A stretch of DNA of 64,000 nucleotides from Paludisphaera borealis (GTDB lineage: Bacteria; Planctomycetota; Planctomycetia; Isosphaerales; Isosphaeraceae): assembly GCF_001956985.1 (NCBI RefSeq), contig NZ_CP019082.1:2852001-2916000 (forward strand). Reading direction: 5' to 3'. Positions 1 to 64,000 of the stretch are shown piece by piece. The first letter of the stretch is position 1; each line of letters starts with the position of its first letter. A program made the position numbers and the translations under genes. The notes beneath the pieces were generated by a model, which saw only the letters and a list, made by a program, of their open reading frames with translations, was not told the DNA's origin and made no database searches.

Positions 1-900
1 ATTGGGAATTCCGTACGTCGACGGGATCTCGGCAAGAGCCAAAGTCCGGGCGTCTCGCGCGGCCGGGGTCGTCTCGTCAGGCTTCAGCTTCTCGACGTCG
101 CGCGCCAGGTCGGTCCAGGTCAGACGGGCGTCGAGGAGCCTCTTCTCGTCCCGTTGCGCCTCGCCGAGCGCGAACCGAGCCGCGAACCGATCGGCCCCCT
201 TGGGATGGTCGCGGAGGTAATCCTGGAATTCCTGGACGGCCCGGGCGTTCTCGTGCATGGCGAGGCTCGTCCGCCCCATCGTGAATTCCAGGCTGGCGCG
301 GACCGTCTTCCCCTTCGCCAGCAGTCGGGCCTGGGCCAGCAGGTCCCACGCGGCCTTGGGATCGGCGGGGATCGCCGGGTCGTCGGGCTGGAGCAGACGG
401 ACGGCGAACGACTGATAGACCTCCGCCAGCCGGTCCTTGCGATCGTCGGCCAGCAGCGGGAGCGCCTCGATCCTCGCCAGTTCCTCGGCCTTCGCCAGAT
501 TGCCGGCGGCCAGCTCGATCATGGCCAGCTCGAAGCGGATCTTGGGCACCCAGACACCCCGGGGAAGGTCTTTCAAGGCTGCTTCGAGCGTGGTCCGCGC
601 GGCGTCACGGCGGCCCGCCGACCGCTCGGCGATCGCCGACAGGAAGCTCAGGTAGGCCCGTTCGTCGTCACTCTTGGCCTTGGCTCGAAGGTCGCGCAGC
701 GCCGCGATCGCCTCGTCGTACTTCCCCTCCTGCATCGCCGCGACGACCTCGCCCGGCACGAGAGGCGCGGGGGGCGCAAGATCGCCTCGCGGGGCCACAG
801 GCTTTGCTGCCGGCTTGGGGTCGTCGGCCCGGGCGGCTTTGCTCCCCCCTCCCACCAGGACGACCACGCACAGTAAAATACGATCGAGAGGTGACGTCAC
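1..900 (-). CDS. Secreted TPR-containing protein, 3' part beyond left edge (probable N-terminus of a large alpha-2-macroglobulin-like protein)
   Basis: An open frame of 300 codons runs off the left edge. I place the start at the GTG at 900-898 because a GGAGG lies about 8 nt upstream. The first 25 residues are hydrophobic and end in Ala-Arg-Ala, like a signal peptide. The rest is alpha-helical and TPR-like: repeated 30-40 residue units such as MQEGKYDEAIAALRDL near residue 56 and MHENARAVQEFQDYLRDHP near residue 215. The visible part ends in STYGIPN. From memory, this layout resembles the N-terminal TPR region of planctomycete alpha-2-macroglobulin-family proteins, but the diagnostic MG and thioester domains would lie outside the window. 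The gene is well supported; the family is an inference. Confidence 0.75.
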   Translation of the reverse strand, partial: MTSPLDRILLCVVVLVGGGSKAARADDPKPAAKPVAPRGDLAPPAPLVPGEVVAAMQEGKYDEAIAALRDLRAKAKSDDERAYLSFLSAIAERSAGRRDAARTTLEAALKDLPRGVWVPKIRFELAMIELAAGNLAKAEELARIEALPLLADDRKDRLAEVYQSFAVRLLQPDDPAIPADPKAAWDLLAQARLLAKGKTVRASLEFTMGRTSLAMHENARAVQEFQDYLRDHPKGADRFAARFALGEAQRDEKRLLDARLTWTDLARDVEKLKPDETTPAARDARTLALAEIPSTYGIPN

Positions 901-1344
901 GGGATCGGCCTCCGCGAGGTAAGAACAAGAAGCGACGACAGGATGACGCGGTCGACGCCGCGTTTCCACGGCGTCGGAAGCAAGCCGACGCGGACGTGCG
1001 AATGTCCGAGTCGGCCAGCGCGGCGATCGCAGAGCTTGGACGTTTCCGGCGACCTTCCGGTTCCCGGAAATGGTTTCCGGCCCACGTCTTCAGTTTACTT
1101 CCTAAGATCCAACGTCGAGGAGCGTATTCTCTTAGAGAGAATTGACGGCGGCGGCTCTCATCGGGACCGCGATTTATGACCGATGTCGCGGCCGGAGTTG
1201 GCTTTCCGCCCCGGGGCCCGAAATTCTGGATTGCGATTTGTCGGCGGATGTCGCCGGATTTCGAGATGCTACCATAAGGCGTATGATCGCGCTCGACATT
1301 CTTAATGCTTCGCCGATAGAATTCATGGCCGGTCTTGCCTTGCA
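901..1344. other. Intergenic region between divergent genes
   Basis: 444 bp separate the divergently transcribed TPR gene and the 631-aa gene, so promoters for both should lie here. The stretch from about 1080 to 1150 is less GC-rich than its surroundings. I see no RNA gene, no repeat and no convincing -35/-10 pair. Confidence 0.4.
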
Positions 1345-3240
1345 ATGGAATCAGGCAGTCGGAGACCGATGGTGGCGACAACCGTGCATGGACCTTGGCA
1401 CACATTCCGCCAGGCTGGACGCCGAACCAAGACGCGGCGCGCGGTACTCGATTCGCGTCGAGCGATCCGCTCGGGGAGCCTTGAGCTTCTCGAAGCGCGA
1501 ATGCTTCTGAGTCTTGGCGGCGAGCTGGCCTCCAACTCGGTCGATGACCCGATCGCGCTGGGGCTGGCGTCGGCTCCCGCTTCGGCCCAGGTCTCGGTGA
1601 CCGCGCCGTCGTCGCAGTCGACCTCGGTGTCGGTTTCGCTGCTCCCGTCCACGACCAACGTCCATGATCCCGCGATCGACGCCGTATCGCCGCGACAGAT
1701 CTCCGCGAACAATGAGCTGAGTCTCTCGATCATCACGCGTCCGGCGATCTTCCTGCGCGATCAGGACGGCAACATCCTCTCGTCGCTGGACGGTCCCCCA
1801 TCGAGCGACGCGACCCTCATCAACAGCGAGGCCCCCTCGACGATCCCGGATCCGGACACCCTGGCCGAGCAAGCCAAGGAACTGACGCCCGAGGGCCTGG
1901 CCCAACTGCCGAAGGTTCCCTGGTCGCTGGACACTTCGATCTACGGCTCGCTCAGTTCGGACCGAGGCTGGATGTCGTTCAAGGTGCCGGTCGGCCCGAA
2001 CACGAACACCCTGCGACTGGCCGTCCGTCCCGAACACGACGATGGCACGTCGTCCACGGTGATGGTCGATCAGATGTACCTCATCGGGGCGGACGGGGTG
2101 CTCATCGCATCGGTCACGGGGGTCGCGACTCAGTCGACGAGTTCGCGACAGACGCTGGTCGTCACCCTCCAGTCGCCGCCGCCGGGGGGAGTCCTGGTCG
2201 TCCGCATGGTCCAACCGTCCACCCAATCGCCGGCCGCATCGACCGGCTCACCGGATTCGACCGATCAGACCGACTCGGGCAACGGGCTCGGAGCGCTTAC
2301 GCCCCCGTCGTTCTCCGCACCGAACAACTTCACGGTAGACGTCCAGCGCGACGATTCTTTGCCGCAATCGCCAGGCGACTCGAGTGGTCCTCCGCCGGTC
2401 GTCGTCATCCCGCCTGGCTCGTACCTTCCCAACTCGCTCGACACGGCCCAGAACCACCTCAGCATCGGCCCTGCAACGAGTTCGTCGAACTACAATGCGA
2501 TGAGCATCGAGCCCGGCTACGTGTCGAATACGAGCAACCGGATCCCCAGCAACGACGGCGCGCACCCTTCGATCGATTCGCCCGACATCGATTCCGAATC
2601 GACGTCGATCTCGCTGGGCCCGCTGGTGTCGCGAGGGTCGGCCCCGATGGGTCCCGCGCTGGCGACCTCGATCGACGACCCCGCGCCGTCGATCAGCCGC
2701 GACGATCAAGACGGTCGTGATTCCGCGCTCGAGCGTCTGGAAGGCCAGGACGTCGAGCTGGTCCTCAAGCTGAGGCTGGGCGGCGACGCCGATCGAACGA
2801 CTGTGCATCGGCTCGATCCCCAGGATGTCGCGACGGCCGACGAGGACCTCTCGCCGCTCACAGCTCTCAAGGGCCTGGGCGGCCTGCCCCTGATGGTCGC
2901 CTCGTTCCATCATCGGCAAACGGCGACGCCCGCCGACGACCTGGCCGCGACCTTGCGACAACACTCCGACCAGGCCGCCGGCCTGGTCTCCGGCGACGAG
3001 AGCCTGACGATCTCGTCGATCGAGCGCCGCGGCAAGGGGGACGAGATCGCCCGAGCGGGGATCGCCACGCGAGCGGTCGGCTTCATCGTCGCCCTGGGAC
3101 TCGCCAGCGGCCCGCTGTATCCCGACCTCGTCGCGCTGGCCCGGCGAAAGCTCGCCCACAAGCGCCGCGGCGGCTCGCCGACCGTCGCCACGACCAAACG
3201 CCGGCTCTTCCACCGCCGCTCCATCTGGCCGATCTCCTGA
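1345..3240 (+). CDS. Secreted or surface protein of unknown function with planctomycete LExLExRxLLS leader
   Basis: 631 residues. The N-terminus is basic (about residues 24-45) and followed by SLELLEARMLLS, a signature found at the N-terminus of many secreted planctomycete proteins. The middle is low-complexity: rich in Ser, Thr, Pro and Asp, with no recognisable enzyme motif. Near the C-terminus a hydrophobic segment (VGFIVALGLASGPLYPDLVAL, about residues 577-597) precedes a basic tail, consistent with membrane anchoring. An ATG at 1369 is an alternative start; neither start has a clear ribosome binding site. It converges on the kinase gene. No function can be assigned. Confidence 0.65.
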   Translation: MESGSRRPMVATTVHGPWHTFRQAGRRTKTRRAVLDSRRAIRSGSLELLEARMLLSLGGELASNSVDDPIALGLASAPASAQVSVTAPSSQSTSVSVSLLPSTTNVHDPAIDAVSPRQISANNELSLSIITRPAIFLRDQDGNILSSLDGPPSSDATLINSEAPSTIPDPDTLAEQAKELTPEGLAQLPKVPWSLDTSIYGSLSSDRGWMSFKVPVGPNTNTLRLAVRPEHDDGTSSTVMVDQMYLIGADGVLIASVTGVATQSTSSRQTLVVTLQSPPPGGVLVVRMVQPSTQSPAASTGSPDSTDQTDSGNGLGALTPPSFSAPNNFTVDVQRDDSLPQSPGDSSGPPPVVVIPPGSYLPNSLDTAQNHLSIGPATSSSNYNAMSIEPGYVSNTSNRIPSNDGAHPSIDSPDIDSESTSISLGPLVSRGSAPMGPALATSIDDPAPSISRDDQDGRDSALERLEGQDVELVLKLRLGGDADRTTVHRLDPQDVATADEDLSPLTALKGLGGLPLMVASFHHRQTATPADDLAATLRQHSDQAAGLVSGDESLTISSIERRGKGDEIARAGIATRAVGFIVALGLASGPLYPDLVALARRKLAHKRRGGSPTVATTKRRLFHRRSIWPIS

Positions 3241-3289
3241 AAACAAGTTTACGAGAAGTCACGTGGGCGGCCTCCGAATGCAAGCCCAA

Positions 3290-3310
3290 GGGCCAGTGAG
3301 TGCTTGGCCC
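3290..3310. terminator. Possible bidirectional hairpin between convergent genes
   Basis: GGGCCA at 3290-3295 can pair with TGGCCC at 3305-3310 across a 9-nt loop, between the 3' ends of two convergent genes. There is no T-tract, so this is weak evidence for termination. Confidence 0.25.
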
Positions 3311-3351
3311 GGATGGCCGCCGCCGAGCGAGACGGCTTCCGAAAAAACGAT

Positions 3352-6300
3352 TCACTCGCTGGCGCTTCGGGCTTTCGGCATTCGAAGCCAGGCGTGGATC
3401 GCGGCGCGGTGAAGCAAGGTCAGCCATCGCGGCACGCGGTCGGGGCGTTCTCGCAGGCATCGGGCGTAGGTCGCGAGGATGCGAAGCTCCAGCTTCAGGT
3501 CGTTCTGCGCCCAGGACGACGCGTGTTCGAGGTCGGCCAGCGCCAGCTCCCACAACGGCGACCGGAACGCCAAATAGCACCGCGCCCGGCCGAGATACGC
3601 GGCGGGAAGCTCGGGATCGCGGCGGAGCGCCTGCGTCCACTCGTCCGCGGCTTCATCGACCCGGCGGAGGGCAAGCAGAACCTCGGCCCGGCCGGCGTGT
3701 GTGAACGGGTCGTCGGACTTCGAAACGGCCCGATCGAGATCGCCGACGGCCGATTCGGGATGACCAGATTCGGTCCGCAGCAAGCCCCGCAGTTCGAGCA
3801 AGCCGGGCTCGTCGGGCTGAAGCGTCAACCCTCGTTCGATCTCGCGCGCGGCCCGGCTTCGGCCCCCCGCTCGATGGGCCACGCGAGCCGCGACGAGATG
3901 GGCGCTCGCCGAGTTCTGATTGGAGGCCGCCAGCGCGCGATCGGCCGTCGCGAGGGCCGCCGCGTGCCGGCCCAGGGCCGACAAGATCACGGCGCGCGTG
4001 AGATGGTCGCGGTAGACCTCGCCAGGGTCGCTCGGGGCTCGATCGGCGATCGCCGCTTCCGCCGCGACGAGGTCGGCTTCCAGCGCGGCGCCCCCAAGCG
4101 GAAACAGGGCCAGCTCCTCCGGCCGATTGAGCCGAAGCTGGCGGTACCGGCCGGCTCTGAGCAGCGTCCGTTGCACCAGGCGATCGTGGGCCGGCGAGGA
4201 ATCGAGCCTCCTCGCCTCGGTCGCGTCGGCGACCGCTTCATCCTCGCGGCGCAGCATCATCCGGACCACGGCGCGGGTCGCCAGAAGGTCGCCGAGGGCG
4301 ACTCCCCGTGATTCCCTCGCGATCAAGACGTCGAGCGCCGGGGCGACCGCCTGGGGACGGCCCATCCGGAGGTCGAGCAGCGCCCGGCTGTATCGAGCCG
4401 CCGAATCGTTCGGGTCGAGCTTCAAAACCGCGTCATAGCCGGCGTGCGCGCGCTCGACCAGCCCCGACTCGGCGTCGATGTTGGCGAGGTTGAGCCGCGC
4501 CGCGCGGCCCAGGGGGCCGTCCGGATCGACCTTCAGCGCGGCGTCATACTGCTCGCGGGCTCGCGCGAAGTCGCCGAGCGCCTGGTGGACGTATCCCAGT
4601 TCGAGTCGGACCTGGACCACTTCCTTCCGGTCCCGCATCAGGACCAGCGTCCGTTCCAGGTCGACGATCGCCCAGGACCAGAGCCCCTTCATCCGGTAGA
4701 GCCGGGCCCTGCTGAACAGCACCCAGGGCGACTCCGGCTTGAGCGCCGCGGCAATGCTGTATTGGTGGACGGCGTCGTTGCGAAGCCCAGCCTGGTCTTC
4801 GAGAAACCCAAGGTAGAACTGATACCAGTAGTTCGACCCTTCAAGCCGCACGGCGCGTTGCAACCAGAGGCGGGCGCGGCCTCGGTTGCCCAGGCTCGAA
4901 TTCAGAAGTCCCCATTGGAAGCAGGCCAGGGCCGAACGCTCCACGTCCAAGGCCGGCTCCGGGGCCTGGGGTTCGAAACCCTCCGAGAGGCCGGCGGGAG
5001 CGTCGTCGTCCATGAGCGCGCGGATACGCTCCCGGAGCGACTGCCAGGGGGCCTTCGACTCGGCAAAGCTCAGCGCCCTGTCGCAGACGTCCAGAGCCAG
5101 GCGGAGTGATTCGCGACTCGCTTCGGAGGCGCCTTTCCCGGTCGTGCGGAACGCGGCCTCGACCCCCGCCATCCAGAGAAACAGCAACTCGTCGACTTCG
5201 CGTTTGAGGCGGACGCGGCGCGGCTCGTCGAGCAGGCTCCACCAGATGTGTTCGGGGCTGGTCCAGTCGTCTCGCGAGTTCAGTACGTGAAACGGTCCGA
5301 GTTGCTCCTGAAGCTCGCGGACGGCGCCTGGGAGGTCTTCGCCCAGGCCGATCAGCCGCATCCGTAGACCATCTGCGGCGGTGTGCAGATCCTCGGCGTG
5401 GCCCCGCGTGGTCGCGTACCGATCGGCGAGCTTGGCCTTCTCGCGCGCCTTCTGGTCGAGTTCCTCGAAGCTGTAGTAGCTCTCGCGCCCGTGGGGCGTG
5501 AGCCGGGCTCCGCCGACGACGCCTTCGGCGCCGCGCCAGCGGAACAGGCGGCCCCAGATTCCCACCTCGGATCGCCTCGCGAGCTGCGAGGCCGCCTCGA
5601 ACTGGAGCTTGGCTTTCTCGAACCTCTCCTGATCCAGATCGATCTTGCCCTGGTCGTAGTTCTGATTCCCATGCTCGAGCCGCTCGGCCCGCTCGACGCT
5701 CCGGTTGACGACCGCGACGGCGATCACCGAGCAAGAGACCAGGATCAAGGCCGCGGCCGCGAGGCGGAGCCGATTGCGGCGGAGCCGGCGCGCGGTCCGG
5801 CTCCAGAACGGCTCGCGCGCGTGGATGAGCGGCAGATCGTCGGCGACGGCCTGAAGATCGGCGGTCAGCTCGGCAGCCGACTGGTAACGGTCTTCCGGGT
5901 CGGGCGCAAGGCAACGCCCCACGACCGCCTGCAAGGCCGCCGGGATCTCCCCCTTCGACGCGAAGAGCGCGCTCGAGTCGCGGCGCCGGGCGTCGGCGGC
6001 GCTCAGCAAGCTCTCGGCGATCGATCCGGCCTTGCGAGGCGGTTGGAACGGCTTGCGGCCTAGCGTCGCCTCGAACAGCAAAACGCCCATCGAGTAAAGA
6101 TCCGAGCGCGCGTCGATGTAGTCGGAGCGGGCCTCGGCCAGCGCTTCGAGGTGCTCGGGCGCCATGTAATCGACCGTCCCCCCGAGGTTGGCCGCGGCGC
6201 GGCTGCGCTCGTCCTCGACGATCGATTCGTGTGCCAGGTTGAAGTCGAGAAGCATCGGCGTGCCGTCGGCGGCGATCAGGACGTTCGACGGCTTGACGTC

Positions 6301-7278
6301 TCGGTGCAGCACCCCGCGGTCATGGGCGTGCCCGAGCGCCTCGGTCAACCGCGCCCCCCACCAGGCGACGGCCTGCGCGTACGTCCGTTCGGAAAGGGCC
6401 TTGCGCCCGGTCGACGGCCCCGACGTCGAGCCGTCGGACGGTTCGAGCCGGTCGAGCGCCTCGACCAGCGTGCAACCGGTCAGGGTCTCGCCGTCGGCCG
6501 ACCGCGCGACCTCGGCGAGGATCTGCGCCAGGGTGACGCGGCCGAAATACGGCATGCAGAGCAGGTTCAGATCGGACTCCGGATCGACACGGTGCGAGTA
6601 CACCGGCACGATGTGCGTGTGCTGGAGCCGGGCGAGCGTCTGGGGCTCGCGCGAGCCGCGCAGGCTCAGCTTGAGCGCCACCAGCCGATCGGCGAGATGA
6701 ATCTCGCGCGCGAGGAAGACCCGGGCGAACGAGCCGCGCCCGAGTTCCTCGACCAGTTCGAAGCCGGCGACCACCTGGCCGGCCTCCGGGAACGCGACGC
6801 GGCCGGGCCGCTCGCCCGGGCCGACCGACGTCGAGGCCAGCGGCAGCGCCGAGGCCGACCCCGAGCCCACGAGCAGGTGAATGTCGAGAACCCGCCGCAG
6901 CGATTCGGAGAACGAGGCGTAGCGGCTGAGGAAGGCCGACGGCTGGGGCGTCTCGCCGGCCTCTTCGCGGAGGCAGAATTCCTCGTAGATCAGGGCGACG
7001 ATCGTGTCTTCGCCCAGCTCGGGGAAGTGCTGGATGTACCAGTCGGCTTCGGGCCGTTGGCCGGCCTCCCATCGCAGCGACATATCGGTGCGGAAGACCG
7101 CCAGCCGCGCGCCGGGGAAGCCGGCCGCCTCGGTCCAGCTCGCGAGAAACGAGCGAGGGTCGGGGGGCGGTCCCGAGGCGGCGGTGTCGCGCCAGGCTTG
7201 TTCGTATCGTCGTGTGAGGCGGGCCGCGGAGGGCGTCGAGGCGTCCTCCCACGTCCTCCCCCAGGCGGCTACGCTCAT
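3352..7278 (-). CDS. Membrane-anchored Ser/Thr protein kinase with C-terminal TPR repeats
   Basis: 1308 residues when started at the ATG at 7278, which overlaps the stop of the sigma-factor gene as ATGA; an in-frame start 15 nt upstream is possible but less likely. Kinase features: glycine-rich loop GRGSFA at 180-185, ALK lysine at about 203, catalytic loop HRDVKPSN at 325-332, MAPE at about 372-375. The metal-binding motif reads DFN (345-347) instead of DFG. One transmembrane helix lies at about 506-525, followed by about 780 residues of TPR-type repeats outside the kinase domain. Overlap with an ECF sigma gene suggests that the kinase and sigma factor act in one signalling route, as proposed for other planctomycete sigma/kinase pairs. 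The substrate is unknown. Confidence 0.93.
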   Translation of the reverse strand: MSVAAWGRTWEDASTPSAARLTRRYEQAWRDTAASGPPPDPRSFLASWTEAAGFPGARLAVFRTDMSLRWEAGQRPEADWYIQHFPELGEDTIVALIYEEFCLREEAGETPQPSAFLSRYASFSESLRRVLDIHLLVGSGSASALPLASTSVGPGERPGRVAFPEAGQVVAGFELVEELGRGSFARVFLAREIHLADRLVALKLSLRGSREPQTLARLQHTHIVPVYSHRVDPESDLNLLCMPYFGRVTLAQILAEVARSADGETLTGCTLVEALDRLEPSDGSTSGPSTGRKALSERTYAQAVAWWGARLTEALGHAHDRGVLHRDVKPSNVLIAADGTPMLLDFNLAHESIVEDERSRAAANLGGTVDYMAPEHLEALAEARSDYIDARSDLYSMGVLLFEATLGRKPFQPPRKAGSIAESLLSAADARRRDSSALFASKGEIPAALQAVVGRCLAPDPEDRYQSAAELTADLQAVADDLPLIHAREPFWSRTARRLRRNRLRLAAAALILVSCSVIAVAVVNRSVERAERLEHGNQNYDQGKIDLDQERFEKAKLQFEAASQLARRSEVGIWGRLFRWRGAEGVVGGARLTPHGRESYYSFEELDQKAREKAKLADRYATTRGHAEDLHTAADGLRMRLIGLGEDLPGAVRELQEQLGPFHVLNSRDDWTSPEHIWWSLLDEPRRVRLKREVDELLFLWMAGVEAAFRTTGKGASEASRESLRLALDVCDRALSFAESKAPWQSLRERIRALMDDDAPAGLSEGFEPQAPEPALDVERSALACFQWGLLNSSLGNRGRARLWLQRAVRLEGSNYWYQFYLGFLEDQAGLRNDAVHQYSIAAALKPESPWVLFSRARLYRMKGLWSWAIVDLERTLVLMRDRKEVVQVRLELGYVHQALGDFARAREQYDAALKVDPDGPLGRAARLNLANIDAESGLVERAHAGYDAVLKLDPNDSAARYSRALLDLRMGRPQAVAPALDVLIARESRGVALGDLLATRAVVRMMLRREDEAVADATEARRLDSSPAHDRLVQRTLLRAGRYRQLRLNRPEELALFPLGGAALEADLVAAEAAIADRAPSDPGEVYRDHLTRAVILSALGRHAAALATADRALAASNQNSASAHLVAARVAHRAGGRSRAAREIERGLTLQPDEPGLLELRGLLRTESGHPESAVGDLDRAVSKSDDPFTHAGRAEVLLALRRVDEAADEWTQALRRDPELPAAYLGRARCYLAFRSPLWELALADLEHASSWAQNDLKLELRILATYARCLRERPDRVPRWLTLLHRAAIHAWLRMPKARSASE

Positions 7279-7883
7279 CCCCCCGGCTCCCACTCCGTCT
7301 CCATGCGCCGCCGAAGTTCTTCGAGGACGCGCTGTACGGTCCGCTCGCTGACGCCCAGACGGTCGCCGATGTCTTTGCTCGAAAGGCCCTCGGCCTTCAA
7401 CTCCAGCATCGTCCTGCGCTCCTCAGGCAAAAGCGCGTGCAGACGATCGAAGACTTCATGAGCCTGCGCCACCTCGCTGGGGGAATCGATCGGGTCGGCC
7501 ACCTCCTTGGGACGACGGCCGTCGCCCCAGAGCGGTTCCTCCCGATGCATATCGTTCTTCAAGCTGGCGGCGCGACGATACTCATCGATCACTTTATTCT
7601 TCGCAGCCCGGGCCAGAAAGGCGACAAGATGCCGCGAATCTTCGAAATCGGTGGGTGCGTCGCGCATCCGACGGAAGAAGCTCCCCCAGACGCTCTGCAA
7701 GAAATCGAGCGAGTCGAACCGCGACCGCAGCAGCCTCGGAAGCTGCCTGCGGACCACGAGCCGAACCTCGGGCTCAAACCGCTGAAGCAGCTCGCGCGCG
7801 GCGCCTTCGTCTCCCTCCTGAATCCGCTTCAGGAAATCGGCGAGCTGGTTCTCTTCACGCTGCGGTCGATCGCCGACCGACAT
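7275..7883 (-). CDS. ECF-type RNA polymerase sigma factor
   Basis: 202 residues, starting at an ATG preceded by AGGAGG. The region 2 core includes DSLDFLQSVWGSFF (57-70). A region 4 helix-turn-helix follows at about 166-192 (GLSSKDIGDRLGVSERTVQ). These are the two domains of a minimal ECF sigma factor, which directs RNA polymerase to a specific promoter set. The gene ends in an ATGA overlap with the kinase gene, so the two are translationally coupled. No anti-sigma gene is adjacent; the kinase is the natural candidate for controlling its activity, which is inference. Confidence 0.93.
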   Translation of the reverse strand: MSVGDRPQREENQLADFLKRIQEGDEGAARELLQRFEPEVRLVVRRQLPRLLRSRFDSLDFLQSVWGSFFRRMRDAPTDFEDSRHLVAFLARAAKNKVIDEYRRAASLKNDMHREEPLWGDGRRPKEVADPIDSPSEVAQAHEVFDRLHALLPEERRTMLELKAEGLSSKDIGDRLGVSERTVQRVLEELRRRMETEWEPGG

Positions 7884-8176
7884 GACTCGCCTCCTGGGCC
7901 CGTCCGGGCGTTCGACTCGGCGTCCTTATCCCTGAACCATCCCGCCCTCGCCCGGGCGTCGGCCTCGGACTCGATCGTTACCCCCAGGCTAACGCGAACG
8001 CCTCATTGTTGACAAGCTACGGCTCTAGCCCCCCCACCGGCCGATTTCGGGACCCGGATTCGCATCGCCCGAGTTCCCGGCGCGGGTGCGGCCTGTACAA
8101 TGGGCGCCGCCTTGCATGCCAGGTTCGAGCGAGGCGGCGAACTTCGACCGTCGGTCCAACCGTTTCATGAGACAGG

Positions 8177-10228
8177 GTGTCGTTCAACATGCGGCCATTC
8201 CGATTGGAATTTCAGGCGATCACGGCGGCTTGCGTCGTGGGACTCTTGGCGACTCCCTCGGGCGCGGCCTCGTCGGACCCGACGGCCCCCGACTATGCGG
8301 GCCGGCGCGGAACGACGATTTACGTCTCGAAGCTGGGGGACGGCTCGGACGGCCGAACCTGGAAGTCGGCCTTCACCACGATTCAAGCGGCTCTCAGCGC
8401 GGTCCCCGACGATCAAGGGGGGCATCGGATCGTCGTCCGACCCGACGTCTACGCGGAAGCCAATCTGGCGCCCTCGAAGAAGGGAGCGGCGGGAGCGTAC
8501 AACGCCCTGCTCTGCGATTTCGACGGCCGCCTCGGTTCCGGGGCGAAGGGCTGGGTCGTCGTCGATTCGGGAGATCCCATCAAGGGATTCAAGAGCTGGG
8601 ATTGGTGGAGCACGATTCGGGCGTCCGACAAACACTGGCCGAACGGCAATAACAAGGAGACCTTCTCCAGCATCGTCTGGGATCGCTGGATCTTGCGCCG
8701 ATTGTACACAGCCGGGGGCGACGCCGGCCTGTTCTGGGATCTCACCGAAAAGAGCGGCGAAGGATTCACGGTCGTGGTCGAGGATTGCGTGGGGACCGGC
8801 CGCGCGTTCGGAGGCGGCGTGGTTTATCCGACCGCGCGTCCGGGCGAGCCCAGCGTCTTCCGCCGCTGCTATTTCCTGGCGCTCGACTGGGTGGGCGACA
8901 CCGCCGCTGTCCTGCTTGGAGGGTGGGAAAAGTCGATGCCCGAGCACCCGCACGTCGTCTTCGAAGACTGCACGATGGTCCATCCCGACAACGCCGTGGC
9001 CATGTCGTACGCCAGCCATTCCGCGCGAGCGAGGTTCGTCGGCTGCCGGTTGATCGTGCTCAACTTCACCCAACCCGAGATGGGAGGCCGCTCGACGGGC
9101 GTCGTCTGCACGCAAGGCCACGGTCCGACGGGCCGGCTCCACGTCGACCTGCTAGATTGCGAGCTGGCCGGATACAGCGTCTTCACGCCCGGCGACGACG
9201 GCAAGGCCGTCAGCTACACCACCAAGGGTAAGACGTCGGCCTACGTTCAATTCAAGCAGTCCGTGCCCGATGGATTCGAGCGACGAGGAGCGTGGCCGTC
9301 CGACCTGTTCGCCCGGCTCGCTCCCCCGAGGATCGTCGACCCCGCGCCGGCGCCCCCCGCCGGGCCGCGTCTGGTGAAGCTTCCGTTCGCGATTTCCCAG
9401 GGGATGGAGAACACGCCGGTCGTGTTCAAGAGCCGGCCCCTGCTGGTCCTCAACCATCGCGACGACACGAAGGTCCACACCGACGCATACGGCAAGTCGA
9501 TGTACCTTTACATCCGCGACCTCGTCACTGGCGAGGAGGTCGCGCGGTTCGGCGAAGGGCACTCGTTCGCCAACGCGATCGTGAACGGAGATGAACTGAG
9601 CGTCTTCGCGAGCGAAGGCGACAAGAACTGGTTCCACAGCATCTATCGCTTCACATCGACCGATCTGAAAACCTGGCGTCGCGAACTCGCCGTCGAGCAA
9701 GGGCCGGGCGAAGCGCTGCTCAACGTCTCGGTCTGCCGCGACGACCAGGGCTATTTGATGGCCTACGAATCGAACAACCCGGTCTCCTTCTGCTTCAAAT
9801 TCGCCCGCTCGAAAGACCTCGCCCATTGGGACAAAATCCCCGGCCTGATCTTCACCGGCGTGAACAACGAATACAGCGCGTGCCCGGTGGTCCGCTTCGT
9901 CGCTCCGTACTACTACGTAATCTATCTGCACGCGGCCGTCGAAGGTCACAAGGGGTGGATCTCGTACCTCGCCCGCTCCAAGGACCTCGCCGACTGGGAG
10001 CTGAGCCCCCTCAATCCGATCCTCGAAGCATCAGATGGAGAAGGGATCAACAACTCGGACGTCGATCTGTTCGAGTGGGAAGGCAAGACCTACATCTACT
10101 ACGCCACCGGAAACCAATCCACCTGGAGCGCCGTCCGCGCCGCGCAGTTCGACGGACCGCTCAAGGAGTTTTTCGAGGGCGCCTTCCCGCCCGATCAGCC
10201 GATGATCCGGGCCAACGCACGACGCTGA
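8177..10228 (+). CDS. Secreted protein: right-handed beta-helix domain plus glycoside-hydrolase-like beta-propeller
   Basis: 683 residues starting at GTG 8177; an ATG at 8189 is equally plausible. A signal peptide occupies about residues 5-31. Residues about 45-360 resemble a right-handed parallel beta-helix of the pectate-lyase type, beginning GTTIYVSKLGDGSDGRTWKS and continuing with repeated short strands (FEDCTMVHPDN, FVGCRLIVLN). Residues about 375-675 resemble the five-bladed propeller of GH43/GH32/GH130-like enzymes, with repeated blade motifs such as FARSKDLAHWDKIPG and LARSKDLADWELSPLNP. I infer a role in polysaccharide binding or breakdown. Catalytic acids cannot be assigned with certainty, so the substrate is unknown. 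Confidence 0.8.
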   Translation: MSFNMRPFRLEFQAITAACVVGLLATPSGAASSDPTAPDYAGRRGTTIYVSKLGDGSDGRTWKSAFTTIQAALSAVPDDQGGHRIVVRPDVYAEANLAPSKKGAAGAYNALLCDFDGRLGSGAKGWVVVDSGDPIKGFKSWDWWSTIRASDKHWPNGNNKETFSSIVWDRWILRRLYTAGGDAGLFWDLTEKSGEGFTVVVEDCVGTGRAFGGGVVYPTARPGEPSVFRRCYFLALDWVGDTAAVLLGGWEKSMPEHPHVVFEDCTMVHPDNAVAMSYASHSARARFVGCRLIVLNFTQPEMGGRSTGVVCTQGHGPTGRLHVDLLDCELAGYSVFTPGDDGKAVSYTTKGKTSAYVQFKQSVPDGFERRGAWPSDLFARLAPPRIVDPAPAPPAGPRLVKLPFAISQGMENTPVVFKSRPLLVLNHRDDTKVHTDAYGKSMYLYIRDLVTGEEVARFGEGHSFANAIVNGDELSVFASEGDKNWFHSIYRFTSTDLKTWRRELAVEQGPGEALLNVSVCRDDQGYLMAYESNNPVSFCFKFARSKDLAHWDKIPGLIFTGVNNEYSACPVVRFVAPYYYVIYLHAAVEGHKGWISYLARSKDLADWELSPLNPILEASDGEGINNSDVDLFEWEGKTYIYYATGNQSTWSAVRAAQFDGPLKEFFEGAFPPDQPMIRANARR

Positions 10229-10278
10229 CACGCCGCGCCGCCTCGATCGCCGGCGCGAGGGCGGCGCGGGCGGCCGGT

Positions 10279-11685
10279 TCAACGTCCCGAGGAATTCGGC
10301 GCGGGCTTGGCCTGCGTCGGGGCGTCGGAGTAATAGTCGAAGAAGACGTTGTCGCGCTCTAGGCTGAGCTGGAAGCCGTTGGAGACGCGGACCATGTAGT
10401 TGCAACGCGAGGCGTACACCAGGACGTTCACCGCCCGGTCGATGCCGAAATCGCGTTTGATCCCCTCGACGTCCTCGGACGAGATCGTGGCCGGGCTGCG
10501 GGTGAGCTTGCGGGCGAACGCGAACACGCGCTGCTCATCGGGAGGAAAGCCCGACCAGTCGTCGCCGGCCAGGGCCTTGCTCCGCTCGGCGATCTCGGGC
10601 TTCGTCAGGCCGGCGACCTCCCAGTTCATCTCGCAATGCCCCATGCAGTACGGGCAGTCGACGGCCTTGGTGACGACCCAGAAAAGGCCCTGTGAGAGGA
10701 CGCGATCGAGCTTCCCGCGCGACTCCGCGCCGGCGGTTCGCATCAGAGTCTCCCAGGCCGAGGCGAGCTCGGGCTGATGGCCCAGGCAGACCAGCGTCCA
10801 AACGATCCGGACCGGCTTTCGGCTGGGCGTGAAGCCCTTCGGCAGGCCGCGGACGACCTCCTCCCAGCTCGGCACGCGGACGCGGGTCGTCTTGCTCCGC
10901 TGGCGTTCGAGCTTCTCCTGCAACTCGTCATAGCCGACGCCGAGCCACTCCGGATCGTCGTCGATCAGGTCCTTCCCCGTGGGCTTGCCGAGCGTCGTCT
11001 TGCTCTTCGGGAAGGCGAGCATCCCGGACTGCGTCGCCGACGGTGCGAAGACGACCTCGACGGGCGTCAGCGGTCCGCCGGACTCCAGGGGCGAGCCCAG
11101 GCAAGTGAGCAGCCGGTCCTGGAAGTTGGAGTAGGCCAGCAGGAGAACCATCGCCACGGCATTCCCTTCGCCGTGATGCCCGACCAGTTCGGAGAATTCG
11201 GCGTCGGTGACCTTCGACGATTCCAGGGTCATCTTGCGCGCGAACTCGAGCGCCGACTTCTCGCCCGCCGACAGCTTCGAGTAGTCCGCTTTCGTCAGGG
11301 CGCCGATCGCCGCGTCGTCGACTCCCGCGCGCCGGGCGTCGGCCAGCGCGTAGGCCTCGGAGTAAGCGCAGCCGTTGGCGTGGGCGGCGACCCAGCGCAT
11401 CTGGGCCCGCAGCTTCGGGTCGATCGGGTTGCGAGTCCGGTGGACGAAATCGAGCCGCAGCAGCGCGGCGGTCGTGCGAGGCAACGGCCCGGCGAGCGCC
11501 CGCGCCCACGACGGCAACGGCTGTCCGGAACCCTTCTCCACCGGCGGCAGAGCGTGCCAGGCGTCTTCGACGCTCAGCAAAGGGATCGTGGGCTCACGTT
11601 CTCGGGAGGGATCGGCGGACGCCGCGGCCGGGAGAAGTCCCATGGCGAGAATCCCGAATAAGGAGGAACTCGTGGTTAGGTGCAT
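10279..11685 (-). CDS. Secreted carboxymuconolactone decarboxylase (AhpD-like) family protein, copy 1
   Basis: 468 residues when started at the ATG at 11685, which gives a clean signal peptide (MHLTTSSSLFGILAMGLLPA); longer in-frame extensions lack one. The protein holds two CMD/AhpD-like units. The first has a single cysteine (CAYSEAYALADARRAG, C106). The second has CPYCMGHC (C344, C347, H350, C351), like the CxxC...H redox site of AhpD. It is a close paralogue of the next gene upstream on the same strand, with the same domain order and the same VWTLVCLG and VSNGFQLSLER-type blocks. CMD proteins act as peroxidases or decarboxylases; an exported redox role is inferred and the substrate is unknown. 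Confidence 0.85.
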   Translation of the reverse strand: MHLTTSSSLFGILAMGLLPAAASADPSREREPTIPLLSVEDAWHALPPVEKGSGQPLPSWARALAGPLPRTTAALLRLDFVHRTRNPIDPKLRAQMRWVAAHANGCAYSEAYALADARRAGVDDAAIGALTKADYSKLSAGEKSALEFARKMTLESSKVTDAEFSELVGHHGEGNAVAMVLLLAYSNFQDRLLTCLGSPLESGGPLTPVEVVFAPSATQSGMLAFPKSKTTLGKPTGKDLIDDDPEWLGVGYDELQEKLERQRSKTTRVRVPSWEEVVRGLPKGFTPSRKPVRIVWTLVCLGHQPELASAWETLMRTAGAESRGKLDRVLSQGLFWVVTKAVDCPYCMGHCEMNWEVAGLTKPEIAERSKALAGDDWSGFPPDEQRVFAFARKLTRSPATISSEDVEGIKRDFGIDRAVNVLVYASRCNYMVRVSNGFQLSLERDNVFFDYYSDAPTQAKPAPNSSGR

Positions 11686-11800
11686 CAAATAGCCTCGAAG
11701 TTGAAGAAACGAGGTGTAAGTCGATGTAAGCGGAACTCCAGGGGGATCGTCCCCTGGAGCTCCGGCGTCCTGGTTTGACGAGGAGTCCAAGCCTCGTCGC

Positions 11801-13177
11801 TCAGCGCGATTTGGCTTTGGCTTCGTCCTCTGGCTTCTTCGGATAAAAATTCTGGAACACGTTTTCGCGTTCGAGTGGGAGTTGGAAGCCGTCGGAGACG
11901 CGGGTCATGTAGAGCCCCCGGCAGAGCCACCAGAAGGTGGCCAGGCCCATGTCCGGCCCCAGATCTTTCTCCAGCGCCTTGTAATCGTCGGCCGTGAGCG
12001 CCCACGGGGTCTTCGAGAGTTTGCGGGCGTAGGCGTACGACCGCTGCTCGGCGGGGGGGAACGCCGACCAGTCGTCGCTCGCCAGCCTGCGGGTCCGTTC
12101 GGCGATTTCCTTCTTGTCGAGTCCGGCGACCTCCATCAACATCTCGCAGTGCCCCATGCAGTAGTTGCACTGGATCGCCCGCGTCTGGATCCAGAAGAGG
12201 CTTTCTTCGAAGACTCTGTCCGGCTTGGACTCGGCCCAAAGGGTGCGGGTCGCGTGGTTCCAGGGGATCGCCAGTTCGGGAACGTAGCCGAGGCAGACGA
12301 GAGTCCAAACGATCTTGATCGGCCGCACAGTCATCGCGGGGGGGAGCGTCTTCTTCACGTCGTCCCACGACGGGATGGGCAGCCGAGGCGTCCGGGCTCG
12401 CTGACGTTCGAGCCGCGCCTGCAACTCGTCGTACGACGCCTGCGACCACTCGGGATCGCGGTCGACGACCGTCTCGCCGGACTCCAGGAGGTGCTGCTTC
12501 GACTGCGGGGGCTGCGGCAGCGGAGTCATCTGGATCGTGCCGGGGACGAACTTGACGTCGATCGGCGGCAGTGGACCGCCGACCTCCAGGGGAAGGCCCA
12601 GGCCGAGGATGATCCGGTCCTGGAAGTTGCCGTAAGCCGCGAGCAGGACCATCGAGGCGACCCCCTTGTCGCCGTATTTCTCGCGAAGTCTCGCGAAGAG
12701 GGCGTCGGGGATCGTCGGGGCGGCGACCGTCAGCAATCGAGCGAATTCGAGGGGCTCGCGGTCGGCCTCGGGCCATTGTTCCGGATCGCCGGTCAGGGTC
12801 TTGATCGCGGCTTCCGTGGCGCCCGTGCGTTTGAGATCGGCCAGGGCGTAAGCCTGGGTGTAGGCGCATCGGTTGGCCGAGGCGATCACCCACCGCATCT
12901 TGGCGCGCAAGGCGGGATCGAGGGGGCTCTTGGTCCGCTGCGCGAAGTCGAGTTCGAGCATCGCGGCGGCCGTCCGGGGAAGCCGCGCGGCCACGGCCTT
13001 CGCCCAGACCGGCAAGGGGCCCTCCCCTCCGCGTTCCGTCTTTGGCAGCCGCTTCCAGCCTTCCGCATCGCTCACGGCAGCCGCGGAGTCGTCGGCCCGT
13101 GTCGATTGGATCGTCAGCAAAGAACTCATGAGCAGTCCCATCCCGAGCAAGGGGAGACGCGTAGTCTTGAGGATCAT
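11801..13177 (-). CDS. Secreted carboxymuconolactone decarboxylase (AhpD-like) family protein, copy 2
   Basis: 458 residues with an N-terminal signal peptide ending near STRADD (residues 25-30). It is paralogous to the next gene downstream over its whole length. The first CMD-like unit has CAYTQAYALADLKRTG (one cysteine, C104); the second has CNYCMGHC (C337, C340, H343, C344). It lies in a same-strand run after a DUF1559 gene and a lipoprotein gene, 47 nt from the lipoprotein and 115 nt from the second copy, so the four may be co-transcribed. The pair most likely arose by tandem duplication. The redox activity is inferred from the CxxC...H motif only. Confidence 0.85.
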   Translation of the reverse strand: MILKTTRLPLLGMGLLMSSLLTIQSTRADDSAAAVSDAEGWKRLPKTERGGEGPLPVWAKAVAARLPRTAAAMLELDFAQRTKSPLDPALRAKMRWVIASANRCAYTQAYALADLKRTGATEAAIKTLTGDPEQWPEADREPLEFARLLTVAAPTIPDALFARLREKYGDKGVASMVLLAAYGNFQDRIILGLGLPLEVGGPLPPIDVKFVPGTIQMTPLPQPPQSKQHLLESGETVVDRDPEWSQASYDELQARLERQRARTPRLPIPSWDDVKKTLPPAMTVRPIKIVWTLVCLGYVPELAIPWNHATRTLWAESKPDRVFEESLFWIQTRAIQCNYCMGHCEMLMEVAGLDKKEIAERTRRLASDDWSAFPPAEQRSYAYARKLSKTPWALTADDYKALEKDLGPDMGLATFWWLCRGLYMTRVSDGFQLPLERENVFQNFYPKKPEDEAKAKSR

Positions 13178-13224
13178 GATTGGAGTTCCTGATCGAGTGA
13201 GTGTAAGAACGAGCCCGCGGCTAG

Positions 13225-13623
13225 CTAAAAGAGGGAACGAAAGACGGTGATGATCGGGTCTGTGCCGACCCTGTAGACCACCTGCTCGCGGACCTCTTTA
13301 CCCTTGGCGTCCGCGAACCAGAGTTTGACCGTGAAGGTCCGTTCCGCGCCCGACGGCTTGCCGCCGCCGTCGACTTCGAATTTCTTGAGGACGTCTCCGC
13401 GTTCCCATTTGGGATCCGACACCGTGATCGACGGCGAGCCGTTCTTCAGGGCTTCGACGGTCTCGCCCTTCTGCCAGGCGGCGAGCGCCTGGTCGAGCAT
13501 CTTTCTGGCCTGATCCTCGTCGGCCGCGACCGGCGCGGCGCCCGAGCCGCAACCCGTCGCGACGAGCAGGATCACGAGGGAGAGGAATCGAAAACCGACG
13601 AAACTATACTTATACATCAACAC
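13225..13623 (-). CDS. Small lipoprotein of unknown function
   Basis: 132 residues from GTG 13623, which has GGGAGG 7 nt upstream; the ATG at 13617 is an alternative. The N-terminus is a lipoprotein signal with lipobox LVATGC (C at about residue 25), so the mature protein should be lipid-anchored. The remainder has a short helical part (DEDQARKMLDQALAAWQKGE) and then a beta-rich domain ending in VYRVGTDPIITVFRSLF. It lies 31 nt downstream of a DUF1559 gene. Small lipoproteins next to DUF1559 genes recur in planctomycetes, and another pair is present at 16717-18140. Function unknown. Confidence 0.75.
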   Translation of the reverse strand: MLMYKYSFVGFRFLSLVILLVATGCGSGAAPVAADEDQARKMLDQALAAWQKGETVEALKNGSPSITVSDPKWERGDVLKKFEVDGGGKPSGAERTFTVKLWFADAKGKEVREQVVYRVGTDPIITVFRSLF

Positions 13624-13654
13624 GAATAAGCCTCCCGTTCGATCGAGTTGCCGG

Positions 13655-14647
13655 TCAGTACGAGTCGGAGGAGACGACTTCGCCGCCGTTCATCGAGCCG
13701 ATCGCCCGCCAGGTGATGCGGTCGATGGAGTTTTTCACGAAGCGGACGGAGCCGTCCGCGAACCCCACGTTGACTCCGCCGGGGTGCAGGCTGCTGACGG
13801 TCATCACCAGCCGCGTCGGCCGGAAGTAGCACGACTTCTTGTTCGGAGTCGAAATGTGCTTGTAGATCGCGGTGTGCAGGAATCCGTCCAGCCAGGGGGC
13901 TCCGCTGCCCGATTCGCCGCTCGCGGAAACCTGCGTGGAGTCCCAGGCCTCGCAATCCAGGGACGCTTCCTCCGGGGTCGCCGGAAAGTAGGTCGTGTTG
14001 TAGACGTCGCGGCTCGGGGTCGCGATCCCCTGGTTGAAATCGCCCATCAGGCGCTCGGAGGTCAGACCGGTGTTGCTGGTCCCGTCGGTGATCTGGGAGA
14101 GCCTGATCGAGCGCTCGGCGAAGAACGGGCCGTCGGGCGCGGGGAGCATCGTGTTCGTGTTCCCTGTGTCGGTCTCGCCGTACGAATAGCAGATGCTCGA
14201 CCCTTCACTGAATCGATAGTTGACGCCCGCGGATTCGACGGGCGTCGTCACGGCGTCGGACGGGCAGAGGAACGAGGCGATCGCGGTCCGCTGCGCCGTG
14301 GTGTTGCCGTCCGTCGTCGTCGCCGTCAAATTGAAGTTGATCGATGAGAAGATCGGATTCTGCTCCATGAACGGGAGGATCTGGGCGAACCCCGAGTAGT
14401 TGTACCGGGATGTGATCGTGTACGGCTGCGGGGGGCGGGTTCCCCGGCCGATCGGCAAGCGGCCGTGGACGTCCATGTAGTTATGGACCGCCAGGCCAAG
14501 CTGCTTGAGGTTGTTCGTGCATTGCGACCGCCGAGCCGCCTCGCGCGCCGATTGCACGGCGGGAAGCAACAGGGCGATCAGCACGGCGATAATCGCGATG
14601 ACCACCAAGAGTTCAATCAAGGTGAAGCCGGAGCGTCGGTGGATCAT
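13655..14647 (-). CDS. DUF1559 prepilin-like protein, copy 1
   Basis: 330 residues starting at ATG 14647, with GAGGA 6 nt upstream. The type IV prepilin leader reads [17 protein letters not shown]; cleavage and N-methylation would occur after G7. The conserved [20 protein letters not shown] block follows the hydrophobic helix. The C-terminus shows the DUF1559 signature [20 protein letters not shown] and ends in EVVSSDSY. Such proteins resemble pseudopilins and are expected at the inner membrane or on the cell surface. The family is greatly expanded in planctomycetes and its biological role is not established. It heads a same-strand run with a lipoprotein and two CMD genes. Confidence 0.93.
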
Positions 14648-14958
14648 GAGGTCCTCGTTTCGAGATCGTGGGATCAATTCAAATTATGTTCAAACCTATT
14701 AATAATGAGGAGCGGCGCGCACCTTGAGCGCAGCGCCTCCTCGGGCGCGGCCGAATGCGGCCGGCCGGCGAGGCTGACGATTCACGTTGCATCGCGCGGT
14801 GGCAGGGGCGCGCAAGGTCTCTCGGCGCCAGGACGGACCGAGCCGAGCACGAATCGCAGCGGGCCGGGCGCGGCCTACACGCGGTTCGGATCACAGAACC
14901 TCGGGACGTCGCGGCGCAACCGACCCCGGCGCGGCCGACCCTGCGGACGTTGTTGTAG
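14648..14958. other. Intergenic region with AT-rich 5' part
   Basis: 311 bp upstream of the DUF1559 gene. A distinctly AT-rich block at about 14670-14705 lies 25-60 nt before its start codon and probably contains its promoter, although no canonical hexamer pair is clear. The rest is GC-rich with no recognisable feature. Confidence 0.35.
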
Positions 14959-15414
14959 TCAGGCGACGGGGGGGGCCGCGATCGATCGCGGAGGGTGGTG
15001 GATGGGCTCGCCCCGATGGATCGGGCAGAGGTCGTGGGAGGAAATGGGGAGAAGCGCCGAGTCGATCTCCGGTCGCGACCAGAGCGGGGCGAGGTAAGCC
15101 CACGGCTCGACGAACTTGGTCGCCGAGACCGACGGGGGAGTCGGCGAGTCCGGCCAACCCGAACACGACGGGCCCGAGCAGGGCTTGGGCCGACGCGGGC
15201 CGTCCGAGTGCGAAGGCTCACCCGCAAGCGTCATGGCCATGCCGGAGACCAGCGGATCAAGGTGATCGGCCATATCGCCCGACGTCGATCGATGCAACAC
15301 ATAGTACGAGCAGCCAGCCCGGGCCTGCGACGGGGCGAGATGGCTGCAAGCCAGCAGCGCGATGAGCGCCCCGACCCACACTCCAATCCGTCTCTCCGGC
15401 GCGAATACCTTCAT
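14959..15414 (-). CDS. Small secreted protein of unknown function
   Basis: 151 residues. The start ATG at 15414 yields a typical signal peptide (basic start, hydrophobic core VWVGALIALLACSHLAP, Ala-Arg-Ala cleavage region near 32). The mature part begins GCSYYVLHRS and contains RPKPCSGPSCSG in the middle, so up to four cysteines could form disulfides outside the cytoplasm. It is rich in Pro and Ser and has no enzyme motif. I believe related short cysteine-containing secreted proteins occur in other Isosphaeraceae, but this is recollection. The ribosome binding site is weak. Confidence 0.6.
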   Translation of the reverse strand: MKVFAPERRIGVWVGALIALLACSHLAPSQARAGCSYYVLHRSTSGDMADHLDPLVSGMAMTLAGEPSHSDGPRRPKPCSGPSCSGWPDSPTPPSVSATKFVEPWAYLAPLWSRPEIDSALLPISSHDLCPIHRGEPIHHPPRSIAAPPVA

Positions 15415-15766
15415 AATGCCCCGAATTGGATCTCGCGGTGATCGGCTGCACTACATATGACGGGTGGAGCGAACGAGCGAGAAGTGCGAATCGACTTCGA
15501 CTCCTTTCCTCAGCCTATCTTGCTCTGATCCTCGCCGCAAGTCCCCCTTCTCCGAACCCGGCGCAATTTCATCGCCGAAGATTAAAAAGGACCAATCCTA
15601 ATAGTTTCAGGGACACATTGCCGTATCTTCCGCGAGCAAGCGCCCGCCGCCGAGGAGGACGCCCGGCTTCATGAATATGGGGCATCGCGGTCGGCTGGGT
15701 CCGAATACGAGCCCGAGACTCCCGTGATCAACCCATCACCACATGCCGTATCTTCAACTTGTATCG
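15415..15766. other. Intergenic region, no feature seen
   Basis: 352 bp between two minus-strand genes. The central part (about 15570-15640) is less GC-rich. I see no RNA gene, repeat or convincing promoter. Confidence 0.35.
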
Positions 15767-16591
15767 CTAGCCGACTCGCGTGCGGGGCGCCGACATCTTC
15801 CCGCCCCCCTGCTCGATCCGAGCGGCCCCGGCGCTTTTCGCCGCCCCGGCCGCAGCCAGGCTCGCCACCATGATCCGGCCGAGCAGGCGCGTGCCCGCCG
15901 TCGCAGAGATCGGCTTGGTCGTCTGATCGAGCGGGAACGCCAGGGCCCCCACGACCTCGTAGATCACGACGCCGGCGACGGCGCCCAGCAGTCCTCCCAG
16001 CAGTGCGCGGGCGACGGGGCTCCGATTGCCGATCCCGAACGACGCCCCCCCGACGGCGCCGACGACGGCGCCGAGCCCGCCCTGGATCACGATCGCCAGG
16101 AGCAGGTCGTCACGATCCGGATCGTAGAACCGAAAATAGAGGGGCAACAGGACCTGGGGAATCAAAGCTCCAGCGACGCCCCCCAGGATCGTGCCGAAGA
16201 TCGCCCCGATCATGCCAGATCGCGCGGACCGTCGGGCGGCCCCCCCGGCCAGGCCGAGCGCCAAGCCCAGGGCCGCGCCCAGCGAGCCGATGGCGAGGCT
16301 AGACTGCAACGCCACGGCCGCCCTGATGCCATTCGCGCTCTCGCGCGCTTCGTCGACCGTGGGGATGCCCCCCGTCGAGAGGAGTCGCGGCCGGAGTCGG
16401 TCGTGGAACGCCTCTCCGATCAGCCAGGAGGCGAAAGCCGCAACCAAACCGGCGGTCAGGGCGAGAGCCCAGACTCGGATCGGCGGCGCGTCGCGGCGGC
16501 CGGCTGTCGTTTCGAGGAAGGACGCGGCGGCGGATTCGCCCGGGCCCGGCGGGACAGGCCCGGGCGGCGAGTCGGATTCGTTGGAAGTCAC
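15767..16591 (-). CDS. Multi-pass membrane protein of unknown function
   Basis: 274 residues from GTG 16591. A Pro- and Ser-rich cytoplasmic N-terminus (1-38) is followed by about five hydrophobic segments: near 41-61, 94-116, 128-148, 165-187 and 196-216. Several are rich in small residues with GxxxG spacing (GSLGAALGLALGLAGG, GAIFGTILGGVAGALIP). Such Gly/Ala-rich helices are common in small membrane proteins of unknown role. It lies between two DUF1559 genes on the same strand, but gaps of more than 100 nt on both sides give little support for an operon. Confidence 0.7.
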   Translation of the reverse strand: MTSNESDSPPGPVPPGPGESAAASFLETTAGRRDAPPIRVWALALTAGLVAAFASWLIGEAFHDRLRPRLLSTGGIPTVDEARESANGIRAAVALQSSLAIGSLGAALGLALGLAGGAARRSARSGMIGAIFGTILGGVAGALIPQVLLPLYFRFYDPDRDDLLLAIVIQGGLGAVVGAVGGASFGIGNRSPVARALLGGLLGAVAGVVIYEVVGALAFPLDQTTKPISATAGTRLLGRIMVASLAAAGAAKSAGAARIEQGGGKMSAPRTRVG

Positions 16592-16716
16592 GACTGAGAC
16601 TCTCTTCGTTTGAAATTACAATCGGACGCCGGGAGCCCAGGGCGAGCCGCGGGACCGGCGTCCGAATAGGAGATCCAGCCTCGCGAGCCTCGGCTTCAGC
16701 TCGGTCGAGGCCCGAA

Positions 16717-17751
16717 TCAATACGAGTCCGAGCTCAACACCTCTCCGCCGGCTTTCGTCCCCAGGGCCCACCAGATCGGCATGGAGATGCTGTTCTTCAT
16801 GAACCGGACGCTGCCGTCGGCCATCGCCGCATTCACTCCGCCGGGATGATTGCTGGTGACGTTGAAGTAGCCGCTCTGCAACGACCCGCACCCCCCTCCG
16901 CAATCCAGCCGGCACGAGTTCCAGGGATAGAGGGTCGAATTCGGCGGAATCAGCGTCTGGAAGAGCGACTCCCCTTCTCCACCCAGGCCCCAACGATATC
17001 CCCGCATTCCATAGTTCGTCGTGGTGACGAAAAGGTTGTTGCAGTTCTGCCAATCAGACGTGAGGGCGGGGACGTTCGTCGTCGCGTCCAGGGTGTAATA
17101 CGAGGCGCCGACGCTGCCGCCCACGGAGGGGCCGTCGCGCCATTTCGTCGACGTCTTGCCGCCGAAGGTCGTGGACACCAGCGCCTCGGAGTAGGCGATC
17201 GTGTTCGAGGTGCCGTCGGTGAGGTTCGCGACGCTGTAGGTCCTGCCGTGCGCGTAGAACCCGGTCGAATCGTCGTTGTTCATGTAGCCCACCGTCGTGC
17301 CGGTCGAGCCGAAGTAATTGTTGAGGTTGTCCTGGCCCGTCAGCCCGTCGGAGGGGCAGACATAGGCGGCGAGACGGGTCGTGAAGATGGTGGTGTTCGT
17401 GGCCGCTCCCGAACCCTGCCAGGCCGTCCAGTTGAAGTTGATCGCGTCATAGGCCGGCTTCTGCTCCAGATAGGGAAGCATCAGAGCCAGCGCGCCCCAG
17501 GTGCCCCAACTGGCTTGCACGCCGGGATCGGAATAGGCGGTCGTGCTCCCCATGGGGAACGAGCCTATGCCCGTGTGATAGTTGTGCAGCGCCAGCCCGA
17601 TCTGTTTTAAATTATTAGTGCATTGAGCGCGGCGGGCGGCCTCGCGGGCCGCCTGCACGGCCGGCAGGAGCAGGGCGATCAGCACGGCGATGATCGCGAT
17701 CACGACCAGGAGCTCGATCAGCGTAAAGCCTTTGCGAGCGACTCGGTTCAT
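16717..17751 (-). CDS. DUF1559 prepilin-like protein, copy 2
   Basis: 344 residues, starting at an ATG with AGAGGAG about 8 nt upstream. The prepilin leader is [21 protein letters not shown], followed by [25 protein letters not shown]. The family C-terminal block [20 protein letters not shown] and the ending [10 protein letters not shown] are present. A cysteine cluster near residue 290 ([10 protein letters not shown]) could form disulfides or bind metal and is absent from copy 1 in this window. The preceding gene on the same strand encodes a 67-aa lipoprotein. Predicted to be an exported pseudopilin-like protein; role unknown. Confidence 0.93.
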
Positions 17752-17936
17752 CTGGAGACTCCTCTAGAGTCGAGGGGGGAGGAATAGAACACGGGAAACG
17801 AGAATCGAGGGCTGGAAGCGGGACGTCCCCATGAGCCACCGCACGGATCTCATCCGACCGAGGCGAGCCCGAAGGACGTCGGGAGAAGCGAGTTCGGTCC
17901 CGGACCGTCATGCTTCGACGGTTGACGACCCACGCA

Positions 17937-18140
17937 TCACTTGATGGGTTTCCCTCCGGCTTTCGACTTCTCCTTCTGCTTCTCCATGTATCCTCCCATG
18001 GCTTTCAAAACGGCGTCTTCCTTCTGCTTGTCGACCTTGACCTGGGTTCCCGATTCATCGCCTCCACAGCCGCCGGCGGGTGCCAGGAAGCCAACGAGCA
18101 CGCCCACAATCAACAAGCGTCGCATACCACGACTCGGCAT
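17937..18140 (-). CDS. Very small lipoprotein upstream of DUF1559 gene
   Basis: 67 residues. I start it at ATG 18140 because GAGGTG lies about 8 nt upstream and the resulting N-terminus is a compact lipoprotein signal, MPSRGMRRLLIVGVLVGFLA, with cysteine in APAGGC. The mature chain is only about 40 residues and strongly charged (QVKVDKQKEDAVLKAMGGYM then KQKEKSKAGGKP). The gene precedes the DUF1559 gene by 185 nt on the same strand. Short lysine-rich lipoproteins beside DUF1559 genes are recurrent in planctomycetes. Function unknown. Confidence 0.65.
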   Translation of the reverse strand: MPSRGMRRLLIVGVLVGFLAPAGGCGGDESGTQVKVDKQKEDAVLKAMGGYMEKQKEKSKAGGKPIK

Positions 18141-18499
18141 GGGTAACACCTCATGTGCGGACATCGAAATAATTGGATCACGAGCCCGGGACAGGTTGAG
18201 CAAATGTTGACAAACTGGTTGAGCCGGAGCAAGAGGTAAGTCGGCGTTTCTTTTGGCCGATCTGAGCCGATTCCCGCCAACCCTTACCAATTCGTAAAGG
18301 CGCGGCACGGAACGCCCGGACCTGCAGTGGGATACCGCCCGGGATCTCATTCGCGTGGGCTTGCGGACTACCCCTCACCCACTCTTTCAGTTGCTTTCGG
18401 CACTTCAGGCGCAGACGCTGGCCACCCGCGGCTCGATGACCGAGCCGCGCCGAAGCGTCCCGCTTCCGTGCGGGAACTATTGGGTTTGCTCCGCTTGCG
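18141..18499. other. Intergenic region, no feature seen
   Basis: 359 bp between the small lipoprotein gene and the 3' end of the quinone reductase gene. It should carry the lipoprotein promoter. No clear hexamers, repeats or RNA genes are visible. Confidence 0.35.
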
Positions 18500-19489
18500 T
18501 CACACCGTGACGACGACCTTGCCGACCTGCTGGTTCGACTCCAGGTAGCGGTGGGCCTCGACGATCTCGTCGAGCGGGAACGTCCTGGCGATGAGCGGCT
18601 TGAAGCCGCCGTCGGCGAGCCCTTCGTTGATGAATCGCGTGGCGCGCTCGAGCCGATCGGGGTCGCTCGTGATCTCCATCATCACGTACCCGCGAAGGGT
18701 GAGCCACCGGCCCAGGACGTCGAACAACGGGAGTGGCGTCGGCTCGGTGCTCAGGGCGCCGTAGAGGAAGATGATGCCGAGCTGGGCCGTCGCCTTCGCG
18801 AGCTTCGTCAAGGTCGGGCCGCCGACGGGGTCGAACACGACCCGCGCCCCCTTGCCGCCCGTGAGCCCGAGAACCTCCTTGACCAGGTCCTGCTCGTCGG
18901 AGGCGATCACATGGGCCGCGCCCGCGTCGACGAGCGCCTGCCGCTTCGCCGAACCGCGCGTCAGTGCGACGGGGATGGCCCCAACCCTGTTCGCGATCTG
19001 GATGGCGGCGAGGCCGACGCTGCTGGACGCGGCCGGGATCACGAGCGTGTCGCCCTTCGTCAGCCCGGCGATGTCGATGAGCGCGCCGTAGGCGGTGATG
19101 TACTGCATCCAGACCGCCGCCGCGTCGACCCAGGAGAGCGACGCGGGATGATGGACCACCGCATGGACCGGCGCGTTCGCCAGCTCGCCGTAAAGTCCGT
19201 AATCGTTCAGCGAGAAACTCGGGATGGTGCTGACGGCGTCGCCGACCTTGAACCCCTGGACGCCCGGCCCGACCGCCGCGACCGTCCCGGCCGCCTCATA
19301 ACCGAGCCGAGCGGGAAGCTTGGGGTCTTCGAGATACTGCCCCCTCCGAAACATCGCCTCCGCGCGGTTGAGCCCCAGCGCCTTGACGCGGATCTGGACC
19401 TCTCCCTTTCCAGGAGGCGGCACGTCCAGCTCCTCGATCTTCAGAACTTCGGGCCCGCCGGTCTCGTGAAATCGCACGACTCTGGCCAT
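18500..19489 (-). CDS. Zinc-independent NAD(P)H:quinone oxidoreductase-like protein (MDR superfamily)
   Basis: 329 residues when started at ATG 19489, preceded by AGGAG at 7-8 nt. The N-terminal GroES-like domain begins ARVVRFHETGGPEVLKIEEL, typical of quinone oxidoreductases (QOR/MDR), and contains GYEAAGTVAAVGPGVQGFKVGD. The nucleotide-binding Rossmann part has AASSSVGLAAIQIANRVGAI, which replaces the usual GGVG motif with SSSVG. The catalytic-zinc cysteines of classical alcohol dehydrogenases are absent. The enzyme probably reduces quinones or enones with NADPH in the cytoplasm. It stands alone, divergent from the following outer-membrane protein gene. Confidence 0.9.
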   Translation of the reverse strand: MARVVRFHETGGPEVLKIEELDVPPPGKGEVQIRVKALGLNRAEAMFRRGQYLEDPKLPARLGYEAAGTVAAVGPGVQGFKVGDAVSTIPSFSLNDYGLYGELANAPVHAVVHHPASLSWVDAAAVWMQYITAYGALIDIAGLTKGDTLVIPAASSSVGLAAIQIANRVGAIPVALTRGSAKRQALVDAGAAHVIASDEQDLVKEVLGLTGGKGARVVFDPVGGPTLTKLAKATAQLGIIFLYGALSTEPTPLPLFDVLGRWLTLRGYVMMEITSDPDRLERATRFINEGLADGGFKPLIARTFPLDEIVEAHRYLESNQQVGKVVVTV

Positions 19490-19825
19490 GGCTGACTCCT
19501 GATGAAGGTCGATCACGGAGAAACCTGCCGGCATTCTAGCAAGCCGGGCAATGCGGGGCCCGGCAGCCAGGCGGAGCGGTCGCCGGGGAAGGTCACTCGA
19601 CGACGGCCGTCGATTACGCGAGCCTGACGAACCGATTAAGACATCGCGATTTCACGGCCTTGATCGAAATCGGGCCAATTCGCAACTGTCCTCTGACCGA
19701 AGAGATATGAAGAATTGTCAGGTCGCTCCGCCCCCAGGGCGACCGATGCCTACCTTCGGCGGACTTACGGGCACCCGGATTGAACCGTGGGGATGCTCGA
19801 AATCCCATACTCAGAGAGTAGACCA
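19490..19825. other. Divergent intergenic region
   Basis: 336 bp between divergently transcribed genes; both promoters are expected here. The block at about 19665-19730 is more AT-rich. No unambiguous promoter or structured RNA is visible. Confidence 0.35.
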
Positions 19826-21004
19826 ATGGCAGGAAGCCAGACTCTTCGCCTGCGAGGTGGCCAGTTCGCAGCCGTACTCGCCGCAGCTTTCCTGACGTCC
19901 GTGGGTGGCGCCCGGGCGCAAAACTCGTCCCCACCGTTACCCCCGACGGGGACGCCAACCGCACGTGCCGACGAGATTGTCGACGAGATCGTCGACAGCG
20001 TGACGGCGTCAGAGGTGATGCCCACGCCGACGACCGTCCCCGGGCCCGCGCACTACCCCGGCCATGGCGGGGCACCGACGACGCCCCGGGTCGAGATGGG
20101 GCTCTTCGACACGATCACCGAGTCGCTCTTCGGCGACGCCTCCGCCCCGGGCAAGTGGCGGCCGCTGTCGCTCGGCAACTTCTTCAGCGAGGGCTGGTTG
20201 GAACCCTGGGCCGGCGGCCCCGCCGGGCAGTCGGGCCTGACGCCGCGGCACGGGTGGCTGGGATCGTTCGAAGGCGTCTTCTACCGGCTCTGGCTTGTGA
20301 ACGGGACTTACCAGAACAACCTGAACAAGCCATTCGGGGGGAATGGATACCGGGGTGACTACTCCGTCTTCCTGCCCTTCAGTCGCCGGTTCGAGTTGTT
20401 TCTCAACGTGCCGTTCGTCGTCGCCAACGGGACCGAGGACCCGAGGCGCGGCTACCGGTCGGACTTCGGCGACATGTCCATCGCCGGGTCGTTCCTGCTC
20501 TCGGAGAGCAAGGCGTTTACACAGTTGTTCACCCTCGGCACGATCGTGCCGACGGGGCAGACCGGGACGGGAGGGAAGCTGATGACCGTGTTCCCACGTT
20601 ACTCGTTCTGGGGCAACCCGGGCGGTGCCTGGGTGGTGCGTGGCGGGACTGGGGTGAATGTCCCGCTGAACAAGAACGACCAGCGGGGGGCCCCGGTGAC
20701 CACGCCAGGGGGACAACTGATGTTCGGCGAGTCGAGCGCCCAGACGACGTACAACGCCGACCTGGCGATCGGCCGCTACTTCACGCCGCATGATGTCCCG
20801 TTCGGCGACCTCGTGCTCTATGCCAACTGCAACGTCGTCATCCCGCTGGAGGATCGCGGTCGGCCCGCCTACGTCGGGGTCGGCCCCGGCACGCGGTTCC
20901 AGATCACCGGCAACTGGTGGTTCCTGCATTACTGGGAGTTCCCCCTGGTCGGACCGCAAGCGTTCGACTACTCGATGCAGACCGCCATCGTGAAGGCGTG
21001 GTGA
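19826..21004 (+). CDS. Probable outer-membrane beta-barrel protein (transporter/porin-like)
   Basis: 392 residues from ATG 19826; GTG 19787 and ATG 19793 are in-frame alternatives, but 19826 gives the best signal peptide, ending GGARA|QN. After a Pro/Thr-rich linker the protein has alternating aromatic strands such as RFELFLNVPFVVANG, FTQLFTLGTIVPTGQTGTGG and LMTVFPRYSFWGNPGGAW, and ends in the aromatic residue W (AIVKAW). This pattern fits an outer-membrane barrel related to the putative transporter families annotated near phenol-degradation MetA-like proteins. Substrate unknown. Confidence 0.75.
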   Translation: MAGSQTLRLRGGQFAAVLAAAFLTSVGGARAQNSSPPLPPTGTPTARADEIVDEIVDSVTASEVMPTPTTVPGPAHYPGHGGAPTTPRVEMGLFDTITESLFGDASAPGKWRPLSLGNFFSEGWLEPWAGGPAGQSGLTPRHGWLGSFEGVFYRLWLVNGTYQNNLNKPFGGNGYRGDYSVFLPFSRRFELFLNVPFVVANGTEDPRRGYRSDFGDMSIAGSFLLSESKAFTQLFTLGTIVPTGQTGTGGKLMTVFPRYSFWGNPGGAWVVRGGTGVNVPLNKNDQRGAPVTTPGGQLMFGESSAQTTYNADLAIGRYFTPHDVPFGDLVLYANCNVVIPLEDRGRPAYVGVGPGTRFQITGNWWFLHYWEFPLVGPQAFDYSMQTAIVKAW

Positions 21005-21437
21005 TTCAAAAGCCGTATTGTCGTTGCGCCGGCGGTGCCTGGAACGCCCGAGACGCCGCCGGTCCCAGAAATCGAGTCGCGCTCGGGGTCACATCAGCCC
21101 GCCCGGGAGGCATCCAACGCCGCCCGGGCGGTTTGCCATTTTATTGGAAAGCTGGCGGACTTCTCGACAAACGGCCACGACCTGCCGCCCGCTTCTTGTC
21201 CGTCTGTCGTCCCCAGGTCAACCTCCGCACCGGGGATCGTGTCCGCGTAGGCGTCGCGATCACGGATCGGCCGCGCATTTATGATATTCACAAATCTTTT
21301 GCCAATTACTGCGATTGTCTCGACTTTGAGGGTGGGGCGCATTAGGGTGGCGCGGACGGGCCTATGCGACATCGCGTTGCACAGGGAGAGTGGAGTTTCT
21401 TCGCGAGCGCATGCGGCTCCGAATGGGAGAATCCATC
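21005..21437. other. Intergenic region with an AT-rich segment
   Basis: 433 bp. An AT-rich patch at about 21277-21312 includes TATGAT at 21280-21285, a possible -10 for the glycine-rich gene, but its -35 is poor. Nothing else is recognisable. Confidence 0.3.
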
Positions 21438-21830
21438 ATGACGCGCACCTTGAGGGGGAGTCTGCTGATCGCCTCGATGCTGATCGTCGCGTGGGCGACG
21501 ACTTCGGAGGCGTGCCACCGGCGTCGGGCCAGGCCGACTACGACGTACTGTAATTCGGGGGCTACCTACGGGGCGGCTGCCTACACGGGCGCCACGGGCC
21601 AGTACGACGCCTCGGGAAACTACGTCACAACTGGTGGGGGCTACTACGGCGGCGGATACACCGGCGGCACGGCCGGCTATCCCGGCGGGTACACCGGCGG
21701 CACGGCCGGCTATCCCGGCGGGTACGACTTCGGCCGGCCCGGCTACAACCCGGGAGGCCTCGGCGGGCCGGCGTCCGGGCTGGGGGTGCGGCCCGGCCTG
21801 GGCGTCGGCGGCTTCGGCCCGGGACGCTGA
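21438..21830 (+). CDS. Small secreted Gly/Tyr-rich repeat protein
   Basis: 130 residues from ATG 21438, preceded by GGGAGAA. The signal peptide covers about residues 1-25 (hydrophobic core LLIASMLIVAWATTSEA). The mature chain starts CHRRRARPTTTYC and becomes dominated by Gly, Tyr and Pro, with an 11-residue motif YTGGTAGYPGG present twice in tandem. Such low-complexity exported proteins are typical of structural or adhesive surface material. No enzymatic motif is present. It is probably monocistronic. Confidence 0.7.
   Translation: MTRTLRGSLLIASMLIVAWATTSEACHRRRARPTTTYCNSGATYGAAAYTGATGQYDASGNYVTTGGGYYGGGYTGGTAGYPGGYTGGTAGYPGGYDFGRPGYNPGGLGGPASGLGVRPGLGVGGFGPGR
21657..21722 (+). repeat. Two perfect 33-bp tandem repeats inside the Gly-rich gene
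   Basis: Units at 21657-21689 and 21690-21722 are identical and encode YTGGTAGYPGG twice. The identity at nucleotide level suggests recent duplication by slippage, so copy number may vary between strains. Confidence 0.9.
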
Positions 21831-22266
21831 TCGGATTCAGGTTCTCCGATCACCCTGCGGAAGCGAGCCGACCTGGAGCTACGGGCTCTTCGGCGGCGGC
21901 GGCGCCGACGGTGGTGGTCGGATGATGGTTGCCGCCGCCGGCTGCCACGCGGCCGGCGGTAGGTGAGGAGATTTGCACGTCGACCGGTGCGGCCGGGCGT
22001 CACACCGGTGGCGACCCGGCCGTTCGTTTGGGTCGAACGGACAAAATCGTTGGTCCCGCGGGGCGATTCGCCTAGCGGCCCAGAAGAGGGACGGGCCATA
22101 AAGAAGGACCCAGCTCTCTTAGGGTCCAAGAAGGCAAGAGGAGGGACCCAGCGCTTTTGCTACCTCGGAGCAAGAAGAGGAACGGAGCGCTCTTACCAGG
22201 AGCAGGCCAAGGCCTGGACTGCCCCCCTTTTTCCGCGTAAGTTCACAGACCGCCGGAGGATAGCGC
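21831..22266. other. Intergenic region with small hairpin-forming strings
   Basis: 436 bp upstream of the MsrB gene. GGACCC (22106-22111) can pair with GGGTCC (22122-22127). The 13-mer GCGCTTTTGCTAC at 22151-22163 recurs at 29828-29840 in the accessory region. The region is purine-rich on the plus strand from about 22075 to 22205. No ORF is convincing. Confidence 0.4.
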
Positions 22267-22845
22267 GTGGAATCGCCCAGGATCTTGTCCCGTCCGATCC
22301 GATGGCAGACGGCCGTCGTCATGATCGGCCTCGCCGTCGCTGGATGCAATGCAACTGACCGGCCGGAGGAGAGGGCCGCCGGCCGGTCGCCGTCCCCCCC
22401 CATTGCAGGAGCCGCCGAGATGCCGCCCGCAGAGAACGCCAAGCCGGACGCCGCCCAAGGCAAGTACAACCCTCTCTCGCCCGAGGAAGCTCGGGTGATC
22501 CTCGGGAAGGGAACGCAGCGGGCGTTCACCGGCGAGTACACCGATCTCAAAGACCCGGGCACCTACGTCTGCCGGCGTTGCAACGCGCCGCTCTATCGTT
22601 CCGACGATAAATTCGCCAGCGACTGCGGATGGCCCAGCTTCGACGATGAGATCGAGGGCTCGGTCAAGAAGGTGACGGACAGCGACGGTCAGCGGACGGA
22701 GATACTCTGCAACAACTGCGGCGGGCATCTCGGCCACGTCTTCGTGGGGGAACAGTTCACGAAGAAGAACACGCGGCACTGCGTGAACTCGGTTTCCATG
22801 AGGTTCTACCCGCAGGGCGAGCCTCTGCCGGAACTGAAAAAGTGA
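22267..22845 (+). CDS. msrB: Peptide-methionine (R)-S-oxide reductase MsrB, lipoprotein form
   Basis: 192 residues from GTG 22267, with GGAGG about 8 nt upstream. The N-terminus is a lipoprotein signal with the cysteine of LAVAGC at 27, followed by a Pro/Ala-rich linker to about 65. The MsrB domain spans about 70-187: zinc ligands CRRC (102, 105) and CNNC (148, 151), substrate motif CGWPSF (C120 is the likely resolving cysteine), and RHCVNSVSM with catalytic C172. The enzyme reduces methionine-R-sulfoxide in proteins. The lipid anchor places it outside the cytoplasm, so reductant must cross the membrane; no partner gene is adjacent. Confidence 0.95.
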   Translation: MESPRILSRPIRWQTAVVMIGLAVAGCNATDRPEERAAGRSPSPPIAGAAEMPPAENAKPDAAQGKYNPLSPEEARVILGKGTQRAFTGEYTDLKDPGTYVCRRCNAPLYRSDDKFASDCGWPSFDDEIEGSVKKVTDSDGQRTEILCNNCGGHLGHVFVGEQFTKKNTRHCVNSVSMRFYPQGEPLPELKK

Positions 22846-23151
22846 GGCGAGGCCGCCATCGCCCCGGGGCAGTCGTCTCCTGATACGATTGATCGAATGA
22901 GTGAACTCCACGGTCGCACCACCCCGCGAACTCGCCGGCCTGCTCGTCGCTCATGATGATTTCGGGAAGACGGAGGCTCGGAAGCCCATCTTTCGCGAGG
23001 GTGCCCCTTGCCGAAGACCATCAATTCGGTTACTATTTCTAGCTTTCTTCAGACTCTCCCCGCCTGATTGCGATGACGGGCCCTCCCGGACTTCGATTCG
23101 GCGTTCCGGCTCCCCCTCCCTTCCCGCCCGAACCGTGAGACGATTCCCCCG
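22846..23151. other. Intergenic region, no feature seen
   Basis: 306 bp between the MsrB gene and the ABC-F gene, transcribed in the same direction. I see no hairpin with a T-tract and no clear promoter. Confidence 0.3.
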
Positions 23152-24855
23152 ATGATCCGTTTGGTCAACGCCCACAAGAAGTTCGGCAATCAGACGATTT
23201 ACGACGGCATCGACGCCTCGATCATCCGCGGCGAGCGGATCGGTCTGCTCGGGAAGAACGGCGCGGGCAAGTCGACCCTGTTCAAGGTGTTGATGGGCCA
23301 GGAGTCGCTGGACTCCGGCGAACTGCTCCGCGACCGCAAGTGCTCGATCGGCTATCTCTCGCAGGAGATCCACCCGCTCCGCGAAGGGACGGTCTTCGAG
23401 AACATGTTGAACCACCTCGGCCCCTGGACCGAGGCCGATCTCCGGCTCAAGGAGGTCATGAAGGGGCTGGAAGCGGGCGACCCGCAAGCCCTGGACGGCT
23501 ACGACGACGCGATGGAAGCGTTCGTAGCCGCCGGCGGCTACGAGATGGAGGCCCGCGCCAAGGCGATCCTGCTGGGCCTGGGGTTCTCGGTCGCCCAGCT
23601 CGACGCGCCGGTCGCCACCCTCTCGGGAGGCTGGGCGATGCGGTTGGCGCTCGGCGGCCTGCTCGCCTTCGATCACGACATCCTGCTCCTCGACGAGCCC
23701 ACCAACCACCTCGACCTCCTCAGCGTCAAGTGGTTTGAGGAGTTCCTTCGCTCCTACCCCGGCGCGATCCTGATCACCTGCCACGACCGCGATTTCCTCG
23801 ACCGGGTCATCACCAAAACGTTCGACCTGGAACTGGGCAAGCTCAACTCCTACACCGGCAACTATTCGGCCTACCTCCCGCAGAAGGAGCATCGGCTGGC
23901 GGTCCAGCAGGCGTCGTTCGACACGCAGCAGAAGAAGATCCGCCAGATGCAGGACTTCGTCGATCGCAACCGCGCCAACGCGGCGACCGCCGGGCGGGCC
24001 CAGAGCCGGCTCAAGGCAATGGACAAGATCGAGCGGATCGACGCGCCCCGGGCTGACAACTCCTCCGTCCGAATCCGTCTGCCCGAGCCGCGTCGGAGCG
24101 GCCAGGTCGTCGCCAAATTCGCCGACGTCACCTTCTCCTATGGTGCCAAGGTGGTCTATCGCGACCTCGCCCTGGAGATCGAGCGAGGCGACAAGGTGGT
24201 GCTGGTCGGGCCCAACGGTGCCGGCAAGACGACGCTCATGAAGCTGCTGGCGGGCGTCCACACGGCGACGCGGGGCGAGGCGGCGTTCGGCAGCAACGTC
24301 TTCGCCACCTACTTCGCCCAGCACCGGGTCGAAGCGCTGGACATGAAGGCGACCGTGATCGACAACCTGCGGGAAGTCCACCCCGGTGCCAGCGAAGGCG
24401 CCTTGAGGCAGATGCTCGGCGCGTTCCTCTTCTCGGGCGACTCCGTCGATAAGTCCGTCGGGTCGCTCTCCGGCGGTGAGAAGACCCGCCTCTGCCTGGC
24501 GCGAATCCTCACCGTCGCCCACAACTTCATCATGATGGACGAGCCGACCAACCATCTCGACATCGCCAGCCGCGACCTGCTCGAAGAAGCTCTGAATGAG
24601 TATTCGGGCTCGCTCTGCTTCATCTCGCACGACGAGCACTTCATCCGCGCCGTGGCGAACAAGGTGATCGAGGTCGAGTCGGGTAAGCTGACGGTCTATC
24701 CCTGCAACTACGAGAACTACCTCTACGCCAGGCTCAAGCGGCAAGAGGCCGACAGCCCCTTCGCCGTGCTCACGCGCAGGGTCAAGCCCAAGGCCGAGGA
24801 CTCCCCCAACGGCGCCAAGCCCAGCGCCGGCCGCCGAACGTCTTCGGTCTCCTGA
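23152..24855 (+). CDS. ABC-F family ATPase (ribosome-associated type)
   Basis: 567 residues with two ABC ATPase domains and no transmembrane segment, the defining layout of the ABC-F family. Domain 1: Walker [10 protein letters not shown] (34-42), signature [11 protein letters not shown] (about 157-167), Walker [13 protein letters not shown] (177-188). A charged linker with [20 protein letters not shown] follows. Domain 2: [36 protein letters not shown]. Well-studied family members act on the ribosome as translation factors or resistance proteins. The first signature (LSGGW) departs from the more usual LSGGQ/E. The exact subgroup is not resolved here. No ribosome binding site is obvious. Confidence 0.95.
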
Positions 24856-25035
24856 GCCGCAATGTCCGCGAGAGGACTCCCGAACGCTCTCGGCGTCCCT
24901 GTCGCCGACGTCGGCCCTGCTCCGATTGATGGAACACGGCCCCGTCGCCGCGACGACTCCCGAACATCTCGGCTTGTCCACGAAGCCGGTGCAGGTGCCG
25001 TTAGAAACGCGACGTCCCCGTTATCCCTTCCTTAC

Positions 25036-25428
25036 TTACTCGGCCACGAGTGGAACGAGAGTGCGGAGCTTTTGGTCGCGGAGGTACAACCCGAGCCACG
25101 CGATAACGCCGATGATGACCGGCACGAAGAACATCCCGTCTTCGGCGTGGACGTGGGTCGCCACCGCGCCACCGAGGTAGGCGAGCATGAGGAGGCCGCC
25201 GAGGTAGCGGGTCTTCGGGAAGAGGTAGAGGACGAACAGAGTCAGCTCGATGACCCCAAGCGGCAGGGCGGAGGCGGCGGGGTAGTTCTTGGACCACTCC
25301 TCGATGAAGCCCTTGGGCTGTGCGATCTTGAAGAAGGCGCTGGGCAGAAACACGAGGGCGAGGATGCCCGAGAGCACCCAGCCGGTCACGAGCTGCCACT
25401 TGGGGATCGGATTCGTCATCATCTTCAT
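25036..25428 (-). CDS. DoxX-like membrane protein
   Basis: 130 residues if started at ATG 25428; ATG 25446 would add six residues, and neither has a strong ribosome binding site. Four hydrophobic helices are evident: about 10-28 (LVTGWVLSGILALVFLPSA), 49-66 (PLGVIELTLFVLYLFPK), 71-86 (LGGLLMLAYLGGAVATH) and 94-112 (FFVPVIIGVIAWLGLYLRD). The F-K-I-A-Q-P-K-G-F stretch after helix 1 matches the DoxX-like pattern. The molecular role of most family members is unknown. Divergent from the SnoaL-like gene. Confidence 0.8.
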   Translation of the reverse strand: MKMMTNPIPKWQLVTGWVLSGILALVFLPSAFFKIAQPKGFIEEWSKNYPAASALPLGVIELTLFVLYLFPKTRYLGGLLMLAYLGGAVATHVHAEDGMFFVPVIIGVIAWLGLYLRDQKLRTLVPLVAE

Positions 25429-25761
25429 CGCCCCAGAACGGTTCATTGCCGGGTTAATACGCAGCTTCTAACGCCCATTCGGACCAACTGCAAGACAGGT
25501 TCCCGGCCACGGACATCCAGCCCTTCTTGCCAATCTGGCGAAAATGCTCGACGACGTGCCTCTCCAGCGTCGTCCGCCCTTGCTCCCTGCCGCTCCCCGT
25601 TCCATACGGGATGCTGTGCGGGGAAAGGGGAAAAAGCGCAACTCAATCGACTAGCCTCCCCCGCCGCAACCTCGGCTGGGAGTACTCTTTAGGCGCCGAG
25701 GAAACCTCGGTAGGCTGGCCGGGCGTCTCAGCCTGAAGCCGAACCTTCCGGAGTGTTAGCC
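25429..25761. other. Divergent intergenic region
   Basis: 333 bp between the divergent DoxX-like and SnoaL-like genes; promoters for both must be here, but none is clear. No repeat or RNA gene seen. Confidence 0.3.
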
Positions 25762-26172
25762 GTGCCCGACAATGCCGCCATCGTCCGCCAGTTCATCAAC
25801 GAGGTCCTGAACCAGGGAGATGTCGACGGCGCCGGTCGGTTCGTGTGGGAGGACGTGGTTGAGCAGGTTCCCTTCCCAGGTCAGGGACCTGGGCTGACGG
25901 GCCTGCAGGACGTCCTGCGAGGCATGCGGTCGGCATTCCCCGATATGCACTGGACCGTCGAGGAGCAACTCGCCGACGGCGACAGCGTTCTTACCCGGTT
26001 CGTATGGACCGGAATGCATCAGGGGGAGTTCCTCGGCGTCCCGCCAACCGGACGACCAGTGACGGTTTGGGGAATGGTCATCGACCGACTGGTGGACGGG
26101 CGGATCAAGGACACCCGCATCCTCATGGACACCCTGGGTCTGATGATGCAGCTTGGGGCGATCCCGGGCTGA
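25762..26172 (+). CDS. SnoaL-like ester-cyclase/isomerase family protein
   Basis: 136 residues from GTG 25762, which has CGGAG about 9 nt upstream; an in-frame GTG at 25753 is the alternative. The fold is inferred from the alpha+beta layout of NTF2/SnoaL proteins: AAIVRQFINEVLNQGDVDG at the start, FPDMHWTVEEQLADGDSVLTRF in the middle and the GEFLGVPPTGRPVTVWGMVI block. These match the polyketide-cyclase-like group often annotated as ester cyclase. It is a small cytoplasmic enzyme or binding protein; substrate unknown. It borders the accessory region starting with the transposase remnant. Confidence 0.85.
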   Translation: MPDNAAIVRQFINEVLNQGDVDGAGRFVWEDVVEQVPFPGQGPGLTGLQDVLRGMRSAFPDMHWTVEEQLADGDSVLTRFVWTGMHQGEFLGVPPTGRPVTVWGMVIDRLVDGRIKDTRILMDTLGLMMQLGAIPG

Positions 26173-26241
26173 GCGTGAAGCAGAAGAACAGGGACTTAGC
26201 GCATTCTTGAAGCCTGGACGCTCCCGTGGAAGTTTCGAGGC

Positions 26242-26660
26242 ATGCCAAGGACCGCTCGCGCCGCCGTCGGCGGCATGATCTATCACGCCCTGAATCGGGG
26301 AAACGGCCGCGCGGCCGTCTTCCATAAAAGCCGGAGGACTACGTCGCCTTCCGGCGGGCGATCGTCGACGCTCGCGAGCGGCTGCTGCTCGACGTTCTGG
26401 GCTACTGCCTCATGACCAACCATTTCCACCTGGTGCTGCGGCCCCACGGCGACGGCGACCTCGTCGAGCGCAACCCGCTACGGGCCGATCTGGTCGAGCG
26501 GGCCGAGGACTGGCGTTGGTCGAGCCTGCCCGATTGGATTCGGGGCGACCCTCTGCTGTGGCGCGGCGAGCCCCCGCTCCGCGACGCCGCTGTACAGGAG
26601 GTCGCAAGTCGATCAATCAGCACGTCTTGCGACAATGAGTCAGAACGGCCTGCGGCTTAA
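26242..26660 (+). pseudogene. REP-associated tyrosine transposase (RAYT, Y1/IS200-like) remnant
   Basis: The frame starts MPRTARAAVGGMIYHALNRG, the characteristic RAYT N-terminus. It breaks at about 26325-26330 (CATAAAAGCC) where reading must shift to continue as PEDYVAFRRAIV. The HUH motif is present in CLMTNHFHLVLRPHGDGDL. The sequence then jumps directly to VERNPLRADLVERAEDWRWSSL, which in intact RAYTs lies roughly 55-60 residues further on. The segment carrying the YHRHY-type stretch is therefore missing, probably by a clean internal deletion. With a frameshift plus a deletion the protein cannot be functional. Its 3' end, including the stop, lies in the first 92-bp repeat. Confidence 0.9.
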
Positions 26661-26788
26661 GTTCGTGCCATTCCGCTATGTCCCCCTTTTTTCTTTCAAG
26701 TCGATCAATCAGCACGTCTTGCGACAATGAGTCAGAACGGCCTGCGGCTTAAGTTCGTGCCATTCCGCTATGTCCCCCTTTTTTCTTT
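26605..26788. repeat. Perfect 92-bp tandem duplication, with a short third partial copy
   Basis: 26605-26696 and 26697-26788 are identical over all 92 bases. Each unit begins CAAGTCGATC and ends TATGTCCCCCTTTTTTCTTT. A third partial copy of the end (TATGTCCCCCTTTTTTCTT) follows at 26788-26806. The unit contains the last codons of the transposase remnant and its downstream flank. Perfect identity indicates a recent duplication, by slippage or transposase-related repair. Confidence 0.95.
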
Positions 26789-26901
26789 ATGTCCCCCTTT
26801 TTTCTTCACACGTCGACGCTTCTCCTAGACTATCGATCGTCGCTATCTTGAAGCGATGGTTCTATGGTTGATATCGGCACGCTTCGCAAGGAGTCTGGCT
26901 A

Positions 26902-28932
26902 GTGTTCGCTCATCTAAGCGTTTGGTTCAGCCGTATCGTCGCCCTGTTCCGCGGCGCGGCTATCTTCATCAGCCATAAGACCGAGGACAAGGCCGAGGCG
27001 CAGGCCTTGATGGAGTTCCTTAAGACGATGCGCTTTCGAACGGTGTTCCTCGATAGCGACCGGGAGCAGGGCATACAGCCGGGAGAGCAATGGGAGCGGC
27101 GCATCGCCAAGCAACTCCGCCGTAGCCGGGCGGTTATCCTCCTCCTGACCGATTCGTCACGTAAATCGAACTGGTGCTTCGCCGAGGTCTTCCTTGCCAA
27201 GTCTTTGGGCAAGGCGATCATCCCCCTGCGGATCGGGCCCGTCCCCGCAGCCCCCGCGCCTGCGTTGGACAGCCTCGTCCAAGACTATCAGGTCTACGAA
27301 TCGAAGGACTGGGATGCTGCCAAGGGCGACCTCGAGGCGGGCGTCAAGGCGAACAACATCGACCCTCGCGAGGATGTCCGGCAATTCGTCGTCTCCCTAC
27401 CTTTCCTCGTTCCGGCCGCCTTGCTGGTGGCATTCGTATCCTACGCTGTATGGGATCGGCGAGCAGAGTCGTACGCCTCCGACGTGGTGAAAGAGTTGGC
27501 CGCTCTGACAGCGCCGGAGAAGATCCGGAATGCGTTCGCCAATGTGAAATCTAATCGTCCCCGCGTCATCTCACACGCGATCAAGTCGATAAACGACACC
27601 GTCGCCCGGCTGGACGACGAGGAGAGCAACCTCACCATCATGCGGCTCGAGGACCCGAACGCGGGCGACTTGAGCAAGATCCAGGTGAGCCGCGACGAGG
27701 ATGCGAGGAAGGCGGCGAATCTCACCCTGGGCCTGCTGGCGTCCTTGGACTCTGTCGTGAGCGACGGGACTATCGATGCGGTCCTCGCGCGATTCAAGCT
27801 GAGGTCCGACGATCGGCTCCGCACGGCGGTTGTGAGTCGGTATCGCGCCGCGGGCATGGAGCCCGATCACCTCCGCATGGTTATTGAGCACGCCATCGTG
27901 CGACCGCTGCCGACCCGCGAGTTGGAGCAGGTGTTGGTGTCGGTTCTCGGTGTCCTGGGTGACTATGCCGCCGATGAGCTGTCGGAATTGAGAATGCCTG
28001 CGGCGGCCCGCTTGATCGATGTACACGCCTCGGGTTCGGACCAAGCGTTGCCGGAATGGCTCTCCGACTTACGCAAGGCCCACCCATCGGGTGCCGTCCA
28101 TTCCGCGGCCGACTGGCTGATCCGCCTGGGGGCCCTGGAACAGAAGTTCCCAGGTCGGGTCGTCCCCTCGCCGCATACTTCGCCCGCCTCCCCGGTTCGC
28201 TGGTTCTACTCGCCGGGCGGCCAGTTGATGGTCCGTGTCGACCCCAAGACTGACATGGCCGAAGAACTTCGCACAGCTCATCCGGACTGGGCCGCGCATC
28301 CGGCGTTCTACATCACCGCGTGCGAGGTTAGACGGTCGGAATACGCGAAGGAGGCGACCCACCCCGACTGGGAACGGCCCCAGGACAAACTCACTTGGTT
28401 CGACGCAGCCCAGTACTGCAATTGGTTGAGCGACCAGAATTCCCCTCCCTTGGCGCACTCCTACCAGCCAAGAGGCAACGCCCTCGCCCCCATCGCCCTC
28501 CCCCTCGCAAAGCAGGCTGGTTACCGGCTACCGACCGAGGTCGAGTGGGAGATTGCCGCGAGGGCAGGGACTATCTCAATGCGATTCTATGGCTGGGATC
28601 CGGCCCTCCTAGGCCGATACGCCTGGCTGTCGAGCACGACCTCGGGAAGCGACTGGGCTGGATTCAGGCAGCCCAACTCGCTTGGCTTGTTCGACGTCTA
28701 CGGCGGCGTCGCCGAATGGTGCCACAACCGAGTCAATGATCCGGACTTCACCCGAGAGGGCAGCGGCGAGACCTACGAGACGCAGGTCGTTCGCGTCCTG
28801 CGCGGTGGGGCGAAAGGGACAATTGATACGCGGCCAAATTCACGGACTTTTGAATCCATCGATCTGGGTAAGTTTGATTTCGATGCAGATTTCCGTGGCC
28901 TTCGGCCGGTAATTCTTTCGACGACAAAATGA
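26902..28932 (+). CDS. TIR domain - transmembrane - FGE-sulfatase-like protein
   Basis: 676 residues from GTG 26902, with AAGGAG about 8 nt upstream. TIR domain at about 19-115: AAIFISHKTEDK (19-30), FLDSDREQGIQPGEQW, and SNWCFAEV (89-96) with E95 at the position of the catalytic glutamate of NAD-cleaving TIRs. A transmembrane helix lies at about 163-184. Residues about 190-420 are helical and of unknown type. Residues about 430-676 match the FGE-sulfatase/SUMF1 fold: LTWFDAAQYCNWLS, YRLPTEVEWEIAARAG, NSLGLFDVYGGVAEWC, RVLRGGA, RGLRPV. The paired active-site cysteines of true formylglycine-generating enzymes are not visible after RVLRGGA, so this domain may sense or bind rather than catalyse. 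I infer a membrane immune-type sensor/effector. Confidence 0.9.
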   Translation: MFAHLSVWFSRIVALFRGAAIFISHKTEDKAEAQALMEFLKTMRFRTVFLDSDREQGIQPGEQWERRIAKQLRRSRAVILLLTDSSRKSNWCFAEVFLAKSLGKAIIPLRIGPVPAAPAPALDSLVQDYQVYESKDWDAAKGDLEAGVKANNIDPREDVRQFVVSLPFLVPAALLVAFVSYAVWDRRAESYASDVVKELAALTAPEKIRNAFANVKSNRPRVISHAIKSINDTVARLDDEESNLTIMRLEDPNAGDLSKIQVSRDEDARKAANLTLGLLASLDSVVSDGTIDAVLARFKLRSDDRLRTAVVSRYRAAGMEPDHLRMVIEHAIVRPLPTRELEQVLVSVLGVLGDYAADELSELRMPAAARLIDVHASGSDQALPEWLSDLRKAHPSGAVHSAADWLIRLGALEQKFPGRVVPSPHTSPASPVRWFYSPGGQLMVRVDPKTDMAEELRTAHPDWAAHPAFYITACEVRRSEYAKEATHPDWERPQDKLTWFDAAQYCNWLSDQNSPPLAHSYQPRGNALAPIALPLAKQAGYRLPTEVEWEIAARAGTISMRFYGWDPALLGRYAWLSSTTSGSDWAGFRQPNSLGLFDVYGGVAEWCHNRVNDPDFTREGSGETYETQVVRVLRGGAKGTIDTRPNSRTFESIDLGKFDFDADFRGLRPVILSTTK

Positions 28933-29041
28933 GAAATTGGGTAACAAACAGAACCAGACGACCCTGGACAACATGGGCAATCTGGGGTATTTTGGCCGAG
29001 GCTTGACTTCGCTAGCCATCTCATCACCTCGGAGGATTTCC

Positions 29042-29653
29042 ATGCGTACTTTTGTGGGGATCGTTTTGAGCTTCGTTGTATTGGGCGGCCCGCTTCGAGA
29101 GAGCCTTGCGCAGGACCCCAACAAGCCGGATCCGTCGCCCTCGCTGAATGCGATTGACGCGAAGGATCTGCGGGGCTTGCTCAATGGCGTACTGGATCGG
29201 ATCGCAATCAACCCGGGAGCTGACGCGGTCTTCCCCAGCCAGACGGCGCTTGGGGCGTTCATCGCCGACGCACAGCAGGTAGTCGCCCGGTCGTCACGCG
29301 GGGTGGGGCGCAGCGTCACGACAAAGACTCTGGGCGACAACGTCTTGGCGACGATCGATCAGATCGCCGTTGCCGCACAGGCCTCTGGGGTCGCCAAGAT
29401 CTCGGCTTCGAACATGGCCCTACTCACCGGCCGGACCTCATTGCTCCTCTCGAGCGTGGTCTTCGATGGTGAACGAGTCTTCCCTGCGCCCCAGGCCCCG
29501 TCGAAGTCGGCACCAGGCACCAGCATGCCCCCGGTGCCCTCGAAATCCATACCCGGTGTGGGGGCCGCGGCCCTGGGACCGGTCATCCCTTCAGCCCCGA
29601 GCAAGGTGTTCCCACCGCAGGCCCCAACCAATGGAGTGCCTCCAAGCTTTTGA
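29042..29653 (+). CDS. Secreted protein of unknown function downstream of the TIR gene
   Basis: 203 residues from ATG 29042, preceded by GGAGG about 7 nt upstream; a longer frame from 28937 lacks a signal peptide at its start. The signal peptide is MRTFVGIVLSFVVLGGP... ending SLAQ|DP. Residues about 20-140 are helical (LRGLLNGVLDRIAINPGADA, TLGDNVLATIDQIAVAAQAS). The C-terminal 60 residues are Pro-rich with a repeated APSK/VPSK motif (APSKSAPG, VPSKSIPG, APSKVFPP). It follows the TIR gene by 109 nt on the same strand and may be its partner. No known family recognised. Confidence 0.75.
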   Translation: MRTFVGIVLSFVVLGGPLRESLAQDPNKPDPSPSLNAIDAKDLRGLLNGVLDRIAINPGADAVFPSQTALGAFIADAQQVVARSSRGVGRSVTTKTLGDNVLATIDQIAVAAQASGVAKISASNMALLTGRTSLLLSSVVFDGERVFPAPQAPSKSAPGTSMPPVPSKSIPGVGAAALGPVIPSAPSKVFPPQAPTNGVPPSF

Positions 29654-29775
29654 AGCATGGAGGGCGGCTGATGCTCTCCTGATCCCGGCCGTCACAACAG
29701 GTGCTCGGGGAAGCTCTCCGCAACGAGCATTCCGTGCGGTGCTTCCCTGATATCGTCCGGGAGAAAAAGGGACGC

Positions 29776-29840
29776 GGGGACGGGGACGGATGCAGGGACG
29801 GGGACGGGATGCAGGTACGGGGACGTAGCGCTTTTGCTAC
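29776..29840. repeat. Two G-rich direct repeats and a hairpin
   Basis: GGGACGGGGACGGATGCAG and GGGACGGGGACGGGATGCAG occur in succession and are followed by a GTAGC/GCTAC hairpin (stem 29825-29829 with 29836-29840). The last 13 nt recur at 22151-22163. Function unknown. Confidence 0.5.
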
Positions 29841-30113
29841 TCGCAGCCAGTATACAGAAGGTCCAGATGGCTGGGCTCATGGTGCTTAGACTCCTTCTTC
29901 CACCCGTGCAAGCCATCCATTCCACCGAATCACTGCGATCCGAACTCGGGACTCGTCTTTCCCGACAACCAGAAGGAATCGATGATCAAGCTTGCAGATC
30001 GGTTGTAAGTTCAAGTTGGAGGACTATGCAAGTCGTCCGGTTCTTTCACAACACGGCTGTCGGGTGAGAAGGGAAAGCACTTCGACTATCGACGCCAACG
30101 GCTTCGTAAAAGC

Positions 30114-30623
30114 GCGCGAACGGAGCCAATCGGCCTCGGCGGACGAACCGGAGGAGACGGTGGAAATAGCGCGTGAACGGAGCCGATCGGTCCAGGCTGG
30201 TTCGAGAGGCGACCGACTTCAGAAAACGCGCGAACGGAGCCAATCGGTCTGGAGCACTGGGCGGGGGCGCTTGTGGGAAAGCGCGCGAACGGAGCCAATC
30301 GACCGGGGCTACTTCAAAGGCGGTGCCAGCCGAGAAGGCGAGGCGAAGGGAGTCGGCCGAGGGGGCGGGAACGGACCGAAATCCGGTGGTTTCCCGCGCG
30401 ATCGAAGCCAATCCGGGCGACGGTCGTAAATCCTTTGAAAATCAGGCTTTCGACGTCAGAGAATCGGTGTTCTCGGACGACGAACGAAGCCAATCCGGCC
30501 GGTGAACCGGGAAGGGCCGCCGGGGCTGGTCCGGTCAGGAGATCGGGACCAGGAGGGCGGCCCGGGGTAGTTTGAGGACGGGCGGATCGGTCGCGGAATG
30601 GGAGCAAACGAAGCCAATTTCGG
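30114..30623. repeat. Cluster of dispersed repeats with core AACGRAGCCAAT
   Basis: Four near-identical 20-mers (GCGCGAACGGAGCCAATCGG) start at 30114, 30171, 30228 and 30283, so they are spaced 57, 57 and 55 nt. Copies 1 and 3 are identical, copy 4 differs at one base and copy 2 at two. Most are preceded by a GAAA-type tract, and the sequences between them are unrelated. More diverged copies have cores at about 30401-30412, 30483-30494 and 30607-30618, with a degenerate one near 30365. The cluster lies in the 3' intergenic space of a minus-strand gene, as REP-type elements often do. Confidence 0.85.
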
Positions 30624-30642
30624 ACCCGGGGTTGGTCGGTGG

Positions 30643-31491
30643 TCAGGGGCCGGTGGAGGCTTGGTCGGCGCGGTCGAGTTCGGGCTCGTCGCCGTAGGCG
30701 AGGAAGGCGTCGTCGCCCTGGCGGGGGGAGTGGTTCGCCGTGAGGGCGACGCGGTGCCAGGACCGCCAGGCGCGGTCGAGTTCGCGGACGTCGGCCAGTC
30801 CGTAGTGGTCGAGGGTGGCGCGGTCCCATCCGGCTTCGAGGCCGTCGCGGACGAACTTCAGAAACCGGGGTCGGCCGCCGATCTCGATAAGGAACCGGGA
30901 GATCGAGTAGCCCTGGCCGTAAAAGGACATGAGGTCCTTGGGGTACTCCTCGATCTGGAACAGTTTCCCCAGCGAGATTTCGCCGCGGCGGGCGAGGAGG
31001 TCGTCGGCGATCTGGTCGTGACGGTGGCGTTCCCGTTCGTCCTCGCTGAGGAGGGAAGCGCCTTCGTCGGCCCAACGGGGCATGGGGCCGCCGAAGTAGG
31101 CGGCGAAGATCGTGTGGGTGACTTCGTGAGGCAGGGCCGAGGCCAGGATGCGTTCGAGCCGGCCTTCGACCACCATGCTCTGGTCGGTGACGTGGCCGTG
31201 GTCGAAGCCGAACGAGGTCAGGCCGCCGGCCTCCCCCCCGGTCAGCTTCACCTTCACCGGGCAAGGCCGGGCCCAGTCGGCGAGTTCCTTGCCGAGCCAG
31301 GCCCGCGCAATGGTGCGCCGGCATTTTTCGGCGTGGTCGGCCACGGTCCGGGCGATCTCGGCGTTGGGCGCCTCGACCACGAAATTGGTCGTGCGATGGG
31401 AGACGCCGGCTCCGCAGAGGAGCGGCAGGCATCCCAGCATGAGGGCGGCGATGGGGCGGGAAGCCGGAGACCGTACGCAATGAGCATCCAT
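30643..31491 (-). CDS. Secreted gluzincin-type metallopeptidase (peptidase MA-like)
   Basis: 282 residues from ATG 31491, which has a perfect AAGGAGGAG 9 nt upstream. A signal-peptide-like segment (PIAALMLGCLPLLCGAG) occupies about 13-29. The zinc site is HEVTH (122-126), followed 17 residues later by WADEGAS, whose E143 is the expected third ligand of gluzincins. The N-terminal part (TTNFVVEAPNAEIARTVADH) matches the region that precedes this site in peptidase MA-like planctomycete proteins. It would cleave peptides outside the cytoplasm; the substrate is unknown. Its 3' end adjoins the AGCCAAT repeat cluster. Confidence 0.85.
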   Translation of the reverse strand: MDAHCVRSPASRPIAALMLGCLPLLCGAGVSHRTTNFVVEAPNAEIARTVADHAEKCRRTIARAWLGKELADWARPCPVKVKLTGGEAGGLTSFGFDHGHVTDQSMVVEGRLERILASALPHEVTHTIFAAYFGGPMPRWADEGASLLSEDERERHRHDQIADDLLARRGEISLGKLFQIEEYPKDLMSFYGQGYSISRFLIEIGGRPRFLKFVRDGLEAGWDRATLDHYGLADVRELDRAWRSWHRVALTANHSPRQGDDAFLAYGDEPELDRADQASTGP

Positions 31492-31900
31492 GCGTTTCAC
31501 TCCTCCTTGAGCGGTCGCGCGACGAGGCTCGATCCTTCGAGCCGGCCGGGCCGCGGGGGCGGACGCTCGGCCGGGGGGCCCGTCTTGTTGAGTCGGCGGA
31601 CTATAGCAGAGCCGCCCGGGGCTGTCGTCCCGAGTATTTTCGGTACCATGTGCGCGAGGGAGGCCGGTCGCCAGGGCCGCCGGCGGACGGAGTGGCGCGG
31701 CGGTCGCGTTTTCGGTCATGCTCGGGCGGTCTTCCAGCCGATGTGAAGAACCAGACAGGAATCGAGTCGGGGAAGGCGTGTCATCGTCATGTCACCAGTC
31801 GACGCGCCCCGGCGACTTGAGCTCGGACCCCGAGCGCCCTGCTGGATACGCTCCCGAGATCCGCTTGGAAACGCTCGGGACTGCACGGAGGAGGATATTG
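31492..31900. other. Divergent intergenic region
   Basis: 409 bp between the divergent metallopeptidase gene and the 74-aa gene. GC-rich, with no clear promoter hexamers, repeats or RNA genes. Confidence 0.3.
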
Positions 31901-32125
31901 ATGGCGACCGCACGATTGCGTCTTTTCCCTCATCCTGAGGAAGACCACGAAGAGTCCGATGCACCCTCGATTCCGATCCGACTCTGCGACCTCTATCCGC
32001 TGCTCGCGCAGGCCTACCGCGACAACTACGTCTGGCTTCGGGACTTCGAGAACGACGAACTGCTCGTCAGCGGCGACCTGCACGAGGTGATCCGCGCCTT
32101 CTCGAACTGTCGGCCGTCGGCCTGA
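31901..32125 (+). CDS. Small conserved-looking acidic protein of unknown function
   Basis: 74 residues from ATG 31901, with GGAGGAGG 6-8 nt upstream; the frame is open further upstream, but only this start has a ribosome binding site. The chain is acidic near the start (HPEEDHEESDAPS) and continues IRLCDLYPLLAQAYRDNYVW then LRDFENDELLVSGDLHEVIR. There is no signal peptide or membrane segment, so it should be cytoplasmic. It precedes an STAS-domain gene by 211 nt. No family recognised. Confidence 0.65.
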   Translation: MATARLRLFPHPEEDHEESDAPSIPIRLCDLYPLLAQAYRDNYVWLRDFENDELLVSGDLHEVIRAFSNCRPSA

Positions 32126-32336
32126 ATTCCGAGGAGCCGGCGAGGAGGCGTCTGGACGTCGCGCCGGCCCCGCGATGCTGCGGGAAGACCTCGTGAAGCC
32201 GTCGGGAACGACCCGGGGGCGGCTTTGAACTTGTCGGCGGCCGACCGACTCCCTACCCTAGCTGGGAGAGTCGGCGGCCTTCCGTCCGTCGCCTCGCTCC
32301 CCTTCGAACCAGCACCTTCAGGCGGCGAGCCCCAAG

Positions 32337-32717
32337 ATGGTCACCAGGAAATCGAATTCCGATGAAGCGTTCACGATCGAACGTCACGGCGACGTGACGG
32401 TGATCACGGCCACTCCGGCGCTGGAGAAGCTGGCCTATCGACTCGAAGAGCAGGTCGCCGACCTCATCCTGGAACCGCTCCGCCGGGAAGACAACCCGCT
32501 GATCGTGTTCGACCTGAGCCGGGTGGGCAACTTCGGCTCGATGTTCCTGGCGCTCTTGATCCGAGCCTGGAAGCTGGCGGTCTCGCACGGCGGGTCGATG
32601 GCCCTGGCGGGCGTCACGGAGCGGACCAGGGAGCTGCTGCGCGTGACCTCGCTCGACATCGTCTGGCCGATCTACGACACCAAGCACGAGGCGATCGAAG
32701 CCCTCCAGCTCGATTGA
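32337..32717 (+). CDS. STAS-domain protein (anti-sigma factor antagonist-like)
   Basis: 126 residues. The fold follows SpoIIAA/STAS proteins: a beta strand GDVTVITATP, then NPLIVFDLSRVGNFGSMFLALLIRAW (cut here as strand plus helix), then GGSMALAGVTERTRELLRV. The phosphorylatable serine position is S68 in NFGSMF. In the partner-switching scheme such proteins are phosphorylated by an anti-sigma kinase and release a sigma factor or other target when dephosphorylated. No HATPase kinase or PP2C phosphatase gene is adjacent. Cytoplasmic. Confidence 0.88.
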   Translation: MVTRKSNSDEAFTIERHGDVTVITATPALEKLAYRLEEQVADLILEPLRREDNPLIVFDLSRVGNFGSMFLALLIRAWKLAVSHGGSMALAGVTERTRELLRVTSLDIVWPIYDTKHEAIEALQLD

Positions 32718-32809
32718 AACGGCTGCGGCGTCGACGATCGGTCGGTGGCATCCAGGACGAGGAATCCCCTCAATCGGTGCCGGGGCTCGGCTGAGCCTCG
32801 CGCGGGCCG

Positions 32810-32838
32810 TTGACAGTTGAGATCGCGGTTCCGATGAT
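32810..32838 (+). promoter_or_regulatory. Possible sigma-70 promoter for the rhomboid gene
   Basis: TTGACA at 32810-32815 is followed after 17 nt by GATGAT at 32833-32838. The -35 is perfect and the -10 weak. It lies about 70 nt before the rhomboid start. Confidence 0.35.
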
Positions 32839-32909
32839 GAAATCGGGGCCCTCTGCCTGATCGAATTCATCTTCCGGTGGACGTCGTCCGGCGCCGGAGC
32901 GGAGCCAAA

Positions 32910-33827
32910 ATGGGGATTTACGACCGCGAGTATTACCGAGGCGAGGGGACCGGTCCCGGGTGGTTCGGCGGCGTGTCTCCCGCCTGCAATGCGATCATCG
33001 TGATCAACGTGGTCGTGTTCCTTGTCCAGCAGGTCTTCCGCCTCGATGATCCTTGGGTTCGCAACTGGCTGGAAGCCTCTCCCGAGGCGATCTTCCACCA
33101 GGGACGCGTCTGGCAACTGTTGACCGCGACCTTCCTGCATGCCGACATCTGGCATCTCATCGGCAATATGTGGTTCCTATGGCTCGTAGGCCGGGAGATG
33201 GAAGCACTTTACGGCAGCCGCGACTTCACTGCCTTCTATCTCGTGGCGGCCGTCGTCAGCACTCTGGGGTGGGCCGCCATGCAGGCGTTTTCCCCCTTCA
33301 GGCCGTTCATGCTTGGCGCCTCGGGCGCGGTCATGGCCGTGGTCACGTTGTACACGCTTTACTACCCTCGCCGAGAGATCCTGTTCTTCTTCATTCCGAT
33401 GCCGATGTGGGTCCTCCTGGGAATCTACATGGTCCTGCCGCTCCTCAGCGAGCGCCAGGGCGGGCATGTCGCCTGGGAGTCGCACGTAGCGGGCTTTGCG
33501 TTTGCTTTCGCGTTCAAGCATTTCGACCTCCGCTGGTCGCGGTTGACCTCCGGTCGGATGCGGCGTCCCCGGCTGAAGATCTTCTCGCCGGTCGCCTTCG
33601 AACAGCCGAGGACGCGGACCCCGGGGCAGAGCCGCAGCAGCGGCGAGGCCGTCGGCGCGAAGGTCCCTTCGGTCGCGGTCTTGCCGGAAGACCAGCTTGA
33701 CGCCCGGCTCGACGAGGTCCTCGCCAAGATCGCCAGGGAGGGTCGCACCGGGCTGACCGACGAAGAGCATCGGGTGCTCCAGGAAGCCAGTCGACGTGCC
33801 CGCAACCGTCGGAGCGACCGGCCGTGA
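32910..33827 (+). CDS. Rhomboid-family intramembrane serine protease
   Basis: 305 residues from ATG 32910, preceded by GGAGC; GTG 32877 would add 11 residues. About six membrane helices lie between residues 26 and 205. The rhomboid hallmarks are present: FLHADIWHLIGNMWFL (75-90), catalytic serine in GASGA (S138) and catalytic histidine in ESHVAGFAF (H192). The C-terminal 100 residues are cytoplasmic and charged, with a short helical domain (PEDQLDARLDEVLAKIAREG). Rhomboids cleave transmembrane segments of other proteins; the substrate is unknown. The stop overlaps the GTG of the next gene by 4 nt (GTGA). Confidence 0.92.
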   Translation: MGIYDREYYRGEGTGPGWFGGVSPACNAIIVINVVVFLVQQVFRLDDPWVRNWLEASPEAIFHQGRVWQLLTATFLHADIWHLIGNMWFLWLVGREMEALYGSRDFTAFYLVAAVVSTLGWAAMQAFSPFRPFMLGASGAVMAVVTLYTLYYPRREILFFFIPMPMWVLLGIYMVLPLLSERQGGHVAWESHVAGFAFAFAFKHFDLRWSRLTSGRMRRPRLKIFSPVAFEQPRTRTPGQSRSSGEAVGAKVPSVAVLPEDQLDARLDEVLAKIAREGRTGLTDEEHRVLQEASRRARNRRSDRP

Positions 33828-34327
33828 CGGCCACCCCCTTGCCCTCCTCGCCGTTCCTGATCCGCGACGCCTCCCCCGACGATCACGCGGCCATCGTCGA
33901 GTTCAACCGACGACTCGCCGAGGAGACCGAGGGGAAGACCCTCGATCCCAATGTTCTCGACCGAGGCGTCGCCCGGGCCCTGGCTGATCCCGATCGCCTC
34001 CGCTACTGGGTCGTCGAGCGGGCCGGCGATCGACGGATCGTCGCCCAGACCGCGATCAGCCGCGAGTGGAGCGACTGGCGGGACGGCTGGCTCTGGTGGC
34101 TTCAGAGCGTCTACGTGGTCGCCGAGCTGCGCGGCCAGGGCCTGTTCAAAGCCCTCTACCAGCATATTCGCGACCAGGCCGCGGCCGACCCCGACGTCAT
34201 CGGCATCCGGCTCTATGTGGAGGAAGGCAACCTCCGCGCCCAGCAGACTTACCATGCCCTCGGGCTCAGGCCGGGCGGTTACTCGGTGTTCGAGGAATTG
34301 TGGCTCGATCAGGGCGACGCCGACTGA
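33824..34327 (+). CDS. GNAT-family N-acetyltransferase
   Basis: 167 residues from GTG 33824, coupled to the rhomboid gene by a GTGA overlap. The GNAT pattern is seen: FLIRDASPDDHAAIVEFNRR at the start, strand WLWWLQSVYVVAELRGQGLF with the acetyl-CoA loop RGQGLF, and a C-terminal NLRAQQTYHALGLRPGGYSV. It transfers an acetyl group from acetyl-CoA to an unknown amine. The last 19 nt overlap the end of trpD on the other strand. Cytoplasmic. Confidence 0.92.
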   Translation: MTATPLPSSPFLIRDASPDDHAAIVEFNRRLAEETEGKTLDPNVLDRGVARALADPDRLRYWVVERAGDRRIVAQTAISREWSDWRDGWLWWLQSVYVVAELRGQGLFKALYQHIRDQAAADPDVIGIRLYVEEGNLRAQQTYHALGLRPGGYSVFEELWLDQGDAD

Positions 34328-35346
34328 GTCGTCAGTTCGGCCCAGCGGTCCAGGAGCCTCGCCGCGCGTCCGGAATCGAGCGCGGCGGCGGCCTGCTCGA
34401 CGGCCTGCCGAAGCGGGACGCCCGTCGCGGTCCAGAGGGCGGCGGCCGAGTTGGCCAGCAGGTACTCCCGCGTCGGACCTGGCCGGCCGGCGAAGGCTTG
34501 CCGGAGCATCCCGGCGCTTTCTTCGGGCCCTTCGACCCGAAGCCCTTCCGTGCCCGTCGGCGGCAGTCCAAAATCGGCGATCGTCCAGGTTCGGGCCGAG
34601 ATCCGGCCGTCCTCGACGAGCAGAACATGGGTGTCGCCGGCCAGGGTGACCTCGTCCAGGCCGTCGGAGCCCCTCACGACCGCCGCGCGACGGATCGAGC
34701 CGGTCCGGGCCAGAACCTCGGCCATCCGATCGGCATGGGCGGCGTCGGGGACTCCCACGAGCTGGAACGCGGGCGACGCCGGGTTGCAGAGCGGGCCGAC
34801 CAGGTTGAAGATCGTCCGGAACGGGAGCTGGCGACGCACGGCCGCCACCCCTCGCAGGCCAGGGTGGAATCGGGGAGCGAACAGGAAGGCGATGCCCAGC
34901 TCGGCCAGCCCTTGCCGCAAGACCGCCGGCTCGACCTCGACCGCGACCCCCAGAGCCCCGAGTACGTCGGAGCTGCCCGACCGTCCGGTCGCGGCCCGGT
35001 TGCCGTGCTTGACCACCGGCACGCCGCAGGCCGCGACGACCACCGCCGCCCCGGTCGAGATGTTGACCGACCTCGCGCCGTCGCCTCCGGTCCCGCAGGT
35101 GTCGAGACAATCAGATCGTCCGGATTCAAACGCGACCATTCGTTCGCGGATCGCCGTGACGGCACCGAGCAGCTCGTCGCCAGTCTCGCCCTTGATCCGA
35201 AGGGCCGTGAGAAAGGCGGCGGTCGCGCCCTCGGAGGCTTCGCCGTCGAGCATCGCCGCGACGGCGTCCCGCGCTTCCAAGGTGGACAGCGATTCGCCGG
35301 CGACGAGTCGTTCGACGGCCAAGGCGATCAGGGGCGTCGCAGTCAT
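34309..35346 (-). CDS. trpD: Anthranilate phosphoribosyltransferase TrpD
   Basis: 345 residues, the usual family length, when started at ATG 35346, which overlaps the stop of the upstream protease gene as ATGA. Motifs: CGTGGDG (84-90) for the phosphoribosyl pyrophosphate pyrophosphate, NISTGAA, KHGNRAAT (113-120) and GSSDVLGALG. The enzyme joins anthranilate and PRPP in the second step of tryptophan synthesis. No other trp gene is adjacent, so the pathway is dispersed; instead it is translationally coupled to a DegP-like protease gene. Its 3' end overlaps the GNAT gene tail to tail by 19 nt. Confidence 0.97.
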   Translation of the reverse strand: MTATPLIALAVERLVAGESLSTLEARDAVAAMLDGEASEGATAAFLTALRIKGETGDELLGAVTAIRERMVAFESGRSDCLDTCGTGGDGARSVNISTGAAVVVAACGVPVVKHGNRAATGRSGSSDVLGALGVAVEVEPAVLRQGLAELGIAFLFAPRFHPGLRGVAAVRRQLPFRTIFNLVGPLCNPASPAFQLVGVPDAAHADRMAEVLARTGSIRRAAVVRGSDGLDEVTLAGDTHVLLVEDGRISARTWTIADFGLPPTGTEGLRVEGPEESAGMLRQAFAGRPGPTREYLLANSAAALWTATGVPLRQAVEQAAAALDSGRAARLLDRWAELTTQSASP

Positions 35347-36917
35347 CGAGGAACCCGGATGGTGTGCCGCTCGACCTCGCCCTTCTCCAGGCGGTCGATG
35401 CTGATGATGAGCGGGGTGTGGGAGCCGTCGTCGCCGAGCATCCGGACGGCCTGCTCGGCCGATGCGACGGGTCGCTCGTTGATGACGGCGATCACGTCGT
35501 TGACCCGGCAGAGCTGGACGAACGGGCTCTCGGCGTCGACGCTGACGACGCAAGCCCCGTGCATCGAGTCCGGCAGGCCGAACCGCGCGGCGAGCTGGGT
35601 GCTGAGAGTCACGACTTCCAGGCCCATCGCGAAATTCGACGTCTCGCCGGGTCGATTCGGACGCCGCACCAGGCCCGAGGGATCGGGCGGCGCGTCCTGG
35701 GACGGGTCCAGCTCGGCGGGGAGCGCCCGGTCGCGGTCGCCAACCGTGAGCCGCAGCTTCAGCTCGTGGCGGTCGCGCCAGACGACGACCTCGGCGGGCC
35801 GGCCGACGGGAGACATCGAGACCGCGTTGACCAGGTGGTTGAGATCGTGGATCGAGACGCCGCCGAAGCTGAGGATGACGTCGCCCTCCTGGACGCCGCC
35901 GCGAGAGGCGGGGGAATCCGGATGGACCTTGCCGATGAGGGCTCCGTTGGGACGGTCAAGGCCCAGCTTCACGGCCCTTTCGTAGTCGTAAGTCGAGTCG
36001 AGTTCGACGCCGAGTCCGCCCCGCGTCACATGTCCGTTGGCGATCAGCTCGTTCATGATCCAGCGGGCGAGGTTGATCGGGATGCTGAATCCAACGCCTT
36101 CGTTGCCCCCGCCGTTGCTGGCGATCGAGTTGTTGATGCCGACCACCTCGCCGAGCATGTTGACCAGCGGCCCCCCCGAATTGCCCGGATTGATCGCGGC
36201 GTCGGTCTGAAGGAAGTCCTGGTTGTCGACGTCCCGAAGCTCGTCCATGTGACGGCCCCGCGCGCTGATGATCCCCTGGCTGACGGAGTGGGTCAGCCCG
36301 AAGGGGCTCCCCAGGGCCAGCACCCAGCTTCCGACCTGAGCGTTGTCGCTGTCGCCGAGCCGCGCGGCCGGCAGATCGTCGCGGTCGAGCTTGAGGACCG
36401 CGATGTCCGCCATCGAGTCGCTCCAGATCCGTTCGGGCGTCAGCGCCCGGCCGTCCTGAAGGTAGACGCGGATCTTGCTGCTCTTGCCCCCTTCGACCAC
36501 GTGGTGATTCGTGAGGACGAACAGGCCGGCGAGTTTGTCGCAGCGGACGATGACGCCCGATCCGGTTTCCTCGAATTTGCGGGCCTTCTGGCCCTCCTCA
36601 TGACGCGACGACTTCTGCGTAATGATATGGACGACCGTCGGCGCAACCGCCTTGGACACCTGCTCGAACATCCGATCGACGTGCCGGAACTGGTCGTATT
36701 GCTTCGCCAGCTCCTCGTAGACCTTGACGTCCGACTGCTGGATCTGGCTGACCCGCCGGACCTCAGCCGCCGCAACCGGATTTCGCCCCGACGCCGTCGC
36801 GGCGCCTCCCACCTGGGCCGAGAGCGAACCGCCCCCCCTCCCCAGCCAGAATCCCATGACCAGGCCGATGGAAACCGAGCCTGCCACGAGCATGATCGAG
36901 GCTGGACGCGTCAACAT
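35343..36917 (-). CDS. DegP/HtrA-like trypsin-type serine protease with PDZ domains
   Basis: 524 residues from ATG 36917, preceded by GGGAG. A single N-terminal membrane segment (about 6-24) acts as anchor or signal. The protease domain has the triad: H139 in TNHHVV, D171 in MADIAVLKL and S247 in NPGNSGGP. Two PDZ-like domains follow, the first from about 295 (GGLGVELDSTYDYERAVKLG) and the second covering about the last 120 residues. HtrA proteases degrade or refold damaged envelope proteins. It precedes trpD with an ATGA overlap and is divergent from the sulfatase gene. Confidence 0.95.
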   Translation of the reverse strand: MLTRPASIMLVAGSVSIGLVMGFWLGRGGGSLSAQVGGAATASGRNPVAAAEVRRVSQIQQSDVKVYEELAKQYDQFRHVDRMFEQVSKAVAPTVVHIITQKSSRHEEGQKARKFEETGSGVIVRCDKLAGLFVLTNHHVVEGGKSSKIRVYLQDGRALTPERIWSDSMADIAVLKLDRDDLPAARLGDSDNAQVGSWVLALGSPFGLTHSVSQGIISARGRHMDELRDVDNQDFLQTDAAINPGNSGGPLVNMLGEVVGINNSIASNGGGNEGVGFSIPINLARWIMNELIANGHVTRGGLGVELDSTYDYERAVKLGLDRPNGALIGKVHPDSPASRGGVQEGDVILSFGGVSIHDLNHLVNAVSMSPVGRPAEVVVWRDRHELKLRLTVGDRDRALPAELDPSQDAPPDPSGLVRRPNRPGETSNFAMGLEVVTLSTQLAARFGLPDSMHGACVVSVDAESPFVQLCRVNDVIAVINERPVASAEQAVRMLGDDGSHTPLIISIDRLEKGEVERHTIRVPR

Positions 36918-37329
36918 AAGAAGGCTCCCGGCCGAGAGATCGGTAGGCGGTCCGGCTGTTTCGGTCGTCTCGGAGCGGCGGTATCCTCGAGACCTTTTCC
37001 ACAACACTATACAGCCCAGCCGAAGCACAAGTCAAAGTTCGAACGTCCACCCCCGACCTGACCGGCCCCCCTTCCACGTCGAATCAGGCCGCCAACCCCG
37101 CCCGCGACGTCGATTCCACGCAGCACGCTTGCACTCGGACGGCTCACCGCCTACCATACTATTGGCCGATCCACACTTACTTTGTAGGATTACAATGAAT
37201 TGAATGAAGCCGGGTGGGGGCTTGAACCGAGACAAAGAACCAGCGAGCCTCACGCATGGGGTGGAAGCCCGTTTTGAAGTCGATCGTGACGACCGCCAGG
37301 AATTCGCGGGATCTTCGAGGAACGGTTCG
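36918..37329. other. Divergent intergenic region
   Basis: 412 bp between the protease and sulfatase genes, transcribed away from each other. An AT-richer block at 37155-37205 may hold the sulfatase promoter. No clear hexamers or repeats. Confidence 0.3.
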
Positions 37330-38664
37330 ATGGGACGAGGAACGATGCACGGGGCGCGGACTTTCTGGGTGCTCTCGCTGGCGCTGGCTGGACTTGGCGG
37401 TCCGGTTTGGGGTGCGGAGCGGGCCGCCAACGTGATCTTGATCGTGGCCGACGACCTGGGATGGGGCGACGTCGGCTTCAACGGCCGGACCGAGTGGACC
37501 ACGCCGCGTCTGGACCGGCTGGCCAGGCAAGGGACGGTCTTGAATCGCTGCTACGCGGCCGCTCCGATCTGCGCGCCGAGTCGCGGGGCGTTCCTCACGG
37601 GCAAGTACACGATCCATTCCGGCGTCGCCAAGAACGGCGACGACTTGCCGGCCGACCAGGTGACCATCGCCGAGGCGTTGAAACCAGCGGGTTACGCGAC
37701 CGGCCTGTTCGGCAAGTGGCATCACGGCCGGCCGCCGCAAGGCCAGCGCGATTACGTGCATCCCCTGGATCAAGGCTTCGACGACTTCTTCGGTTACACC
37801 GACGCCACGGCGGCCTTGGAGAAATTCCCCAGGGAACTCTGGCAAGGTCGGTCGAAGGTGCCGGTTTCGGGGTACGCCGACGACCTGTTCACGGACCGGG
37901 CCCTCGAATTCGTCGATCGCAACAAGGCGAAGCCGTTCTTTTTATACGTCGCCTACACCGCGACCCATTTCGCGGTCTCGGCCCCGGCGGAGGAAGCGGA
38001 GCGGTTCGCGGGCAAGCTCCCCGAGCCGGACCCCGAACTCGCGGTGTCGGCCAACTACGCGGGGATGGTCACCCGCCTCGATCACAACGTCGGCCGGATT
38101 CTGGAACAACTGGAACGGCTCAAGCTCACCAACGACACCCTGGTCGTGTTCACCAGCGACAACGGCGCGACGTTCGAGCAGGGCAACCAGGGCGCCAGCG
38201 CGACGCTCGACAGCAACCGGCCGTTTCGCGGCCAGAAGCGAACGCTCTGGGAAGGGGGCGTGCGGGTGCCGGGGATCGTGAGCTGGCCGGGCCACGTCGC
38301 CGCCGGGGTCGTCTCGCAGGATCTCACCCATCTGACCGACCTGCTGCCGACGTTCGCCGCGGTCGCCGGGGCCGCCATCGATCCGGCCTGGCGCGTCGAC
38401 GGCAAGAACCTGCTGCCCGTCTGGCTCGGCCGGGAAGCGGCCCCGGAACGCACGCTGTTCTGGGTGTGGCGGGCCGAAGGCGCCGACCAGATCGCCGCGA
38501 TGCGGGGCGATTTCAAACTCGTCGTCACCCGGAGTGGAAAGCCCGAGCTGTTCAACGTCGCGTCCGATCCGGCCGAGCGCCGCGACCTCTCGGCCGCCCA
38601 TCCCGAACTCGCCGAGAGCCTGAAATCGGACCTCGACGCCTGGCTCTCGACCGCGATCAAGTGA
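37330..38664 (+). CDS. Secreted type I (formylglycine) sulfatase
   Basis: 444 residues from ATG 37330 (GAGGAA about 9 nt upstream); ATG 37345 is an alternative, and both give a signal peptide ending near VWGAE. The sulfatase signature is CAPSRGAFLTGKY (81-93): C81 lies in CxPSR and would be converted to formylglycine by an FGE enzyme. Metal-binding aspartates are in IVADDLGWGD (38-47), and SDNGATFEQGNQ is present further on. It should hydrolyse sulfate esters of polysaccharides outside the cytoplasm; the substrate is not predictable. Planctomycetes carry many such sulfatases. It stands alone here. Confidence 0.95.
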   Translation: MGRGTMHGARTFWVLSLALAGLGGPVWGAERAANVILIVADDLGWGDVGFNGRTEWTTPRLDRLARQGTVLNRCYAAAPICAPSRGAFLTGKYTIHSGVAKNGDDLPADQVTIAEALKPAGYATGLFGKWHHGRPPQGQRDYVHPLDQGFDDFFGYTDATAALEKFPRELWQGRSKVPVSGYADDLFTDRALEFVDRNKAKPFFLYVAYTATHFAVSAPAEEAERFAGKLPEPDPELAVSANYAGMVTRLDHNVGRILEQLERLKLTNDTLVVFTSDNGATFEQGNQGASATLDSNRPFRGQKRTLWEGGVRVPGIVSWPGHVAAGVVSQDLTHLTDLLPTFAAVAGAAIDPAWRVDGKNLLPVWLGREAAPERTLFWVWRAEGADQIAAMRGDFKLVVTRSGKPELFNVASDPAERRDLSAAHPELAESLKSDLDAWLSTAIK

Positions 38665-38802
38665 GCGGCGCAACCTTCTTAACGCATGATCTTGCAAGTG
38701 TTTCTGTTGTGATTCAGATCGCTCTAAAGGGGCACGGATGGTCTTCGAGAAGGGACGGAGTCGTCACGTTCTTGGACCGAGTTGAGTTGAAAGGGTAAGG
38801 CG

Positions 38803-39318
38803 ATGAAGCTGGCGTTGATGATGGTGGTGGCGATCTCGGGTGCGACGTGGGCCGTCGCGGGCGAAACTCAGTCGACCGCGGGCGACCTCGCCAAGTTGCA
38901 AGGGAAGTGGGAAGGTCGCGCCGGGGACGCGAAGGCGATCCGGGTGACGCTCGACGTCACGGGAACGAACGTGAACGTGCTGGTTCATACGCCCCAGGGG
39001 CTCAAGATCCGGGCCAAGGGAAGTCTGAAGCTCGACGAGTCGACCACGCCCCGCAGCCTCGACTGGGTGAAGTTCTCGTGCAGCGACCAGCAAGAGCTTC
39101 CCGAGATCGCGGGCATCTACAAGGTTGAGAACGACGCCTTCACCATCTGCAACGGCGGCTTCAACGGCGCCCGGCCCAGCGACTTCAAGCCCGGCGACGG
39201 CCCGCTCGCCGACGTCCTGGTCTTCCGGCGGCCCGCGACGGCCACGGCTGGCAAGCCGTCGACCGGAGCCGCCCTCGCCAAGGTCGAGCGGAAAGACTCC
39301 AAAAGTTCCGATCACTAG
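38803..39318 (+). CDS. TIGR03067 domain protein, secreted
   Basis: 171 residues. A signal peptide covers about 1-19 (MKLALMMVVAISGATWAVAG). The TIGR03067 fold, a lipocalin-like beta-barrel largely confined to planctomycetes and relatives, is indicated by LAKLQGKWEGRAGD at the start, TTPRSLDWVKFSC in the middle and IAGIYKVENDAFTICNGG. The C-terminus is Lys/Ser-rich and probably disordered. Role unknown; ligand binding is plausible from the fold. mobA follows after 19 nt on the same strand. Confidence 0.88.
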   Translation: MKLALMMVVAISGATWAVAGETQSTAGDLAKLQGKWEGRAGDAKAIRVTLDVTGTNVNVLVHTPQGLKIRAKGSLKLDESTTPRSLDWVKFSCSDQQELPEIAGIYKVENDAFTICNGGFNGARPSDFKPGDGPLADVLVFRRPATATAGKPSTGAALAKVERKDSKSSDH

Positions 39319-39337
39319 ATCCAAAAGAGGTGGGGAC

Positions 39338-39976
39338 GTGGCGACGAACGTCGGCGCGGTCGTTCTCTGCGGGGGCGAGAGCCGACGGATGGGCCGTCCC
39401 AAGGCCGGGCTTCCATTCGGACCCGAGACCCTGCTGGCCCGCGTCGTCCGACTCGTCTCGACCGTCGCCCGGCCCGTCGTGGTCGTCGCCGCGGCCGATC
39501 AGGAAGTGCGCGATCTGCCCGACTCGGTGCGCGTCGTCCGCGATTCGAGGAGCGGACGGGGGCCGCTCCAGGGGCTGGCCGACGGCCTCTCGGCCCTGCC
39601 GCCCGGCGTGGAGTTCGCCTACGTCACGGCCGCCGATGCGCCTTTCCTCGAACCCGCGTGGGTCGAGTTGCTCGTCGATCGGATCGGCGGCCACGACCTG
39701 GCGCTGCCGAATTGCGACGGCCGCCGGCACCCGCTCGCGGCCCTCTACCGCGTGGCGCCGGCGCTCGCCGCGATCCGGGGTCTCCTCGATCAGGACCAGC
39801 TTCGCGTGGGTCGGCTTGCGGAGTCGTTGCGGACGCGAACGATCGACGCGGATGAGCTGCGCGGGGTCGATCCCGAGTTGAGGACATTGCGGAATCTGAA
39901 CACTCCGGACGACTACGTTCGGGCGCTCGAAGATGCCGGTTTTACGGGATGCGACGGGGCTCAAAACGGCTCGTAA
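39338..39976 (+). CDS. mobA: Molybdenum cofactor guanylyltransferase MobA
   Basis: 212 residues from GTG 39338, with AGAGGTGGGG upstream; the frame is open further 5' only because it runs antiphase through the previous gene. The nucleotidyltransferase signature LCGGESRRMGRPKAGLPFG occupies 10-28, and AADAPFLEPAWVELL carries the metal-binding aspartate region. The enzyme adds GMP to molybdopterin to form the bis-MGD cofactor. No other molybdenum cofactor genes are in the window. A 19-nt gap to the preceding gene suggests possible co-transcription. Confidence 0.93.
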   Translation: MATNVGAVVLCGGESRRMGRPKAGLPFGPETLLARVVRLVSTVARPVVVVAAADQEVRDLPDSVRVVRDSRSGRGPLQGLADGLSALPPGVEFAYVTAADAPFLEPAWVELLVDRIGGHDLALPNCDGRRHPLAALYRVAPALAAIRGLLDQDQLRVGRLAESLRTRTIDADELRGVDPELRTLRNLNTPDDYVRALEDAGFTGCDGAQNGS

Positions 39977-40017
39977 CGGGAGTCCAGGCCAATCCCGGAA
40001 AATCGCTGATTTTTTCT

Positions 40018-40045
40018 AGGACAGTCCGCATGCATTGGGTATAAT
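40018..40045 (+). promoter_or_regulatory. Sigma-70-type promoter upstream of the RRM gene
   Basis: AGGACA at 40018-40023, 16 nt, then a perfect TATAAT at 40040-40045. It would give a 5' leader of about 155 nt before the RRM start, long enough for post-transcriptional control. Confidence 0.55.
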
Positions 40046-40209
40046 CAGGGTTGGTTGGGATTGGATGAGTTAGCGACGTCGATCCTTCTCGGAATCTCGC
40101 GCCTACCCTTCTCGCCCTGCCGGCTTCGGGCCGCCATCCGGCCCCTTTCGTCTCGGCCTAGAAAGTAAAATGAGGGCCGTGGTCCCGTCCACGCTCAGGA
40201 GATTGCAAG

Positions 40210-40620
40210 TTGGGCAAGAAATTGTACGTCGGGAACTTGACCTACGGGGTCAGCAATACCGATCTCGAGCAGCTCTTTTCCCAGTTCGGGACGGTGCAGA
40301 GCGCTCAGGTGATTACGGACCGCGAGACCGGCCGTAGCAAAGGCTTCGGATTTGTGGAGATGGACACGGAGGCCGAAGCTCAGGACGCCATCCGGGCTCT
40401 TCATGATCAAGAGCACGGCGGACGGCGGCTCACCGTTAATGAAGCCCGACCTCGTGAGCCGCGTGCGGGCGGCGGCGGTGGCGGCGGCTACGGCGGCGGA
40501 GGCGGCGGCGGCTACGGTGGTGGCGGCGGCGGCTCTCGCGGCGGCAGTGGCGGCGGCTACGGTGGCGGCGGCGGCGGCCGTCGTGGCGACTACGGCGGTG
40601 GCGGCGGCGGCCGTTATTGA
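40210..40620 (+). CDS. RRM RNA-binding protein with glycine-rich tail
   Basis: 136 residues, apparently starting at TTG 40210 with AGGAG about 9 nt upstream; no ATG gives an intact RRM. RNP2 is LYVGNL (5-10) and RNP1 is KGFGFVEM (44-51), with SNTDLEQLFSQFGTV between strands. From residue 86 to the end the chain is almost only Gly with Tyr and Arg (GGGGYGGGG units, RGG boxes). This matches the cyanobacterial and planctomycete RNA-binding proteins involved in cold response and RNA handling. Cytoplasmic. The rare start codon and long leader suggest limited or regulated translation. Confidence 0.93.
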   Translation: MGKKLYVGNLTYGVSNTDLEQLFSQFGTVQSAQVITDRETGRSKGFGFVEMDTEAEAQDAIRALHDQEHGGRRLTVNEARPREPRAGGGGGGGYGGGGGGGYGGGGGGSRGGSGGGYGGGGGGRRGDYGGGGGGRY

Positions 40621-40850
40621 TTGAGTCCGGTTCTCCCCGACTGGATCCCAACCCTGCAAACCCGGGGGCCCGCCTCTCCAGGCGGCTCCCATCCTGACTG
40701 AATTCAGCGAGCCCGTCAGATTCGTCGTCACGACGGTTCTGCACGGGCTTTCGTCGTTGATCGCATTGGCTCGGATCCTCGTCTCCCGAATGCATTCGAT
40801 CGGAGCGGAAGCCGACGCCGATCGGGAGTGCGGAAAACCGGAAACGGAAA

Positions 40851-40881
40851 GAAGGCCCCCGGCGCAACGCCGGGGACCTTC
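40851..40881 (-). terminator. Strong hairpin terminator for the DksA-type gene
   Basis: GAAGGCCCCCGGCG (40851-40864) pairs with CGCCGGGGACCTTC (40868-40881) with a single mismatch and a 3-nt loop. On the minus strand a T-rich stretch (TTTCCGTTTCC) follows. It lies 30 nt past the 3' end of the DksA-type gene and may also stop plus-strand readthrough. Confidence 0.75.
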
Positions 40882-40911
40882 TGGATGCTTCGGTGATCGA
40901 TGGAGGGAGCG

Positions 40912-41397
40912 TCAGCGACCGGATTCGCTGTAATCCATCTCGAAGTCGCTGAGGTTGATCTTGGCGTCGCCCTCGCCCTCGTCGGAGGACTTGGAGAAGA
41001 CCTTCGCCCAGCGCTGGGATTCCGCGTCCATGCTTCGACCTTGGCCCAGCCGTTCGTTCTCACGCTGGCAGTCGATGCAACTGTTGGTGTACGGCAGGGC
41101 GTTGAGCCGAGCTTCCGAGATCTTGCCGCTGCAAAACTCGCAACGACCGTATACGCCCGCCGCGATCCGCTGCAGCGCATGTTCGATCTGGCCTAGCTCG
41201 CGGCTCTCGATCTCAACCAACTGCGAACTGATCTCGTCATTCGCGGAATCGACGGCCGCATCGATGCTGTCGCCCACACCGCTCAGATCGGAGAACTTGC
41301 GGAAACCTTCGATGTCCCCCGTGAGAGCCTTGCGGAGCGCGTCTCGGCGGGCGATCAATCGAGAAGTCAGTCGAAGCAGGGCGTCTTTGCGGGCCAT
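40912..41397 (-). CDS. TraR/DksA-type zinc-finger protein
   Basis: 161 residues from ATG 41397, preceded by AGGAGGTG 5-6 nt upstream. A long helical coiled-coil N-terminus (about 1-78) is followed by a C4 zinc finger: C86 and C89 in CEFC, C107 and C110 in CIDC, in the DksA arrangement RCEFCSGKISEARLNALPYT. DksA-like proteins enter the RNA polymerase secondary channel and alter promoter response; the coiled-coil tip acidic residues could not be assigned with confidence. The C-terminal 45 residues are acidic and extend beyond typical DksA. Ends at a strong terminator hairpin. Confidence 0.9.
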   Translation of the reverse strand: MARKDALLRLTSRLIARRDALRKALTGDIEGFRKFSDLSGVGDSIDAAVDSANDEISSQLVEIESRELGQIEHALQRIAAGVYGRCEFCSGKISEARLNALPYTNSCIDCQRENERLGQGRSMDAESQRWAKVFSKSSDEGEGDAKINLSDFEMDYSESGR

Positions 41398-41940
41398 ATT
41401 ACACCTCCTGGTGTAGTTCTTCACGAATCACTGGCTGCCGAGTTGATTCAGCTTATAACCCAGATCGCCAGCGGTTGCTGCCAATCGAACGTATGAAGCG
41501 GCTGGGATACGATTTCAATAGGATGATAGCTCATGCTCCGTCCGGCGGAGTAAATGGTCGGGCGATTCGAGACCCCCGAGCCTTCGTCAACGGGATTCAG
41601 CCCACATACTACTAGCACATTATGCGCCGTCGGCAAGTCGCGACGACCGTCGTGGCGTGATCCAGAAGTAATACGTCGGCCGTCTTGGAAGGTTTGACGA
41701 ATTTTTTAAGTTTTTGTTCCCAACTCTCGTCGCTCTTCTGGACCATGTCCTAAAGAATTCAGACGCAAGGCCGAGCAGCCTGAGGGACTGTTGAAGGGGT
41801 TCCTCACGTCTTGAAAAGAGGAGGGCGAGTGGGCGGGAATTCGTCGTTATTGTGGGACCCGAGCGCCAAAAATCAACGAAAAAATCCAGCGGACTCGAAA
41901 TTTAGTCGAGAAATCTTCCCTGAAGGCGACGGCCGGGCAC
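41398..41940. other. Long intergenic region, no feature identified
   Basis: 543 bp. An AT-rich part (41440-41545, and 41690-41730 with a TTTTTTAAGTTTTTG string) may hold promoters for the DksA-type gene and a terminator for the minus-strand gene ending at 41941. TATAAG on the minus strand near 41450 is a possible -10. No RNA gene could be recognised. Confidence 0.35.
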
Positions 41941-43527
41941 TCACAAACCCTGACGCGGCAGGAAGTAATCCGATATGACACGGGGCTTTAGGTCGCCTGG
42001 AGAAAGCAGGAAGTTTACGTATCGCTTCTGGCGGGTGTCGACGAAGATCCATTGTTCGATCAGTCGGCCCTTGGTTCCCACGAACGATCGGCTCGTCGGT
42101 TCGGTGGCCAGGCTGTTGCGAACTTCTTCCGGCGTCTTGCCCCGGAGGCCCTGGTTGGGGCTCGCCGCGGGGGCGCTGGCCGCCTCGGCCCCTGGGGCGG
42201 GCGAGAGGGGGGCGTCGCGCACCCAGTCGTCGCCGACCCGACGGTAGTTGCGGAGCTTGAACGCTTCGGCGACCTCGTCCGAGCCGGGAGCGATCTTCCA
42301 GGCTTTTTCCAGGAGTTCGCGCGCGGAGTCGGCGTCTTGCAGCAGTTCCTCGAACCGCGACGCCAGGGCGACCCGTCCCTCGGCGTCGGTCGCGCTCAGC
42401 CGGTCGCGCTGCGACTTCAGCCAGGCGCGGTAGAACTCCAGGGCCGCATCGGGCTTGTTGGCGCGGTCGCGAAGCAGCGCGCCGATCGACTTGACTTCCG
42501 CGTATCGGAGCGACGGCAAGTTCTGCCGGGCCTGCGTCTGGGCATGGTCGACGAGCTTGGCGATCAGCTCCGGGCGTTCGGGGATGAGGGCTTCGGCTCG
42601 ACCGATGATTTCGAGGGTCGCCTGAACGTCGTGCGCGGCCTGAGTTTCCAGCAGGCGGCCGACGACGTCGGCCCACAGCCGGCGGTCGAGCGGCTTGCGC
42701 ATCGCGACGGGGGCGCTCCGGTAGGCGGCGGGATCGTTGTTGTAATCTTCGGCCCAGCGGCCGAGGGGAACGGCTCCGGACGCCTGATCCTTGGCCGCGT
42801 CCGGAAAGAACCGCTCGACGCCCGCCTGGACGGCTTTCAGGTCGTCGACCGAGGTTGCGTTGGCGAGCTTGGCCCGATAGGCCCGATGAGCCAGGGCCGA
42901 GGGGTCGGGCTCCGGAACTTTCCGCCGCCGCGCTTCCTCGGCCAGCTTGAGCCATTCGTCGGGGGCGTCGATGGTGACCCGCTTGGTCTCGGCCTCGATC
43001 CGGAGGGCCTCCGCCTCAACGGTCTGGGCGCGTTTTTTGAGTGCGTCGTCCTTGAAGTCGGTGGCCCGCTTCTCCGCCCATTTCGCCCAGGCTTTCCGGT
43101 TCTCGAAATCCTTGGCCGACAACGTCCCGACCGCCTTGTCGAAGCGTTCCTGGTCGGAGGGCTGCAAGGTCAGGCTGGTCACGTCAAAGGCGAGCCGGTC
43201 GTTGTCCTTCGTCAGTCGTCCCTGGACGATGACCCCGGGGGCTCGCGGGGCCGACTTGGGCCGCAGCTCCGGGGGGAGATGAAACGCGATCGGCGTCCGC
43301 CGGAGATAAAGCTCGTCGTAGCCCGTCCGGGGGTGGTTCTGGAAGAATCGCACGCGATCGTCGATAGAGACGAGCTTGCCGACGAGGTCGTCGCGGCGGA
43401 CGAGGTCGGCCGGTTCCACGGCGACGGCCTCGCCCTGGGCGGCGGCTTGACGCATCATCCCCGACGGCGGCAGGATCGCCGCCGCGACGCACAGGCTGAG
43501 CCAGAGTCTCGACGATCCGCCGCTCAT
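41941..43527 (-). CDS. Large secreted protein of unknown function, coupled to the zinc-ribbon membrane protein
   Basis: 528 residues from ATG 43527, which shares its A with the TGA stop of the upstream gene; AGGAGG lies 8 nt upstream. The signal peptide ends near RQAAAQG (about 27-31). The N-terminal part has LVGKLVSIDDRVRFFQNHPR and YDELYLRRTPIAFHLPPELR, which looks like an OB- or Sm-like beta domain. The middle is alpha-helical and charged, possibly TPR-like (DAALEFYRAWLKSQRDRLSA). A C-terminal domain starts at about 450 (GKTPEEVRNSLATEPTSRSF). No family recognised. Translational coupling implies that it works with the upstream product. Confidence 0.8.
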   Translation of the reverse strand: MSGGSSRLWLSLCVAAAILPPSGMMRQAAAQGEAVAVEPADLVRRDDLVGKLVSIDDRVRFFQNHPRTGYDELYLRRTPIAFHLPPELRPKSAPRAPGVIVQGRLTKDNDRLAFDVTSLTLQPSDQERFDKAVGTLSAKDFENRKAWAKWAEKRATDFKDDALKKRAQTVEAEALRIEAETKRVTIDAPDEWLKLAEEARRRKVPEPDPSALAHRAYRAKLANATSVDDLKAVQAGVERFFPDAAKDQASGAVPLGRWAEDYNNDPAAYRSAPVAMRKPLDRRLWADVVGRLLETQAAHDVQATLEIIGRAEALIPERPELIAKLVDHAQTQARQNLPSLRYAEVKSIGALLRDRANKPDAALEFYRAWLKSQRDRLSATDAEGRVALASRFEELLQDADSARELLEKAWKIAPGSDEVAEAFKLRNYRRVGDDWVRDAPLSPAPGAEAASAPAASPNQGLRGKTPEEVRNSLATEPTSRSFVGTKGRLIEQWIFVDTRQKRYVNFLLSPGDLKPRVISDYFLPRQGL

Positions 43528-44816
43528 CAAGGGCCTCCTGGTTCCGCGACGACGTCGGCCGCCGACGGCCAGCCCAGCGTCTCAAGCGCCTTGTTGTGCT
43601 GGATGAACACGCCGCTCTTGGGTTGAAAGCGGACGACCCACGAGCCGCCCGCGGCGTCGAACTGAAACTGGGCGAGCCGGGCACCGAAGACGACGTGATC
43701 GCCGACCTTCGGCTCCGCGAGCTGGAACAGCTCGAAGTCGTCGAGATCGATCCGGGCCGTCCGCTCCGGCCGCGCGCCGCCGGCCCCTCGGAAGTTCGCC
43801 GCCTCGCCGAGCGGCATCACGAGATACTCGACCTCGTAGCGCTTCTCGGCCGAGTCCGGCGTCGCCTTGATCTTGGTGTCCAAGATCACCGCCCTGCCCT
43901 GGTACTGATCCTCGAACCGCGAGGCCCACGCCTGGGGGTTGGTTCGCGCCGCCTGATCGAGCAGGTCTTCGAGGGTTTCGGGAAGGAGACTGTTGAAGAC
44001 GCCGGCCTCGTCGGCCGCCTGACGGATCTTGTCGGCCCCTTCCACGCCGCCGCCGAGCGAGTCGACGGCGTGCTTGGCGGCCGAGAGCAACTGGTAGGCC
44101 GTGTCGAAGTCGCCCCGTTCGAGCGCCGGGATTCCTTCGACCCGCCCGAGTTCCGCCACCAACGGATATTGCTGGCGGCGGCTCCTCCAGGTTCGCAACG
44201 CGACCGTGCCGACGACCAGGAGGGCCACGACGCTGAACACCACGAGCGGGCGGCTCGGGCGTCGGCGCGGCCTCCGCTCCTCGAATTCCGGTTCGTCGAG
44301 AGCGACCCGACGATCGGGCTTGCGGCCGCCCCTGGACGCCGCGGCGGCCTCGGGTTGCGCCGGCGCTCGCTTCGCGGCCGATCGACGCCGATCGCGGGCG
44401 ATCTTGTCGACATCCGGCTGAGGGGCCTTGGCGGCGAGATCCTCGGCTCCATCGGCCTGGTCGTCCTCCCAGATGATCTCCGCGTCGGCCTGACGGTCGT
44501 CCCGCTCCATCTCGACGGTGACTTCGCCGGGATCGTGAAGCTCGACCGGCCCTTCATCGACTACCGCCCCCGACGGTTCGACGCGAGCTCGGCGCATGGC
44601 GGACCGCGCCGGAGCGATCGGCTCGGGCAGCGGGCTCAGGGGCAAGACGAAGACCCCCTCGCCGCAGGCCGGACAACGAAGCGCCTGGTAGCCCTCGGTC
44701 CGCTGACCTCGAACGCGGTGGCCGAGCGGGCAGACGACGTTGTAGTACTGGACCTTGGGCTCTGGAAACGTCCCCATTCCCTTGAACAGGTTCTTGGCTC
44801 GGCCGAAAAGCCCCAA
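43527..44816 (-). CDS. Membrane protein with N-terminal zinc ribbon
   Basis: 429 residues from TTG 44816, preceded by AAGAGGTGG and giving MGLFGRAKNLFKGMG; ATG 44777 is an alternative. A zinc-ribbon-like site is formed by C29, H33, C48 and C51 (CPLGH and CPAC). A long charged, disordered region follows (about 65-185), then one transmembrane helix (about 190-210, LVVFSVVALLVVGTVALRTW). The extracytoplasmic part has a helical stretch (GDFDTAYQLLSAAKHAVDSL) and a beta-rich C-terminal domain (DHVVFGARLAQFQFDAAGGS). A cytoplasmic zinc ribbon plus outside domain suggests signalling or assembly. Coupled to the next gene by a TGATG overlap. Confidence 0.75.
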   Translation of the reverse strand: MGLFGRAKNLFKGMGTFPEPKVQYYNVVCPLGHRVRGQRTEGYQALRCPACGEGVFVLPLSPLPEPIAPARSAMRRARVEPSGAVVDEGPVELHDPGEVTVEMERDDRQADAEIIWEDDQADGAEDLAAKAPQPDVDKIARDRRRSAAKRAPAQPEAAAASRGGRKPDRRVALDEPEFEERRPRRRPSRPLVVFSVVALLVVGTVALRTWRSRRQQYPLVAELGRVEGIPALERGDFDTAYQLLSAAKHAVDSLGGGVEGADKIRQAADEAGVFNSLLPETLEDLLDQAARTNPQAWASRFEDQYQGRAVILDTKIKATPDSAEKRYEVEYLVMPLGEAANFRGAGGARPERTARIDLDDFELFQLAEPKVGDHVVFGARLAQFQFDAAGGSWVVRFQPKSGVFIQHNKALETLGWPSAADVVAEPGGP

Positions 44817-45138
44817 AGACCACCTCTTCCCGGCCGAATCCCGTCCATCGGTGGTCGCTCGTCGACCAGCCTGGCAGGGTTCGGAACAGACTCCGTGACA
44901 TGACGACCCGCTCCTCGAATTATCGAGCCTGCGAATCGCCAGGTCAACGTGTCCATCGCGTGACTGGTACAAAAGTCGTAGCCCCAGCGGCGCGAATAAA
45001 CCTCGTTCCTACAGGCCCAGCGGTCGAGAGAGCCGACCACTTCTGTCGCTCGGCCGCCGAAACGCCTAGAATGGTGGTTCATCCCTCTCGCATCCCGGCT
45101 CGTGCCGAGGATGTCGAGAGTTCCTGGAGGAACCGCAG
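44817..45138. other. Divergent intergenic region
   Basis: 322 bp between the zinc-ribbon gene and the fumarase gene. Contains CCTGGAGGAACC just before the fumarase ATG, a plausible ribosome binding site. No promoter pair is clear. Confidence 0.4.
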
Positions 45139-46764
45139 ATGGCCGAGTTCGTCTATCAAACGCCCTTTCCGCTTGGCGCCGACACGACCGAATACCGCAG
45201 TCTTGGCAAGGAATTCGTCTCGACCGCGACCTTCGAAGGCGAGGAGATCCTCAAGGTCCAGCCCGAGGCGCTGAGCCTCGTGGCCCGCGAGGCGCTGCGC
45301 GACGTCTCGTTCCTCTACCGCCCGGCGCACCTCCAGAAGGTCGCGGCGATCCTCGACGATCCCGACGCCTCGAACAACGACCGCGGCGTGGCCATGGCTC
45401 TGCTCAAGAACGCCGTCGTGGCCTCGGGCTGGAAGCTGCCGATGTGCCAGGACACCGGCACCGCCACGATCGTCGCCAAGAAAGGCCAGCGCGTCTGGAC
45501 CGGGGCGAAGGACGAGGAGTGGCTGTCGAAGGGGATCTTCGAGACCTATCAGAACGAGAACCTGCGGTACTCGCAGACGATCCCGCTCTCGATGTTCGAG
45601 GAGGTCAACTCCGGCACCAACCTCCCGGCTCAGATCGACCTGCTGGCGACCAACGGCTCGACTTACGAGTTCCTTTTCGTCGCCAAGGGAGGGGGCTCGG
45701 CCAACAAATCGTTCCTCTATCAGGAGACCAAGGCGCTTCTCAACCCCGCCAGCCTGGAGAAATTCCTCCGCGAGAAGCTGCGATCGCTGGGGACCGCCGC
45801 CTGTCCGCCGTATCACCTGGCGGTCGTCATCGGCGGGACGTCGGCCGAGGCGACGATGAAGACGGTCAAACTGGCGAGCGCCGGGTATCTCGACCACCTG
45901 CCGACCGAGGGCAATCGGCTCGGGCAGGCGTTCCGTGACACGGAGATGGAAAACAAGGTCATGGAACTGGCCCGGACGAGCGGGATCGGCGCTCAGTTCG
46001 GCGGCAAGTATTTCGCGCTCGACGCCCGAGTGATTCGGCTGCCCCGCCACGGCGCGTCGTGCCCGGTGGGTCTCGGCGTGTCGTGCTCGGCCGACCGCAA
46101 CATCAAGGCCCGGATCGATCGCGACGGCGTCTGGTTGGAAAAGCTCGAACGCGACCCCGCCCGGTTCATCCCGGCGAAATACCGAGCAGGGCTGGGCGCC
46201 GAGCACGGCGTGAACATCGACCTCAACCGGCCGATGGCGGACGTTCTGAGCGAGCTGTCGAAGTACCCGGTCTCGACCCCGCTCAAGTTGAACGGGACGA
46301 TCGTCGTCGCCCGCGACATCGCCCACGCCAAGATCAAGGAGCGGCTCGACCGCGGCGACGGCATGCCCGACTACTTGAAGCAGCACCCGGTCTACTACGC
46401 CGGCCCGGCCAAGACGCCCGAAGGCATGCCCTCGGGCTCGTTCGGCCCGACGACCGCCGGCCGGATGGACAGCTACGTCGACCAGTTCCAGGCCAACGGC
46501 GGCTCGATGGTCATGATCGCCAAGGGGAACCGCTCCCAGGCCGTGACCGACGCCTGCAAGAAGCACGGCGGCTTCTACCTCGGCTCCATCGGCGGCCCCG
46601 CCGCCCTCCTCGCCCACGACAACATCAAGAAAGTCGAGCTGATCGAATACCCCGAACTCGGCATGGAAGCCGTCTACCAGATCGACGTCGTCGACTTCCC
46701 CGCCTTCATCCTCGTCGATGACAAAGGCAACGAATTCTTCTCGCAACTCCCCATCCTGTCGTGA
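45139..46764 (+). CDS. fumA: Class I (iron-sulfur) fumarate hydratase
   Basis: 541 residues, full length for the class I enzyme with fused alpha and beta parts. Start ATG 45139 has GGAGGAACC upstream. The cluster cysteines are seen in MCQDTGT (C103), AACPPYHLA (C222) and GASCPVGLG (C308). The C-terminal beta part includes [13 protein letters not shown] and [13 protein letters not shown]. It interconverts fumarate and malate in the citric acid cycle in the cytoplasm. The [4Fe-4S] cluster makes it oxygen-sensitive. L-tartrate dehydratase is a related alternative, but the fused single chain favours fumarase. Confidence 0.95.
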
Positions 46765-46792
46765 ATCAAAACTCCGGATCAAGCAGCGCCGC

Positions 46793-47437
46793 ATGTTTCT
46801 GATGCCAAAGTCCGTCAATGGGAAGAGTCACAAACAGATCGTCGAGGCGAGCCGCAAGCGAGCCCGCGTCCAGTTCCGGGTCATCCACGACCTGGGCTGG
46901 ATCGAGGAGACGGAAGCCGACGTCTGGGCGCAAGCGAAAGCTGAGCACCCCCACCGGCGCGAGTTCCTCGACCACTGGCAATCCCAGGTCCGCTCTCTGT
47001 TCGTGACCAGCAGCCTGAGCGACGTCCGCGCGTGGAGCACGTTCGCGCGAGCCTATGAAGACCACGCGCACATCCGAGCGGCCCTGGTACGCTGGGAGGC
47101 CGAAGCCTTGGACCTCCTCGAAGACCCGAAGACGTTGTGGACCTGGAAGCAGTTCAGCATACCGAGTCCTTGGGGCGATCGTGTGTGCAGCGACTGGGTC
47201 GAGGCGAACGAGAGGAAGGTCGCCTCCCTCGCGCCGCGCGGCGTGCCGTGCTTCGTCGCCCTCGGCCTGACCTTCCCTTCGACCGTCGACGAAATCCAGG
47301 CCGCCTATCGACGGCTGGCGGTCGAGGCTCATCCGGATCGAGGCGGGAGCAACGAAGCGATGGCCGCGCTGACCAAAGCTCGGGCGACGGCGCTCTCCAT
47401 GAGCCGGTACGCCCGCCCCCGGAAAGCGCGCGCCTAG
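46793..47437 (+). CDS. Protein with C-terminal J-like domain
   Basis: 214 residues from ATG 46793; ATG 46802 is an alternative, and no strong ribosome binding site is seen. The N-terminal 150 residues are of unknown type (SHKQIVEASRKRARVQFRV, WIEETEADVWAQAKAEHPHR). The last 60 residues fit a J domain: FVALGLTFPSTVDEIQAAYR then RLAVEAHPDRGG, with HPD at 180-182. J domains stimulate the ATPase of Hsp70 chaperones; the unusual C-terminal position resembles specialised co-chaperones. It begins 28 nt after fumarase and may share its transcript. Confidence 0.78.
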   Translation: MFLMPKSVNGKSHKQIVEASRKRARVQFRVIHDLGWIEETEADVWAQAKAEHPHRREFLDHWQSQVRSLFVTSSLSDVRAWSTFARAYEDHAHIRAALVRWEAEALDLLEDPKTLWTWKQFSIPSPWGDRVCSDWVEANERKVASLAPRGVPCFVALGLTFPSTVDEIQAAYRRLAVEAHPDRGGSNEAMAALTKARATALSMSRYARPRKARA

Positions 47438-47631
47438 AGCGACGAGCCTTTGCCTTGCGTACGACTCCCCCCGGGAACACCAATCTCCTGATTGGCGCAT
47501 GCTGCCTGGAGAAGAGGAAAAGAGCCGATCGGGAGATCGGCGTTCCCGGCAAGGAGGCCGGCCCCGTCCCTCCTCAGCCGTGCACATGGCAAAGGTGAAC
47601 CGCTCTAGAACGCCGGCCGGCCGCGCTATCG

Positions 47632-47907
47632 TCAGCTGACGTCGCCCATGACTCTTGCGTCGATGGGGTCTCCCTCGACGTCCGCCCGTCGGCGGATGCG
47701 ACGATCGACATGGAGGGCCACCACCCGGGGAACGTCGCCGGGGGTGACGAGGTGGAGAACGTCGTCGGCTTGAATCGCGCCGGTCGGGACGACGAATGAT
47801 GCTCGGCGCTTGTTGCCGACGCGGCGAATGGTCGCGGCGACCTCCTTCAAGACGACTGCCCCGCCTCGCACCAGCGTTCCGACGACTTCCACTTCGCCGA
47901 TAGACAC
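47632..47907 (-). CDS. Small beta-rich protein of unknown function
   Basis: 91 residues from GTG 47907, with CAGGAGAGGTGAG upstream. The chain is rich in Val and Ile (IGEVEVVGTLVRGGAVVLKE, VLHLVTPGDVPRVVALHVDR) and Arg, with no signal peptide, cysteine or membrane segment. It is probably a small cytoplasmic beta-fold protein. No neighbours suggest a role; family unknown. Confidence 0.55.
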   Translation of the reverse strand: MSIGEVEVVGTLVRGGAVVLKEVAATIRRVGNKRRASFVVPTGAIQADDVLHLVTPGDVPRVVALHVDRRIRRRADVEGDPIDARVMGDVS

Positions 47908-48068
47908 GACTCACCTCTCCTGCCCGGTTTTTGTAGCGACGAACGACGGACAGGCTCAGCCTACTCGGTTGACGTCGTATTCCGGAAGCCCCTCGGCTTA
48001 GAGGGAGGCGCGGGACGTCGGTCGTCTCAGGGCAGCATTCGGGCCCCGATCGACTCCACGGCCGGATC

Positions 48069-50453
48069 TTATTCGCGCGGCGCACCGAGCGACATGAGAA
48101 ACGCCTCGACCTGACGTTTGCGTCGCGTGCTGAGTCGCGAGAACCGGTCGGCTGATGACATCCCCTGGCCGCCGTGCAGGATCACCGCCTGGACGACCGT
48201 CTCGGCGCGGCCGTCGTGGAGGTAGGGCGCCGAGTCGCGGAGGCCCCAGAGCGGCGGCGTCCGCCATTCCCGCGCCCGCGTCTCGGATTCGCCGTCACGA
48301 TCGTCGACGCCCCTCTCGTCGACCGCCGCCCGGCTCGGGCCGGAGCCGAACACCGCGTAACCGCTGGAATCGCCGAGTTCCGTTCCCATGTCGTGAAGCA
48401 GCAAGTCGCTGTAGATTCCCTCGACGCCGCCCAGCCTCGGGAGGTGGCAGCTCGCGCAGCCGATCGACCGAAACGTCTTTTCCCCTTCCTTGACCATCGC
48501 CGCCTCTTTCGGGTCGGACGGCGCGGAGACCACCGGCGACGGCAAGCCCCGCACGAACGCGACCAGGGCGTGGCACTCGGTCCGGTCCATGTCCAGCCCC
48601 GCCGAAACGACGTCCAGGAGGCGAGGATCGCCGGCCTGGCGACGTCCGGGAACCTCCAGCCCCAACTCGCCGGCGGCGGCCGAGAGCACGAATTCCTCGA
48701 CGGTCGCCGTCTGGGCCTTCCAGCCGAATCGACCGATCCGCCCCCCCGCGACGCGGCTGATCCGCCCCCTGGTCTGCGAGCTTCCCGGACTCCTGCGCCT
48801 CGCGACCGCCACGATCGCCTCGTCGGGGATCTCGTCGATCAGACCGACGCCGAAAAGCGGAGTGGGATTGCGCTGCGACATCCGGACCTCGATCTGGCCG
48901 TGCCGCCCGGGAATCGCCCCTCGCCAGGCGCTGTAGCTCGGGTCGGTGCCGAAACGATGCAGCACGACGCTCCGCGCCTCCCGGAATCCCGGATGGATCG
49001 CCGCTGATGCGAGCGATGCTTGCGACGTCCGCCGCGCCCCGGCCGGAGGGTCGTAGCCGAAGCGGTACTCGAAGCCGCCTTCGCCGAAATTCATGCTGAA
49101 CGCATAGGAGAACCCCATGCCCGTTGACGGGTCCACGTCGGCCGTGGCGACGTCGATGTTCCTGCTCGAAGGGCCCGCGCCCCCCGTCCCGCCCTGGTCA
49201 TGACAATCGACGCAGGAACGGGCGTTGAAGACCGGCCCCAGGCCGTCGCCGCCGTGACTTCTCGGATCCTTCGGCGACCACATCCTTTCGAACAACTCCC
49301 GGCCGTCGGCCGCCAGGGCCGCCCTCAGCGAACTCAACGCCCGATCGGCGGCCTTGAGAATCGGTGCCGACGCCTCGTCGGTCGCACTCACCTCGCGGGG
49401 CTTGACGGTCGCGGAAGCCCTCGACCGGGCGACGATGGGATTCGTAGGCGTCGCATCGGCCGTAGTCGACTCCGAACTTCGCCGGGTTGGGCCCCCCAGG
49501 GAAATCGCCCGGCGCTCCTCGATCCTTCCGTCGGCCGGGGACTCCGAGTAGACGGGTGGTCGCGAGTTCCGGCTTCCCTCGGTCACGTCGCGACCGGCGA
49601 ACCACATGCCCCCGGCGGCCAGGCAGATCCCGATGACCCAGGTCGTCGAGATCGAGAGCGAGGAGTCGATCGTCGCGGCGAGATGCGAGACGGAAGGACT
49701 GACCGACCCACCGGCGCCGCCGTATTTCGCGCATCGGACGGCCGCCCACGCCGTCTCCTCGACCCATTCCGGTCGGACGGCGTCCGGCGACGCTTGCCGA
49801 GGCCCGAGGAGCGCCGCGAGCAAGCTGCAGGGTGCCGCGTCGCGTCGCGCGAGGGCCTCGCGGAGCCGTCGACGGCCCCGATGGAGGCGAGTCTGGACCG
49901 TTCCATAAGGCCAACCGAGCACCCGCGCCGCCTCCTCCTGCGTGTAGCCTTCAAAGTAGCAGAGGACGATCGGCAGGCGATACCGCTCCGGCAGCCGGCT
50001 CAGTTCCTCGTGCAGTTCCGGGTGGAACGGACGCTCCGCCGCCGACCAACGTTCCGTTCGCTGGGACGTCGCCTCGGCGTTCCGCTTCTCGGCCTTCCTG
50101 CGACGCGCCTCGGCGTCCCTCGCGCGGCGAGCCACGCGGAGCGAGACGCCGTGCAGCCACGAACCGAGCGCTTCCCTGCGACGGATCGAGGCCGCCTTGC
50201 GGGCGAGGACGAGGAAGACGGCCTGGGCGGCGTCCTGAGCCTCGTGATGATCGCCGAGAACGTCGCGGCAAACCCGCAGAACGGCCGGAGCGTGCCGTTC
50301 GACGATGCGTCGGAACGCCCCTTCGGCCGAGGCTTCGTCCCGCTCCAGAAACGCTTCCAGAAGCCTACGGTCCGCCGGCGGACCGGGCGACTCCAGGCCA
50401 AGAGCCTGCTCCTTCATGCCGGATTCGACTCCCGATCGCACAGGCGTCATCAT
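48069..50453 (-). CDS. ECF sigma factor fused through a membrane helix to a di-heme c-type oxidoreductase
   Basis: 794 residues from ATG 50453, with AAGGAG about 7 nt upstream. Residues about 30-90 form sigma region 2 (DAAQAVFLVLARKAA) and 150-200 sigma region 4 (TQEEAARVLGWPYGTVQTRL). A transmembrane helix follows at about 270-287 (STTWVIGICLAAGGMWFAG), then a disordered linker to about 360. Residues about 365-794 match the di-heme oxidoreductase (COG3488, thiol-oxidoreductase-like) family: heme motifs CVDCH (414-418) and CASCH (666-670), LLLHDMGTEL, and RTPPLWGLRDSAPYLHDGRA. The sigma part would be cytoplasmic and the heme part periplasmic, so redox state outside might control transcription inside. 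The two halves are one continuous frame. Confidence 0.92.
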   Translation of the reverse strand: MMTPVRSGVESGMKEQALGLESPGPPADRRLLEAFLERDEASAEGAFRRIVERHAPAVLRVCRDVLGDHHEAQDAAQAVFLVLARKAASIRRREALGSWLHGVSLRVARRARDAEARRRKAEKRNAEATSQRTERWSAAERPFHPELHEELSRLPERYRLPIVLCYFEGYTQEEAARVLGWPYGTVQTRLHRGRRRLREALARRDAAPCSLLAALLGPRQASPDAVRPEWVEETAWAAVRCAKYGGAGGSVSPSVSHLAATIDSSLSISTTWVIGICLAAGGMWFAGRDVTEGSRNSRPPVYSESPADGRIEERRAISLGGPTRRSSESTTADATPTNPIVARSRASATVKPREVSATDEASAPILKAADRALSSLRAALAADGRELFERMWSPKDPRSHGGDGLGPVFNARSCVDCHDQGGTGGAGPSSRNIDVATADVDPSTGMGFSYAFSMNFGEGGFEYRFGYDPPAGARRTSQASLASAAIHPGFREARSVVLHRFGTDPSYSAWRGAIPGRHGQIEVRMSQRNPTPLFGVGLIDEIPDEAIVAVARRRSPGSSQTRGRISRVAGGRIGRFGWKAQTATVEEFVLSAAAGELGLEVPGRRQAGDPRLLDVVSAGLDMDRTECHALVAFVRGLPSPVVSAPSDPKEAAMVKEGEKTFRSIGCASCHLPRLGGVEGIYSDLLLHDMGTELGDSSGYAVFGSGPSRAAVDERGVDDRDGESETRAREWRTPPLWGLRDSAPYLHDGRAETVVQAVILHGGQGMSSADRFSRLSTRRKRQVEAFLMSLGAPRE

Positions 50454-50755
50454 GGGCCGCTCCTTCCCTTGGCTTGGTCTCTCCTATCTAGTACCACCAA
50501 TAGCAAGTTTCCATTTCAAGATTCTTGATTTCGCGCAGCGGCGCTCGAGTTTTACCCCGCCTCCTGAACCGTTGTGGAGAATCCCCGATAGCATCCGGAA
50601 GCCGCAGCACGAGCTAATGGCAGAACAAACCGTCGAACGAGGGTCGTGTTGCCGTGGCGACGTGGTCAGGCGATAATCCGTCGGAGCGCCCAGGCCCGGT
50701 CCCCGGATTTCGCCCCGCGCGACCAGAGAGACCATTCAAGAGGAGCGACGCGCCG
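50454..50755. other. Divergent intergenic region
   Basis: 302 bp between the sigma-cytochrome gene and the AGE-family gene. A less GC-rich block at 50485-50535 lies 30-80 nt before the sigma-cytochrome start. No clear promoter hexamers. Confidence 0.35.
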
Positions 50756-52108
50756 ATGAGGATACCCACGCCGGGTCGATGGCCGAGACGATTCCTCATC
50801 GTGGCGCTGTTCACGCGCGTCGCCTGGCCGGCGTCGGGCTTCCAGACGGAGACCACGGCCGTCGGCGATCGGGCGACGAGGCTCCGGGTCTTGCTCCGCG
50901 ACGAGCTGGCACACTGGTATCCGGCTGCGATCGACAAGCAGGCCGGCGGCTTTCACCAGAACTTCGCTCGCGACTGGACGGTCCGGCCCGACGACAACAA
51001 GTTCCAGGTCTACCAGGCGCGGATGACCTGGACGGCGGCCGCGTTCGCCGAGTTCGAGCCGTCGCGCCGCGACGAGTTCCTCGGCTACGCCCGCCACGGG
51101 ATCGCATTTCTCGACGACGTGATGCGCGACAAGGAACACGGCGGGTTCCACTGGATTCTCGACCGCGACGGCAAACTCGACGCCCGCCTCGGCGACGAGA
51201 AGCACGCTTACGGGCTCTCGTTCGTGATCTACGCGGCGAGCAGGGTCCGCGCGGTCGGCGGCGACGACCGCGCGCTGAAAGTCGCTCGCGACGCCTTCGA
51301 CTGGCTCGACGCCCACGCCCACGACGCCCAGCACGGCGGCTACTTCGAGGCCATCCGCCGCGACGGGACGGCGATCACGAGCTGGGATCCGAACGCGCCG
51401 ATTCACAAGCGAACCGATCGGCTGGGCGTCTATTACGGCTACAAGACGATGAACTCGCACATCCACCTGCTCGAAGCCCTGGCCGAGCTGTCGCGGGTCG
51501 ACGACCGGCCGATCGTCAAGGAGCGGCTGCGCGAGGTCTTCCTGATCGTCCGCGACAAGATCGCCATCGAGCCCGGCGCGCTCAATCTGTACCTGACCCG
51601 CGACTGGCGGGCGATCCCGGCCCATGACTCGTTCGGCCACGACGTCGAGACGGCCTACCTGCTCGTCGAGGCCGCCGAGGCCCTGCGCATGGCCGACGAC
51701 GCCAAAACCTGGAAGGTCGCGCGCAGCCTGCTCGACCACGCGCTCGACTGGGGATGGGACGACCAGCACGGCGGATTTTACGACAAGGGCGATTCGTTCG
51801 CCACGCCCGCCTACGACCACACCAAGGTCTGGTGGACCGAGGCCGAGGGGCTCAACGCGCTGGCCGTCATGGATCGCAAGTTCGGCAAGGAGTCCGACCG
51901 CTACGCCAAGGCGTTCGCCAGGCAGTGGGAGTTCATCGAGCAGAACCTGCTCGACCCGGAGCAAGGCGGCTGGTTCGCCGAGACCGCCCGGGGGGGCAAG
52001 TTGATCGGCGACGGTGCCAAGGCCAACCAATGGAAAGCCAACTATCACACCGCGCGGGCCATGATGAACGTCGCCAAGCTGCTCGGAGCGGCCGGACCAC
52101 GAGACTGA
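50756..52108 (+). CDS. Secreted N-acylglucosamine 2-epimerase (AGE) family protein
   Basis: 450 residues from ATG 50756, with AGAGGAG 11 nt upstream. A signal peptide covers about 1-29 (RRFLIVALFTRVAWPASG). The (alpha/alpha)6 barrel of AGE epimerases is indicated by repeated HGGF/HGGY motifs (KEHGGFHWILDRDG, QHGGYFEAIRRDG, DQHGGFYDKGD), plus KHAYGLSFVIYA, TMNSHIHLLEALAEL and WWTEAEGLNAL. Family members interconvert sugars at C2, for example N-acyl-glucosamine/mannosamine or cellobiose. The export signal is less usual for the family. Next to a palindromic element at its 3' end. Confidence 0.9.
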   Translation: MRIPTPGRWPRRFLIVALFTRVAWPASGFQTETTAVGDRATRLRVLLRDELAHWYPAAIDKQAGGFHQNFARDWTVRPDDNKFQVYQARMTWTAAAFAEFEPSRRDEFLGYARHGIAFLDDVMRDKEHGGFHWILDRDGKLDARLGDEKHAYGLSFVIYAASRVRAVGGDDRALKVARDAFDWLDAHAHDAQHGGYFEAIRRDGTAITSWDPNAPIHKRTDRLGVYYGYKTMNSHIHLLEALAELSRVDDRPIVKERLREVFLIVRDKIAIEPGALNLYLTRDWRAIPAHDSFGHDVETAYLLVEAAEALRMADDAKTWKVARSLLDHALDWGWDDQHGGFYDKGDSFATPAYDHTKVWWTEAEGLNALAVMDRKFGKESDRYAKAFARQWEFIEQNLLDPEQGGWFAETARGGKLIGDGAKANQWKANYHTARAMMNVAKLLGAAGPRD

Positions 52109-52134
52109 GAGTCTGTCCCACAAGCGCGTATTAC

Positions 52135-52203
52135 GGGAGGGCGAGGCTCCCGCCGAGCCGGTTTTCATCTCCGCCTCCGGCTCGGCGGGAGCCTCGCCCT
52201 CCC
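52135..52203. repeat. Long perfect inverted repeat (27-bp arms), REP-like element or terminator
   Basis: The arm 52135-52161 is the exact reverse complement of 52177-52203, with a 15-nt loop. The arm contains GAGGCTCCCGCCGAGCC. Partial complementarity continues outward (AGAGTCT near 52109 and AGACTCT near 52214). It lies between convergent genes. From memory, similar GGGAGGGCGAGGCTCCCGCC strings are dispersed in planctomycete genomes. Confidence 0.9.
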
Positions 52204-52240
52204 CTTACGAGCCAGACTCTGAGAGCGTAAGGAGCGTCGA

Positions 52241-52852
52241 TCAGCTCGCGGGCCGCCGCAGCCTTCGGCGAGCCCGCCAGCCCAGGCCGGCCGCCGCCAT
52301 TGCGACGAACAGGAGCGACGAGGGTTCGGGCACGGGCCGGATCGCTCCCGGGTCTTCCGGATGGACGGACAAGCCGATGGCCATCGTCGGCAGGTGATCG
52401 CTCAGGAAAGAGGTGGTGTGGAGCCAGTCCGGGTGAGCGATCAGCCGCTGGAAGAGTTCAGGGTAGAGGCCGATCTGGGCGGACGTGGCCGAGGTCGAGA
52501 CGACGGCGTCGAGCACAGGCAGATCGGGATTGTAAGCCAGGTAGGTGGCCGTGCCGCTGACGTCGATGGTGGGCAGGTCGCCATTGAACTTGAACTGAAT
52601 GTGGAACGCCGTGCTCCCCAGCGGGTCGGTGAATCCGTCGACCGGAACAGCGCCGATCAGGATGGAGTCGGCGGGCGTGGCGTCGGTCACTCCCGCAAGC
52701 TCGCCCGTGCCGGCCGCCAGCTCGAAACGCCCCGAAGTCGAGAACCGGATGGGATCAGCCGCCGCCGGAGTGGAATTCCAAAGCCCGATCGCCAGAGCGA
52801 AGGCCGACGCCCATCCCTTGAAGCGGACCGTTGTGCGCGCGTTGGTGTTCAT
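52241..52852 (-). CDS. PEP-CTERM sorting-signal protein
   Basis: 203 residues from ATG 52852, preceded by GGGACGG. The signal peptide spans about 10-32 ([20 protein letters not shown]). The C-terminus carries the PEP-CTERM signal: [19 protein letters not shown] followed by an Arg-rich tail (RARRRLRR). Such proteins are recognised by an exosortase, cleaved at the PEP motif and placed in the exopolysaccharide-rich surface layer. The mature region is beta-rich ([20 protein letters not shown]) and of unknown function. No exosortase gene is in the window. Confidence 0.88.
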
Positions 52853-52954
52853 TTCCGTCCCTGGAAACTGGATCATAGAGCTTATCGCGATTCCCGGAAT
52901 CGGCCAGACTACGGATATTCTGGATCGCAACAAGGCCAACTAAGGAACGATTCG

Positions 52955-53593
52955 ATGACTCTGGCGGATCTTCGCAACGATTACGGCCGGCTGACGCTCG
53001 ACGAGCGCGACCTCGACCCCGACCCGATCCGGCAATTCGACCGCTGGCTCGCCGAGGCGCTCGCCGCCGACGTCGCCGAGGCCAACGCCATGACCCTCGC
53101 CACGGCGTCGCCCGATGGCCGCCCGTCGGCCCGGATCGTGCTCCTTCGCGGCTGCGATCCCCAGGGGTTCACCTTCTTCACCAACCACAACAGCCGAAAA
53201 GGTCGCGAGCTGGACTCGAATCCGCACGCGGCGCTCGTGTTCTACTGGCGCGAGCTGGAGCGGCAGGTTCGGATCGAAGGCTCGATCGCGCGGGTCTCGG
53301 TCGAGGAGTCGGACGAATACTTCCGGTCCCGGCCGTTCTCCTCACGAATCGGCGCCTGGGCCTCGGACCAGAGCCAGATTTTGCCCAACCGCGAAGCCCT
53401 CGAAGCCCGTTGCCGCGAGATCGAAGCGAAATTCCCGAACGGGGAAGTCCCGCGTCCGGTAAACTGGGGAGGATACCGCGTCGCCCCGGAGATCATCGAA
53501 TTCTGGCAAGGCCGCCCCAGCCGACTCCACGACCGCCTCTGCTATCGGAGGACCGCCGAAGGGGACTGGACGATCGAACGGCTCAACCCGTGA
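52955..53593 (+). CDS. pdxH: Pyridoxamine 5'-phosphate oxidase PdxH
   Basis: 212 residues, the usual length, from ATG 52955, with AAGGAA about 8 nt upstream; the frame is open further upstream, but only this start fits the family. Family blocks: [76 protein letters not shown], and C-terminal [20 protein letters not shown] then [16 protein letters not shown]. It oxidises pyridoxine or pyridoxamine phosphate to pyridoxal 5'-phosphate with FMN. It precedes an STAS gene by 56 nt. Confidence 0.96.
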
Positions 53594-53649
53594 GCCCTGC
53601 CAGCAACTCTCTCCGACCGACGCCGAACGTGAACGCCCCCGGGTGCACA

Positions 53650-54057
53650 ATGTCTATCGCCACGACCACTCCTGACGATCCCAGCGGTCGATGCCCCGTT
53701 TGCGGCGCGGTCGTTGTCGACGCGGCCAACCGCTCGTGCGACGGCTGCGGGTGGCTCGCCTGGTTCAGCTGGGAGGATCTGGGCGACGTCCAGGTTCTCA
53801 AGCCGGCGGGCAATCTGCTGCACCCCGAACCCCTGCAAAAATTCCTCGACGCCTTTACGCCGAGACCCGGCTCGCGCTTCGTGCTTAACCTCGCCGACGC
53901 CCAGTACATCTCCAGCGCCGCCCTGGCCAAGTTGCTCACCCTCCGCAAACGGCTTCTGGGCCAAAATGCGCGAATCGTGCTTCGCTACGTCCACCCTGAT
54001 CTCTGGGAAGTCTTCCGGGTCACCCGCCTGGATTCGTACTTCGAGGTCGAGGACTGA
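53650..54057 (+). CDS. STAS-domain protein with N-terminal zinc ribbon
   Basis: 135 residues from ATG 53650. A zinc-ribbon-like motif comes first: C15 and C18 (CPVC), C30 and C33 (CDGC). An STAS domain follows (about 45-135): strand GDVQVLKPAGNLLHPEP, then RFVLNLADAQYISSAALAKL with serine candidates S88/S89 at the phospho-acceptor position, and a C-terminal helix. This is a spoIIAA-like antagonist fold in which the added zinc ribbon could mediate protein or nucleic-acid contacts. No kinase or phosphatase partner is adjacent. Confidence 0.82.
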   Translation: MSIATTTPDDPSGRCPVCGAVVVDAANRSCDGCGWLAWFSWEDLGDVQVLKPAGNLLHPEPLQKFLDAFTPRPGSRFVLNLADAQYISSAALAKLLTLRKRLLGQNARIVLRYVHPDLWEVFRVTRLDSYFEVED

Positions 54058-54133
54058 AGCCGGAAGACGGCCCACCCGGAACGCCTGTTCAGGCGATCCT
54101 CCTGGTTTTTGAAGAATTGGTGACAACCAGACC

Positions 54134-54162
54134 TTGACACGAGGCAAGAGCAAAAGTAATCC
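54134..54162 (+). promoter_or_regulatory. Possible promoter of the infC operon
   Basis: TTGACA at 54134-54139, 17 nt, then TAATCC at 54157-54162. The -35 is perfect and the -10 poor. It would give a leader of about 140 nt before infC. Confidence 0.4.
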
Positions 54163-54296
54163 TTTAGGTTGCCTTGCGACGACCCGTCGACTGGCCGCGG
54201 GGGCCGGATTCGAGGTCGTTCGGGGTCGCGTCAAGGACCGCTCGCCAGGGTGATCCTTCGATCCTGTACAGGCAAGGCATTCCTAGTCTCGTCCCC

Positions 54297-54302
54297 AGGA
54301 GG
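54297..54302 (+). promoter_or_regulatory. Ribosome binding site that decides the infC start
   Basis: A perfect AGGAGG lies 5 nt before ATC 54308 and 14 nt before ATT 54317, and is much too far from TTG 54329. This favours the ATC as the infC initiation codon. Confidence 0.7.
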
Positions 54303-54307
54303 ACGTC

Positions 54308-54820
54308 ATCGGACCGATTGAGCGAGGTTTGAGGGTCAACGAGCAGATCCGCATCTCCCCCGTGCGGGTCATCAACGCCGAGGGCGGGATGCTTGGCGTC
54401 ATGCCGACGAACAAGGCGCTCGAGGCGGCCCGCGAGGTGGGGATGGACCTGGTCGAGGTCGCCCCCAACGAGCGGCCGCCGGTGTGCAAGATCATCGACT
54501 TCGGCAAATTCAAGTACACCCAGAAGAAGCGGCTGTCGAAGCAGAAACAGCACCAGGTCCAGATCAAGGAAATCCGCGTCCGCCCCAAGACCGGGGACCA
54601 CGACATTGAGGTCAAGGTCAAGCGGGCCCGCGAGTTTCTGGAAGCCAAGGACAAGGTGCTGGTCAACGTGCTGTTCCGCGGCCGCGAGCTGGCGCACATC
54701 GACGAGGGCCGCCGCGTGATGGAGGAAGTCCTCCAGGCACTCGAAGAAGTGGGCAAGCTCGAGAAGAATCCCTCAATGGAAGGGCGACGGATGACCGCGA
54801 TTCTGGCGCCCCGGTCTTGA
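54308..54820 (+). CDS. infC: Translation initiation factor IF-3, probable AUC start
   Basis: 170 residues if started at ATC 54308 (frame ATC GGA CCG ATT GAG CGA GGT TTG AGG GTC AAC GAG). The family core starts [18 protein letters not shown] and includes [40 protein letters not shown] and [22 protein letters not shown]-3 binds the 30S subunit and rejects non-standard start codons. infC genes in many bacteria start at AUU, AUC or AUA and are thereby autoregulated. It heads the operon with rpmI, rplT and pheS. Confidence 0.95.
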
Positions 54821-55110
54821 GGCCGTTGCGCGGTCGCCCCCCCTGACTTCGTTGATTTGCGAAAGTGCCGGGCTAGCGAGTCTGGACGGCGGGCGAGTCG
54901 TTCTGTACGATAGGCGACTTGCCCGCATTCGCTTCGAGGCGGCGCCGCGAGCCGCCGATTGGGCTTTGCTCTCGCGTTCGAAACCTCGGCGAGGGTTGTG
55001 TCAGCCAAGAAACGTGACGACTTCCGCGCGAGCCGATCCGGCGGCCATCCTCCGCATCTCGGCCCCGCCGGCCCCCCCGGCGATCAGGACAGAAACAGGA
55101 CGGTAGTGAA

Positions 55111-55419
55111 ATGCCCAAGCTGAAGACCCACAAGGGTATGAAGAAGCGGTTCAAGGTTTCCGCCACCGGCAAGGTCTCGCACAAGAAATGCGGGTCGTCG
55201 CACTTGATGAGTCACAAGAGCGGCAAACAAGTCCGGCGCCTCCGCAAGAAGGTGTTCTTGAACGTCTCGGCCGAGAACCGGCGGATTCGCAACGCCCTAC
55301 TTACCCGCCAGGCGACCAATCCCCTGGCCTTCGAGGCCGCCAAGCAGGTCGTTCTCGCCGAGCAGGCCGCGAACGCCGAAGCCGAAGCCGCCGTCAAGGC
55401 GAGCGAAGCCGCCAAATAA
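55111..55419 (+). CDS. rpmI: 50S ribosomal protein L35 with C-terminal extension
   Basis: 102 residues; standard L35 has about 65. Residues 1-63 match L35: MPKLKTHKGMKKRFKVSATG then KVSHKKCGSSHLMSHKSGKQ. The remaining 39 residues are Ala/Glu-rich and probably helical (EQAANAEAEAAVKASEAAK). It follows infC after a 290-nt gap that contains no recognisable gene, and precedes rplT by 87 nt, the conserved infC-rpmI-rplT order. The gap before rpmI could hold an internal promoter or leader. Confidence 0.95.
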   Translation: MPKLKTHKGMKKRFKVSATGKVSHKKCGSSHLMSHKSGKQVRRLRKKVFLNVSAENRRIRNALLTRQATNPLAFEAAKQVVLAEQAANAEAEAAVKASEAAK

Positions 55420-55506
55420 CCCGGACTCCGTACAGCCAGATCCGTTTACCTCGAACGTCCCAAAGCGGGCGCCGCATCGGGCGCCTCCCAGCGAGAATTT
55501 TGAAAC

Positions 55507-55905
55507 ATGCGTGCAACAAAAGGCGCGGCCAGACGCCAGGCCAAGAATCGGATCTTCAAGAAGGCCAAGGGCTTCGTCGGGGGCCGCCGCAAGCTCCTCA
55601 AGACGGTCAAGGAGACCTTGCTCCGCGCCGGCATGTTCGCGTTCCGCGACCGTCGGGCCAAGAAGCGCGACTTCCGTCGCCTCTGGATCGTCCGCCTGAG
55701 CGCCGCCGCCGAGATGCGCGGCCTCCGCTACAGCCGCCTGATCCACGGCCTCAAGCTCGCCAAGGTCGGTCTCGACCGTAAGAGCCTCTCGGAAATCGCC
55801 ATCCACGATTCCGAGACCTTCGACGCGATCGTGGCCAAGGTGCGGGCCGAACTCGACGCCTTCGACGCCCAGCTCAAGGCCCGGCAGACCGCCAAGACCG
55901 CGTGA
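55507..55905 (+). CDS. rplT: 50S ribosomal protein L20
   Basis: 132 residues, slightly longer than the usual 117-120. The family core is clear: RRQAKNRIFKKAKGFVGGRR, KETLLRAGMFAFRDRRAKKR, FRRLWIVRLSAAAEMRGLRY and SRLIHGLKLAKVGLDRKSLS. The first residues (MRATKGAARR) are the basic extension that penetrates 23S rRNA. L20 is an early assembly protein of the large subunit and in some bacteria represses its own operon. The C-terminus ends in an Ala/Lys extension. pheS follows after 64 nt. Confidence 0.97.
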   Translation: MRATKGAARRQAKNRIFKKAKGFVGGRRKLLKTVKETLLRAGMFAFRDRRAKKRDFRRLWIVRLSAAAEMRGLRYSRLIHGLKLAKVGLDRKSLSEIAIHDSETFDAIVAKVRAELDAFDAQLKARQTAKTA

Positions 55906-55969
55906 TCGTGATCGTCCCCCGACCGGACACGACGTCCCCGCCCGCCGAGGTTGAAGCCCGAAGGCCGAA

Positions 55970-56977
55970 ATGAGCTCCACGGAATCGCTGGAACCCGCCT
56001 TGCACGAGCTGGACCAGCTTCAAGCCCAGGCCGCGCAGGCATTCGAGTCGGCCACAACGGCCGACGCCGTCGAAGTCGCGCGCATCGAGTACCTGGGCCA
56101 GAAGCAAGGCCGGCTCAAGGCGGCCCAGGAGCGGCTCAAGACCCTGGAGCCGGCCGTCAAGCGGGCCTACGGCCAGCGGTTCAACGGGGTCAAGCAGGCC
56201 CTCGAAATCGCGTTCGACGCCGCCCGCTCCCGGGTCGAGCGGCGGACGACGGCCGCCGGCGGGATCGACGTCACGTTGCCGGGGGTCGCCCCCCGGCTTG
56301 GACACCGACACCCTCTGACCCAGACGGCCGACGAGCTGATCGACATCTTCGGTCGGTTCGGCTTCGCCGTCGCGCGGGGGCCCGAGGTCGAGGACGTCCG
56401 GCACAACTTCGACGCCCTCAACATCCCCCCCGTCCATCCCGCCCGCGACCCCCTCGACAACTTCTACTTGTCCGAGGGAACGATGCTCCGCAGCCAGACC
56501 AGCACGATCCAGATCCGGGTCATGGAATCGCAGCCGCCGCCGGTGCGGGTGATCGCCATGGGCCGGGTTTACCGGCCGGACACAGTGGATGCGACGCACT
56601 CGTTCATGTTCCATCAAGTCGAGGGACTGATGGTCGACAAGGGCGTTACGATGGCCGACTTGAAGACGGTCTTGCGGCTGTTCGCCCGCAGCTACCTCGG
56701 CGAAGACGTCCAGATCCGGTTCCGGCCGTCGTTCTTCCCGTTCACGGAACCGAGCGTCGAAGTCGATATGCTCTGGCACGGCGGCGACCGATGGGTTGAA
56801 ATGGGAGGAGCGGGGATGGTCGACCCCAACGTCTTCAAGGCCGTCGGCTACGAGCCCGAGCAAGTGACCGGTTTCGCTTTCGGTCTCGGCATCGAACGTC
56901 TCTGTATGCGCCGCCACGGAATCGACGATATTCGTCTGCTCTATCAGAACGACGTTCGCTTCCTCGATCAGTTTTGA
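55970..56977 (+). CDS. pheS: Phenylalanine-tRNA ligase alpha subunit
   Basis: 335 residues, normal length. The N-terminal coiled coil (about 1-85) is followed by the class II catalytic core: motif 1 region PLTQTADELIDIFGRFGFAV, HNFDALNIPPVHPARDPLDN, motif 2 region VDATHSFMFHQVEGLMVDKG and RFRPSFFPFTEPSVEVD, and motif 3 TGFAFGLGIERLCMRRHGI. With PheT it charges tRNA-Phe with phenylalanine. Unlike the common pheST order, a 78-aa ORF and a permease gene separate it from pheT. Confidence 0.97.
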   Translation: MSSTESLEPALHELDQLQAQAAQAFESATTADAVEVARIEYLGQKQGRLKAAQERLKTLEPAVKRAYGQRFNGVKQALEIAFDAARSRVERRTTAAGGIDVTLPGVAPRLGHRHPLTQTADELIDIFGRFGFAVARGPEVEDVRHNFDALNIPPVHPARDPLDNFYLSEGTMLRSQTSTIQIRVMESQPPPVRVIAMGRVYRPDTVDATHSFMFHQVEGLMVDKGVTMADLKTVLRLFARSYLGEDVQIRFRPSFFPFTEPSVEVDMLWHGGDRWVEMGGAGMVDPNVFKAVGYEPEQVTGFAFGLGIERLCMRRHGIDDIRLLYQNDVRFLDQF

Positions 56978-57043
56978 GAACACGGCCGCTCGCTCGCCCC
57001 GTCCCCCGGAACTTTCCTCACCGAACGAGCAAGGGGCCCTCTC

Positions 57044-57280
57044 ATGCAAACCCAACAAGACCGAGTCATCGTGACGATGGGGGCGACCGCGCACGGCGTC
57101 TGCGTCCATCACCATGACTTTCCGGAAGTCCGGGCCGAGGGCCAGTCGCCCAAGGAGGCGGCCGCCCACCTGGCCAACAAGCTGGCCGCCGCCATGGACA
57201 CCGCTCTGACCGAGTGGCGCCGCCAGTCGATCACGCAGGCGATCACCGACGTCAACGACTACGTGAATCGAGAAGGTTGA
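57044..57280 (+). CDS. Small HicB-like/UPF protein between pheS and the permease gene
   Basis: 78 residues. A beta-rich start (DRVIVTMGATAHGVCVHHHD) is followed by FPEVRAEGQSPKEAAAHLAN, a pattern seen in HicB-like antitoxin folds (PEVxAxGxSxxEAxxxL), and a helix KLAAAMDTALTEWRRQSI. No HicA toxin gene is adjacent and no DNA-binding C-terminus is present, so an antitoxin role is doubtful. It sits 66 nt after pheS and 12 nt before the permease, so it is part of the operon. Function unknown. Confidence 0.7.
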   Translation: MQTQQDRVIVTMGATAHGVCVHHHDFPEVRAEGQSPKEAAAHLANKLAAAMDTALTEWRRQSITQAITDVNDYVNREG

Positions 57281-57292
57281 GCGAATCGCGCC

Positions 57293-58861
57293 ATGACGAC
57301 CGAGGGACCCGAATCGACCTCCAGATCCAAGCGAGCGCAGGCCCTGGTTCGGGACCTCGGAGTCCTCGACGCCACCATGCTCGTCATGGGGGCGATGATC
57401 GGCTCGGGGATCTTCATCACGTCGGCCGAGTCGGCTCGACTCGTCGGCTCGCCCGGCTGGCTGCTGCTGGCCTGGGCCCTCGCCGGACTGATGACGGTCA
57501 CCGGCGCGGTCTCGTCGGCCGAGCTTGCGGCGATGATGCCCCGCGCGGGGGGACAATACGTTTTCCTCCGCACCGCCTACGGACCGGCGATCGGCTTCCT
57601 GTTCGGCTGGTCGCTGTTCCTGGTCGTCCAGACCGGGACCATCGCGGCCGTGGCGGTCGCCTTCGCCAAATTTCTGGGCGTCTTCATTCCGGCGGTCTCG
57701 GCCGAGGTCGCCTTGCCGGCGGTCGTGATCGGACGATACGCCATCCGGATCTCGACTCAGCAGGTCGTCGCCGTCGCCCTGATCGTCGCCCTGACGATCA
57801 CCAACACCCGCGGCCTGAAGCTCGGCGCCCTGATCCAGAACACGTTCACTATCGCCAAGACCGCCGCTCTGCTGGGCCTGATCGTCGTCGGCCTGCTGCT
57901 CGGCGCGAACTCCAAGGCCGCCGCCTGGACGTCCTCCTGGTGGAACCCGGCCGCGAACGGATGGACGCCGTCGCTCGGCTATGACGGCGGCGGCACCGGC
58001 GACGGCCTGGGGGCGGTCGTCATCCTGCTCGGGCTGGCGATGATCGGCCCCCTGTTTTCATCCACCGCCTGGAACAACGTGACCTTCACCGGGGGCGAGA
58101 CCCGCGACCCCGGCCGAACGCTGCCGCGGGCCCTGTTCCTGGGAACGACCAGCGTCGTCGTCCTCTACCTGTTGGCCAACATCGCCTACCTTGTGACTTT
58201 GCCGTTCGACGTGATCCAGAACGCGCCCCAGGACCGCGTGGGGACCGCCGCGATGGAGGCCGCCCTCGGTTCGAGCGGGCGGTACGTGATGGCCGGCGCG
58301 ATCCTGATCTCGACCTTCGGGTGCGTCAACGGCCTGGTCCTCGCCGGGGCCCGGGTCTTTTACGCGATGGCCCGCGACGGGCTGTTCTTCAAGGCCGCGA
58401 GCACCACGAATCGTCGTAGCGTCCCCGCCGTCGCCCTATACGCCCAGGGGATCTGGGCGTCGCTCCTGACGCTGCCGTCGACCGTATCGACCCACCGCGT
58501 CTCGGGAGCCGTCACCTACGGCAATCTGTACAACGAGCTGCTCGAATACATCATCCCCGTCGACGTGGTCTTCTACATGTTCATGGTCGGCGCCGTGATC
58601 GCCATGCGGAAGAAGGCGCCGTTCCTGAACCGGCCCTACAAGACGATCGCCTACCCGGCGCCGCCGTTGATCTACATCGGCCTCTCCTCACTGCTGGTGC
58701 TCGACTTCCTCTACCTGAAGCCCTGGACCTCGGGAATCGGCTTCCTGATCGTCCTGGCGGGCGTGCCGGTCTACCTGCTCTGGGACCGGGCGAGCGCCCC
58801 AGCGCCGAAGCCCCGCAAACCGAAACCCGAGCCGACGAGCGAACCGCCCGATGATCGTTAG
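57293..58861 (+). CDS. APC-superfamily amino acid permease
   Basis: 522 residues with about 12 transmembrane helices. The APC signature GSGIFITSAESARLVGSPG lies in helix 1 (about 38-56). AELAAMMPRAGGQYVFLRTA and GETRDPGRTLPRALFLG are further family blocks. The C-terminus is a charged Pro-rich tail (KPRKPKPEPTSEPP). It imports or exchanges amino acids; specificity cannot be read from sequence. Its place between pheS and pheT, with an 11-nt overlap into pheT, makes phenylalanine or another aromatic amino acid an attractive but unproven substrate. Confidence 0.93.
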   Translation: MTTEGPESTSRSKRAQALVRDLGVLDATMLVMGAMIGSGIFITSAESARLVGSPGWLLLAWALAGLMTVTGAVSSAELAAMMPRAGGQYVFLRTAYGPAIGFLFGWSLFLVVQTGTIAAVAVAFAKFLGVFIPAVSAEVALPAVVIGRYAIRISTQQVVAVALIVALTITNTRGLKLGALIQNTFTIAKTAALLGLIVVGLLLGANSKAAAWTSSWWNPAANGWTPSLGYDGGGTGDGLGAVVILLGLAMIGPLFSSTAWNNVTFTGGETRDPGRTLPRALFLGTTSVVVLYLLANIAYLVTLPFDVIQNAPQDRVGTAAMEAALGSSGRYVMAGAILISTFGCVNGLVLAGARVFYAMARDGLFFKAASTTNRRSVPAVALYAQGIWASLLTLPSTVSTHRVSGAVTYGNLYNELLEYIIPVDVVFYMFMVGAVIAMRKKAPFLNRPYKTIAYPAPPLIYIGLSSLLVLDFLYLKPWTSGIGFLIVLAGVPVYLLWDRASAPAPKPRKPKPEPTSEPPDDR

Positions 58862-60866
58862 CTGGAACTGGCTTACCGACTACGTCCGGCTCGACATGCC
58901 GGTCGAGAAGCTCACCGACCGCCTGGCGCTGACGGGCCTGAACCACGAGTCGACCGACGACGTCGGCGGCGACCTGGCGATCGACCTGGAAGTGACTAGC
59001 AACCGGTCCGACTGCCTAGGCCATCTCGGCGTCGCCCGCGAGATCTCGGTGCTGTTCGGCAAGAGTCTCTGCATCCCCGCCGCCAACCCGACGACCGCCG
59101 GCGCGGCGGTCGAATCGCGAACCGCCGTGGAGGTCGAGGCCGTCGACGTCTGCTCGCGGTTCACGGCCCGGGTGATCTCGGGCGTGAAGGTCGCCGAGAG
59201 CCCCTGGTGGCTGCGACGGCGGCTTGAAACCCTCGGCGTGCGGCCGATCAGCAACATCGTCGACGTCACCAACTACGTGATGTTCGAGTGCGGCCAGCCG
59301 CTCCACGCCTACGATCTCAACCGACTGGAAGAGCGCAGGCTGGTCGTGCGTCGCGCCCTCCCGGGCGAGAAGCTGACGGCCATCAACGGCCGCGTCTACG
59401 ATCTTGAGCCGTCGATGCTCGTGATCGCCGACGCCGTCCGCCCCGTCGGCCTGGCCGGCGTGATGGGAGGGCTCGACACCGAGATCGGCGCAGGGACGAC
59501 CGACGTCCTGATCGAGGCGGCCCAGTTCGACGCGCTATCGATCCGCAAGACGGCGCGGGCGCTCGGCCTGTTCAGCCCGTCGAGCTTCCGGTTCGAGCGA
59601 CCGCTCGACCCCGAAGCCGCCGAATGGGCCAGCCGCCGCTGCGCCGAGCTGATCCTCGAACTGGCCGGCGGCTCGCTCCATCCGGGGGTGATCGACATCG
59701 GCCGACCGAAGCCGACGCGCGAGCCGGTGTCGCTCCGGTTCGCGCAGATCCCGCGCGTGCTCGGCATCGCCGTCGACCGGCCCGAGGTTCGGACCATCCT
59801 GTCGTCGCTCGGCCTGGAAATCGTGGGCGAATCCGACGCGTCGATCACCGTCCGGCCGCCGAGCTGGCGGGCCGACCTCGACCGCGAGATCGACCTGATC
59901 GAAGAGGTCGCGCGGATTCATGGATACGAACACATCCCCGAAGACCGGTCCGTGCCGGTCACAAGCGCCCCGCGTGGGCGTCGCGAGCGGGTTGAATCGG
60001 AGATCCGCAACGTCCTGACCGGCCTCGGCCTGGACGAGGCGGCGACGTTCAGCCTGGTCGAGGATTCGCTGGCCGCACCCATCGAGCCCGGCCCAGCCTC
60101 GGCTCCGCTGCGCGTCGACCATTCGAGCCGTCGCCGCGAGAACGCGCTTCGCCAGAGCCTGATCCCCAGCCTGCTGGCCGCGCGGCGGCACAACGAGGCC
60201 CACGGCGCGGCTGACGCCCAGTTGTTCGAGATCGCCGACGTTTACCTCCCGCGCGAGGGCCGCGAGCTTCCCGACGAGCCCCCCCGGCTCGCGCTGGCCG
60301 CCGGCCGCGATTTCCGGGGGCTCAAGGGCGTGGTCGAGTCGCTCATCACGCGGCTGCACGTCGCCGAGCCGCTGTCGGCCCGACCGGTCGAATCGGCCCT
60401 CTTCGCCCCCGGCCGCGCCGCCGAGCTGCGCGTCGGCGACGTCCACCTCGGCTACCTCGGAGAAATCGACGCCGCCCAGCTTGAACGCTTCGAGCTGCGA
60501 GGCGCCTGCGCGGCCGCCGAGCTGAATCTGAACGTCCTGCTCGATAAGGCCCAACTGGTCCCCAAGGCGCGCCCGCTGCCGTCGTTCCCGGCCGTCGTCC
60601 GCGACCTCTCGCTCGTGGTCGACCGGTCGCTCGCCTGGGCCGACCTCGCCGCCGTCGTCTCGGAATCAGCCGGAAATTCGTTCCGCGCGATCGAATACCT
60701 GGACGCGTTCCAGGGGGGCAATCTCGCCGACGACCAGCAGAGCCTTCATTTCGGCATGACCTTTCGCCGCGACGACCGGACCCTGACCGGCGAGGAAGTC
60801 GACCTGGCTCTCAAGAACGTCATCGAGGCCTGCTCCCGAAAGTTCGGGGCCAAGCTGCGCGGTTGA
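58851..60866 (+). CDS. pheT: Phenylalanine-tRNA ligase beta subunit, short form without EMAP domain
   Basis: 671 residues; the standard bacterial beta subunit has about 790-800. It begins MIVSWNWLTDYVRLDMPVEK and moves within about 50 residues to DLEVTSNRSDCLGHLGVARE, so the tRNA-binding EMAP/OB domain normally inserted after residue 40 is absent. The editing domain B3/B4 (GVRPISNIVDVTNYVMFECG), B5 and the C-terminal anticodon-binding domain (PLPSFPAVVRDLSLVVD) are present. ATG 58851 overlaps the end of the permease gene by 11 nt, so translation is coupled. Short PheT forms are, I believe, known in planctomycetes. Confidence 0.95.
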   Translation: MIVSWNWLTDYVRLDMPVEKLTDRLALTGLNHESTDDVGGDLAIDLEVTSNRSDCLGHLGVAREISVLFGKSLCIPAANPTTAGAAVESRTAVEVEAVDVCSRFTARVISGVKVAESPWWLRRRLETLGVRPISNIVDVTNYVMFECGQPLHAYDLNRLEERRLVVRRALPGEKLTAINGRVYDLEPSMLVIADAVRPVGLAGVMGGLDTEIGAGTTDVLIEAAQFDALSIRKTARALGLFSPSSFRFERPLDPEAAEWASRRCAELILELAGGSLHPGVIDIGRPKPTREPVSLRFAQIPRVLGIAVDRPEVRTILSSLGLEIVGESDASITVRPPSWRADLDREIDLIEEVARIHGYEHIPEDRSVPVTSAPRGRRERVESEIRNVLTGLGLDEAATFSLVEDSLAAPIEPGPASAPLRVDHSSRRRENALRQSLIPSLLAARRHNEAHGAADAQLFEIADVYLPREGRELPDEPPRLALAAGRDFRGLKGVVESLITRLHVAEPLSARPVESALFAPGRAAELRVGDVHLGYLGEIDAAQLERFELRGACAAAELNLNVLLDKAQLVPKARPLPSFPAVVRDLSLVVDRSLAWADLAAVVSESAGNSFRAIEYLDAFQGGNLADDQQSLHFGMTFRRDDRTLTGEEVDLALKNVIEACSRKFGAKLRG

Positions 60867-60986
60867 TGCGGCCGGCTCCCGGGCCGGGTAGCATGAGACT
60901 TCGAACCGAACGACCACGGGCTCTTCCCTGACTTCGAGTCGACGTCGGCTCGACCGGGCCGAGGTCGTCGCGCGGAGTCTTATTCG

Positions 60987-61901
60987 ATGGCGCTTCACCT
61001 CGCGCTCCTGATCGTGTGCCTCGCTCCGGCTCGCTTCGAAGCGGCCCCACCACCGCTTCCCACGATCGACGAGGTGCTGGCTCGCCTCGATCGGACCGAG
61101 GCCGCGATCGACAACCTCTCGGTCACGACCCGGTACGTGAAGCACGATCGGTCCATGATGCCCGGCAACAAGCCGGTGCGCGTCGAGATGACCACGAAAT
61201 TCGTCGTCGACCGCGAGGGGCGGTCGTGGTACGACTGCGAGGGGGAACAGGTCAACTTCGGGCCGAAGAAGGGTGAAGTCCGGACGTACAAGGGCCGGTG
61301 GTCGATGGCCTTCGACGGCAAGGTCGCGACGTCGCTCACCTCCGGCGCCGACGGCAAGCCCCATTTCGCCGAGATCAGCGACTATCCCGCCTGGCACGGC
61401 GTCAACCCGCTCGAATTCACGACCCGCTACTTCCAGAAGACCGTCACATCAACGCTGCGCGCCAAGAAGGGTCGCGTCGTCGAATGGAAGGCGCGCCAGT
61501 CGCGGCCGGTCGTCGTGGCGGAGACCGAGGTATTCACCAGCAAGGACGGCACGGAATGGAAGCAACGCTTCTGGATCGACATAGAGCGAGGCGTGATCGT
61601 CCGTCGTGCCGCGCTGATGATGAGAACTCCCGAGCAAGGCTTTCGCGAGTACACGCGAATCGAATCCGACGACCACGAGGAAATCGCGCCGGGAATCTGG
61701 CTGCCGATGCGCGTGCTTTACGAAAGCGTGGACGTCCCGCAGGACGGCGGCCCTGAAGCGATGTCATGGCGGTTCGAGGGGGTCAACTCCGATTGGGTCG
61801 TCAATAAGAAGCTCCCGGACGGACTCTTCCGGCTCACGTTTCCCGAGGATTTGCAGGTCAACGACCACCGCAAGCCGAAACCGCCGACGGACGCGAAGTG
61901 A
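60987..61901 (+). CDS. Secreted LolA-like protein of unknown function
   Basis: 304 residues from ATG 60987, with GGAG about 9 nt upstream. A signal peptide covers about 1-19 (LALLIVCLAPARFEAAP). The N-terminal part TIDEVLARLDRTEAAIDNLS and the all-beta continuation (VTTRYVKHDRSMMPGNKPVR, MTTKFVVDREGRSWYDCEG, RWSMAFDGKVATSLTSG) resemble LolA/LolB-type lipoprotein-carrier folds widespread as hypothetical secreted proteins in planctomycetes. It would be periplasmic. It has no operon partner and lies 120 nt after pheT. Confidence 0.75.
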   Translation: MALHLALLIVCLAPARFEAAPPPLPTIDEVLARLDRTEAAIDNLSVTTRYVKHDRSMMPGNKPVRVEMTTKFVVDREGRSWYDCEGEQVNFGPKKGEVRTYKGRWSMAFDGKVATSLTSGADGKPHFAEISDYPAWHGVNPLEFTTRYFQKTVTSTLRAKKGRVVEWKARQSRPVVVAETEVFTSKDGTEWKQRFWIDIERGVIVRRAALMMRTPEQGFREYTRIESDDHEEIAPGIWLPMRVLYESVDVPQDGGPEAMSWRFEGVNSDWVVNKKLPDGLFRLTFPEDLQVNDHRKPKPPTDAK

Positions 61902-62027
61902 GCCGATTCAACGTTCTTGCCGAGCGGGCGCGCGATTCGCTGTCGAGAAACCGAGCGAGGAATCGTTCGGACCGCGTCCGGTTTCCCGAGGCGGTCGTGA
62001 GAATGGGAAGCGGATCGGAACGACGAC

Positions 62028-63626
62028 ATGGGTGACATGCTGAGGCCGTGGCGAGCCGGGTTGCAGATTCTCCTCCGCGAGTGGCGGACGGGCGTGCTGC
62101 TGATCCTGCTCGTCGGACCGTTCCTGGCGTACATCGGCTTCGGCACGCTCTGGCTGATCGAACGCGGCTGGCTGCTGGTCGCGGTCATCGCGTGGATCGT
62201 GGCCGGCGGGGCGTTCGCGATCCTCGCCGCGCGGTGGACGACGAGCGTCCGCACGGTCATGCCGCCGCTCGACTGGGACGCCCCGAAAACCTTTTCGCCA
62301 CAGGACCGCGAGGCCTGGAAGATCGTTCAGGACGACGCCCAAGAGGCCGAAAAGCTGGCGATGGAAGCGCTCATCGACGGCGACCGCTACATCGAGACCG
62401 GCCGCGAGCTGCTCAAGCACCTGGCCGCGCATTACCACCCGGATTCGACCCACCCGCTCGACGAGGTGCCCGTCGTCGAGCTGCTCACGGCCCTCGAACT
62501 GGCCGCCGAGGACCTCGCCAAGCTGACCCGCCAGGTGCCCGGCGGCGACCTGATCACGCTGTCGCACTGGCGGCGGGCAATCCAGATGGCCGGCTACATC
62601 TCGAAGGCCAACGACCTCTACGCCCTGGTCTCGCCGTTCCTCAACCCGCTCAGCGGACTAACCCGAATCGGCACTCGCGAGCTGATCGTCAAGCCGGCGT
62701 GGAAAAACATGCAGCAGAATGTGCTGCGGTGGTTCTTCCAGGCCTACGTCAACCGGATGGGCGTCCACCTGATCGAGCTGTTCAGCGGCCGGCTGGCGAT
62801 CGGCGCCGACCAGTACCGCCGACTGACCCGCCGAGGCTCGTTGCCTGCACTTCCAGACGGCGGCGACACGCTCATCATCGACGTCGTCGGTGCCCGCGAG
62901 TCGGGGAAATCCCGTTTGATCGCCGCTGCCAAAGAGGTTTTCGAGGGCGACGACCGGCCGATCCGGGCGCGACTCGAAGGGATGGGGCTCGACGGCGCGC
63001 TCGTCGATCGGCTCAAGCACGTGCGGTACGTCGAGGTCCCCGGCTACTCCACACGGAGCACGCCCGAACACGACTCGCGAACCGACCGCAACACGCGCGA
63101 AGCGGCCGTCGAGGCGGCGGTCGGCTGCGACCTGTTGATCCTGGTCATCGACGGCCGCAAGAGCCTGCGACCGGCCGACGTCGCTTTCGCCGAGGCCTGG
63201 GACCGGTACTTCCTCCAGCACACCAACCGCGAAGCCCCGCCTGCCCTGGTTGTGGTCACGGGCGTTGATCGCCCCGAGTTCGGGCCGGTCTGGGCGCCTC
63301 CCTACGACTGGTCGGCCGGCCAGGGTGTGCGCGAAGCCGCCGTGCGGAACCTCTTCGACTCGCTCCGCGCGACCTTGCCGCCGGGCTTCTCAACGTTCGC
63401 CGCCGCCGGCCTGCCCGAGCAATCATCCTTCGGCATGGTCGAACACGTCCTCCCCGCCCTCGCCGCCCAGCTCCACCGCGCCGAACGCGCCGCGCTGTTG
63501 CGAAGGCTCCAGGCCGTGGCCAGCCGCTCCAAAGCGGGCCGCGTGATGAGCCAGCTCGGCCAGCAAGGCAAGCAGGTCTGGACCCATCTCAAGAACCGCC
63601 GCAAGAAGGCGAAGACGACGCCGTGA
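62028..63626 (+). CDS. Membrane-associated GTPase-like protein
   Basis: 532 residues. Two transmembrane helices at about 22-42 and 48-68 are followed by a helical region (90-275) and a P-loop domain. The P-loop is GARESGKS (288-295). The G3-like segment is VEVPGYST (335-342) where DxxG would be expected, and the G4-like motif is TGVD (411-414) instead of NKxD/TKxD. Hydrophobic strand DLLILVIDG (368-376) precedes it. The fold resembles the YcjX/YcjF or DUF697-type GTPases, but the altered switch and base-specificity motifs make nucleotide preference uncertain. The C-terminus is highly basic. Confidence 0.75.
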   Translation: MGDMLRPWRAGLQILLREWRTGVLLILLVGPFLAYIGFGTLWLIERGWLLVAVIAWIVAGGAFAILAARWTTSVRTVMPPLDWDAPKTFSPQDREAWKIVQDDAQEAEKLAMEALIDGDRYIETGRELLKHLAAHYHPDSTHPLDEVPVVELLTALELAAEDLAKLTRQVPGGDLITLSHWRRAIQMAGYISKANDLYALVSPFLNPLSGLTRIGTRELIVKPAWKNMQQNVLRWFFQAYVNRMGVHLIELFSGRLAIGADQYRRLTRRGSLPALPDGGDTLIIDVVGARESGKSRLIAAAKEVFEGDDRPIRARLEGMGLDGALVDRLKHVRYVEVPGYSTRSTPEHDSRTDRNTREAAVEAAVGCDLLILVIDGRKSLRPADVAFAEAWDRYFLQHTNREAPPALVVVTGVDRPEFGPVWAPPYDWSAGQGVREAAVRNLFDSLRATLPPGFSTFAAAGLPEQSSFGMVEHVLPALAAQLHRAERAALLRRLQAVASRSKAGRVMSQLGQQGKQVWTHLKNRRKKAKTTP

Positions 63627-63627
63627 C

Positions 63628-64000
63628 TCAGCGGTGTCGATTCCAGTCGAGGGCCAGCGGAGCCAGCGCGAACCGGCCCAGCGGCGAGGTGATCGCCGCC
63701 GCGCCGAGCATCCAGAAGGCCGAGAACGGCGGGTCGAACGGCGACGTCACCAGCCAGGCGAGCCCCCACATGCACAACGTGAACGCAAGCCAGATCGCCA
63801 ACGCTCCCGCCGTATAGGGGCCATCGATCAGCCGTCGGCCGATCGCTTTCCGAAAGCCGACGACAGCCACGATCGCCTTGAACGGCGCCAGCGCGACGAT
63901 GAACAGCGGGATTGATTCGATCAGCGTCGGCAGCCATTCGCGATGTCCCACAAGCCAGACGAGGGGAACCGCAAGAGCCATCGTGACCGCCGCGAACACC
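63628..64000 (-). CDS. Multi-pass membrane protein, 5' end beyond right edge
   Basis: About 123 visible residues of an open frame that runs off the right edge. A GTG at 63999 exists in frame, but the true start may lie outside. Hydrophobic segments are seen at about 5-18, 26-48, 63-84 and 90-112 (FIVALAPFKAIVAVVGF, TAGALAIWLAFTLCMWGLAW, FSAFWMLGAAAITSPLG). It converges with the GTPase-like gene, with one nucleotide between the stops. No family recognised. Confidence 0.6.
   Translation of the reverse strand, partial: VFAAVTMALAVPLVWLVGHREWLPTLIESIPLFIVALAPFKAIVAVVGFRKAIGRRLIDGPYTAGALAIWLAFTLCMWGLAWLVTSPFDPPFSAFWMLGAAAITSPLGRFALAPLALDWNRHR

Follow-up and report, generated by a model that had tools for sequence, protein, structure and literature searches.

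Sigma factors of the ECF class normally receive signals from outside the cell via a separate anti-sigma factor. ECF factors that are anchored in the membrane and carry outer domains form an already known kind, represented by ECF48/52/53, IutY and the extensions of ECF57 (PMC8999054). Release by proteolysis has been proposed for the membrane-anchored actinobacterial factors ECF48/52/53 and SCO4117, and IutY (ECF243) from Pseudomonas putida is cleaved by Prc and RseP (PMC8999054). The ECF57 factors, with an example from Singulisphaera acidiphila, contain paired conserved cysteines, one each in sigma2 and sigma4, and their C-terminal extensions are reviewed as WD40-like and associated with protein interaction (PMC8999054). 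The statement in the preliminary description of this locus that planctomycete ECF factors with C-terminal extensions are known agrees with the literature.

The window analysed here, a stretch of 64,000 nucleotides from Paludisphaera borealis, contains a gene for an ECF sigma factor joined across a membrane helix to a di-heme oxidoreductase (DHOR) domain. The encoded protein shares sigma2-sigma4, the paired conserved cysteines and a C-terminal extension with ECF57, the extension in this case being a membrane helix and a di-heme domain rather than a WD40-like module. Sigma factor, transmembrane helix and extracytoplasmic domain are common to this protein, ECF48/52/53 and SCO4117; however, in ECF48/52/53 a zinc-finger anti-sigma domain precedes the membrane helix, none was found here, and the sigma type and outer domain differ. 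IutY likewise combines a sigma factor and a membrane regulator in one protein, but its regulator is a fused anti-sigma factor and it is part of a cell-surface signalling system for iron starvation. On the enzyme side, DHOR, MauG, bacterial cytochrome c peroxidase and hydrazine synthase gamma share with the window protein two CxxCH motifs and Pfam and fold matches, while none of them carries an attached transcription factor. A text search of a limited literature gave no sigma-heme fusion, a scope too narrow to establish absence from the literature.

Architecture of the sigma-DHOR protein

The features of the gene are given below in window coordinates, with residue numbers in brackets.

48069..50453, minus strand: sigma-DHOR fusion gene, 794 aa, stop codon included in the coordinates
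50103..50306, minus strand: sigma region 2 (50-117), Pfam PF04542 Sigma70_r2, E 7e-9
50268..50270, minus strand: Cys62 codon, ECF57-type cysteine, C in 42/44 aligned relatives
49863..50018, minus strand: sigma region 4 (146-197), Pfam PF08281 Sigma70_r4_2, E 3e-17
49959..49961, minus strand: Cys165 codon, second ECF57-type cysteine, C in 41/44 aligned relatives
49722..49772, minus strand: juxtamembrane helix (228-244) with family-conserved T234 and A238, 37/44 relatives, pLDDT 85-96
49596..49652, minus strand: transmembrane helix (268-286), from hydropathy in the window protein and all type-A proteins
49380..49592, minus strand: disordered linker (288-358), pLDDT <50, 13-20% identity between orthologues
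48072..49331, minus strand: DHOR/COG3488 di-heme oxidoreductase domain (375-794), Pfam PF06537
49200..49214, minus strand: heme motif CVDCH (414-418)
48444..48458, minus strand: heme motif CASCH (666-670)

The preliminary description had proposed one uninterrupted frame encoding sigma regions 2 and 4, a single transmembrane helix at about 270-287, a disordered linker and a full COG3488-like domain with CxxCH at 414-418 and 666-670. The frame is indeed uninterrupted, and the strand, which had been left unstated, is minus: the plus-strand translation of 48069..50453 is interrupted by stops, and the open frame runs from 50453 down to 48069. A stop between the sigma and DHOR halves, which had been named as evidence against a fusion, was not found. 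The Shine-Dalgarno-like sequence AAGGAG lies closely 5' of the ATG, and GC3 is high across the sigma part, the linker and the DHOR part, indicating that the frame is coding throughout. The domain search recommended at that stage placed sigma regions 2 and 4 and the DHOR domain all above their Pfam cut-offs, and both heme motifs are at the positions first given.

The sigma half contains regions 2 and 4 without regions 1 and 3, as in ECF factors, and scored 71.6 bits against a cut-off of 42.9 for TIGR02937. Q77 and F80 of region 2 were kept in 44/44 relatives. The window protein is thus an ECF sigma factor by its domains, and binding to RNA polymerase is predicted from residue conservation. Both cysteines described for ECF57 (PMC8999054) are present, and through the pair Cys62/Cys165 the sigma half fits the ECF57 type of planctomycetes. 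This sigma type and its relatives by themselves point to a planctomycete, probably of the Isosphaeraceae. The WD40-like C-terminal extension that is prevalent in ECF57, where it is not a required feature, gave no match in the window protein or in 30 scanned paralogues. The zinc-finger anti-sigma domain (zf-HC2) had no match in the window protein either, the four matches in the genome all being elsewhere.

The best hydropathy window of the protein was 268-286 with a Kyte-Doolittle value of 1.52, which is weak taken alone; the type-A orthologues (see below) gave 1.87-2.07 at the matching position, and the AlphaFold model contains a helix at 253-286. Model confidence was high for sigma region 2 and the DHOR part, moderate for region 4, and under a pLDDT of 50 for residues 288-358, in keeping with the proposed linker. 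The attachment of c-type heme takes place outside the cytoplasm, and the window genome has three matches to cytochrome c assembly genes. The topology first suggested, with the sigma factor in the cytoplasm and the hemes outside, is indirectly supported by these two points, since a c-type heme attached there would place the N-terminus in and the C-terminus out. M50 site-2 proteases, which are near-universal in genomes, are present in the window genome.

The DHOR domain combines two CxxCH motifs with a PF06537 match (E 9e-28) of 97.4 bits against a curated cut-off of 22. Of 83 columns conserved in 27 free-standing DHORs, the window protein keeps all 83, while 79 are kept in all type-A and 80 in all type-B fusions (see below). 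Such retention speaks for a functional heme protein rather than a sensor in decay, so that the domain looks like a working heme enzyme for which heme binding is predicted. Among solved structures, hydrazine synthase gamma and cytochrome c peroxidase are nearest in sequence, and Foldseek matched the model of the window protein to ECF sigma factors on one side and to hydrazine synthase gamma, MauG and bacterial cytochrome c peroxidases on the other. A free DHOR gene in Azospirillum has imelysin, multicopper oxidase and DUF1513 genes as neighbours, which hints at metal-redox chemistry, this being weak evidence from a single distant context.

Distribution and origin of the fusion

Orthologues were surveyed in 45 genomes of the same family. 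The homologue survey advised in the preliminary description revealed the same domain order in one frame in three other genomes, G028 (63% identity), G029 (62%) and G022 (51%), indicating that the window fusion is no artefact. Identity between orthologues of this architecture, called type A, was 57-75% in the sigma part, 57-70% in the DHOR part and 13-20% in the linker, so that the two domains are conserved to about the same degree and the linker is not. The fifth type-A genome, G001 (L095:3182-5612), has its sigma and DHOR halves in overlapping frames, and the frame changes close to a run of six C (CCCCCC) directly behind the helix, the likely site of a one-base error or slip. The split gene is immediately followed, at L095:5971-8550, by a further sigma-helix protein whose match to outer-membrane efflux is weak. 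Within the genus of the window genome, three further genomes (G030-G032) gave no full-length match to sigma-DHOR, showing that the gene is patchy. Around the type-A fusions we found no conserved gene neighbours, in line with a self-contained unit.

Six genomes (loci L097-L102 in G010, G014, G020, G009, G038 and G037) contain another architecture, type B, whose proteins measure 910-944 aa and extend about 100 residues further at the C-terminus. The type-B proteins group together (100/99) and away from type A, whether the tree is built on the DHOR or on the sigma part. The window genome, G028, G029 and G001 form one type-A clade in both trees; G022 falls outside this clade in both, yet has the type-A promoter motif. 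The separation in both trees indicates that the two types were fused separately, and by this sequence comparison the two sigma-DHOR lineages arose independently. In the nearest unfused DHORs (G039-G041) a signal peptide stands in place of the sigma domain and helix. Homologues with separate halves had been named in advance as evidence against the fusion. Free secreted DHORs do occur in some relatives; together with the overlapping frames of G001 they fit a recent fusion rather than a refutation.

No further sigma-DHOR fusion was seen in 392 genomes of the phylum with two candidates scored per genome, and ten DHOR loci from other families had no sigma domain in their DHOR frames. Long DHOR frames of about 900-1000 aa in other families were considered as fusions and rejected, since they carry no sigma domain. 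Selenocysteine was likewise rejected as a reading of in-frame TGA in distant DHOR matches, these being terminal stops where coordinates were compared (L151, L157). Some DHOR genes in other families of the phylum (L148, L149, L153, L157) are tandem pairs with overlapping open frames. A scan of public genome contigs for close relatives gave matches to the sigma part only, in Streptomyces and one Thermoguttaceae MAG.

Upstream footprints and the sigma-helix paralogues

The conserved promoter-like footprint found before the type-A genes is new in this analysis. The window copy is the following.

50489..50519, minus strand: promoter-like footprint TTGAAATG-N16-GGTACTA, candidate -35/-10, ending 36 bp before the ATG

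The pattern TTGAAATG-N15/16-GGNACTA precedes 5/5 type-A genes, in two cases with a single-base change, and starts 61-82 bp before the gene start. The five upstream regions can be aligned in this block only, the flanks not being conserved. The core pattern GAAATG-N14..18-GGNACTA has a single match in the 7.65 Mb of the window genome, before the sigma-DHOR gene, and a slightly looser pattern was at background over the 45 genomes except before the five genes. Allowing up to one mismatch, the five type-A genomes contain six matches, five of them before sigma-DHOR genes, in searches with near-exact patterns that degenerate targets would escape. The sixth is at G028 C2:2910075-2910105 (L144) and is a possible second target. 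Type-B genes have a related but different footprint, TTGAAATA-N15-CCCAGTA. Both blocks are candidate self-recognised ECF promoters, and the conservation and uniqueness of the upstream motif suggest autoregulation by the sigma half; another sigma factor could also read the type-A motif. A possible correlation of the -10 base (C or G) with sigma residue 98 was discarded, as it tracks the tree too closely to carry weight.

In the window genome 32 paralogues of the same sigma type were also read, 31 of which have a hydrophobic helix after region 4, with cysteines 62/165 conserved; the preliminary description had not noted this repertoire. About 30 are sigma-helix proteins whose outer extracytoplasmic domains differ from DHOR (G000 C1, L056-L091; e.g. 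L090:138-2519, L071:685-2445, L083, L091 and L064). The outer parts matched families including CarboxypepD_reg, DUF1559, trypsin-like and M16 peptidases, polysaccharide export/SLBB, HlyD, thioredoxin and AhpC/TSA, and some had no known match. Export and adhesion-like modules are thus among the outer domains, and polytopic versions were also observed. The HlyD and polysaccharide-export paralogues lie apparently outside transporter operons, as judged by eye from the neighbouring translations. In the limited literature searched, no tested function was found for any member of this repertoire. The -10-like sequence GCA[CG]TA precedes 9/32 paralogues against 0.8 expected, with 0/300 shuffles as high, in a test made after the motif had been seen enriched, and this hints at a family-wide autoregulation code. 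In these paralogues it sits about 107-150 bp upstream of the sigma domain. A strong enrichment of CTGTT before the paralogues was set aside, being mostly coding sequence at a fixed place.

Proposed control loop and alternatives

The best explanation, to which we give an even chance, is an anchored, self-inducing ECF sigma factor with a heme domain that senses a redox signal, handles it, or does both. An ECF57-type sigma half would be held at the cytoplasmic face of the membrane by one helix, with an intact di-heme enzyme domain like that of MauG and bacterial cytochrome c peroxidase outside. The heme domain would handle the signal, with peroxide or some other redox or metal-redox cue as the likeliest candidate, and the signal would free or activate the sigma half through proteolysis of the linker or helix or through a change of shape. 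The sigma half would then transcribe from the private promoter before its own gene, giving more sigma-DHOR protein. The architecture, the conservation of both halves, the repeated origin and the upstream motif are observed; in this scheme we infer the heme loading, the signal, the release step and the pairing of sigma factor and promoter. The preliminary description had suggested a one-protein redox or thiol sensor controlling transcription directly or by regulated proteolysis; its single polypeptide with sigma factor inside and di-heme domain outside is supported, and the sensing, the heme binding and the proteolysis stay at the level of proposals. The stricter version, in which the full control loop is contained in one polypeptide and the only target of the sigma factor is its own di-heme enzyme gene with its private promoter, is tentative and on the doubtful side. 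Free DHORs in relatives show that the enzyme can function unaided by a sigma factor, which counts against the main reading, as does the weak hydropathy of the helix in the window protein.

ECF factors in general control many genes, and the di-heme domain could be a pure sensor whose sigma factor acts through degenerate promoters, autoregulation being only a part. The sibling fusions of HlyD and polysaccharide-export type, which apparently stand alone outside transporter operons as expected for sensors, agree with this, but only one further motif match with up to one mismatch was found in the five genomes, and the DHOR positions are conserved as in the free enzymes and not relaxed. We consider this reading somewhat unlikely. 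It is improbable that the sigma-helix part has become chiefly an N-terminal anchor in place of a signal peptide, making the protein a membrane-bound DHOR with a small regulatory role for sigma. The nearest unfused DHORs do have a signal peptide where the fusion has the sigma-helix part, and this module is fused to many different domains; however, conservation of the sigma half equals or exceeds that of the enzyme half, down to the invariant Q77 and F80, and a private conserved promoter motif lies upstream. The overlapping frames in G001 would suit an annotation artefact, either two genes wrongly joined or two proteins made through internal initiation, but the single frame in three other genomes, the constant GC3 over the window gene and the lack of a conserved internal start make this very improbable, and the G001 break lies near the CCCCCC run after the helix, as expected from a one-base error or from slippage.

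For the anchored, self-inducing sigma factor, the private promoter motif makes the pairing directly testable, since each sigma factor can be tried against a short stretch of DNA with a reporter. Regulator, membrane link and redox enzyme are here united in one molecule, and the sigma-DHOR protein may be a redox enzyme on the outer side that governs its own synthesis.
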